Source of the DNA: an uncultured Methylococcaceae bacterium | GTDB taxonomy: Bacteria > Pseudomonadota > Gammaproteobacteria > Methylococcales > Methylomonadaceae | DNA: 37,183 bases | Direction of reading: 5' to 3' | Assembly: GCA_903905335.1 (NCBI GenBank) | Contig: CAIVGC010000247.1 | Location: 1 to 37,183, forward strand | Part shown: positions 1 through 37,183 of the stretch, piece by piece | Layout of the letters: each line of letters opens with the position of its first letter | Numbering within the stretch: the first letter of the stretch is position 1 | The notes under the pieces: generated by a model | Databases searched by the model: none | Told to the model about the DNA's origin: nothing | What the model saw: the letters and a program-made list of their open reading frames with translations, nothing else | Made by a program: the position numbers and the translations under genes

Positions 1-866
1 CCTAACTTAAGCATCCAAATGCCACCTAGTAAGCCTCCTATAACACTGGGCCATAAACCGGCGTTTTTTGCGACTAAACCAATCTCTGTTTTACTAAAGC
101 CCATGTCTAAATAGAACGGAGTCGCAAGAGCTGTTGCCATACTATCTCCCAATTTGTAAAAGAAAATAAAGGCAAGTACTAGCAGAGCAGATTGTAAGCC
201 ATTACGGGATATGAATTCTTGAAAGGGTTCAATAATTGCCGCTTTAAGTGTTTTAGGTGTGCTATTCGTAAGTTGTGGCTCCCTAATGCATAGGGTCATC
301 ACTATGCCAGGCAGCATAAATAAAGCCGTAATGAAAAAGACACTGCTCCATGGTAAATGGTCGGCCAAGATTAGTGATAAAGAGCCGGGTATCAAGCTAG
401 AAATTTTATAAGCATTGACATGTATGGCACTTCCTAAGCCTAATTCAATGTCGAGTAATAATTCTCGTCTATAGGCATCAAGTACAATATCTTGAGACGC
501 GCTAAAAAACGAAACGATGCATGCCAAATAAGCGATGGTCCATAAATCCAGTTTAGGATTCCAAAAGCCGAAGCAAGGAATAGATAGAATTAAGGCTAAT
601 TGTGAAATAAGCAACCAACCGCGCCGCCTTCCAAGTGGAGGTGTGTAGCGATCAAACAACGGTGCCCACAAAAACTTCCAAGTAAAGGGTAGTTGTATCA
701 AGGCAAACAAGCCAATGGCTTTTAAGTCTACGCCTTCAGAACGTAACCATGCAGGTAAAAGTGCAATTAAAATATATAGTGGTAGCCCAGAACTAAAGCC
801 TGTGAATATACAAATGAGCATGCGTTTATTAAGCAATGCTTTCCTAATAGTTGAATTATTGGTCAC
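1..866 (-). CDS. ampG: AmpG-family muropeptide permease (3' end beyond window)
   Basis: The minus strand stays open from a GTG at 866 to the window edge, about 288 codons. The ORF track misses it because its stop is outside. Translation gives a major-facilitator permease: an early GLPLYILIALLPAWL helix, then FLWAPLFDRY, then LGRRRGWLL, the cytoplasmic loop typical of AmpG, then an SASQDIVLDAY helix. AmpG imports anhydro-muropeptides from the periplasm for cell-wall recycling and in some bacteria feeds beta-lactamase induction. The GTG start is supported by AAGGAG five bases upstream; an ATG further up at about 890 lacks such a site. The strong nhaD terminator lies just upstream, so ampG probably has its own promoter in the short gap. 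About one third of the usual permease is missing at the window edge. Confidence 0.85.
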   Translation of the reverse strand, partial: MTNNSTIRKALLNKRMLICIFTGFSSGLPLYILIALLPAWLRSEGVDLKAIGLFALIQLPFTWKFLWAPLFDRYTPPLGRRRGWLLISQLALILSIPCFGFWNPKLDLWTIAYLACIVSFFSASQDIVLDAYRRELLLDIELGLGSAIHVNAYKISSLIPGSLSLILADHLPWSSVFFITALFMLPGIVMTLCIREPQLTNSTPKTLKAAIIEPFQEFISRNGLQSALLVLAFIFFYKLGDSMATALATPFYLDMGFSKTEIGLVAKNAGLWPSVIGGLLGGIWMLKL

Positions 867-952
867 AGAACTCCTTAAGAATCTTAATTACATTTAAAGG
901 TATGGCTACTATGTATGCCAGTGATAATAATATCATCGGTATTTTTAATATC

Positions 953-993
953 GAAAAAAAAGGCCGATGGTTTTTAAAACCATCGGCCTTTTT
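953..993 (-). terminator. Rho-independent terminator of nhaD
   Basis: A perfect 10-bp stem (AGGCCGATGG / CCATCGGCCT) is flanked by a run of seven A on the left and five T on the right. It lies 40 bases past the nhaD stop and before the ampG start, so it ends the nhaD transcript. The A/T flanks would also let it work on the plus strand. Confidence 0.9.
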
Positions 994-1033
994 AATATAA
1001 CTTATCGCACGGCTGTGCGATATTTAATCTATA

Positions 1034-2392
1034 TTAGCCATTAATCAAATAATGAACAAATATACTAGCGGCATAACCGCCAGCAATAGCAGGCGTCCAT
1101 TTTAGATGGCTAAAGAACGTGTATTTATGGTTAGATTGCCCCATTAAAGCTACACCAGCAGCAGAGCCAACTGATAATAATGATCCACCTACACCGGCAG
1201 TCAATGTTACCAATAACCATTGATATAAGTCCATATCGACATTCATGTTCAATACAGCAAACATAACAGGAATATTATCAACAATTGCAGAGATTATCCC
1301 AACTAAAATGTTGGCTGTAGTTGCGCCTAGACCGTCATACATAGCCCCAGATAATAACTCAAGATAGCCAATATATCCTAAACCACCAACAGCAAATACA
1401 ACGCCAAAGAAAAATAATAAGGTATCCCATTCAGCGCCACGTACTTTATTGAAAACATCAAAGCCTGCTTCGCCTTCAGTTCTGTGGTACTTTTTCAAAT
1501 AATAGCCATAAAGCATTAGCACAGAAAGACCGACCATCATGCCCATAAATGGAGGTAAATGTAGACCTTGTTTAAAGCTAACTGCAGTAACAATGGTTAG
1601 TAAAAACAATCCACAAATTTGCAACGCACCGGGCTTTAATACTACAGCCTCTTCATCAGTTACTAGGGGCTGCTCGTTAGGAACTGCGAAATACATCACT
1701 GCTGCAGGAACAGCATAGTTAGCTAATGAAGGTACAAATAGCTTAAAGAAATCAAAGAACTCAGCGTATCCAGCCTGCCATACCATTAGAGTAGTAATAT
1801 CGCCAAATGGACAGAATGCTCCACCTGCATTAGCTGCAACGACTAAATTAACAAAACCAATGCTAACAAACTTCTCGTTGTCGGCACCTACCGCCATAAC
1901 AACTGCACCTACTAATAAGGCGGCTGTTAGGTTATCGGCTACGGCTGATAAAAAGAAAGTAATAATGCCGGTTATCAAAAATAATTTGCGGTAACCAAAT
2001 TGTCTTCTAACCAACCATGATCTTAAGGCTTCAAATACATTGCGTTCAGCCATTGAGTTGATATAAGTCATGGCGACTAATAAAAACAACATTAGCTCGG
2101 CATATTCTTTTAGGTTGTATTCGAATGCTTCATGCATTGCTTCAACGGAAACGCCTTTTTGAGAGGCTAAAATAGCTGCATGAGCCCAAATAATACCCGC
2201 AGCTAAAATAACAGGTTTAGATTTACGCATATGCGTAAATTCTTCGGTCATTACAAAGCCATAGGCGATAATAAAGATTAGAACGCAATAAATGCCACGT
2301 TCGGTGCCCGTCAAGCCAAGGCTTTCAAAGCCACTTGCCATTGCCATTTGTGGCATTAACAAGATTGATAAAAAAATTAATAAAAAACGCAC
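1034..2392 (-). CDS. nhaD: NhaD-type Na+/H+ antiporter
   Basis: This is a 452-aa inner-membrane protein with about a dozen hydrophobic helices, matching the NhaD branch of the ion transporter superfamily. It exchanges cytoplasmic Na+ (or Li+) for protons and so serves salt and alkaline pH tolerance. The conserved helices with polar breaks are present: SAVADNLTAALLVGA, then NAGGAFCPFGDITTLMVWQAG, and near the C-terminus IVDNIPVMFAVLNM. The first 20 residues (MRFLLIFLSILLMPQMAMAS) resemble a signal peptide, which is common in NhaD proteins. The start is GTG, with AAGGGG about ten bases upstream. It is transcribed away from cysI, so 2393-2543 is a shared divergent promoter region. A strong terminator follows. 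Confidence 0.92.
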   Translation of the reverse strand: MRFLLIFLSILLMPQMAMASGFESLGLTGTERGIYCVLIFIIAYGFVMTEEFTHMRKSKPVILAAGIIWAHAAILASQKGVSVEAMHEAFEYNLKEYAELMLFLLVAMTYINSMAERNVFEALRSWLVRRQFGYRKLFLITGIITFFLSAVADNLTAALLVGAVVMAVGADNEKFVSIGFVNLVVAANAGGAFCPFGDITTLMVWQAGYAEFFDFFKLFVPSLANYAVPAAVMYFAVPNEQPLVTDEEAVVLKPGALQICGLFLLTIVTAVSFKQGLHLPPFMGMMVGLSVLMLYGYYLKKYHRTEGEAGFDVFNKVRGAEWDTLLFFFGVVFAVGGLGYIGYLELLSGAMYDGLGATTANILVGIISAIVDNIPVMFAVLNMNVDMDLYQWLLVTLTAGVGGSLLSVGSAAGVALMGQSNHKYTFFSHLKWTPAIAGGYAASIFVHYLING

Positions 2393-2543
2393 GAGAATAA
2401 CCCCTTCCTACTTTATAGTTATAGATACAAAAAAATTTCAGCTGTTAATGGTATCACCAACTAATAATATTGTCATTTTATGGCTCTCAGTATATGATTG
2501 CAGGTCAAATTATTAGCCAGAATAGTCTTATAAACGCCTATCC

Positions 2544-4196
2544 ATGTACCAATATACCGATACCGATCAAACCCTTGTTGACGAACGCGTTGCTCAATTT
2601 AGACGACAAACCGAACAGTTTTTAAAAGGCGAGCTTTCTGAAGATCATTACCGTGCATTACGCTTAAGAAATGGTGTTTATATACAAACACATGCACCCT
2701 TATTAAGGATTGCAGGGCCTTATGGGCTTCTTAACTCTAAACAAGTGCGTAAACTTGCTCATATTGCCCGTAATTATGATAAAAATTATTGTCACTTTAC
2801 TACTAGGCAAAATATTCAGTTTAACTGGCCAAAATTGGAACTAATCCCTGATATATTAGCTGAATTAGCTAGTGTACAGATGCACTCCATACAAACCAGC
2901 GGTAATTGTATGCGCAACACCACTTCCGATCATTTGGCAGGTGTTTGTGTGGATGAAGTTGAAGATCCGCGTCCTTATTGTGAAATTATTCGTCAATGGA
3001 CAACCTTACATCCTGAATTCGATTATTTGCCGCGTAAATTTAAAATCGCTGTTAGTGGTGCTTTGCATGATCGTGCTGCTACTCAATTCCACGATATTGG
3101 TTTGCATCTGGTTAAAAATGCTGAAGGTGAGGTTGGTTTTAAAGTTATAGTTGGGGGAGGGTTGGGGCGTACGCCGATCATAGGCCAAGTAATAAAGCCG
3201 TTTCTGGAGAAAAAACATTTACTCTCCTATTTGGAAGCAGTATTGCGTATTTACAATTTGTATGGACGCCGTGATAACAAATACAAAGCTAGGATCAAAA
3301 TTTTGGTCAAAGAATCTAGTTTGGCTAAATTCTCGGCTTTAGTTGAGAAAGAATGGTTGCAACTTAAAGATAATAATGAATTAAGTGCGGATCGCATAGT
3401 CGCGATGTGTGCGCAATTTAGTGCGCCAGCTTATGACGACCACGCCTCAGAAGATCAAAGTTTTGTTCAGCTTCAAGTAGAAAATAAAGCATTTTCTACT
3501 TGGGTAAAACATAATACCGCTGAACATAAAATTGCCGGTTATCGTGCGGCTTTTGTTTCCTTAAAAGCACCTGATTCACCGCCGGGCGACATGACTGATA
3601 AGCAGTTGGATGCTGTTGCCGATCTTGCTGATGCCTACAGTTTTGGTGAGATTAGAGCTACTCATAGACAAAACTTAATTCTGGCTGATATTAAACAAGC
3701 CGACTTGTATCCACTATGGCAAAAACTGACTGAGCTAAAATTAGCAACACCGAATATCGGCACAGCAACAGACATGATTTGCTGTCCGGGCTTAGATTTC
3801 TGTTCATTAGCGAATGCGGGCTCTATTGGCATAGCTAAAGAAATAAATGAAGCTTTAGATGATATGGATTACATTCATGATATCGGTGATTTAAAAATCA
3901 ATATGTCAGGTTGCATGAATGGTTGCGCACATCAGAGTGTTGGTCATATTGGTATTTTAGGAGTTGATAAAAAAGGTACTGAATGGTATCAATTAACCTT
4001 GGGTGGTTCTTCAGAAAATAATGCAGCCATTGGTGAACGACTGGGTCCTGCGGTTGCAAAAGATCAAGTCACAAAAGCGATCATTACTATTCTTGACGTT
4101 TATATTAAGCAACGTCTGGAAGAAGAATCATTCCTAGATATGGTAAACCGAGTTGGTATTACCCCATTTAAAGAGCAGGTTTATGCAACTCATTAA
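2544..4196 (+). CDS. cysI: Siroheme sulfite (nitrite/sulfite) reductase hemoprotein
   Basis: This 550-aa protein belongs to the siroheme/[4Fe-4S] reductase family, with the usual two halves of ferredoxin-like and siroheme domains. The cluster cysteines are visible as CCPGLDFCSLA and GCMNGCAHQSVGHIG near residues 410-475. Siroheme-contact stretches include HFTTRQNIQF and TSGNCMRNTTSDHLAGV. The reaction is six-electron reduction of sulfite to sulfide, or of nitrite to ammonium in relatives. The overlap with a DUF934 gene points to assimilatory sulfite reduction. No cysJ flavoprotein lies beside it, so electrons may come from ferredoxin or a distant flavoprotein. The ribosome-binding site before the ATG is weak. 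An assimilatory nitrite reductase role is the main alternative. Confidence 0.88.
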   Translation: MYQYTDTDQTLVDERVAQFRRQTEQFLKGELSEDHYRALRLRNGVYIQTHAPLLRIAGPYGLLNSKQVRKLAHIARNYDKNYCHFTTRQNIQFNWPKLELIPDILAELASVQMHSIQTSGNCMRNTTSDHLAGVCVDEVEDPRPYCEIIRQWTTLHPEFDYLPRKFKIAVSGALHDRAATQFHDIGLHLVKNAEGEVGFKVIVGGGLGRTPIIGQVIKPFLEKKHLLSYLEAVLRIYNLYGRRDNKYKARIKILVKESSLAKFSALVEKEWLQLKDNNELSADRIVAMCAQFSAPAYDDHASEDQSFVQLQVENKAFSTWVKHNTAEHKIAGYRAAFVSLKAPDSPPGDMTDKQLDAVADLADAYSFGEIRATHRQNLILADIKQADLYPLWQKLTELKLATPNIGTATDMICCPGLDFCSLANAGSIGIAKEINEALDDMDYIHDIGDLKINMSGCMNGCAHQSVGHIGILGVDKKGTEWYQLTLGGSSENNAAIGERLGPAVAKDQVTKAIITILDVYIKQRLEEESFLDMVNRVGITPFKEQVYATH

Positions 4197-4635
4197 AGAT
4201 CAACAGATTATTGATAATACATGGCAATATATTGCAGATAATGAACAGCCAAAGACGGGGGATATTAGTGTTTCTTTTGCTCGCTGGCAGCGTGATAAAC
4301 AGGAATTGTTGGCGCATGATGGCAGGCTTGGAGTTAGAATAAGCTCTTTAGATAATGTTGATGAGCTTGCTGATGATTTAGACAAGTTACAACTCATTGA
4401 GTTAGATTTTCCAGATTTTGCTGATGGCCGTTCATTTTCTCAGGCTTGGTTGCTGAGGGGGCGTTATCATTATCAAGGAGAAATAAGAGCTATCGGTCAT
4501 TACATTCCTGATCAAGTTTTTTATTTGGCTCGGGTAGGTGTTAATGCGTTTAGCCCTAAAACGTCCAGAGAGCTATCTAGCATCATAAATAAATTACAAG
4601 ATTTTACGGTCAACTACCAAAGCTCCATCAATTAA
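4183..4635 (+). CDS. DUF934 protein, partner of sulfite reductase
   Basis: This is a 150-aa soluble protein of the DUF934 family, which is repeatedly found beside cysI in proteobacteria and is thought to help sulfite reduction. Its exact job is not established. Family signs are the LGVRISSLDNVDEL segment, LIELDFPDFADGRSFSQA, a GEIRAIGHYIPDQ loop and a terminal FSP. The track start at 4153 would overlap cysI by 44 bases. The ATG at 4183, with AGCAGG just upstream and a 14-base overlap with the cysI stop, is the better start and suggests translational coupling. The 157-base gap downstream holds an imperfect inverted repeat (GATTCTTAAAT / ATTTAGGAATC) that may end the transcript. Confidence 0.85.
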   Translation: MQLIKDQQIIDNTWQYIADNEQPKTGDISVSFARWQRDKQELLAHDGRLGVRISSLDNVDELADDLDKLQLIELDFPDFADGRSFSQAWLLRGRYHYQGEIRAIGHYIPDQVFYLARVGVNAFSPKTSRELSSIINKLQDFTVNYQSSIN

Positions 4636-4792
4636 ATAGGTACAGTCGGCAGTAGCGCTAGTAATTAAATCGAGGAATGATTCTTAAATAATGATTTAGG
4701 AATCGTTTACATAAAGCTAGCTGGTTTATTTATAAAAAGTTCAGTTTTTTTCAAGTTACACAAAAATTCTAATTCATCATAAGGAAGTAATT

Positions 4793-5092
4793 ATGACTAC
4801 TGTCGCTGACCCTATAATAGGGTCCTGGTACAAAGATCTAGAAAGTAAGTTGAAATTTAAAGTCATCGCTATTGATGAAAAAGATGAGGCCATTGAAATT
4901 CAATACCTTAATGGCGATATTGGCGAATATGATAATGATACTTGGTATAGCTCAAGCTTTGATTGCATCGAAGCGCCTGAAGACTGGACGATTGCTTTTG
5001 ATGGCATTGAAACTGACGATCTGGGCTATTCCGATACCGATGAGCATAAACCAAATATTGAAGACATAGATATTGATGATTATTTGGATTAA
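4793..5092 (+). CDS. DUF6763 family small acidic protein
   Basis: This is a 99-aa, very acidic, soluble protein with no signal peptide, membrane helix or cysteine pair. The N-terminal half reads as a small beta-barrel: a GSWYKDLESKLKFKVIAID strand pair, then IEIQYLNGDIGEYD, then a conserved-looking DTWY and EAPEDW. The C-terminus is a run of Asp and Glu ending IDDYLD. I recognise it as a DUF6763-type conserved gammaproteobacterial protein of unknown function. It is preceded by a good AAGGAAG site. Only 15 bases separate it from the following ATPase gene, so the two are probably co-transcribed. Confidence 0.75.
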   Translation: MTTVADPIIGSWYKDLESKLKFKVIAIDEKDEAIEIQYLNGDIGEYDNDTWYSSSFDCIEAPEDWTIAFDGIETDDLGYSDTDEHKPNIEDIDIDDYLD

Positions 5093-5107
5093 CTAGGAAA
5101 TAATGGC

Positions 5108-5947
5108 ATGAAAATGAGTCCCCAGGAGTTTTTGGATTGGCCGTCGAAAAGAATTACTTTGCTGGCTATGTCCGGTGCTGGTAAAACAACTCTAGCCAAT
5201 AAATTACCTAAAGCTAACTGGTTTCACTATTCGGGTGATTACCGGATAGGCACTCGCTACCTGCGTGAGCCTATCCTAGATAATATAAAACGCCAAGCGA
5301 TGAGCGTGCCGTTTTTGCGGGACTTATTATTATCGGATTCTATTTATATTTCTAATAAAATTACTGTCGATAATCTTGCTCCGATTTCCACTTTTTTGGC
5401 TAAAGTAGGCGATCCCGCTCAAAATGGCTTATCTTTACAAGAATTCAAACGTCGGCAACAATTACATCATCAGGCCGAGTGTGCCGCTATGAATGATGTT
5501 CCTGAATTCATAAATAAAGCACAGGATATTTATGGCTATCCTCATTTTATCAATGATGCTGGTGGTAGCGTTTGTGAGTTGGATTGCCCTGATGTAATAG
5601 AGCAACTGGCCAAAAATACCTTAATTATTTATATAAAGATACCGCCAGTCTTAGAAAAAACCATTATCGAGCGTGCTAAAACAGATCCTAAGCCTTTGTA
5701 CTATAGAGAAGCGTTTTTAGACGAAAGGCTTTCAGAGTTTATGCGTTTAAATAACTATACTACTACTGATGAAATGCCGCCCGATGAATTTGTATCTTGG
5801 GTTTTTCCTGAGCTATTTAAATCTCGTCTGCCTCGTTATCAAGCTATCGCAGATCAGCATGGTTATACCGTTGATGCAAATGAGGTTGCAGGGGTTAAAA
5901 CCGAGGCTGATTTCATAAGAATGATTAGTGATGCCTTAGCTAAGTAG
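5108..5947 (+). CDS. P-loop NTPase/kinase-like protein of unknown substrate
   Basis: This is a 279-aa soluble protein with a Walker A motif near residue 20-27 (AMSGAGKTTLANKL). It is followed by HYSGDYRIGTRYL, in the position where a substrate-binding loop of nucleotide or shikimate-type kinases would sit. A later FINDAGGSVCELD and a LIIYIKIPP strand fit a kinase-like Rossmann core with a Walker-B-type strand. No further domain is recognised. Homologues are usually annotated only as 'ATPase'. It follows the DUF6763 gene in a likely two-gene operon and ends 25 bases before metA. Start sites at 5108 and 5114 are both possible. The function is unassigned. Confidence 0.7.
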   Translation: MKMSPQEFLDWPSKRITLLAMSGAGKTTLANKLPKANWFHYSGDYRIGTRYLREPILDNIKRQAMSVPFLRDLLLSDSIYISNKITVDNLAPISTFLAKVGDPAQNGLSLQEFKRRQQLHHQAECAAMNDVPEFINKAQDIYGYPHFINDAGGSVCELDCPDVIEQLAKNTLIIYIKIPPVLEKTIIERAKTDPKPLYYREAFLDERLSEFMRLNNYTTTDEMPPDEFVSWVFPELFKSRLPRYQAIADQHGYTVDANEVAGVKTEADFIRMISDALAK

Positions 5948-5972
5948 TCATGATAATTAATCAGCAAAGTTT

Positions 5973-7040
5973 ATGCCTTTAGTCGCACATATAGATTTAC
6001 CTACTTTTCAGCGTTTACGTGAAGAAGGCGAAGAAATACTATCGCCATATCGCGCCAGTCAGCAAGATATCCGTGAAATGCATATTGGTTTACTTAATCT
6101 CATGCCAGATGCTGCATTAGAGGCGACAGAGCGTCAGTTCTTTCGTTTAGTAGGTGCGTGCAATCAAATTGTTCAATTTCATGTCCATCCTTTTACCGTG
6201 CCAGGACTAATTAGAGGGCCAGAGGCACAGACTCATATTAATAAATATTACGAATCTTTTGAAAAGATCAAGCAAGATGGTTTAGATGCCCTGATTATCA
6301 GTGGTGCTAATGTTACTAAAGCTAGTTTACCAGAAGAAGATTTTTGGCTGCCACTGATGGAGGTTTTTGCTTGGGCGAATGAGAATGTTACTTCGGTGCT
6401 TTGCTCATGTCTGGCGACCCATGCCGTTATTCAATATTGTTATGGTATAGAGCGTACTCGACTGCCAGATAAGCGATGGGGAGTGTTTTCGCATAAGCTC
6501 GTCAATCGTACACATCCTCTAGTAGCTGAAATCAATACTCGTTTTGATGTTCCTCATTCACGTTTTAATGAAATATTTCAGAGTGATATGGAGCGTTTTG
6601 GCATAAAAGTATTAGTTGTTAGTAAAGAAGCTGGAGTGCATCTTGCAGTAAGTCCAGACGGTTTTCGTGTCGTGTTCTTTCAAGGGCATCCAGAATACGA
6701 TGATATTAGCTTGTTAAAAGAATACAAGCGTGAAGTATTGCGTTTTTATCATGATGAAATAAGCACTTATCCACCTTTTCCAGAACATTATTTTGATGAG
6801 GAGGTGCGGCAAATTTTTAATGATTATCAAGAGCATATCAGAATAAGTAAAGCTAAAGGAGCAAGGCTGGATGATTTTCCAGAAGTTCTAGTACTAGATC
6901 ATATCGATAATACTTGGAATGATACTGCAAAAGCAGTTTTTAACAATTGGTTAGGCAAAATCTATCAACTCACTCATCAAGATCGGCGTTTGCCATTTAT
7001 GGCGGGTATCGATCCGAATAATCCGCTTTTGGAAAAATAA
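5973..7040 (+). CDS. metA: Homoserine O-succinyltransferase (MetA family)
   Basis: This 355-aa enzyme is of the MetA class, which acylates homoserine from an acyl-CoA as the first committed step of methionine synthesis in the cytoplasm. The acyl-accepting cysteine lies in LCSCLATHA near residue 143. The catalytic His and Glu are in FFQGHPEYD near residue 236. The conserved VPHSRFNEI and LNLMPDAALEATERQF segments are present. Whether it uses succinyl- or acetyl-CoA cannot be read off reliably. The C-terminal tail is longer than in the E. coli enzyme (about 309 aa). The start ATG has only a weak upstream purine stretch. Placement after cysI/DUF934 groups sulfur-assimilation and methionine genes. 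Confidence 0.88.
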   Translation: MPLVAHIDLPTFQRLREEGEEILSPYRASQQDIREMHIGLLNLMPDAALEATERQFFRLVGACNQIVQFHVHPFTVPGLIRGPEAQTHINKYYESFEKIKQDGLDALIISGANVTKASLPEEDFWLPLMEVFAWANENVTSVLCSCLATHAVIQYCYGIERTRLPDKRWGVFSHKLVNRTHPLVAEINTRFDVPHSRFNEIFQSDMERFGIKVLVVSKEAGVHLAVSPDGFRVVFFQGHPEYDDISLLKEYKREVLRFYHDEISTYPPFPEHYFDEEVRQIFNDYQEHIRISKAKGARLDDFPEVLVLDHIDNTWNDTAKAVFNNWLGKIYQLTHQDRRLPFMAGIDPNNPLLEK

Positions 7041-7101
7041 ATTTTTTAAGATATGAGATTGTATGATTATCTGGCGGCTATATAATTTCATTAACATAAT
7101 C

Positions 7102-7188
7102 TTACTTTGCTAATTCCCATTGTTTAGCTTGACGCTTGATTTCATCTTTGGATGTGGAGTGATTTAGTTTTTTAATCCGTCTGAACAT
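7102..7188 (-). pseudogene. Possible short gene remnant (28 codons, basic)
   Basis: In the 226-base gap between metA and the GST gene, the minus strand encodes MFRRIKKLNHSTSKDEIKRQ followed by AKQWELAK and a stop. The peptide is highly basic and reads like real protein C-terminus rather than random sequence. Stops lie a few codons upstream in frame, so it looks like the tail of a decayed gene. I do not recognise the parent family. It may equally be chance. Confidence 0.2.
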
Positions 7189-7266
7189 ATCTTCAGCTTA
7201 CTAGACCTGGTATAAATTGTTGAACCATATGTAGTTATTTTTTTTCTTTCGCGCACTAAATAAGAA

Positions 7267-7917
7267 ATGAATATGAATGATATAACTCTAAATACCAAGC
7301 GGATCTTGCCCATTTTATACAGTTTTCGACGCTGTCCTTATGCGATTAGGGCTAGATTAGCGATTGCTTGCGCTGGCGTGGCTGTGGAGCTAAGAGAGGT
7401 TGAATTACGCAATAAGCCGCAAGCCATGTTACTGATTTCGCCTAAGGCTACGGTGCCTGTTTTGCAACTTGAGAACGGTAGGGTGCTGGATGAAAGTTTG
7501 GATATTATGTTGTGGGCCTTACAACAAAATGACCCCGAGCATTGGCTTAAGGTTGTTGGCTTAAATAATGTGAAAGGCTTAGTTCGACGTAATGATGAGC
7601 AGTTCAAATACTATCTGGATCGCTATAAATATGCGGATCGTTATCCAGCTTATTCTGAGCTTTACTATCGGCAGCAGGGTGTCTTGTTTTTGGCTGATAT
7701 TGAGCTCTTGTTAGCTCAAAGTGCTTATTTGTGTGGTGAGCATTTTTCTTTGGCGGATGCTGCTATTTTGCCTTTTATTCGTCAGTTCTGTGCGGTAGAT
7801 CCAGCGTGGTTTATGGTTTCACCTTATCCGGCGCTAAGACAGTGGTTGAACCAGTTTTTAGCCTCGTCGTTATTTAAGCAGGTGATGACAAAATATCCTT
7901 GTTGGCAGGCTAGTTAG
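7267..7917 (+). CDS. Glutathione S-transferase-fold protein
   Basis: This is a 216-aa soluble protein with a thioredoxin-like N-terminal domain (residues about 14-90) and an all-helical GST C-terminal domain. The active-site region reads RCPYAIRARLAI, a single-cysteine C-P-Y-A version of the Grx2/omega-type motif. The cis-proline is in KATVPVLQLENGRVLDES, and ES is the glutathione gamma-glutamyl contact. The C-terminal half contains GEHFSLADAAILPFIRQF, the N-capping box/hydrophobic staple typical of GSTs. It probably catalyses glutathione-dependent thiol transfer or detoxification; the substrate is unknown. The Shine-Dalgarno sequence is weak. MNMNDI could start at either Met. Confidence 0.8.
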   Translation: MNMNDITLNTKRILPILYSFRRCPYAIRARLAIACAGVAVELREVELRNKPQAMLLISPKATVPVLQLENGRVLDESLDIMLWALQQNDPEHWLKVVGLNNVKGLVRRNDEQFKYYLDRYKYADRYPAYSELYYRQQGVLFLADIELLLAQSAYLCGEHFSLADAAILPFIRQFCAVDPAWFMVSPYPALRQWLNQFLASSLFKQVMTKYPCWQAS

Positions 7918-7962
7918 CGGTTATTTTTGCGTTTTATATTCACAGTCACAGTGATTGATGTC

Positions 7963-7997
7963 TGAGTTAACCGCTTTGATCTGTTAACTCAGCGGTT
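7963..7997. other. Overlapping inverted repeats between convergent genes
   Basis: TGAGTTAAC is mirrored by GTTAACTCA eleven bases on, a perfect 9-bp repeat. AACCGCT, which overlaps the first arm, pairs with AGCGGTT just outside the second arm. The two stems are interleaved, so they are mutually exclusive or form a pseudoknot. It lies between the convergent GST and methyltransferase genes and could be a weak bidirectional terminator; no long T run follows. Confidence 0.45.
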
Positions 7998-8119
7998 TAT
8001 CACCCTACTTGTCGATAGAGCACCTAACAGGATGGTTAGAACGTCAATCCGACGAAAACAACATCAAGCCGACAAATAGTAACGTGGGTTAGCTTAGATC
8101 ATCGGTAACCAGACCTGCA

Positions 8120-8938
8120 TTACTTAGGCTTAAGAAATTTAATAGTCATTCTATCGCTTTCACCTATGGCTTTATAAATATCGTGGTCTTGGTCTTTTAA
8201 GGCCCACGTGGGAGGTAGAGTCCAGACACCTTTGGGGTAGTTCTTTTTATCTTTGTGGTTAGCGTTAATTTCAGATTTTTCTAAAAACTCAAAGCCGGCA
8301 TTTCTAGCTAAGGCAATCACATCATCTTCGCTGACATAACCGGCTGCGGTGATTTTGTTCTGGGGTTTAAATAGATTGTATCTATGCTCAACCACGCCGA
8401 GTATGCCTCCAGGTTTTAAAGCTTTATACATGGCCACATAGGCGGCAGCGGCTTGATCAATACCCATCCAATTATGGGTATTACGAAACGATAAAACTCG
8501 ATCTACAGAATTATCGGGGGCTATTTGTAAGGCTTTTGGCGGCTCTAACTCGGTTACCTCAACTTTGTCGTAGAGATCAGGCTGTTCGTGCAGTTTTTTT
8601 ACAAACTTATCTAAGCTCTTTTTAAAATAAGGCTCATCTGTTTTTGCTGAATAATGAGCAGCATAAAGTTTGCCGTTATCTCTTAAATAAGGCGCTAATA
8701 TTTCCGTATACCAACCTTCTCCTGGCCAGACTTCAACCACAGTCATGGTGTTTTGTACATCAAAAAAGGTTAAGGTTTGTTGGGGATGTCGATAAATGTC
8801 TCGGGCTTTATGGTCGGCAGAGCGTTGTTCGCCGGCTATTTTTTGAGCTAGGCTAGTGGAGGATTCGTCAGCTTGTGCCGTGCAAATGCTAGTTACTAAT
8901 AACAAAGCCCCTAAGATTTTTTTCATGTTTCTACTCAC
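8120..8938 (-). CDS. Exported SAM-dependent methyltransferase-like protein (COG4798 type)
   Basis: This 272-aa protein begins with a clear signal peptide (KKILGALLLVTSICTAQA, cleavage after AQA), followed by a class I methyltransferase fold. Motif I is VVEVWPGEGWYTEIL, where the usual D-x-G-x-G-x-G is changed to a W-P-G-E-G-W pattern. A post-I strand gives LYAAHYSA, a motif-IV-like stretch VDRVLSFRNTHNWM, and a LKPGGILGVVEHR segment. This matches the 'predicted methyltransferase' family COG4798, whose members carry signal peptides. How SAM would reach the periplasm is unclear, so the fold may bind something else. It lies 32 bases after dsbB on the same strand, so co-transcription is likely. 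The track start is GTG; an ATG four codons in is equally possible. Confidence 0.78.
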   Translation of the reverse strand: MSRNMKKILGALLLVTSICTAQADESSTSLAQKIAGEQRSADHKARDIYRHPQQTLTFFDVQNTMTVVEVWPGEGWYTEILAPYLRDNGKLYAAHYSAKTDEPYFKKSLDKFVKKLHEQPDLYDKVEVTELEPPKALQIAPDNSVDRVLSFRNTHNWMGIDQAAAAYVAMYKALKPGGILGVVEHRYNLFKPQNKITAAGYVSEDDVIALARNAGFEFLEKSEINANHKDKKNYPKGVWTLPPTWALKDQDHDIYKAIGESDRMTIKFLKPK

Positions 8939-8970
8939 AGTGTCTGATAGAGGCGACAGGTAGCGCCTTA

Positions 8971-9468
8971 TTATTTGTTATGACGATTCCAAATTTGCAG
9001 CGCACTTAAAGTCGCTAAACATAAAAAGGCGACTAAGGTCCAAGCTGGCATGCTAAAGCCCAGAAAGGTCCAATCTATTTTCGCGCAATCGCCGGTACCG
9101 TTGAGCATGAGTTTAACGGTATCAAACAGAGGGAAATTTTGTAGCATGAAGCCAATGCCGGGACTGCATTCGGGGACTTGATCGGGTGGTAAATGTTGCA
9201 GCCATACATGCCGAGTAGAAATAGAGGCACCAAATAAAGCGCTGATCGTTCCTAGAATGGCATAACGCTTTATGCCAACGGTTCCTGGATTATGTAAGCC
9301 AGAAATCAAGAAAATAATGCCGGTTAATAAGATAGCTAGACGTTGCGAAATACATAAGGGACAGGGCTCTAGGTCTTGTACTAATTGAAAATAAGCGCCC
9401 ATGGACAATAAGCTTAAACACGCTAAAGCACCTAATAAAAACCAGATTCTTGCTTTAATTTTTAACAT
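8971..9468 (-). CDS. dsbB: Disulfide bond formation protein DsbB
   Basis: This 165-aa inner-membrane protein has four helices. It reoxidises DsbA and passes electrons to quinones. The first periplasmic loop carries CPLC at residues 36-39, and the second carries the two cysteines in VPECSPG and GTGDCAKI. The helix-2 SQRLAILLTGIIF segment follows the CPLC loop as in the family. The track start at 9504 adds 12 residues with no ribosome-binding site. ATG at 9468 has AGGATAG six bases upstream and gives the usual length. It heads a probable two-gene unit with the exported methyltransferase, consistent with both working at the periplasmic face. Confidence 0.9.
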   Translation of the reverse strand: MLKIKARIWFLLGALACLSLLSMGAYFQLVQDLEPCPLCISQRLAILLTGIIFLISGLHNPGTVGIKRYAILGTISALFGASISTRHVWLQHLPPDQVPECSPGIGFMLQNFPLFDTVKLMLNGTGDCAKIDWTFLGFSMPAWTLVAFLCLATLSALQIWNRHNK

Positions 9469-9510
9469 AACTATCCTATTAATTTTATTGACTTTAAATA
9501 CCAATCAAAA

Positions 9511-9646
9511 TGTAGGTCGGGCACATGCTTTTTGTGCCCGACATTTCAAAGCTTCAATGTCGTAATAAACTCGGCTTATTACCCACCTTAACATTATTAA
9601 ATACAAGTAGGTCAGGCAACGCTTTCGCTTTTTTCCGACCTACTTG
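9511..9646. repeat. REP/BIME-like cluster of three hairpins
   Basis: The whole gap between dsbB and the RCK gene is palindromic. Hairpin 1 is GTCGGGCACA / TGTGCCCGAC preceded by GTAG. Hairpin 2 is GTAATAA / TTATTAC at 9562-9582. Hairpin 3 is CAAGTAGGTC / GACCTACTTG. Units 1 and 3 share a GTAGGTC head, recalling REP elements with a 5' GTAG tetranucleotide mobilised by RAYT (TnpA-REP) transposases. No RAYT gene is in the window. The cluster may also protect or end the mRNAs around it. Confidence 0.65.
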
Positions 9647-9648
9647 AC

Positions 9649-10353
9649 TTATGAAATATTTGTAACGATCTCTATTTCTTCTTTAAATGCCTTAATATCC
9701 CTAGCGGGTCCTAAGACCACTAAAACGTCACCGATGTTTAAAGTATGATCCTTTTCATCCATGACAAAATGTAAGTTGTCGCCAGATACCTTATCAACGA
9801 CACCGATAAGAATCAAATTATAAGTGCCCGCTAATAGTAAGGCGCTAGTTTTAGTTTGTTCTAAGGAAGAATTTTTAGGGATTTCTACTTGTGCGATATG
9901 TAAATCATGGCGACCAAAAACAGTATTATCTAAGATGTCGGTAATATCAGGTTTGGCCAACATGTCGTGGGTTTTTCTACCACAAATCTCATAAGGATCA
10001 ATAATCTTATTAGCGCCAGCGGCCAGCAATTTTTCTGCTGATTCTGGATCGTCAACAATAGCAATGATAGTCAGTTCGTCATCAAGGGCGCGTGCGGAAA
10101 TCGTTAAGAAGACATTGTCAGAATCTTTAGGATAAAAACAAAAAAGAATGTCAATGTTCTCCCCGATACCAACTGATTTAATAGCTTCATCATTTCTAAA
10201 GTCTATGACTTTAGTATCAAAGCCTTGCTCGGCAACTAATAGCGCTTCGGCATCATTTTTTACAATAAAAACATAGCTATGTTGTTCTTCATTTAACTGC
10301 TTGATCACTTCTAAAGACATAATGCTATAACCGAATACGGCAATACGTTTCAT
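9649..10353 (-). CDS. RCK/TrkA-type regulatory protein paired with K+ channel
   Basis: This 234-aa soluble protein has a Rossmann-like TrkA-N half (residues about 1-140) and a TrkA-C half (about 150-230, containing NIGDVLVVLGPARDI). Such RCK proteins gate K+ channels or transporters in response to nucleotides or ions. The first glycine-rich loop reads VFGYSIMSLEVI, so the G-x-G-x-x-G seen in the neighbouring channel is degenerate. The subunit may not bind NAD(H) or ATP in the usual way. Its start overlaps the channel stop by four bases (ATGA), implying translational coupling and a shared complex, perhaps a hetero-RCK gating ring. It is followed by the REP cluster. Confidence 0.82.
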   Translation of the reverse strand: MKRIAVFGYSIMSLEVIKQLNEEQHSYVFIVKNDAEALLVAEQGFDTKVIDFRNDEAIKSVGIGENIDILFCFYPKDSDNVFLTISARALDDELTIIAIVDDPESAEKLLAAGANKIIDPYEICGRKTHDMLAKPDITDILDNTVFGRHDLHIAQVEIPKNSSLEQTKTSALLLAGTYNLILIGVVDKVSGDNLHFVMDEKDHTLNIGDVLVVLGPARDIKAFKEEIEIVTNIS

Positions 10354-11951
10354 CGTTTAGACTCCTTAGGTCTGCTGTTCTTAAGCTGTTCGCGAAAATA
10401 TACAATGCCGATTTCTCGGCCTAATACTACTAATAGATCGCCTGGTCGCAAGATAAAAAAAGACGGCGGATTAAAATAGAAGTGTTGGTTTTTTAAAGCA
10501 TAGCTGTTTTTATGTTTCCTATGGGCAGGGTTAGTGCTGACGACACCAATTAGCATTAATTTCTTACGTTCAAAATCAAGTTCAGCAATGGTAATGCCAT
10601 CGATCATAGAGCCGGTATAGACGGGTAAGGTTTCCATAATGAACTGCTTTTCTTCTCGGATAACACCCAAAATAGCTTCAAAGGCCACGGGTTTTCCTAT
10701 GTATTGAGCAACCACTAAAGCAGCAATTTCAAAGGGTTGTATGACGTTATCAGCGCCGGCTTGATAAAGTTTTTTTACGTTTTTCGGATTGTTCGCGCGA
10801 GAAATAATACGAATGGATGAATTAAGATAGCGACTGGTCAGGGTAATATAGACATTGACTACATCATCTCCGGTAGTACAAAGCACAGCCGAGGCTTTTT
10901 GTTTAATGCCGGCATTAATAAGCACATCATTTTTACTGGCATCGGCATGAATAACTAAATAACCTAAGTGCCTAGCGTTCATGGCATTGATTTCATTATT
11001 ATCAATAATGATGAAATGCTGTTGGTGTTTTTCTAATTGCTTAGCAATGTGCTGGCCTACACGGCCAAAGCCGCAAATAATAACAAAGCTTTTATAACGG
11101 TTGAGTTCGGCATAAATGCTACTCTCGCGTAGACCATGCATTCTATCGTTAACCGCCGAAACGATAATAGAGATTAAGAATGACAATACACCAAAACCAG
11201 TCAAGATGAGTCCTATCGCTACTAAACGGCCTCCGGTGGTTTGAGGAGCAATATCGCCATAACCTACCGAAGTAACGGTGACTATCGACCAATACACGGC
11301 ATCAAATAAGTTGCCTACCTGCTGACCGTTCGCTGCATGTTCAAACAGATAAATGCCGATGCTACCGGTAAAGATCAAAAAACCTAAAAAAACCGCCAAG
11401 GTATAAAGTTCAAAACGTTTGCTATCCAGAACTTCGGCAAATAACCGTAGGCTTTTAAAATAGCGAAACAACTTGAATAGCCTAAAAATAAGTAAGGCTC
11501 TAAATAAGGTTAAGGAACGGAAGCTAGGTAAAATAGCCAGTAGATCAATAAGAGCCAAAGGTGTGAGCATGTGCTCTATTTTTTTTGCGACAATCAACTT
11601 AGCAACTTTGCCCCACTGCATAGGACGGTTTAAATAGAGGGCTTTGGCGTGATGCTTCAGTATGATGTGATGGACATCGTTATATAACCAAGCACGTAAC
11701 AAATACTCAAAAATAAACAAAGCAATTAAAATGTGTTCAAACATTCGCTCAAAACTGCTTGCAGGTGTATCGACTTCATCAATCAGTAAAAAAACGCTAA
11801 ACAATACGCTTACGATCATTATCTTATCAAAGCGAGATTTAAGTCGACTGTCAGGATCTTCTAATAAATGATAAAAAAATCGCTTAGTCTTTTTATAAGT
11901 CGACGAATGCTGTTGAAAAGTAACTAAGGTAAGGATAAGTTGGGTCAACAT
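10350..11951 (-). CDS. Voltage-gated-type K+ channel with cytoplasmic RCK domain
   Basis: This is a channel of about 533 aa with six transmembrane segments, a pore and a C-terminal RCK module. Helices S1-S4 span roughly residues 35-170, including LLIFRLFKLFRYFKSLRLF, an S4-like Arg/Lys repeat. The selectivity filter is TSVGYGD near residue 225. An intact nucleotide loop follows (IICGFGRVGQHIAKQL), then a TrkA-C domain ending LRPGDLLVVLGR. It should conduct K+ across the inner membrane under nucleotide or ligand control. The track uses a GTG at 11996; I prefer ATG at 11951 because extra N-terminal residues are atypical, but the ribosome site is weak for both. It is coupled by a 4-base overlap to the RCK gene downstream. 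Confidence 0.85.
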   Translation of the reverse strand: MLTQLILTLVTFQQHSSTYKKTKRFFYHLLEDPDSRLKSRFDKIMIVSVLFSVFLLIDEVDTPASSFERMFEHILIALFIFEYLLRAWLYNDVHHIILKHHAKALYLNRPMQWGKVAKLIVAKKIEHMLTPLALIDLLAILPSFRSLTLFRALLIFRLFKLFRYFKSLRLFAEVLDSKRFELYTLAVFLGFLIFTGSIGIYLFEHAANGQQVGNLFDAVYWSIVTVTSVGYGDIAPQTTGGRLVAIGLILTGFGVLSFLISIIVSAVNDRMHGLRESSIYAELNRYKSFVIICGFGRVGQHIAKQLEKHQQHFIIIDNNEINAMNARHLGYLVIHADASKNDVLINAGIKQKASAVLCTTGDDVVNVYITLTSRYLNSSIRIISRANNPKNVKKLYQAGADNVIQPFEIAALVVAQYIGKPVAFEAILGVIREEKQFIMETLPVYTGSMIDGITIAELDFERKKLMLIGVVSTNPAHRKHKNSYALKNQHFYFNPPSFFILRPGDLLVVLGREIGIVYFREQLKNSRPKESKR

Positions 11952-12004
11952 AATTCTGGCTCTATGTGAATCGTAGTGGGTAAATATTAAAAACACGCTA
12001 TATT

Positions 12005-12223
12005 CGACGTCCCAGCATGGACTGCCGGGATCCAGAGTACATGGATGTACCCATCATATGTAGATAGTGCTTATTATTAATTTATTTTGTCAGCTTATTG
12101 ATGCTACTTATTGCCATTCAGGGCAACTGATTTCCGGCACAAATCTGTCGGGAACAGATTTGCCTTTACCCGAGGGGCGTTATACAGGATAGCATGACGT
12201 GAATCCATGCCGGAATGACGGCG
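12005..12223. repeat. MITE-like mosaic repeat between channel and methyltransferase genes
   Basis: This fills most of the 303-base gap without a gene. The left end (CGACGTCCCAGCATGGACTG) is imperfectly mirrored by the right end (GAATCCATGCCGGAATGACG). Both belong to a 'CATGGATTGCCGG..ATCCAG' repeat type common in methanotroph-like genomes. Inside is a hairpin CAAATCTGT / ACAGATTTG. A second, inverted copy of the left end lies at 15819-15870. No coding potential is seen. Confidence 0.6.
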
Positions 12224-12299
12224 CGATTGGTTTGTTAATATCGACTTATACATAAGTTCAGTGATGAAGCTACCCACTATAAATCATATGCAGCCATAA

Positions 12300-13082
12300 T
12301 TATTTAACTGCAATCACTAAAGCATTAACCTCTAAACGATGACTTAAGTTTATCTGCTTAAAACCTGCGTCAGCTAATTGTTGTAAGGCCAGCGCTGTAC
12401 GCATGATGTGGTTTTCTGATTCATCACTAAATAAATGAATAATCCAATGTTCTAAAGCATCGAGGCGATTGAGTTCGGTTAATACTTTAAAATAGCCGGC
12501 GACTTCGTTTTGAGTGTTGCGCGTATGGGCTCTTACATCATCTAATGCATAACGATCACCATTGATAAATTGTCCGTTGGGTTTTAATGCTCTAAAAATT
12601 TCAATGAGCACTTGTTTTCGATAGTTGGCTTCAAAGTTATGCAATGTGTAGGCTGAGGCTATCACATCAACGCTGTTATTGGTCAATGATTGTAAGGCAC
12701 TTAAGGCGTCTTGGTCGGAGAAGTTTAAGCGCCCTTCATTTACCCATTGTTGCAAGTTTTGTTTGGCTTGATTTTGCATAGTGGGTTCATTGTCGATGCT
12801 CAATAAGGTCAGTTGTTTATTGGCGGACAATATGGCTAAGCTGGTGATACCCGTACCGCCACCTAATTCAACAACGCTAATCGATTGAGAGTATTGTGCA
12901 CAAAACTCAGCAACTGATTCGCCAACTAAGCGACTCATTTCTGCAGCAAATGGACTAATTTGTTTTAATAGATAATAATCTTGACCGATAACACTTGAAA
13001 ATATTACATCATAAGGATTCGTGGGGGTGTTCTTGGCGGACATTGCCGTTGCATCTTGGGCGATAGTTAAGTCTTGATTCAT
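12300..13082 (-). CDS. Class I SAM-dependent methyltransferase
   Basis: This 260-aa cytoplasmic protein has a standard Rossmann methyltransferase core. Motif I is VVELGGGTGITSLAIL near residue 70-85. The acidic residue ending strand 2 is in LLSIDNEPTM. A motif-IV-like VDVIASAYTLHNF and a LKPNGQFINGDRYALDD segment follow. The N-terminal 45 residues and the C-terminal helices (RLDALEHWIIHLFSDESENH) probably form a substrate lid. The layout resembles small-molecule or quinone-type methyltransferases, but the substrate cannot be told. It is transcribed away from priA across an AT-rich gap, so it has its own promoter there. It is flanked on both outer sides of its neighbourhood by inverted copies of the same repeat. 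Confidence 0.75.
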   Translation of the reverse strand: MNQDLTIAQDATAMSAKNTPTNPYDVIFSSVIGQDYYLLKQISPFAAEMSRLVGESVAEFCAQYSQSISVVELGGGTGITSLAILSANKQLTLLSIDNEPTMQNQAKQNLQQWVNEGRLNFSDQDALSALQSLTNNSVDVIASAYTLHNFEANYRKQVLIEIFRALKPNGQFINGDRYALDDVRAHTRNTQNEVAGYFKVLTELNRLDALEHWIIHLFSDESENHIMRTALALQQLADAGFKQINLSHRLEVNALVIAVK

Positions 13083-13548
13083 TATATCTCCAGAAATTGT
13101 TCATTTTAGAGAGACTCGTCTTTTAGCGCAAGGAACTGGCTTTACCTTAAACTTATTTTTTTGATAAATGATGGTCTCTTGGTCGGTGTTTTGCATTCTT
13201 TCATAATGAAATTAAATGCTTGAGAGCTTTATTTTTATTACATTATTGTTTGTTATCATCTTTATTTTATGCACAAGGTTAAGTAAAAAGTTCAATAAGC
13301 TGATATTGTTAGTGTTGTCGTTTTAATTAGATAGCGCGTTCAGTGTAACTTATTGATAATTTTTGATTAATTATAATTGCGCAATAGTTGGTCAATTTAA
13401 CTAAAACCTAGATAAGATCAGTATTTAGATGTGTTGAAAAGCACTTAGACACAGATTTATCCACAGCTTCTGTGGGTAACTAAAATTCTCTTGTAGGTAT
13501 AACTACTTAGGTATAATTTCCTTCATTTAACAACTATATTTATCTAAT
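13083..13548. other. AT-rich divergent gap with DnaA-box-like sites (possible oriC or regulatory region)
   Basis: These 466 bases hold no gene. The matches to the DnaA-box consensus TTWTNCACA are TTATGCACA (13267-13275) and TTATCCACA (13457-13465). A one-mismatch box on the other strand, TGTGGGTAA (13471-13479), forms a tight inverted pair TTATCCACAG-CTT-CTGTGGGTAA. The stretch between is very AT-rich and contains ATCTTTATTTT, similar to the 13-mers of the E. coli unwinding element. It may be a replication origin or a DnaA-controlled promoter for priA. As RNA the inverted pair would be a 10-bp hairpin in the priA leader. Confidence 0.4.
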
Positions 13549-15768
13549 ATGAAATGTTGTGAAAAGCCGATCTTTAAAGTGGCTATCTCCATTCCTGTTT
13601 ACAGTTTATTTGATTATCTTGCGCCAGAAGGTGTCGCGTTAGATTCCATTAAGCCGGGAATACGAGTAGAAGTGCCTTTTGGTAAAGGCAAAAAAATAGG
13701 TTATCTATTAGAAATAGCTACACACAGCGAATTTGACCTCGCTAAGTTAAAACCTATTATTCGCGTTATTGATCTGTATCCCTTGTTATCTAATAAAGAT
13801 CTGCGCTTGTTACAGTGGGCTGCTAATTATTATCATCATCCTATCGGCGTGGTTATAGGTGCTGCATTTCCTGCGGCATTAAGGCAGGGCAAAATAATAT
13901 CGATTCAGCCGCAAAAACGCTATGCTTTGACAGACTTAGGGCTTGCAACGAGTAGCCAACAGTTACAACGTAGCCCTAACCAGTTGCGAGCGTTGGAAAA
14001 GTTTAAAAGTAGTGCAACGAGCCTGACAGAAGCCGAACTTAATGTATGGGAAGAAGGTTGGCGGCCTGCGATAAAGCAATTAATAACGAAAAAGCTCATA
14101 CAGCTAGCCTTGGCTGAAGGGAGCGTCACAAATGCTGGTGCATTAATTAGTAAGCCTGCTTTGCCAGCCAATGCTCAACAACAGGCAGCTATAGACGAAG
14201 TTTGTGGCAGTCTTGGTCAGTTTGATGTGTTTTTGTTGGATGGTGTAACGGGTAGCGGTAAAACAGAAGTATATTTACAGATCATTCAAAGTGTCTTAGA
14301 GCGAGGGCAGCAAGTTTTAGTTTTGGTGCCAGAAATTACGCTAACGCCCCAATTGGAAGAGCGCTTTAGGCAGCGTTTCGCGGTTGATATTGTCTTGTCG
14401 CATTCTAAGTTGACTGATAAACAACGTGCTGTCGCTTGGTTAAAAATGCAACAAGGACAAGGTTCTATTTTATTAGGTACGCGTTCGGCTTTATTTACGC
14501 CCTTAAAAAATCCAGGCTTAATTATTCTTGATGAGGAACATGATGCGTCATTTAAGCAACAAGAAGGTTTTCGCTTTTCTGCTAGAGACATTGCTGTGGT
14601 ACGAGGTCAGTTGTTACATATCCCAGTGTTATTGGGGTCTGCAACACCTTCGTTAGAAAGTTTACATAATGTTAATAAACAACGTTATCAGTTACTAGCT
14701 TTGCCAGTTCGTGCCGGTAAGGCCATAGTGCCGACCTTGCATTTATTAGATATTAGAAATAAACGTATGCAAGAAGGTTTGTCGGCTGCGTTATTAGAAG
14801 AAATACACAAAGCCTTAGCTAAGCAAGAGCAAGTGCTATTGTTTTTAAATAGACGAGGTTTTGCACCGACTTTAATTTGTCATGGTTGTGGTTGGGTGGC
14901 GCGATGTTATCGTTGTGATGCTAATTTGGTAATTCATGTTGATGAAAATTGCTTGCGTTGTCATCATTGCGCCAAAGAAGAAGTCTTGCTTAAACATTGC
15001 CCTGAATGCAAGGTGGGCGAATTAACGCCCTTAGGTCTAGGAACTGAGCGCGTAGAAAAAGTGCTAGCTGAATTATTTCCAGATAAGGTGGCTGTGCGTT
15101 TAGATCGTGATTCCACGCAACGAAAGGGCTCGCTAGAGGATTATCTTCAGCAAATTAATGAGGGCGAAGTCGACATTATTTTGGGTACGCAAATGCTTGC
15201 TAAAGGCCATCATTTCCCTAATGTGACTTTAGTAGCTATCTTAGATGTGGATAGCGGTTTGTTTAGTATAGATTTTCATGCGGCCGAAAAGTTAGCACAA
15301 ATGATTGTTCAAGTTTCAGGTCGTGCAGGACGTGCTGAAAAACGCGGTAAAGTTATTATGCAAACGCGGCAACCGGAACATCCTTTATTAGCCACCTTGA
15401 TTCAACAAGGCTATCAAAGTTTTGCAATTTCAGCGTTGGCTGAACGCAAACTAGCGTCGTTGCCACCTTTTAGTTATCAAGCTTTATTGCGTGTACAAGC
15501 CGCTGAATCGGATATGCCATCGATCTTCTTTCATGCGCTCACTGAGTTGATAAAAACACTGAACGCGCGGCATACGCAAATTTTAGGGCCTGTATCGGCA
15601 CCTATGGCTAGAAGAGCAGGGCAGTATCGTTATCAATTATTGTTTCAGAATAATCGGCGTAAAGAATTGCAACACTTTTTAGATGAATTAGTGCCGAAAC
15701 TAGCTGCGCTCAAGCAGGCTAAAAAAGTACATTGGACCTTGGATGTTGATCCTGTGGATTTGTATTAG
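13549..15768 (+). CDS. priA: Primosomal replication-restart helicase PriA
   Basis: This 739-aa superfamily 2 DNA helicase reloads the replisome at collapsed forks. The N-terminal 3'-DNA-end binding domain covers about residues 1-105 (VAISIPVYSLFDYLAP). It is followed by a winged-helix part, then Walker A GVTGSGKTEVYLQ near 231-243 and Walker B/DEEH ILDEEHDASFKQQ near 326. The ATPSLES motif and the zinc-binding insert come next, with eight cysteines in CHGCGWVARCYRCD, CLRCHHC and CPEC at about 443-487. The last helicase motif is QVSGRAGRAEKRG. Length matches the family. The start has little Shine-Dalgarno support and lies behind the DnaA-box-containing gap. Confidence 0.96.
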   Translation: MKCCEKPIFKVAISIPVYSLFDYLAPEGVALDSIKPGIRVEVPFGKGKKIGYLLEIATHSEFDLAKLKPIIRVIDLYPLLSNKDLRLLQWAANYYHHPIGVVIGAAFPAALRQGKIISIQPQKRYALTDLGLATSSQQLQRSPNQLRALEKFKSSATSLTEAELNVWEEGWRPAIKQLITKKLIQLALAEGSVTNAGALISKPALPANAQQQAAIDEVCGSLGQFDVFLLDGVTGSGKTEVYLQIIQSVLERGQQVLVLVPEITLTPQLEERFRQRFAVDIVLSHSKLTDKQRAVAWLKMQQGQGSILLGTRSALFTPLKNPGLIILDEEHDASFKQQEGFRFSARDIAVVRGQLLHIPVLLGSATPSLESLHNVNKQRYQLLALPVRAGKAIVPTLHLLDIRNKRMQEGLSAALLEEIHKALAKQEQVLLFLNRRGFAPTLICHGCGWVARCYRCDANLVIHVDENCLRCHHCAKEEVLLKHCPECKVGELTPLGLGTERVEKVLAELFPDKVAVRLDRDSTQRKGSLEDYLQQINEGEVDIILGTQMLAKGHHFPNVTLVAILDVDSGLFSIDFHAAEKLAQMIVQVSGRAGRAEKRGKVIMQTRQPEHPLLATLIQQGYQSFAISALAERKLASLPPFSYQALLRVQAAESDMPSIFFHALTELIKTLNARHTQILGPVSAPMARRAGQYRYQLLFQNNRRKELQHFLDELVPKLAALKQAKKVHWTLDVDPVDLY

Positions 15769-15818
15769 GGATTCATTAACTGCGTTTTATACTCGAATCA
15801 TTGGGGGTAATGTATTCT

Positions 15819-15870
15819 GATGAGTACATCCATGTGCTCTGGATCCTTTGCAATCCATGCCGGGATGACG
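15819..15870. repeat. Dispersed repeat, inverted copy of the 12005 element end
   Basis: The reverse complement (CGTCATCCCGGCATGGATTG, then GGATCCAGAGCACATGGATG) closely matches the left end of the repeat at 12005-12055. The two copies lie in opposite orientation about 3.8 kb apart and bracket the methyltransferase-priA segment. The rest of the gap to the flippase gene holds a TATAAT at about 15916 that may serve as its promoter. Confidence 0.7.
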
Positions 15871-15951
15871 ATTTATGGATAGTTGGACTTATATAAAATC
15901 AACTGCTTAGCATTATAATGATGCATCAACGAATTACAGAGTAGAAACACA

Positions 15952-17430
15952 ATGGGAATTATCAGAAAGCTAGCTACACAAACAGCTATTTATGGGCTTA
16001 GCAGTATTTTTGGTAGGTTCCTTAATTATCTGTTGGTGCCGCTGTATACCTACTATTTTTCAGCCGCCGAATATGGAGTGGTATCCGAATTTTATGCTTA
16101 CGCAGGCTTCTTTTCTGTGCTGTTACTGTTTGGCTTTGAAACTGGATATTTTCGCTTTCGCGATAAAGAGCATAGTGGTCAAGATTACGCCTACTCAACT
16201 GCGCTTATTTTTGTTGTCTTAGTAAACTTAAGTTTTTTTCTCTGTATCTGTTTGATTAATGCCAAGCTGTCAGCGGCATTACAGTACGCAAATCATCCTG
16301 AATATGTCTTGTGCTTTAGTTTAATCTTAGTTTTAGATGCAATATCGGCCATTCCTTTTGCTCGTTTGCGTGCAGAAAATAAAGCTTATCGTTTTGCTGG
16401 CATCAAAGTACTAGAAATAGCCGTAACTATTTTGCTGAGTTTATTTTTTATTATTTATTGTCCCAAGCTGTATGCAGAACAAAATTCAACTTGGTTAGGA
16501 ATTATTTATAATCCCAGTATAGGAATCGGTTATATCTTCATCGCTAATTTAGCGGCGAGTATCATTAAGTTTTTATTATTGTCGCCGCAATTAAAAGGTT
16601 TAGCTTGGGGATTTGATCGTCCATTATTTGTGCGCATGATTCGTTATTCAGCGCCGATGGTGATCATCGGTTTTGCGGGCATCATTAATGAAATGTTAGA
16701 TCGCGCCTTATTAAAGTATTTACTCCCCTATGATTTTCAAACCAATATGAAAATGCTGGGCATTTACAGCGCTTGTTATAAGTTATCAATCTTGATGACT
16801 TTATTCATTCAGGCCTTTCGTTACGCGGCAGAACCTTTCTTTTTTGCTTATGCAGATAAAGCCGATGCTCGCAGTGTATATGCCAAAGTCTTAAAGTTTT
16901 TTGTGATCTTTTGCGTATTTATCTTTTTGTTAGTGACTTTATTTATCGATTTCTTTAAATATTTTCTGGGCGATGAGTTTCGGGCAGGGCTTGAAGTTGT
17001 ACCTATCTTGTTATTAGCGAACTTATGTTTAGGTGTTTATGTCAATTTAGCTATCTGGTACAAATTAACCGACCGGACGTTAATGGGCGCTAGCGTATCA
17101 TTAGCGGGAGCGTTGTTGACTATAGTGCTTAATATCGTTTGGATACCCGTATGGGGTTATGTAGGCTCGGCATGGGCAACTTTGGTCTGTTATGCGGCTA
17201 TGGCAATAGTGTCTTATGGTTTAGGGCAATATTATTATCCTGTGGCTTATCCTATTAAGCGTATATTGGCTTATATTAGTTTGGGTGTGTTGCTTTATGT
17301 CGTTAAATTACAGTTGCCAGTGAATCTTGATGCACCGTCATGGTTATTGTCTTTAGAGCTGATGTCTTTATATCTTTTGCTCGTATTATTCTTTGAAAGA
17401 ACAGTACGGCCTGCTATCAATAATCGTTAA
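15952..17430 (+). CDS. Polysaccharide flippase / O-antigen transporter-like (Wzx, MOP superfamily)
   Basis: This 492-aa inner-membrane protein has about 12-14 helices. It starts with the family's N-terminal signature (KLATQTAIYGLSSIFGRFLN, then LVPLYTYYFSAAEYGVVSEF). Internal pieces such as FVRMIRYSAPMVIIGFAGII and the polysaccharide-synthesis C-terminal region fit lipid-linked oligosaccharide flippases. It would move an undecaprenyl-linked glycan across the inner membrane for export. No glycosyltransferase genes accompany it, so the glycan is unknown. It has its own upstream region with a dispersed repeat and a 450-base gap after it, so it is probably monocistronic. Confidence 0.8.
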   Translation: MGIIRKLATQTAIYGLSSIFGRFLNYLLVPLYTYYFSAAEYGVVSEFYAYAGFFSVLLLFGFETGYFRFRDKEHSGQDYAYSTALIFVVLVNLSFFLCICLINAKLSAALQYANHPEYVLCFSLILVLDAISAIPFARLRAENKAYRFAGIKVLEIAVTILLSLFFIIYCPKLYAEQNSTWLGIIYNPSIGIGYIFIANLAASIIKFLLLSPQLKGLAWGFDRPLFVRMIRYSAPMVIIGFAGIINEMLDRALLKYLLPYDFQTNMKMLGIYSACYKLSILMTLFIQAFRYAAEPFFFAYADKADARSVYAKVLKFFVIFCVFIFLLVTLFIDFFKYFLGDEFRAGLEVVPILLLANLCLGVYVNLAIWYKLTDRTLMGASVSLAGALLTIVLNIVWIPVWGYVGSAWATLVCYAAMAIVSYGLGQYYYPVAYPIKRILAYISLGVLLYVVKLQLPVNLDAPSWLLSLELMSLYLLLVLFFERTVRPAINNR

Positions 17431-17568
17431 AAACAGTCTTTTTTAGTTAAAAAACGTAGCTATCAAGGCGGTCATTGGTCTTCGTTTAGTTGCGGGACTG
17501 TATAATAATTGAATACATTAATTATTTAAATGAATGAAATTTATACGGTGCTGAGGGCTTAAGAAATC

Positions 17569-17646
17569 AGCCGAAAATTGATTTAAATTGTCTTCGTGAT
17601 TAGGCGATGTAGCGGTTTATTAAGGCTGGCGACAGAATTTTCGGCT
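17569..17646 (+). other. Distal perfect inverted repeat in 450-base gap (structured RNA or tiny MITE)
   Basis: AGCCGAAAATT at 17569-17579 is perfectly mirrored by AATTTTCGGCT at 17636-17646. The arms enclose 56 bases, including a further TGTC/GACA pairing. A TATAAT lies about 60 bases upstream and a run of eight T about 25 bases downstream. It could be a small RNA, part of the flippase 3' end, or a 78-bp palindromic repeat. No ORF of note occurs in 17431-17740. Confidence 0.35.
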
Positions 17647-17740
17647 AGTGAAATTTATTATTGCTGTCTAGGTTTTTTTTAAATTAGAACGCAGCTAGCA
17701 CTGGTTATTTTTGAACGGTGATTTTTTATAAAAAATAGTT

Positions 17741-17882
17741 TTGACACACCCTAACGTCTCATGATAAAAATTGCCTCGTTGTTTTAATAAATTACGACAA
17801 CCTGTTCAAGAAAAGTTTATGTTGAACAGCCCTCTTGAGGAGAGGGAATAATAAATATTAATAACTTATTGAGGATTTTAAA
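17741..17882 (+). promoter_or_regulatory. Promoter and structured 5' leader of small membrane protein
   Basis: A perfect -35 (TTGACA, 17741-17746) with a -10-like GATAAA/ATAAAA 16-17 bases on gives a sigma-70-type promoter. The leader of about 100 bases contains a perfect stem CTGTTCAA / TTGAACAG (17802-17829). It is followed directly by CCCTC / GAGGG (17830-17846), then an AT-rich stretch and TTGAGGA before the ATG. Two stacked hairpins in front of a strong ribosome site suggest mRNA stabilisation or post-transcriptional control. Confidence 0.5.
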
Positions 17883-18092
17883 ATGGCTGAAGAACAAGAA
17901 AAAGATAACACTTGGGTAATCGTTGGCGTATCTATCGCTGCTATCGTACTTTTAGTCGTTATGTTGAAAAAAGACGAAACTAAACATTTGCAAAGTGGCG
18001 CAGTTCAATCTTTACAAGCAGAAACTTTCTCTAAAATTGAGAAAAGACATACCTCAAATAACAGCTCTGCTGAAGCTATTTCAGGTAAGTAA
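17883..18092 (+). CDS. Small single-helix membrane protein
   Basis: This is a 69-aa protein with an acidic N-terminus (MAEEQEKDN), one transmembrane helix at about residues 11-28 (WVIVGVSIAAIVLLVVML), then KKDETK and a hydrophilic Ser/Asn-rich tail. By the positive-inside rule the tail faces the cytoplasm. I do not recognise the family. A consensus -35, two leader hairpins, a good GAGGA site and a GC-rich terminator mark it as a genuine, probably well-expressed monocistronic gene. The overlapping 67-aa track ORF at 17995 is a shadow. Confidence 0.7.
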   Translation: MAEEQEKDNTWVIVGVSIAAIVLLVVMLKKDETKHLQSGAVQSLQAETFSKIEKRHTSNNSSAEAISGK

Positions 18093-18099
18093 TTGCAGT

Positions 18100-18136
18100 A
18101 ACCCCCGTGAGGCTTGGCCGGCGGGGGTGTTTTATT
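18100..18136 (+). terminator. Rho-independent terminator of small membrane protein gene
   Basis: ACCCCCG and CGGGGGT form a GC-rich stem followed by GTTTTATT, eight bases after the stop codon. The rest of the gap to 18391 shows only a weak AGCCGAAG / CTTTGGCT hairpin and a doubtful 38-codon ORF (see rejected). Confidence 0.85.
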
Positions 18137-18391
18137 CCTCCATTAAAACTCGCACTACCTCTAATAGCTCGGTATTAAAAAAGCCGAAGTTTTCCTAAAT
18201 AAACAGTTTCTTTGGCTAGTTTTTAATAAAGTCATAGCTTATAAGTTTAATCATAAAATAGAACCCAAGGGAAAGATTGAATAAATTTCCTTAAAGCTGT
18301 TTTATGGATACTGAACAATTACTCGTTTTGATTAAAAATAAAGAGCTATACATTGATGCAGCATTGATGGTGTTTGCGGCGTTAGTGAGCC

Positions 18392-18592
18392 TTAACCCGC
18401 ACAAGAAGTTAGCCCAATAACGCTAAGTTTTAACGCTATTGGGCTAGCCTCCTGCTGCCTGTGTTTGGCATTACGACGATATTGGTTTTTATCAGCAAAT
18501 ATTTGGGCCTTATTAAACTGACGTGCGAACTTGGCTACGGGGTTTTGTATAGGAATACAATCTATTTTGTTTGGATTACTACGTTTTTTCAT
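18392..18592 (-). CDS. Tiny basic protein, ArfA-like ribosome-rescue candidate (or DUF7230-type)
   Basis: This is a 66-aa basic protein with an excellent site (AAGAGG, six bases before ATG), so it is a real gene. The middle reads NPVAKFARQFNKAQIFADKN, then QYRRNAKHRQQEASP. The Y-x-R-x-x-KH pattern after a Lys-rich stretch resembles the SYMRKGKH region of E. coli ArfA, which recruits RF2 to ribosomes stalled on mRNAs without stop codons. The C-terminus is short and hydrophobic (LKLSVIGLTSCAG), like the degradation-prone tail of full-length ArfA. A 13-bp hairpin sits within the last third of the ORF, as in arfA, where cleavage or termination there makes truncated, stable protein. The other option is an uncharacterised DUF7230-like family, whose similar NPVAK...KHR layout I recall. 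The homology call is tentative. Confidence 0.55.
   Translation of the reverse strand: MKKRSNPNKIDCIPIQNPVAKFARQFNKAQIFADKNQYRRNAKHRQQEASPIALKLSVIGLTSCAG
18410..18446 (-). promoter_or_regulatory. Hairpin inside the ArfA-like coding sequence
   Basis: TAGCCCAATAGCG and CGTTATTGGGCTA (minus-strand RNA sense) pair over 13 positions with an 11-base loop. The one non-Watson-Crick position is G-U in the sense RNA but would be A-C on the other strand, which suggests the structure matters in the mRNA of the small gene. It covers the codons of the hydrophobic tail, about 16 codons before the stop. No T run follows, so RNase III-type cleavage is more likely than termination. Confidence 0.6.
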
Positions 18593-18670
18593 GGTTTACC
18601 TCTTATAATAGTCAAAAGCCGATCTAATGGATGGGCGCAAATAGTGTACTACTCAGAGTGAAAAAAGCTT

Positions 18671-20542
18671 GTGAAATTTAAAAAAGATTTTGACGTAATT
18701 GTGGTGGGGGGCGGCCATGCTGGAACTGAAGCTGCTTTGGCCTCTGCGCGTAGTGGCGCGAATACTTTATTGTTAACGCAAAATATCGAAACCTTGGGGC
18801 AAATGAGCTGTAATCCGGCCATCGGTGGCATAGGTAAAGGTCATTTGGTAAAAGAGATTGATGCCTTGGGCGGCATTATGGCTAAAGCTATAGATCTTGG
18901 CGGCATTCAATTTCGAACCTTAAATGCCAGTAAAGGACCTGCAGTTAGGGCCACTCGCGCGCAAGCCGATCGACTATTGTATAAGCAGGCAGTGAGACAT
19001 ACTCTAGAAAATCAACCTAATTTGGCTTTGTTTCAGCAAACCGTGGCTGATTTAATCGTCGTCGGTAATCAAGTGTGCGGCGTTAAAACCCAGATGGGTT
19101 TAGATTTTATGGCTAAGGCTGTGGTGTTAACTACAGGTACTTTTTTGGGCGGTAAGATTCATATCGGCTTAGAAAATTATAGTGGCGGCCGAGCGGGTGA
19201 TCCCGCCTCGATTGCTTTAGCTGATCGTTTGCGTGAATTGCCTTTTCGTATAGATCGCTTAAAAACCGGTACGCCTCCGCGTATTGACGGCAGAACCATT
19301 GACTTTAGTAAGCTAGAAGAACAGCATGGCGATAATCCAGTGCCGGTGTTTTCTTTTATGGGCAAACGTTCGCAGCATCCACGACAAATCCCTTGTCATA
19401 TTACCCGTACCAACAGTAGAACACATGATATTATCCGTGCAGGTTTAGATAGGTCGCCTTTATATTCAGGTATTATTGAAGGTATAGGGCCACGTTACTG
19501 TCCTTCGATCGAAGATAAGATTGTGCGTTTTGCTGATAGAGATACTCACCAGATTTTTGTTGAGCCAGAAGGTTTAGATACTCATGAAATCTATCCTAAT
19601 GGTATTTCTACCAGCTTGCCGTTTGATGTACAGTATGAATTTGTGCGTTCGATGCTAGGTTTTGAAAATGCAGAAATTGTCCGCCCAGGTTATGCTATTG
19701 AATATGATTTTTTCGATCCTAGAGATTTAAAAATGTCTCTGGAAACTAAGCATATGAGTGCTTTATTTTTTGCTGGTCAAGTTAATGGTACGACCGGTTA
19801 TGAAGAAGCTGCGGCACAGGGTTTAATTGCTGGATTAAATGCTGCGCGTTTGGCGCAAGGCCTAGATAGCTGGTGTCCTAGGCGAGATGAAGCTTATATT
19901 GGAGTGATGATTGATGATCTCATTACTCGTGGTACTCAAGAGCCTTATCGCATGTTTACGAGTCGTGCAGAATACCGTTTATTATTGCGTGAAGATAATG
20001 CTGATTTACGCTTAACCGAAAAAGGTCGTGAATTAGGCTTAGTCGATGATGAGCGATGGCAATCCTTTGAAACTAAGCGTAATGCTATTGCTAATTTGCA
20101 GGATGATCTGAAAAAACAATGGGTGAGGGCGGAATCTGAGCAAGCTCTTCAAGTTGAAGAAATCTGGGGTAAGCCGCTACTTAAAGAGGCTAACTTAATG
20201 GAATTGTTGCGTAGACCTGAAATTGACATACAACGATTACTGGGCTTTTTTGAAGGAGGCGATGCCATTGCCGATCAAGTTGGTGAACAAGTCGAAATTC
20301 AAGCTAAGTATGAGGGCTATATCGTCAGGCAACAAACTGAAATTGATAAAGCTCTGCGTCACGATCATTTACGATTACCTGATACTTTGGATTACGCCGG
20401 TGTTCCTGGCTTGTCCAATGAAGTAAGTCAAAAACTTAAAGCTCAGCGACCTGAAACTTTAGGTCAGGCTTCACGAATTCCTGGCATGACACCTGCTGCG
20501 ATTTCCCTATTATTAGTTTATTTAAAGAAGAAAAGTGCCTAA
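18671..20542 (+). CDS. mnmG: tRNA uridine-5-carboxymethylaminomethyl modification enzyme MnmG (GidA)
   Basis: This 623-aa FAD- and NADH-dependent protein works with MnmE to modify U34 of tRNAs reading split codon boxes. The FAD loop is [19 protein letters not shown] at residues about 11-29. It is followed by the family signatures [18 protein letters not shown], the [16 protein letters not shown] segment, [18 protein letters not shown], and [19 protein letters not shown]. The C-terminal helical MnmE-binding domain (residues about 550-620) is complete. The start is GTG. It heads the mnmG-rsmG-parA-parB cluster; rsmG starts on the last base of its stop codon (TAATG), so translation is coupled. 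Confidence 0.97.
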
Positions 20543-21186
20543 TGGATGATTGTCGAAGAATATTGGTATCTGGTTTAGAAGCATTAAACCAGAATTTGAC
20601 TGAGCACCAGATAGAACAATTACTGGCTTTTATTACCCTGATTGAAAAATGGAATAAATCTTATAATCTGACTTCCATTCGTGATCGTGTGTCTATGGTG
20701 CCTATGCATTTATTAGACAGCTTGGCGATAGTGCCTTTTATTGTGGGCAAGCGGGTCATTGATATAGGGACAGGCGCTGGCTTACCGGGTATTGTTCTGG
20801 CGGTTTGTTTTCCTGATATTGAGTTTGTCTTATTGGATAGTAATGCTAAGAAAACTCGCTTTGTACAACAAGCTATTTTGGAGTTAAAGCTGCCGAATGT
20901 CAGTATATGTCATAATCGTGTAGAGCTTTATCGCCCCAGCAATAACTTTGACCTGGCGATTACCCGTGCATTTGCTAGCTTAGAAGATATTGTGCGCTTA
21001 ACCGCTCATTTACTTAACAAAGACGGAGTGTTGCTGGCAATGAAAGGGCAAGTTCCTGATGTTTCAACGTTGAAGTCTGTAAGCACAGAGCTTTATCCTC
21101 TTAGTGTTCCTGGAATAGATGGTGAAAGATGCTTAGTTAAAATACATTTGAATAAAGTAGCTGAGGTAAGTGTATGGGAAAAATAA
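20542..21186 (+). CDS. rsmG: 16S rRNA m7G527 methyltransferase RsmG (GidB)
   Basis: This 214-aa SAM-dependent methyltransferase makes N7-methylguanosine 527 in 16S rRNA; its loss gives low-level streptomycin resistance in other bacteria. Motif I is VIDIGTGAGLPGIVLAV near residue 70-85. The N-terminal KWNKSYNLTSI and HLLDSLAIVPF segments, and TRAFASLEDIV in the middle, are typical. Length is standard. The start overlaps the mnmG stop by one base and its end overlaps the parA start by 13 bases, so the cluster is tightly coupled. Confidence 0.96.
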   Translation: MDDCRRILVSGLEALNQNLTEHQIEQLLAFITLIEKWNKSYNLTSIRDRVSMVPMHLLDSLAIVPFIVGKRVIDIGTGAGLPGIVLAVCFPDIEFVLLDSNAKKTRFVQQAILELKLPNVSICHNRVELYRPSNNFDLAITRAFASLEDIVRLTAHLLNKDGVLLAMKGQVPDVSTLKSVSTELYPLSVPGIDGERCLVKIHLNKVAEVSVWEK

Positions 21187-21941
21187 TTGCCATAACTAAT
21201 CAAAAGGGTGGGGTGGGTAAAACCACAACGTCTGTTAATTTAGCAGCTACATTGGCTGCAGCCAAATGTCGAGTGTTGTTAATTGATCTTGATGCTCAGG
21301 GCAATGCCGCGATGGGTTGTGGTATTGATAAGCAGGAAGTCGAGTTTTCTAGTTATGATTTGTTGATGGAGGATGTGCCAGCTGCACAAGCAGTGGTTCA
21401 TTTGCCTAGTATTGGTTTTTCGGTAATATCTGGGAATGCTGATTTGACGGCTGCCGAAGTTAAATTAATTCATGCGGATCGTAAAGAGCAAAGACTGGCT
21501 GATGCATTGATGCCCATTAAAGCTGACTATGATTACATATTGATTGATTGTCCACCATCACTCAATATGCTGACTTTAAACGCCATGGTAGCCGCGGATA
21601 GCTTATTAATTCCGATGCAATGCGAATACTATGCATTGGAAGGTCTTTCGGCTCTGATGAGTACCTTACAAAATATTCAAAGCTCGGTGAATCCAGGTTT
21701 GCATTTGGAAGGTATTTTACGAACTATGTATGATGATAGAAATCGTTTAACTAAAGATGTGTCTGAGCAATTAATTCGCTATTTTGGTGATAAAGTTTTT
21801 AGAACGTGCATACCTAGAAATGTTCGTTTAGCTGAAGCTCCCAGTTATGGTTTGCCAGTAATCAGTTATGATAAATCCTCGCGTGGCTCGATGGCCTATA
21901 TTGCTTTAGCGAACGAAATGCTAGAAAGAAATAAATTATGA
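21174..21941 (+). CDS. parA: Chromosome-partitioning ATPase ParA (Soj)
   Basis: This 255-aa Walker-type ATPase forms a nucleoid-bound gradient that pulls ParB-parS complexes apart. The deviant Walker A is KGGVGKTTTSVNLAATLA at residues about 11-28, with both signature lysines. Walker A' is LIDLDAQGNAAMG and Walker B is YILIDCPPSLNMLT. There is no N-terminal HTH, so this is the short chromosomal (Ib/Soj-like) type. It overlaps rsmG upstream and overlaps the mini-ParB gene downstream by four bases (ATGA). Confidence 0.96.
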   Translation: MGKIIAITNQKGGVGKTTTSVNLAATLAAAKCRVLLIDLDAQGNAAMGCGIDKQEVEFSSYDLLMEDVPAAQAVVHLPSIGFSVISGNADLTAAEVKLIHADRKEQRLADALMPIKADYDYILIDCPPSLNMLTLNAMVAADSLLIPMQCEYYALEGLSALMSTLQNIQSSVNPGLHLEGILRTMYDDRNRLTKDVSEQLIRYFGDKVFRTCIPRNVRLAEAPSYGLPVISYDKSSRGSMAYIALANEMLERNKL

Positions 21942-22189
21942 GTTTTAAAAGTCGTGGTTTAGGACGAGGCCTTGAGGCACTGTTGCTTGATATCCCTACT
22001 AATGAAGAAAGGCCTATTGCGGTAAAGATAAATATCCCAGATGAAGAGTTAAATGAAGTTGAGACGATTAACAAGGTAGCAGAGTCAGTTGAATCGCCTA
22101 GTCGCCAGGAATGTTTTGCTATTTTGGCAGAGGCTCTAGTTTTAAAAGAATTGATGGTTGAGATTGAGCAACAAGTTCGTGATCTTTAA
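21938..22189 (+). CDS. Mini-ParB: stand-alone ParB N-terminal motif protein
   Basis: This 83-aa protein starts MSFKSRGLGRGLEALLLD, nearly identical in pattern to the start of the true ParB next door (MSLNKRGLGRGLDALLGD). In ParB/Spo0J proteins this N-terminal peptide touches ParA and stimulates its ATPase. The rest has no ParB CTP-binding motif and no helix-turn-helix. Residues 54-83 (QECFAILAEALVLKELMVEI) look like an amphipathic helix or short coiled coil that could dimerise. It starts inside the parA stop (4-base overlap) and is separated from parB by about 100 bases with a separate promoter. It is therefore made together with ParA. I infer a ParA-modulating adaptor that cannot bind parS. 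A decayed parB duplicate is the alternative, but the ORF is intact and coupled. Confidence 0.75.
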   Translation: MSFKSRGLGRGLEALLLDIPTNEERPIAVKINIPDEELNEVETINKVAESVESPSRQECFAILAEALVLKELMVEIEQQVRDL

Positions 22190-22206
22190 AAGTTGATTTA
22201 TTTCTT

Positions 22207-22235
22207 TTGACAACAGAAATGTTATAAGTTAATTA
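22207..22235 (+). promoter_or_regulatory. Candidate promoter of parB
   Basis: A perfect TTGACA is followed 17 bases on by TAATTA, in the gap between mini-parB and parB. It would let ParB be expressed apart from the parA operon. The -10 match is only fair. Confidence 0.45.
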
Positions 22236-22288
22236 TCATAGCGCTGTAGCATTACTGCCTGGCGAATTAATACACATAAAGAGAAAAA

Positions 22289-23146
22289 ATGTCTTTAAAT
22301 AAGCGTGGTTTAGGTCGTGGTCTTGATGCTTTATTAGGTGATGTTACCGTTAAAGAAGAAAAAAATCATTTGCATCTGTTGCCGATTGAATATTTGCAGC
22401 GAGGTAAGTATCAGCCGCGCCAAGATATTAATCCAGAAAAATTACAAGAATTAGCTGACTCAATTAAAGCACAGGGCATTATTCAGCCGATAATTGTTCG
22501 TCAACTTGCTTATGAAAAGTACGAAATAATTGCGGGTGAGCGGCGTTGGCGTGCTGCTCAATTGGCGGGTTTGACGCAAGTGCCGATCGTAGTTAAGGAA
22601 ATGGATGATCGTTCGGCTATGGCTGTTGCTCTGATTGAGAATATCCAGCGAGAAGATCTTAATCCTTTGGAGGAAGCTGAGGCATTAAAAAGATTGCTAG
22701 AAGAGTTTGAAATGACGCATCAGCTTATCGCTGATGCTGTGGGTAAATCTCGAACGACTATCACCAATTTATTGCGTTTAATTGAGTTACATCCTGAAGT
22801 AAAAAAATTACTGATCAGTAATCAACTAGAAATGGGGCATGCGCGCGCTTTATTATCTTTAGATGGCCCTAAGCAAGTCACCGCCGCTAATAAAGTAGTT
22901 AAAGATGGATTAACAGTAAGAGCAACGGAACGCTTGGTTAGAGAACTGCATTCCGAGCCTAAAATCCAAAAAATTAAAACCATTGACAAAGATACTTTGC
23001 GTTTGCAAGAAAGCTTAACTGCAAGTTTGGGTGCAAAGGTCGTTATTGATCATAAAGAAAATGGTTCTGGGAAATTAGTTATCGCTTATACCAGTCTGGA
23101 TGAGCTGGAGGGCATTATTAGTCAATTTAAAACCTACGAAAGCTAG
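22289..23146 (+). CDS. parB: Chromosome-partitioning protein ParB (Spo0J)
   Basis: This 285-aa CTP-dependent DNA clamp loads at parS. Domains in order are the ParA-contact peptide KRGLGRGLDALLGD (residues 5-18), the N-terminal CTPase domain with the GERRWRAAQLAG motif near 79-90, and ENIQREDLNPLEEA at about 113-126. Next comes the helix-turn-helix (QLIADAVGKSRTTITNLLRL at about 147-166), then a C-terminal dimerisation domain. All key motifs are present and length is normal. The site AAAGAGAA lies before the ATG. I saw no TGTTTCACGTGAAACA-type parS in the window. Confidence 0.96.
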   Translation: MSLNKRGLGRGLDALLGDVTVKEEKNHLHLLPIEYLQRGKYQPRQDINPEKLQELADSIKAQGIIQPIIVRQLAYEKYEIIAGERRWRAAQLAGLTQVPIVVKEMDDRSAMAVALIENIQREDLNPLEEAEALKRLLEEFEMTHQLIADAVGKSRTTITNLLRLIELHPEVKKLLISNQLEMGHARALLSLDGPKQVTAANKVVKDGLTVRATERLVRELHSEPKIQKIKTIDKDTLRLQESLTASLGAKVVIDHKENGSGKLVIAYTSLDELEGIISQFKTYES

Positions 23147-23214
23147 TAATTCCTTAGGTATTTAACGTGCTTTTAATGGTTGTTACGTAACTAATTTCCT
23201 TGGTTGCAGTGGTA

Positions 23215-23724
23215 TTAAACAGCGTTTAAGTGTTCATGATCATAAAGCCGTGTTTTCTTCCAGCCGGCAAATTTATCATCATAAAATTGAATGTCGTTAT
23301 CGATAGAAAACTCATAGCAACTTCTGAATAATTTTGCTGTACGAAAGGCATGTAATTCATCATCAGCGGTAACTTTATCTACATTGCCGACTTGAAAAGT
23401 TTTGTTTCTGGATTTGCCGTTGCAGACCCAAAAAACGGTATAACAAAGATAGTTTTTATCTTTTCTATGATCGTATTTAATAGTTCTTGATACGCCGGTA
23501 ACTCCAGTTGTGGTTTTGTTTTTGGGTGGCTTAAGAAAGCGAGTCTTGCTACCCTTTAAAACGACTAACATCTGGTCTCGCCAAGTAATTGCCGCGTTTA
23601 GTGACTTTCCTTTGTTGCCCCATAATTTATGTGAAAAATAACGGCTAGTTTCTTTGCCCCGTCTTACTATTCGCACCTGATAGCCAAATACATCTGGTTC
23701 GGTGATATGTTTGTTTTTTGCCAT
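23215..23724 (-). CDS. AP2/ERF-like DNA-binding domain protein
   Basis: This is a 169-aa basic protein. Two stretches resemble AP2-type three-strand-plus-helix units. The first is residues about 10-55 (YQVRIVRRGKETSRYFSHKL ... AAITWRDQMLVVL). The second is about 72-140 (TGVTGVSRTIKYDHRKDKNY ... ELHAFRTAKLFRSC). The GVSR start, the aromatic strands and the A-x-x-x-R helix fit bacterial AP2 domains, which are often parts of homing endonucleases; no nuclease motif is seen here. Function is unknown, perhaps a DNA-binding regulator or domesticated element. The track's TTG start at 23745 is doubtful: GAGGGGGA sits properly before the ATG at 23724. The gene converges with parB. Confidence 0.6.
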   Translation of the reverse strand: MAKNKHITEPDVFGYQVRIVRRGKETSRYFSHKLWGNKGKSLNAAITWRDQMLVVLKGSKTRFLKPPKNKTTTGVTGVSRTIKYDHRKDKNYLCYTVFWVCNGKSRNKTFQVGNVDKVTADDELHAFRTAKLFRSCYEFSIDNDIQFYDDKFAGWKKTRLYDHEHLNAV

Positions 23725-24016
23725 ATAGATAATCCCCCTCGACAAGAATTATAGCATTGATTTAACAGCAGGGTTACGTCGCCATAACATAATAGCAAAT
23801 AAAAGTTTCCCTTGCTGCCTTTGTTTTGAGATCTTTTAGTAATTATTGTAATCTCTTAACTACAAATTATGGCTAAAGTTTAAATAAAAGCAAGTTAAAA
23901 ATAACAATACTAGACAATTCCCCACTAATCCGGTGTAGAATACTCTACGAACCCACAAAAGCCGTGGTAAGTGAAGTTCTAACCTTTTGTTGTTTAAATA
24001 TTTCTGGAGACAATTA

Positions 24017-24619
24017 ATGAGCGTTTTAGTCGGTAAACAAGCACCTGATTTTACAGTTCCTGCAGTTCTTGGCGATGGTCAAATAGTCGATTCATTCAGT
24101 TTTTCGAAAGCGACTGACGGTAAATATGCCGTTGTTTTTTTCTACCCATTAGATTTTACTTTCGTTTGTCCTAGTGAATTGATTGCTTTAGATCATCGTG
24201 TAGATGATTTTAAAAGTCGTGGAGTTGAGGTAATTGCTGTTTCTATAGATTCACATTTTACACACAATGCATGGCGTAACACACCTGTTAATCAAGGCGG
24301 CATAGGCCCAGTTCGTTACACTATGGCTGCGGATTTAACACATGCTATCGTTAAAGATTATGATGTTGAGGCTGATGGTGGTGTTGCTTATCGTGGTACT
24401 TTCTTAATTGATCGCAGTGGCGTTGTGCGTCATCAAGTAGTTAATGATTTGCCATTAGGTCGTAATATGGATGAATTGCTTCGTGTGATTGATGCTTTAC
24501 AATTCCACGAAGAGCATGGTGAAGTGTGTCCTGCAGGTTGGACTAAAGGTGACGCGGGTATGAATGCAAGTCCTGCCGGAGTTGCTGAATATCTGAACAA
24601 GAATGCCGATAAGTTGTAA
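24017..24619 (+). CDS. Typical 2-Cys peroxiredoxin (AhpC/Prx1 type)
   Basis: This 200-aa thiol peroxidase reduces H2O2, organic peroxides or peroxynitrite. The peroxidatic cysteine is in FFYPLDFTFVCPSEL near residue 51, with the P-x-x-x-T/S-x-x-C pattern. The resolving cysteine is in GEVCPAGWTKGD near 172. A GGIG loop is present, but the C-terminal tail AEYLNKNADKL lacks the YF helix of easily overoxidised types, so it may be robust. The track start at 23987 adds 10 residues. ATG at 24017 has TGGAGA seven bases upstream and is preferred. The 290-base upstream gap is AT-rich and carries two small stems (GTAGA/TCTAC and CCAC/GTGG) close to the gene; no known riboswitch is recognised. Confidence 0.93.
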   Translation: MSVLVGKQAPDFTVPAVLGDGQIVDSFSFSKATDGKYAVVFFYPLDFTFVCPSELIALDHRVDDFKSRGVEVIAVSIDSHFTHNAWRNTPVNQGGIGPVRYTMAADLTHAIVKDYDVEADGGVAYRGTFLIDRSGVVRHQVVNDLPLGRNMDELLRVIDALQFHEEHGEVCPAGWTKGDAGMNASPAGVAEYLNKNADKL

Positions 24620-24630
24620 TTAAAAATAGG

Positions 24631-24677
24631 CTTAAGGTTCGTTGTTGTTATTAACTAACTGAACCTTAAGTTTTTTA
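24631..24677 (+). terminator. Bidirectional terminator between peroxiredoxin and small membrane protein
   Basis: CTTAAGGTTC and GAACCTTAAG form a perfect 10-bp stem followed by TTTTTT. It lies 11 bases after the peroxiredoxin stop. The opposite gene ends at 24685, so it can serve both. Confidence 0.85.
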
Positions 24678-24684
24678 ATTAAGA

Positions 24685-24963
24685 TTAGGCTGCCTTATCC
24701 GCAAGCAGTTTTTTCCTAATAAAAAAAGCGGCCGCAATGGCGCAAAGTGCAGGGATTTGTATCAATAAGAAAGTCATGGTTGCGCTTTTTGCAACAATCC
24801 CTACCAAAGCCGTAACGACTGTTAATTTAATAGCCCACCAAGTTATCCAATAGCCTATTAATCCTATAACGGCCCATTTATAAGGCTGTTCGCCTTGACT
24901 CTTTGCCGTTAAAAAAAACCAAACCAATACTGCAATTCCGGCAAGTTTAGCTAAAAACAACAT
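24685..24963 (-). CDS. Small three-helix membrane protein
   Basis: This is a 92-aa hydrophobic protein with three predicted membrane helices: LAKLAGIAVLVWFFLTAK, WAVIGLIGYWITWWAIKLTV, and MTFLLIQIPALCAIAAAFFI, with a Lys-rich end. The family is not recognised. The track start at 24999 adds 12 residues with no site. ATG at 24963 follows GAGGAG by six bases and is clearly right. It converges with the peroxiredoxin gene and has its own promoter region shared with divergent asmA. Confidence 0.7.
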   Translation of the reverse strand: MLFLAKLAGIAVLVWFFLTAKSQGEQPYKWAVIGLIGYWITWWAIKLTVVTALVGIVAKSATMTFLLIQIPALCAIAAAFFIRKKLLADKAA

Positions 24964-25093
24964 GTTCAACTCCTCGTTTATTGTTATGTAGTTATACAAT
25001 AGTCATGATTTTGGCTAGCACATACTAGCTTCAGGTCAGCATGATATTCCATAATAGCCAATCATTACACTTTATTTAGAGCAGGAAAGCAGT

Positions 25094-27232
25094 GTGCTAA
25101 AACCCGTTAAAATTATTCTGTTTGTCTTTGCCGCCTTGCTACTCTTAATAGTACTTGCTGTCTTTACTGCTTATTTTTTCATTGATCCTAATAGTTACAA
25201 ACCTGAAATTTCGGTTTTAGTTAAAGAAAAAACGGGTAGAGATTTAGTGTTGACCGGTGACTTAAAGCTTTCGGTGTTTCCATGGTTAGGCATTTCAACA
25301 GGCCCCATGTCCTTAAGTAATAAGATCGGCTTTCAAGATCAAATGTTTGCTACATTAGAAGATGGCGATATTAAACTTAATTTATTGCCGTTATTAAGCA
25401 AAAGAATTGATGTGAGTCGAGTTGATATAAAAGGGCTGGTATTGAATCTTGAAAAGAATGCACAAGGTGAAATTAATTGGGATAATTTAACGGCGATTAA
25501 TATAACAGAGCAAGCAGCGCCAGCTATTATTGCTAACAATAATCAACCGGACCTTAATAGTTTAGCTATTTTGGCTGTTGGCGGTATTGCAATAGAGAAT
25601 GCACAGATAAACTGGCGTGATCAGCAGGCAAATAAACAGCTATACGTTAAAGACATTAATTTAAAGGCCGATAGTTTTGCTTTTAATAAACCCGTTGTGC
25701 TGGAGCTAACAGGGCTGCTTATCAAACCTGATAGTGCTTATAAAGCGGCTATAAAATTCAACACTCAGCTTATCGTAACCGAAAAGCTAGAGTCTTTCAT
25801 ATTCAATAATAATGACTTTCAAGCAGCGCTAACGACAGAAAATCCTGCAGATAAGCCTTTTGCGGTCACACTTGCTGCGCCTAATGTTGCTCTAGATAAA
25901 CCGGCGCAATCCCTAAAAGTTTCTGGATTAAAGCTAGTCGCCGACGATATAGTTGTTAGTGCTGATTTGTCAGCAACTACTCTTGATGATCATTATGCGC
26001 TTAAAGGGTCGGTGATCTTGTCGACTTTTAACCCTAGAGAGCTTATGTCTAAGTTCGGTATTAAGGTTTTCGACTTAGCTGATAAACAAGCCTTAACCCA
26101 GACATCACTGCATTTTAATGTGTCTGCTACGGATAATAGCCTTGATTTACAAGACCTAAACTTAAGCATCGATAATGCTCAAATAAATGGCTCAGTAGGG
26201 CTACTGAATTTTGTTGAGCCTGCCATAGCTATTAATTTAACAGCGGATCATCTTGATGTTGATAGTTATCTGCCCTCAGCCACAAAACATGCGCTTAGTA
26301 AGTTATTCAGTCCATTAGTCGCTATGAGCTTGGCTACTTATAGCATTCCGACAAATTTGTTAAGTCGGTTAGCTATCGATGGTCAAATAAATGTGGCGAG
26401 TCTTAAGCTCAATGGCCTAGCATTAAATGACTATCAATTAGACTTAAATGCAAGTAAGGGTCTGATTAAAGCACGGCAATCCGCTAAGGGTTTTTATCAA
26501 GGTGCTTATAGCGGTAATTTGAGTGTTGATATACGTAATCCCCAAGCCCTACTAGCGCTGGAAGAAAAAATAACGCATGTTAATGTTGAGTCCTTGCTTA
26601 AAGACAGTAAAAGTAAATTTCAAATGACTGGCCTAGTGGATGCCTCCTTGCATTTAAAAAGCCAAGGGCAAACTCTCGATGAGTTAAAGTCGGCGGTGAC
26701 TGGCGACATACATTTTTCATTTAAAGACACTGAAATCAAAGGCTTTAATTTACAAGCGATGCTGGATCGCGTTCATGTTAGTAGTGATGCGATAGACCCA
26801 GCTCAGGCGAATCATGATTTAACTCGGTTTTCTAGTCTTTCAGGCAATTCCGTACTGGCCAACGGCATTATTAATAGTCAAGAATTAGTCGCAACGACAG
26901 CTAAGCTACATATTAAAGGCAAGGGCAGTTTCGATCTTAATACAGAAAAACTGGATTATAAATTACAAGCTCAGCTTATCAAGGCAGCGGCCACTGCTAC
27001 TAGCCCGGAGCAGCTTTATGATGCGCCCATATCAATGGCCGTCACTGGTAGCTTAAGTCAGCCTAATTATACGCTAGATGTTTCTGCGTTATTAACAGAA
27101 AAAAATAAAGCCAAAATAGCGGACTTTGTTGAAAAGAATAAAGACAAAATAGACAGTATCGTTAATAAGATTGATCAAAAAATTGGACCGGGAGTTGGTA
27201 ATTTATTAAAAGGTCTTTTTGGTAAGCACTGA
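25094..27232 (+). CDS. AsmA family envelope protein
   Basis: This 712-aa protein has one N-terminal membrane anchor (residues about 7-30, IILFVFAALLLLIVLAVFTA) and a long periplasmic part. The AsmA N-terminal signature YFIDPNSYKPEISVLVKEKT is followed by LVLTGDLKLSVFPWLGIS, and a C-terminal AsmA-2 domain (about 480-650, GDIHFSFKDTEIKGFNLQAM) is present. AsmA-like proteins are now viewed as bridge-type lipid transporters between inner and outer membranes. The start is GTG with GCAGGAA upstream. mutY begins eight bases after its stop, so asmA-mutY-yggX is one transcription unit. Confidence 0.9.
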   Translation: MLKPVKIILFVFAALLLLIVLAVFTAYFFIDPNSYKPEISVLVKEKTGRDLVLTGDLKLSVFPWLGISTGPMSLSNKIGFQDQMFATLEDGDIKLNLLPLLSKRIDVSRVDIKGLVLNLEKNAQGEINWDNLTAINITEQAAPAIIANNNQPDLNSLAILAVGGIAIENAQINWRDQQANKQLYVKDINLKADSFAFNKPVVLELTGLLIKPDSAYKAAIKFNTQLIVTEKLESFIFNNNDFQAALTTENPADKPFAVTLAAPNVALDKPAQSLKVSGLKLVADDIVVSADLSATTLDDHYALKGSVILSTFNPRELMSKFGIKVFDLADKQALTQTSLHFNVSATDNSLDLQDLNLSIDNAQINGSVGLLNFVEPAIAINLTADHLDVDSYLPSATKHALSKLFSPLVAMSLATYSIPTNLLSRLAIDGQINVASLKLNGLALNDYQLDLNASKGLIKARQSAKGFYQGAYSGNLSVDIRNPQALLALEEKITHVNVESLLKDSKSKFQMTGLVDASLHLKSQGQTLDELKSAVTGDIHFSFKDTEIKGFNLQAMLDRVHVSSDAIDPAQANHDLTRFSSLSGNSVLANGIINSQELVATTAKLHIKGKGSFDLNTEKLDYKLQAQLIKAAATATSPEQLYDAPISMAVTGSLSQPNYTLDVSALLTEKNKAKIADFVEKNKDKIDSIVNKIDQKIGPGVGNLLKGLFGKH

Positions 27233-27240
27233 TTATCATT

Positions 27241-28305
27241 ATGAGTCCTTTATTATTCCAACAGCAGGTTCTTGCTTGGTTCGATGTGCATGGACGTAAA
27301 GATTTACCTTGGCAGCAGGCTATCACACCTTATAGTGTTTGGTTGTCAGAAATCATGTTGCAACAAACGCAAGTCATCACCGTCATTCCTTACTTTAATT
27401 CTTTTATAGAGCAATTTCCGACCATCGAACATTTGGCAAAAGCACCGCTAGATCAGGTCTTGCAGCAATGGTCAGGTTTAGGCTATTACGCAAGAGGACG
27501 TAATTTACATAAAGCTGCGCAATTAATTGTAGGACAGGGTTATTTTCCTGAAACTTTGGATGAGTTGGTGGCTTTGCCTGGTATAGGTATATCGACCGCA
27601 GGAGCTATTCTTAGCATAGCTTTTAAGAAAAGCGAGCCTATCCTTGATGGCAATGTAAAAAGAGTACTGGCGCGCTTTAAGGCCATTAATGGCTGGCCTG
27701 GCAATAGTCAGGTTAATAAAGCTTTATGGGAGATCAGTGCGCAGCTAACACCGATAGCGCGTGTTGCTGATTATACGCAAGCGATGATGGATTTAGGTGC
27801 AACTATCTGTACCCGCAGTAAACCAGCGTGCGATCAATGTCCTCTTGAAAGTCATTGCTTAGCAAAGCAGCAGGGCATGGTTTCTTTATTGCCTACACCT
27901 AAGCCTAGAAAAGTATTGTCAGTTAAAACCTTAATTTTGTTAATGCTCAGTAATCATCTTAATCAAGTGTATTTGGAAAAAAGACCACCTACCGGAATCT
28001 GGGGTGGCTTATGGAGTCTGCCAGAGTTTGATGATATTGATGCGGCGCATGATTGGTGCTTAGCCAAACAGATAAGCGCTTATGATACTCAGATGTTAGC
28101 TGTTCAGCGCCATACCTTCTCCCATTATCATTTAGATTACAAAACATTGTTGATGCAAACAGATAACCCCATAAATTTTGTGATGGAAGCAAATCAAGCG
28201 CTCTGGTATAACCCTAAGCAGAAAGACGCGTTGGGTTTGCCAGCGCCAATTAAATTACTATTGCAGCAACATATTGGAGATAACAACAATGGCAAAATTA
28301 GTTAA
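27241..28305 (+). CDS. mutY: A/G-specific adenine DNA glycosylase MutY
   Basis: This 354-aa base-excision repair enzyme removes adenine opposite 8-oxoguanine. It has the helix-hairpin-helix ALPGIGISTAGAI at about 116-128, catalytic Asp in ILDGNVKRVLARF near 139, and SEIMLQQTQV and YYARGRNLHKAA near the front. The [4Fe-4S] cluster pattern C-x6-C-x2-C-x5-C is in CTRSKPACDQCPLESHC. The C-terminal NUDIX-like domain contains the RPPTGIWGGLWSLPEFD recognition loop. Length is typical. It overlaps yggX by 17 bases. Confidence 0.96.
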   Translation: MSPLLFQQQVLAWFDVHGRKDLPWQQAITPYSVWLSEIMLQQTQVITVIPYFNSFIEQFPTIEHLAKAPLDQVLQQWSGLGYYARGRNLHKAAQLIVGQGYFPETLDELVALPGIGISTAGAILSIAFKKSEPILDGNVKRVLARFKAINGWPGNSQVNKALWEISAQLTPIARVADYTQAMMDLGATICTRSKPACDQCPLESHCLAKQQGMVSLLPTPKPRKVLSVKTLILLMLSNHLNQVYLEKRPPTGIWGGLWSLPEFDDIDAAHDWCLAKQISAYDTQMLAVQRHTFSHYHLDYKTLLMQTDNPINFVMEANQALWYNPKQKDALGLPAPIKLLLQQHIGDNNNGKIS

Positions 28306-28561
28306 CTGCGTAAAGTTAGGTATAGAAGCAGAAGGTCTTGATGAAGTACCTTTTCCTGGGGCTAAAGGCCTAGAAATTTTTGAAAATGTTTCAAAGCAAG
28401 CTTGGAAAGAGTGGTTGGGTAAGCAAACTATGCTAATAAATGAAAATAAATTGGCTAGTTTTGATCCCAAGGCTAGAGAGTTTCTGGCCAATGAGCGTAC
28501 CAAGTTTTTATTTGAAGGCAATAATCAAATGCCAGAGGGTTACGTGCCGCCTAAGGCCTAG
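28289..28561 (+). CDS. yggX: Fe(2+)-trafficking / oxidative protection protein YggX
   Basis: This 90-aa soluble protein shows the whole family pattern: a conserved cysteine at the start (LVNCVKLGIEAEGLDEVPFP), KGLEIFENVSKQAWKEWL, KQTMLINENKL, and FLFEGN near the C-terminus. In enterobacteria YggX protects iron-sulfur proteins, including MutY, from oxidation. The tail of MutY overlapping its start is the same gene pair as in E. coli. ATG at 28289 with TTGGAGAT upstream is better than the track start at 28274. A weak GGCTAT / ATAGCC hairpin follows. The 200 bases to 28762 hold only read-through tail of the flgO remnant. Confidence 0.95.
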   Translation: MAKLVNCVKLGIEAEGLDEVPFPGAKGLEIFENVSKQAWKEWLGKQTMLINENKLASFDPKAREFLANERTKFLFEGNNQMPEGYVPPKA

Positions 28562-28762
28562 GTATCAAATAGTTGGCTATGCTTTATTTTATAGCCTGAA
28601 ATCTCGCAGCAGCGAACATTTGAACATTGATATATCTAAAAGCGGTCTTTTGTCATATCCTGCAGGCTTTATGTAATATCTCATAATGATATTGCATCGT
28701 GTCATCAGGATTTTATCATAAAGCTTTTTATCGATGACAGGATGTGTAACCAGAAACCATAT

Positions 28763-29507
28763 TTCCAGCATCTTTTTAATATTCTCATCAAGAGCGATAG
28801 TAAAGTTATAAGTGGCAAGCACAGCGTTAGTGGAAATATCTACGATTTTCGAGTTAACAAAGACAGTATCAGTACCCACGACAGCGGCATGAGCTTTATA
28901 AGCCCGACTTAATTCTTAGGCTTTTCTGGATAATAAAAATTTGCTACCTTTTTCAGTAACTGATGTTACGCAGCCATTCAGCGGTTTATAAAAAAACAAA
29001 TAATGAGATCGCTATCGAGACGATGTATTAATCGGGTTATCGCACCCGAAGGCGAGATACTTTCTTTTGCTCCGCCAAAAGAAAGTATCCAAAGAAAAGG
29101 CGGCTCGATTGCCGCTGCGTAACATCTGTCAGTAATATAAATATTCTCTCGAAGCAGTAACTCAACAACATGATAGTCACTATCAACTAATTGAGTTGAG
29201 AACTGTTGGCTTAGCATAAGTCCAAAACCATTGGTGGAAGTCATATCGTCTGAATCGACAAAGCTGGCGATGATCATAGGCGATTCTTTTCTAATCGCTC
29301 CATAGCTTTATTTATTAATGTTTGAGCCACTAAGGCACTGCTGTTGATATTTAGATTGCCATATTGAAAACCAGCCCCATAAGCTGCTAAAGGATTTACC
29401 TAGGCTTTATGAAAGGTTCTTGGGGGATAGGGTACAGATTGATCAAAAATTGCACATCCTGATTGTGTCATTGCAAGGCTTAGTAAAAAGATAAGTAGAT
29501 GTTTTAT
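28763..29507 (-). pseudogene. Decayed FlgO-family lipoprotein gene
   Basis: Pieces of one gene lie in order on the minus strand. First is a lipoprotein signal (HLLIFLLSLAMTQSGC) whose start codon appears changed from ATG to ATA behind GGGAGAG. Then comes an in-frame TAG. Next is AAYGAGFQYGNLNINSSALV, then a frameshift. Then the FlgO core MIIASFVDSDDMTSTNGFG and QLVDSDYHVVELLLRENIYI. A 169-bp insertion follows, then FLLSRKA, an in-frame TAA, ELSRAYKAHAAVVGT, and DTVFVNSKIVDI to LDENIKKML. FlgO is an outer-membrane lipoprotein linked to flagella in Vibrio; related lipoproteins occur widely without flagella. At least four lesions make it non-functional. The two track ORFs (28589 and 28978) are its fragments; the track tail below 28763 is unrelated read-through. 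Confidence 0.8.
28960..29128. mobile_element. 169-bp MITE inserted in the flgO-like pseudogene
   Basis: The ends are 15-bp inverted repeats with one mismatch (CTGATGTTACGCAGC at the left, CAGATGTTACGCAGC as the complement of the right end). They are bracketed by a 7-base direct repeat TCAGTAA (28953-28959 and 29129-29135), a target duplication. Removing the element and one TCAGTAA joins the FlgO reading frame without a shift (IYI-TE-KGSKFLLSR). The interior has a perfect 14-bp stem GATACTTTCTTTTG / CAAAAGAAAGTATC and no transposase, so it must be moved in trans. Confidence 0.85.
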
Positions 29508-29720
29508 GATTACTCTCCCAAAATTTTCATAGATCTGTCTCTTCCTATAGTTAAGCTAGGTGAGAGTTGATATGACAACGCAGAAGTAGTTTGCTGATAT
29601 CTTGTAGGTTAACTGATAATTATCTTGATGATCAATTTTAGACTCTTGTAAGTTTTTGAATGATTTATGATTTTATTAAAGAGCTTTCCTACCAAAACTT
29701 GTTCTGAGTATTCTAATAAA

Positions 29721-31436
29721 TCATCGTTGAGAATGCTTTGAAAGTAAGCTCTCGGTTGGGCGATGCCAGAAAGGTATTGTCAGAATTAGTATGTAAAATA
29801 ACCAACATAATAATTGCTGGTTTTCTAAGCTATAGCTCATCGCTATCGGTATGCCTTGTAGAAGATCAGGGTGGGTTTGTTTAAAATCGTAGCCACTCAT
29901 GAAAATGTAGCATTCGCCAATCACAACCGCTGGTATTCCATAAGTCAACAGGTAAGAAAAATAGTGCTCCCAGTTGCTCTGGAGATTGCAGTCGGTAATT
30001 TTAGGTAATGAGATGGCTTTCCAATTAAGGGTTTTCTGTTCTAAAGCTGAGTAAAGTATAAAGCTTAGAATTCCTAAGACAGGTATCGCGAATTGTTCGC
30101 TCTCGAAACTCAGATAGCGGGCATTTAAGGCTAGGTGGTAAGTTTTAAACAGCGCTAAACCAGCAAATAATAAATAGCTAATACGTAAAATTTTGGCTAA
30201 GATTTCAGCAGTTGGCCTGTTATTAAAAAGATCGCTATAACGTTGCAGTAACAAGCTCGACAATAGCACATTGCTAGACACTATAAGCACGCAATACATC
30301 TGTTGCCATAAATTGTAACTGGTATGCCAAAGCAGGTCAGTCATCGTTATTAAACAAATACTGAAGAGTTGCGCCAAGGTCAAAAAAGCCAGAATTTTTG
30401 TGAGCGACATTGTTTTTAGCGACTTAAAGAAAATGATTGCCGCAATTAACAAAATCATCACGGACCAAAGCAGTTCCAGATGCCAGTTAGGATTTTCAAA
30501 AACTGGACCTGTGAGCGGAAACACCGGCTCTCGGTCGATGTTCAGCAAGCCCCAATTAGCTCCTACTACGCCTTCATTATTACTTTTCCATGGCTGATTA
30601 AAGGCTTCGACAATGTTGTAATCGAAGCCGTGGCGATTAGCGGCCTGGATCAAATTGCGTATAAAGCGGGTTTCATTGACAACACTGGGAACAGCAGATC
30701 CACGTTGCCGACCGACAGCAGGCCATCCTGACTCGCCAATCAAAATAGGTTTGTTGACACCCATGCTGTGTGCTTTGTCCTCAATTTGTTTGACGATTTT
30801 TTCCACATGAGCGATGGCCTGTTCAATAGCCACTGGCTCATCCTCCCAATAGGGTAAAATATGTATGGTAATAAAATCGACCTCATTAAACAGTTGTGGG
30901 TATTGTATGTAGCTTGACCAGACATCTGCAAAAGTAACCGGTTGCACAATAGCTTGTTTAACTTGGCGGATATATCCGATCAGGGTGTCGATATCCATAT
31001 CCTTACGGAGTAACACCTCATTACCGACAATGACTCGTTTAACAACATCTTGATTTTGGTTTGCAGCTTGAATCAGTGCGGCAATTTCAAGTTTGTTTTC
31101 TTTGTGACCATCTCCTAGCCAGCCTCCCATGATCATATCTACGCCATGTTTTCGGGCAAATTCTGGCGTGGGTTGCATGCCTCCACCTACCGAATAGGTA
31201 CGAATGGTGTAGGTTTTATCTGCCACAGTTCCCAAATCCGCATCCACATGTTCCGGCAAAGGAAATTTGCCTACGTTAGGGCTAAATCCATCATGATAGG
31301 GCGCGAAAGATAGGCTTCGTAATTTTCCCGAAGGAACATCAGGGCCTGCGTCTTGGGCTTGGTTTTGATACCAAGTGAAGACAATGTTAATTAACACAAT
31401 AAGTATCAGGCAACTAAAAGTTTTTATAGACTGCAT
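29721..31436 (-). CDS. Membrane-bound GH17 beta-glucan hydrolase/transglycosylase
   Basis: This is a 571-aa protein with an N-terminal membrane anchor (residues about 5-22), a periplasmic glycoside hydrolase family 17 domain (about 35-315), and a C-terminal block of roughly eight membrane helices. The acid/base Glu is in IVGNEVLLR and the nucleophile Glu in ILIGESGWPAVGR. LSFAPYHDGFSP and YNIVEAFNQPWK are also typical. Relatives such as NdvC-like proteins branch or remodel periplasmic beta-1,3/1,6-glucans. No glycosyltransferase partner is next to it. It is followed by 213 bases without a clear gene (29508-29720) and then the flgO remnant. The product of the enzyme is not predictable here. 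Confidence 0.85.
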   Translation of the reverse strand: MQSIKTFSCLILIVLINIVFTWYQNQAQDAGPDVPSGKLRSLSFAPYHDGFSPNVGKFPLPEHVDADLGTVADKTYTIRTYSVGGGMQPTPEFARKHGVDMIMGGWLGDGHKENKLEIAALIQAANQNQDVVKRVIVGNEVLLRKDMDIDTLIGYIRQVKQAIVQPVTFADVWSSYIQYPQLFNEVDFITIHILPYWEDEPVAIEQAIAHVEKIVKQIEDKAHSMGVNKPILIGESGWPAVGRQRGSAVPSVVNETRFIRNLIQAANRHGFDYNIVEAFNQPWKSNNEGVVGANWGLLNIDREPVFPLTGPVFENPNWHLELLWSVMILLIAAIIFFKSLKTMSLTKILAFLTLAQLFSICLITMTDLLWHTSYNLWQQMYCVLIVSSNVLLSSLLLQRYSDLFNNRPTAEILAKILRISYLLFAGLALFKTYHLALNARYLSFESEQFAIPVLGILSFILYSALEQKTLNWKAISLPKITDCNLQSNWEHYFSYLLTYGIPAVVIGECYIFMSGYDFKQTHPDLLQGIPIAMSYSLENQQLLCWLFYILILTIPFWHRPTESLLSKHSQR

Positions 31437-31988
31437 AAAGGGTAACGATAGAAAAACAGTAATTTGTAGGGCAAGTATAACAAGAGAGTATGTGTTTTGT
31501 TATGAATTGGATTTTGCTTGTTGATATGAAGCTAAGAATTTAGTTAACGTCTGTGATCAACTTGATAGGTGCGCTCCATACCTAAACTAGGCGGCTAAAT
31601 GGAAAGACTTAATTTCAAGCTTTGGAAATTACTCATTAGAAAAAAAACGATAAAATTTGTTCTATCTTCATGTTTTTATAATGTAATACTTAAGACGAAA
31701 ATCAGTGCAGATCAATGGGTGAAAACAGCGTCAAAGTTGATTATGTGAAATTATTTGCAGGTGATTTTTAGCGGCTCGAGTTCCACCAGTTGCTAAGCTC
31801 AATTAAGAGCTTAGGCCGTTTTTTTAGCTATGAGAATATGAGTATCTAATAAATAATGTCGAACTGTTGAGTGCTACTTTCGAACATTTTTCAATATATT
31901 GATTCGATTCAGTATGAATATTGTCTGGGTGGCCTTTTTGTTCAATAATTTTGGCTACACAATAGTCTGTATTGTTACTTTCAATCGA
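31437..31988. other. 552-base AT-rich gap, no gene seen
   Basis: Neither strand holds a convincing ORF. Notable items are a TATAAT at about 31677 on the plus strand, a plus-strand terminator-like hairpin at 31791-31825, and a short ACAATA / TATTGT repeat at about 31961-31976 just past the nirK stop. The flanking genes are both on the minus strand, so the plus-strand terminator has no obvious upstream gene. Confidence 0.5.
31791..31825 (+). terminator. Orphan plus-strand terminator (possible small RNA end)
   Basis: CTAAGCTC and GAGCTTAG form a perfect 8-bp stem with loop AATTAA, then GCCG and seven T. On the minus strand no T run follows, so it works only for plus-strand transcripts. It may mark the 3' end of a small RNA starting near 31690. 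Confidence 0.5.
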
Positions 31989-33149
31989 CTATTCTATGAC
32001 TAATTCTGCCAGTGCGCCTTTGTCAATTGCACGAGCCAGACTATGATCAACAAGCAGGTATTTACCTGGAACTTCAGCAGTAAATTCGATCATAACTGCT
32101 GAGCCGGGCGCTATAATTGTAGTTTGAACGTTTCTGAGTGGCGGATTCGTAATCGCTCCATCTTGATATACGTTATCAAATATAGCGCCGATGATATGAA
32201 AATTAGACGCGATATGAGAACCAACGCCTACAAATAGACGGATTTTTTCACCAACTTTGGCTTTCAAAGCACGTTCACCGCTGAGCGAGTTAACTCGACC
32301 ATTGAATAAAAAATATTCAGGATGCTCATTTAACAACTTTTCTTTACTGAAGGCTTGTAGCCCTTTATCGCCATATTTACCATGGGTGTAAAAATCGCCT
32401 TGCATCACGTAAAACTCACGATCGACTTTTGATAGACCTTGTTCAGGTTCTACCAGAATCATGCCATACATGCCATTGGCGATATGAGTTGGCACATGCG
32501 GACTTGCACAATGATAAATATAAATACCCGGACGCGTAGCTTTAAAACTAAAACTTTTTTGATCACCTTGAGCGACTTGCATTAATGGTGCGCCGCCACC
32601 AGGACCAACAACGGCATGCAAATCGATGGAATGAGCAGAATGACCGGCGGCCGCATGTTCAGACGAGGTGTGTTGACTATGGGTTTCATGAGCAACGCTT
32701 GGTTTACCGTGGCTCAAATTTATTTCTATCTGATCGCCGGCTCTGGCTCTGATAAACGGTCCAGGTACTTTGCCGTTATAAGTCCAATATTGGTAAGTAA
32801 CATCAGGCATCATTTCTGCGACCACTTCATCGCTATAAAGATCAATACTCAAGCGTTGTGACTGCTTACGATTAATCGGCGGCGGCAAGTCATCTGCTCG
32901 ACGGCCGATTTCATCGGTATCTATTTTTGGCGTAGTTGTAGTTTCATTAGCCATAGGCATGGCATGATGCATTTCTTCACCTGAATGCGCAGACATTTCT
33001 TCGGCCGACATCGCTTTGTGCTTTAGTTTCTCTGCTTGAACTGCGTTGTATTTTTCGGCCATCGCCTTGTTCTTTGCTTCATCAGAGCAAGCACTTATTA
33101 AGCTACTTAAGACTATAAAAATAACTGTCGATCTATTGTAAATATTCAT
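31989..33149 (-). CDS. nirK: Copper-containing nitrite reductase NirK (lipoprotein, His-rich)
   Basis: This 386-aa two-cupredoxin enzyme reduces nitrite to NO outside the inner membrane. A lipobox (SLISAC, Cys21) makes it a lipoprotein. Copper ligands are visible: the first His and catalytic Asp in SIDLHAVVG, His-Cys in YIYHCASPHVPTH, Met in ANGMYGM. The second-domain His is in NFHIIGAIFD and the last His in YLLVDHSLARA. Residues about 25-75 are a Met/His-rich linker (EEMHHAMPM), and a His-rich insertion (HETHSQHTSSEHAAAGHSAH) sits just before the type 1/type 2 loop, unlike standard NirK. It ends the cluster narGHJI-hemerythrin-nirK, 37 bases after the hemerythrin gene, with a purine-rich AGAGAT site. 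A related multicopper protein is less likely given complete ligands. Confidence 0.88.
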   Translation of the reverse strand: MNIYNRSTVIFIVLSSLISACSDEAKNKAMAEKYNAVQAEKLKHKAMSAEEMSAHSGEEMHHAMPMANETTTTPKIDTDEIGRRADDLPPPINRKQSQRLSIDLYSDEVVAEMMPDVTYQYWTYNGKVPGPFIRARAGDQIEINLSHGKPSVAHETHSQHTSSEHAAAGHSAHSIDLHAVVGPGGGAPLMQVAQGDQKSFSFKATRPGIYIYHCASPHVPTHIANGMYGMILVEPEQGLSKVDREFYVMQGDFYTHGKYGDKGLQAFSKEKLLNEHPEYFLFNGRVNSLSGERALKAKVGEKIRLFVGVGSHIASNFHIIGAIFDNVYQDGAITNPPLRNVQTTIIAPGSAVMIEFTAEVPGKYLLVDHSLARAIDKGALAELVIE

Positions 33150-33186
33150 ATATTTATCTCTGTTATAATCAGATTGCAGAGGAAAA

Positions 33187-33726
33187 TCAGTTTAACCGGC
33201 TTTCAAGATCAGCAGCCAGCGCTTGATATTTACACCAAATGCTTTGGCTGTCTAAGCGCTCATCAGTTTCGGCATATTCTTTTAACAAAGAGGATTTAGC
33301 CGTATCAGAAAGTCCACGCTCCCCCATCGGATACAGAATGTTATCTTCCTTATAGATATGCTCTTTTAGAAGTCGAGCATACTGCACGCCATTGACCTCT
33401 AATTTATCGATATCGTTGCTGAGCAAGGCATTTTCCATATTCAGTACCAATTCCCTGGCTTTACCGTGTTCATTTAACATTTGCGGAATCGGATTGCAGT
33501 GGCTCAGAACACCCGGCTCTTCAAGATAACGAAACAGAATATTTTCTTCTTTCGCATGATGAAATTCGTCAGCAAACTCATGGATAAACTGAATAAAGAT
33601 GGGGGCTTTTTCAAACAACAAAGAAGGCTCGCTATTTTTAGAGTTGAGTTCAACATAGCGTTCCAATAAATCAACATATTTTAAAATAAGTTGGTGTTCT
33701 TTCATTAAGTGTTCAGTTGCTAACAT
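33187..33726 (-). CDS. Hemerythrin HHE domain protein
   Basis: This is a 179-aa four-helix-bundle protein expected to hold a di-iron site. Ligand residues are seen in LMKEHQLILKYVD, FADEFHHAKEENILF (H-x-x-K-E-E), MLNEHGKAR and LLKEHIYKEDNILYPM, the full HHE pattern. Such proteins bind O2 or NO, or help repair or deliver iron under nitrosative stress. It lies between narI (70 bases upstream) and nirK (37 bases downstream), so a link to nitrate respiration is likely: NO/O2 sensing, buffering, or protection of Fe-S and heme centres. The RIC/YtfE type is the nearest alternative, but the N-terminal ScdA domain is absent. Confidence 0.85.
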   Translation of the reverse strand: MLATEHLMKEHQLILKYVDLLERYVELNSKNSEPSLLFEKAPIFIQFIHEFADEFHHAKEENILFRYLEEPGVLSHCNPIPQMLNEHGKARELVLNMENALLSNDIDKLEVNGVQYARLLKEHIYKEDNILYPMGERGLSDTAKSSLLKEYAETDERLDSQSIWCKYQALAADLESRLN

Positions 33727-33796
33727 TAGATTTTTATCTCGTATAAATTAGGTTAATCGGCTATTGATGCCTTCTGAAAAAAAACAGCTAAAAACC

Positions 33797-34474
33797 TTAA
33801 CGTCTTCGTACAACCTGATAGGGACGTGAGACGTAGCCCAGCGGTACACTCCAGACATGCACTAAGCGACTGAATGGAAATATTAAAAATAGAGTTTGCC
33901 CCAGAAATAAATGTAATTTGAAGATAATGCCAATCTCGCCGAGTTGCTCCGCCGCACCACTCCTAAAGGTCACGATGCGTTGCGCCCATTCCGACAGCAA
34001 CAACATGTTCGCGCCATCATAATGATAAATGGAAATGGGCAAGGTCATCAGTCCCAACGCCAGCTGTACGCCGATTAACAACAGAATAAAAATATCCATA
34101 CGGCTACTGGTGGCACGAATTCGGGGATCGTTTAAACGGCGACGAATCAGAATCAGAATCCCTCTTAAACATACGCTACCGAAAACGCCGCCCGCGACGA
34201 CAGCCAGCAGTTGTTTCGCCGATGTTGAAAGACCCAAAGCATGATAAACCGCAGGTGGCGTCAACAAGCCGACAAAATGCCCGACAAACAATAACAAAAT
34301 GCCGATATGAAACAAATTACTACCCAATCTTAATTCTTTGGCACGTAAAAATTGGCTGGAACCGGTGCGCCAGGTGTATTGATCACGATCATATCGCGCC
34401 AGACTACCAATAAAAAATACGCTGATCGCTATATAGGGGTAATAACCAAATAATAAGGTATTAAGATAATTCAC
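33797..34474 (-). CDS. narI: Respiratory nitrate reductase gamma subunit NarI
   Basis: This 225-aa cytochrome b subunit with five membrane helices oxidises quinol and passes electrons to NarH. The heme b ligands are His pairs in SNLFHIGILLLFVGHFVG (helix 2) and FKLHLFLGQTLFLIFPFSRLVHVWS (helix 5). The N-terminus NTLLFGYYPYIAISVFFIGS is typical. Length matches E. coli NarI. It starts 10 bases after narJ. The last 10-20 residues are basic and cytoplasmic. It closes the narGHJI set, and the 70-base gap after it could hold a separate start for the hemerythrin message. Confidence 0.95.
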   Translation of the reverse strand: MNYLNTLLFGYYPYIAISVFFIGSLARYDRDQYTWRTGSSQFLRAKELRLGSNLFHIGILLLFVGHFVGLLTPPAVYHALGLSTSAKQLLAVVAGGVFGSVCLRGILILIRRRLNDPRIRATSSRMDIFILLLIGVQLALGLMTLPISIYHYDGANMLLLSEWAQRIVTFRSGAAEQLGEIGIIFKLHLFLGQTLFLIFPFSRLVHVWSVPLGYVSRPYQVVRRR

Positions 34475-34484
34475 GATAGACTCC

Positions 34485-35192
34485 TTAAAGAGAACGATGT
34501 TGCGCTTTTAAATACTGTTCGCGCGGCATGATTGTCATTGGGTTGACGGTGGCTGTTTGGCTGGTACAGGCGTCTTTTGCGCCCATAAAACTGATGGCTT
34601 CTTCCTCCCAGATTTTGTCCATGTTGACTAGGGTTTCGTCTTCGCCTTCGGTAGCCGCTAGTTGTAAGATGTCTGCTAGTGCTTCAGGTTCACCTGCAAA
34701 ACCAGCTAGTGCCTCAAAAATAGCGTTAAATGGACTGCTACGTTCAGTGAGTCTTGCGCCTAATAAGCTTAATACCGGCATAGCATCGTGCAATAATTGC
34801 ATGGCTTCGGTTTGTTCTTGTTGCGAAAGAAACTCCAAAAATAAGGGGATGTAATCTGGTAATTCATGCGTCGATAGCTCAAAACCGTGGGCTTCGTACA
34901 TCTGTAACAAATTAACCATCGCTTGGCCACGATCACGAGATTCGCCGTGTACATGCTCAAAAATATGCAAAGACAAAAATCGTCCTCGATCAAATAAGGC
35001 TACATAAGCTTCTTGTACGTTCAGAAGATCGACGCCGCGATAAGAGTCAATCAGTGCTAATACTGCTTTTTTATGAGCTGCCAATAATAGATTTTCTTGC
35101 TCAATAATATCAGCCATCTCATCGAGTGCGGCTAGCATTTCGGCTTCTGGATAGCTTAATAATAAGGATAAAACTTTTAGAGTACGCATCAT
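34485..35192 (-). CDS. narJ: Nitrate reductase assembly chaperone NarJ
   Basis: This 235-aa cytoplasmic all-helical protein of the TorD/NarJ family inserts the molybdenum cofactor and matures NarG before membrane attachment. The N-terminus MMRTLKVLSLLLSYPEAEML, the YVALFDRGRFLSLHIFEHVH segment, and HELPDYIPLFLEFLSQQ carry the family pattern. It follows narH by 6 bases and precedes narI by 10, the standard order. Codon use and length are normal. Confidence 0.95.
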   Translation of the reverse strand: MMRTLKVLSLLLSYPEAEMLAALDEMADIIEQENLLLAAHKKAVLALIDSYRGVDLLNVQEAYVALFDRGRFLSLHIFEHVHGESRDRGQAMVNLLQMYEAHGFELSTHELPDYIPLFLEFLSQQEQTEAMQLLHDAMPVLSLLGARLTERSSPFNAIFEALAGFAGEPEALADILQLAATEGEDETLVNMDKIWEEEAISFMGAKDACTSQTATVNPMTIMPREQYLKAQHRSL

Positions 35193-35198
35193 GTATCC

Positions 35199-36761
35199 TT
35201 ATTTTACCGATTCCACTTTAATAGGAATTTTGATGGGAATACCAGCGCCACGTTGTGGCTTGCTGTTGCCACCAAATAGGTTGGTGTCACTATTGCCAGA
35301 CGAACAGCCGCTACCAAAACTAAAGCCACAGCCGCCTTGCTCACCATAGGCATCAAAGGTAGAACTGGCGTATTCGCGATGACTGCTTGGAATGACAAAG
35401 CGATCTTCGTAATTGGCAATGGCCATGGTGTGATACATGTCATCAACTTGCTGCTCAGTCAAACCTACACGTTCCAATACTGTGGTATTAATGACACCCT
35501 CAACGGTTTTGCTACGCATATAAGCGCGCATGGCCAACATACGTTCCAAGCCTAAGGCCACAGGCTCTTCTTTGCCGGCGGTGAGTAAATTGGCCAGATA
35601 TTGCACAGGAATGCGTAAAGATCGCACATCAGGTATGTCGCCATCCATGCCAATTTGATCGTGTTCCGCCGCTGATTGAATAGGCGATAGCGGAGGTACG
35701 TACCAGACCATTGGCATTGTGCGAAATTCAGGATGCAATGGGAAGGCGACTTTCCAGTCTATCGCCATTTTATAAACGGGTGATGCTTGGGCGGCTGTTA
35801 ACCAAGATTCGGGAATACCTTCGGCTCGCGCTTGAGCCAGCACCTGTTCGTCAAAGGGATCGAGAAATACATCTAGCTGTTGCTGATATAAATCCTGTTC
35901 ATTTTCGCAACTGGCCGCTTCCTCAATACGATCTGCGTCATACAGCAATACGCCTAAATAACGTATACGCCCAACGCAGGTTTCTGAGCACACGGTAGGC
36001 TCACCGGCTTCGATGCGAGGGTAACAGAAGGTGCATTTTTCCGACTTTCCGGTTTCCCAGTTGTAATAGATTTTTTTATAAGGACAGGCGGAAACACACA
36101 TGCGCCAGCCGCGACATTTGTCTTGATCAATCAACACAATGCCATCTTCTTCACGCTTGTAAATTGAACCGCTAGGGCAGGCCGCTACACAGGTAGGATT
36201 TAAACAGTGTTCGCACAAACGCGGCAAATACATCATGAAGGTGTTTTCAAACTCACCGTACATGTCTTTTTGGATGTTATCGAAATTGGTATCACGAGAA
36301 CGAGATGAAAACGCTGTACCCAGAATCTCCTCCCAATTCGGGCCACCTTCAATTTTTTCCATGCGCTTGCCAGTAATCACCGAATAGGGCCGTGCCGTCG
36401 GTGGGTTTTTCGATTCTTTACTGGTATGCAAATGCTGGTAATCAAAATCGTACGGTTCGTAATAATCGTCAATTTCGGGTAAATCAGGATTGGCGAAAAT
36501 ATTGCGCATGATTTTGTATTTACTGCCTTGACGCGGTTCTATCTTGCCATTGATTTTTCGTACCCAGCCGCCATTCCACTTATCCTGATTTTCCCATTGC
36601 TGCGGAAAGCCAATACCTGGCTTAGTTTCAACATTATTAAACCACGCATATTCCACGCCTTTACGGGACGTCCAAACGTTTTTACAGGTTACCGAGCAAG
36701 TATGGCAACCGATACACTTGTCCAGATTTAATACCATGCCTATTTGTGCGCGAATTTTCAT
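35199..36761 (-). CDS. narH: Respiratory nitrate reductase beta subunit NarH
   Basis: This 520-aa electron-transfer subunit carries three [4Fe-4S] and one [3Fe-4S] clusters. Cysteine groups are CIGCHTCSVTCKNVW near residue 16, CEHCLNPTCVAACP near 184, CRGWRMCVSACPYKK near 217 (the Trp marks the [3Fe-4S] site), and CTFCYPRIEAGEPTVCSETC near 244. A Gly/Ser/Cys-rich tail (GGCGFSFGSGCSSG) ends the protein. The track start at 36797 adds 12 residues. ATG at 36761 overlaps the narG stop by four bases (ATGA) behind GAGAGGAA, the expected coupled start. It carries electrons from NarI hemes to the NarG molybdenum centre. Confidence 0.96.
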   Translation of the reverse strand: MKIRAQIGMVLNLDKCIGCHTCSVTCKNVWTSRKGVEYAWFNNVETKPGIGFPQQWENQDKWNGGWVRKINGKIEPRQGSKYKIMRNIFANPDLPEIDDYYEPYDFDYQHLHTSKESKNPPTARPYSVITGKRMEKIEGGPNWEEILGTAFSSRSRDTNFDNIQKDMYGEFENTFMMYLPRLCEHCLNPTCVAACPSGSIYKREEDGIVLIDQDKCRGWRMCVSACPYKKIYYNWETGKSEKCTFCYPRIEAGEPTVCSETCVGRIRYLGVLLYDADRIEEAASCENEQDLYQQQLDVFLDPFDEQVLAQARAEGIPESWLTAAQASPVYKMAIDWKVAFPLHPEFRTMPMVWYVPPLSPIQSAAEHDQIGMDGDIPDVRSLRIPVQYLANLLTAGKEEPVALGLERMLAMRAYMRSKTVEGVINTTVLERVGLTEQQVDDMYHTMAIANYEDRFVIPSSHREYASSTFDAYGEQGGCGFSFGSGCSSGNSDTNLFGGNSKPQRGAGIPIKIPIKVESVK

Positions 36762-37183
36762 TTTTCCTCTCCCGATGCGGTTTGTTCTTCCAGCCAATCC
36801 ACTTTGCTCATTTTGCGGATAATGACAAATTCATCTCGATTTGATCCCACCGTGCCGTAATAATTAAAGCCATAACTTAACTGAGCGTAACCGCCTATCA
36901 TGTGTGTAGGCTTAAGGGTTGCACGGGTTACCGAGTTATGAATGCCGCCGCGTCCCCCCGTGGTTTCTGCACCCGGCATATTGACGATTTTTTCTTGGGC
37001 GTGATACATCATACATAAGCCGTCGGGTACTCGTTGACTGACGACAGCTCTAGCAACCAATGCCCCATTCACATTAAAGGCTTCTATCCAATCATTGTCT
37101 TTAATGCCCACTTTTGTGGCATCAATTTCACTCATCCATACGATAGGTCCACCGCGTGATAAGGTCAGCATGAGTAGATTGTC
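36758..37183 (-). CDS. narG: Respiratory nitrate reductase alpha subunit NarG (C-terminal part)
   Basis: Only the last 142 codons are in the window; the frame stays open to the edge beyond the track's internal ATG. The sequence DNLLMLTLSRGGPIVWMS, then NDWIEAFNVNGALVARAVVS, then HMIGGYAQLSYGFNYYGTVG is the conserved C-terminal molybdopterin-dinucleotide-binding domain of NarG. The full subunit (about 1,200-1,250 aa) reduces nitrate to nitrite on the cytoplasmic side. The end overlaps narH by four bases. The upstream promoter, any narK transporter and regulators lie outside the window. Confidence 0.95.
   Translation of the reverse strand, partial: DNLLMLTLSRGGPIVWMSEIDATKVGIKDNDWIEAFNVNGALVARAVVSQRVPDGLCMMYHAQEKIVNMPGAETTGGRGGIHNSVTRATLKPTHMIGGYAQLSYGFNYYGTVGSNRDEFVIIRKMSKVDWLEEQTASGEEK

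Follow-up and report, generated by a model that had tools for sequence, protein, structure and literature searches.

ArfA, BrfA, and ArfT are the described ribosome-rescue factors closest in character to the gene reported here (facts on all three are drawn from PMC8012679, PMC3989581, PMC6881298, and PMC6299226). ArfA (YhdL; PF03889), found in beta- and gamma-proteobacteria, is a small basic protein with a KGKG(S) mRNA-channel motif, a Y-x-R-x-x-K-H motif, and a phenylalanine, F25, for the RF2 pocket; E. coli arfA gives rise to a nonstop mRNA through both RNase III and termination (PMC3989581). The product of that mRNA is tagged by tmRNA, and ArfA acts with RF2 to release the peptide from nonstop ribosomes. 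BrfA (YqkK) of Bacillus is likewise small and translated from a nonstop mRNA; it has N-terminal helices, a Lys-His contact in the mRNA channel, and a rho-independent terminator in its gene (PMC6881298). Rescue factors produced in this way have precedents in arfA of E. coli and brfA of B. subtilis (PMC3989581, PMC6881298). The KH of ArfA and BrfA is regarded as shared through independent evolution (PMC8012679). ArfT of Francisella tularensis is a short basic factor that depends on a release factor (RF) and lacks F25; its tail reads KKGGSTNKK, and its mRNA is not under ArfA-style control by termination or RNase III (PMC6299226). Reviews hold that further small RF-dependent rescue factors are probable, but that sequence similarity is a poor guide to them and genetic screens are required (PMC8012679, PMC6881298).

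The window considered here is a stretch of 37,183 nucleotides (contig CAIVGC010000247.1, positions 1-37,183; GCA_903905335.1) from an uncultured Methylococcaceae bacterium. Its minus strand carries an open frame of 66 codons plus TAA (18392..18592; stop at 18392-18394), with an ATG start and a Shine-Dalgarno-like AGAGG just 5' of it (18599..18603, minus strand). The 66-aa product matches DUF7230 (PF23876; E = 5.1e-20, 71.8 bits, above the gathering cut-off of 27), a Pfam family without assigned function; its closest relatives are in the Methylococcales, including Crenothrix, Methylobacter, Methylomicrobium, and Methylotuvimicrobium. The ORF has no match in NCBIfam, an Rfam search of the window gave nothing, a PDB search with two family members gave no relevant match, and a plasmid search gave no match. 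A second, weak match in the same genome (C60, E = 0.11) has an internal stop and was set aside. Alignments define a conserved protein core at codons 17-44 (18461..18544, minus strand; NPVAK...FNKA..F.D....Y.R..KH), which ends in a Y-x-R-x-x-K-H motif at codons 38-44 (18461..18481, minus strand; Y38, R40, K43, and H44) with the spacing found in ArfA. A first-pass annotation of the window had claimed a 66-aa ORF with a good ribosome site, this motif, a hydrophobic tail, and possible membership in a family listed as unknown; all held except the tail, a weak claim, since the C-terminus is only moderately hydrophobic and is not conserved.

Codons 47-64 of the ORF, just past the core, form an RNA hairpin of 25 stacked positions (18402..18454, minus strand; 20 Watson-Crick, 4 G-U, and 1 A-C) that is supported by folding and family comparison and ends 5' of the TAA stop, which lies outside it. 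It has an unbroken core of 17 pairs, two of them G-U (18410..18446, minus strand), closed by a 3-nt loop at 18427-18429. The 13-bp hairpin with a single G-U pair that had been annotated first is real but understated: the count of non-canonical pairs is right for the 13-bp part only. The inference then made from that one pair, that the hairpin is selected in the sense RNA, held, as the hairpin folded alone reaches -32.4 kcal/mol in the sense RNA vs. -20.4 kcal/mol in the antisense strand, and the G-U excess is family-wide (see below). The RNA of the whole ORF is also unusually stable (z = -4.4), with none of 200 shuffles equally stable. A terminator scan flags the hairpin core as terminator-like; as an intrinsic terminator the stem is weak, its tail ACTTCTTG lacking a real U-tract, and the locus thus does not have the BrfA-type intrinsic terminator inside the ORF. 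The window genome encodes tmRNA and has a gene for RNase III.

The flanking genes are context and lie outside this device. The divergent neighbor is mnmG (gidA; 18671..20542, plus strand), which is divergent in 90 of 129 loci and is followed downstream by rsmG-parA-parB. A short ORF with a ParB-like start, MSFKSRGLGRGLEALL (21938-22189, plus strand), lies 5' of the full parB (22289-23146, plus strand; MSLNKRGLGRGLDALL) and is probably a truncated parB duplicate. On the other side, CCCCCGTGAGGCTTGGCCGGCGGGGGTGTTTT (18101-18135, plus strand) resembles an intrinsic terminator belonging to the small convergent ORF at 17883-18092, a gene that would thus end without help from the DUF7230 hairpin.

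The hairpin is a property of the family. From 156 gathered loci, 129 of them distinct, the DUF7230 ORF was located by profile in six frames, and one script searched for hairpins in the 176 nt that start shortly before the KH codons end. Of the distinct loci, 120 have a hairpin with 16-28 Watson-Crick pairs spanning 19-35 positions, starting at -6 to +11 nt relative to the end of the KH codons and with loops mostly of 4 or 6 nt; the stop codon is 3' of the stem in 92 and within it in 28. The hairpin holds its position relative to the KH codons rather than to the stop, whose location ranges over about 50 codons, and it is kept where neighboring genes differ. A hairpin score of at least 35 is reached by 92% of the 129 loci vs. 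0.5% of dinucleotide shuffles, and hairpins of this score occur in 3.2% of control windows placed 100 nt 3' of the stop and in none of the upstream ones. The hairpin is not due to chance.

The stems have varied while keeping their pairing. In a gapless alignment of 36 dereplicated stems with 4-nt loops, 94.6% of cells are pairing vs. 70.7% after shuffling and 40-51% when slid; two-sided changes are found at 19 of 20 pairs, and the covariation score is 0.730 vs. 0.249. These stems were preselected for a 4-nt-loop hairpin, so the alignment informs on pair variation only, and the existence of the hairpin rests on the shuffle and control comparison. Taken together, the conservation and covariation checks proposed with the first-pass annotation find a strongly conserved, covarying hairpin. 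With neutral scoring, G-U pairs outnumber A-C mismatches in dereplicated stems by 236 to 82 (by sequence, G-U is in excess in 65 and A-C in 13); this ratio of about three identifies the sense RNA as the strand under selection. Only 10 of the 120 stems are followed by at least five T in 8 nt, and the stems amount to about two helical turns or more, which makes RNase III a likelier agent than termination. Two loci from another family (L010 and L011) have a classical intrinsic terminator within the ORF, AAAAGGCGATTCGG...CGAATCGCCTTTTTT, so that one protein family seemingly uses both routes to a nonstop message.

Constraint on the protein stops where the stem begins. In two sets of sequences, pN/pS is 0.19 and 0.15 over codons 1-46, indicating strong constraint, and a relaxed 0.46 and 0.52 over codons 47-66, the part that includes the hairpin. 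The length of the ORF past the stem is highly variable: some frames stop within the stem, and others run on for tens of codons. Where a strong hairpin is lacking, distant members mostly end about where hairpin-bearing members would be truncated, at 40-48 aa (L007, L008, L012, L013, and L015); another, L009, has 57 aa. From this pattern of constraint and early stops it is inferred that the working protein is likely the first 47-55 residues.

DUF7230 shares with ArfA a small basic product, the spacing of Y-x-R-x-x-K-H, and an in-ORF hairpin that starts just past the KH codons and either precedes or contains the stop. A similar script applied to 26 ArfA loci finds, in most, long stems close to the KH end that likewise precede or contain the stop; some show no stem. 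Other features set the two apart. The KGKG(S) motif is absent from all DUF7230 members, leaving a three-residue gap in the profile alignment; the residue aligned with F25 is N or K, so that F25 has no counterpart, at least in an alignment that is itself weak; and the NPVA...FN[KR]A...F.D signature is DUF7230's own. The likeness to BrfA lies in the small size, the nonstop mRNA, and the Lys-His pair, but most DUF7230 stems have no U-tract. Like ArfT, DUF7230 is short and basic without F25; it differs in having Y-x-R-x-x-K-H in place of the ArfT tail and in its conserved in-ORF hairpin. The ORF has no match to PF03889 even at E = 10 (gathering cut-off 25.5 bits). Filing DUF7230 as an ArfA member is accordingly rejected, weak profile-profile similarity making kinship only suggestive; the initial description of the gene as ArfA-like fits its anatomy and logic but does not extend to family membership.

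The distribution of the two families is also distinct. Among 201 Methylococcales genomes, DUF7230 is present in 143 and ArfA in none. In a class-wide sample of 369 genomes, DUF7230 occurs in 14, ArfA in 6, and both together in none, where the overlap expected by chance is itself below one. ArfB is found in 28 of the 143 Methylococcales genomes with DUF7230 vs. 28 of the 58 without it (p = 1e-4, without correction for phylogeny; the latter 28 include one broken copy). About 30 of the 201 genomes have no DUF7230, ArfA, or ArfB; another rescue factor, genome incompleteness, or reliance on tmRNA alone are possible reasons. No ArfB scores above the cut-off in the window's own genome, where the matches in longer frames resemble ordinary release factors. 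DUF7230 would be the sole recognized backup factor of this genome if the rescue function is true.

The explanation that best fits these observations is that DUF7230 is likely a separate family of RF-dependent ribosome-rescue factors, made from its own nonstop mRNA in the manner of ArfA and BrfA. In this model DUF7230 would be a backup factor that uses its own mRNA to sense trans-translation. The ribosome would translate the conserved core (codons 1-46) and then meet the long hairpin; the Methylococcales stem, with its 19-35 positions and mostly without a U-tract, would be cut by RNase III to give a nonstop mRNA, a role that in a few relatives would be taken by the intrinsic terminator within the ORF. 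As long as tmRNA-SmpB is functional, the truncated product would receive the tag and be degraded, whereas an overload of tmRNA would let untagged protein, about 47-55 aa long, build up. The basic tail with Y-x-R-x-x-K-H would occupy the mRNA channel left empty in a stalled ribosome, and the NPVA...FN[KR]A...F.D part would recruit a release factor, RF1 or RF2 being undetermined. RNA cutting, tagging, binding to the ribosome and release factor, and rescue itself are all inferred in the absence of any RNA or protein experiment. This absence, the missing KGKG and F25, the weak similarity to ArfA, the presence of ArfB in about a fifth of DUF7230 genomes, an ArfB contrast uncorrected for phylogeny, and the 30 genomes with neither factor are the points against a rescue-factor reading; the enrichment of ArfB where DUF7230 is absent counts in its favor. 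The gene family, the hairpin with its position relative to the stop, its covariation and sense-strand selection, the tmRNA and RNase III genes of the same genome, and the lack of ArfA are shown from sequence. The regulatory anatomy is as firm as sequence evidence allows; the rescue function is well supported, by analogy with ArfA and BrfA, and remains an inference. The earlier suggestion of a divergent rescue factor with self-sensing logic is supported to this extent.

An origin of DUF7230 as a far-diverged ArfA homologue, not as an independent invention, would be compatible with this explanation, and the evidence leans only slightly against it. In its favor, hhalign of the two profiles scores 18.8 (P = 0.0017), more than any of 300 column-shuffled ArfA profiles (maximum 18.0) and a reversed profile (9.0), and the N...Y.R..KH residues are collinear. 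Two loci just below the DUF7230 cut-off (L014 and L016, 36-44 aa; NP[VI]AK.VRTPRFR.RVV.D.KK) resemble ArfA NALKAQLRTPRFK in their middle part (VRTPRFRxRVV) and are possible intermediates, and the peptides under the 5' arm sometimes agree, as in KHRGKEPYSKAA* of an ArfA locus (L177) and KHKGQEPFPIRAA* of a DUF7230 locus (L137). Against it, the hhalign probability is only 9-16%, there is a gap at KGKG, the two families show no cross-family Pfam matches, and the KH that ArfA has in common with BrfA is itself held to have evolved independently (PMC8012679).

Two other explanations compete with the rescue-factor reading, and both are very unlikely. The hairpin could serve RNase III-based control of the amount of mRNA, through autoregulation or decay, for a protein that associates with ribosomes or binds nucleic acid but has no part in rescue. 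RNase III cleaves long stems, RNA binding is frequent among small basic proteins, and there are no experimental data on the function of the DUF7230 protein; but such elements are usually in untranslated regions, whereas this hairpin is always before or around the stop, directly after an ArfA-spaced KH motif, and ArfA genes have the same layout. Alternatively, the hairpin could be an ordinary 3'-end element, a terminator or stabilizer perhaps shared with a convergent neighbor, that overlaps a small basic gene of other function; hairpins are common near gene ends, the window core is flagged by the terminator scan, and L010 and L011 do have true terminators in the ORF, but T-runs follow few of the stems, the stem is entirely inside the ORF in 92 loci, its anchoring to the KH codons and its persistence beside different neighbors are not those of a 3'-end element, and a terminator at this site would still yield a nonstop mRNA, as in brfA.

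Relatives of DUF7230, 38-60 aa in length, are widespread in tailed phages. A family-profile scan matches 69 viral contigs from IMG/VR (L185-L253), and PHROGs 6310, 4586, 1359, 5724, and 2701, all listed with unknown function, match DUF7230 and share the core; searches return hundreds of phage records, many with weak E-values, and in 13 named phage examples (L255-L267) the core is present with profile E-values of 1e-15 to 1e-2. Most phage copies end soon after the KH part and have no hairpin in the ORF. The phage members as a hairpin-bearing group are rejected, their median hairpin score being 12 vs. 13 in control ORFs; a score above 22 is nevertheless found in 8 of 61 phage members vs. 2.7% of control ORFs (p = 0.001). 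Terminator-like hairpins lie within the ORF of Salmonella phage Munch gene 082 (L255:3001-3153), where the depositors' own annotation places a terminator within the CDS, PA5oct EST35_0191 (L256:1001-1153), L202, L207, and L213; CBB is also among the phage members with an in-ORF hairpin. In four viral contigs (L186, L191, L193, and L219) a fusion joins a short Cys-rich, zinc-ribbon-like segment (CRKCGKxF...YCSxxCE) to a DUF7230-like core that follows it, and in three T4-like phages (L258, L264, and L265) the relative is near asiA/the anti-sigma-70 factor gene. The copies without a hairpin may represent a version free of tmRNA control. A bolder reading, for which the case is evenly balanced, is that DUF7230 is a separate RF-dependent rescue family with members in methanotrophs, here and there in the gamma-proteobacteria, and in hundreds of tailed phages (Pakpunavirus, PA5oct, Munch-like jumbo, T4-like, and Vibrio phages), in which hosts would keep the tmRNA-sensing switch, most phages would be switch-less, and a few would have a terminator-type switch.

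In the literature searched, which was mostly open-access and left subscription journals largely outside, no paper names DUF7230, none links Methylococcales with ribosome rescue, and no title concerns phage-borne ArfA-like factors. A rescue factor is here proposed from sequence alone, with the nonstop-mRNA hairpin as its signature, in an order without ArfA. The proposal offers a likely function for Pfam DUF7230 and for five PHROGs of unknown function, and it suggests, in a form open to testing, that phages may supply ribosome-rescue factors of their own; the nonstop-mRNA hairpin signature would be a general route by which further families may be sought.
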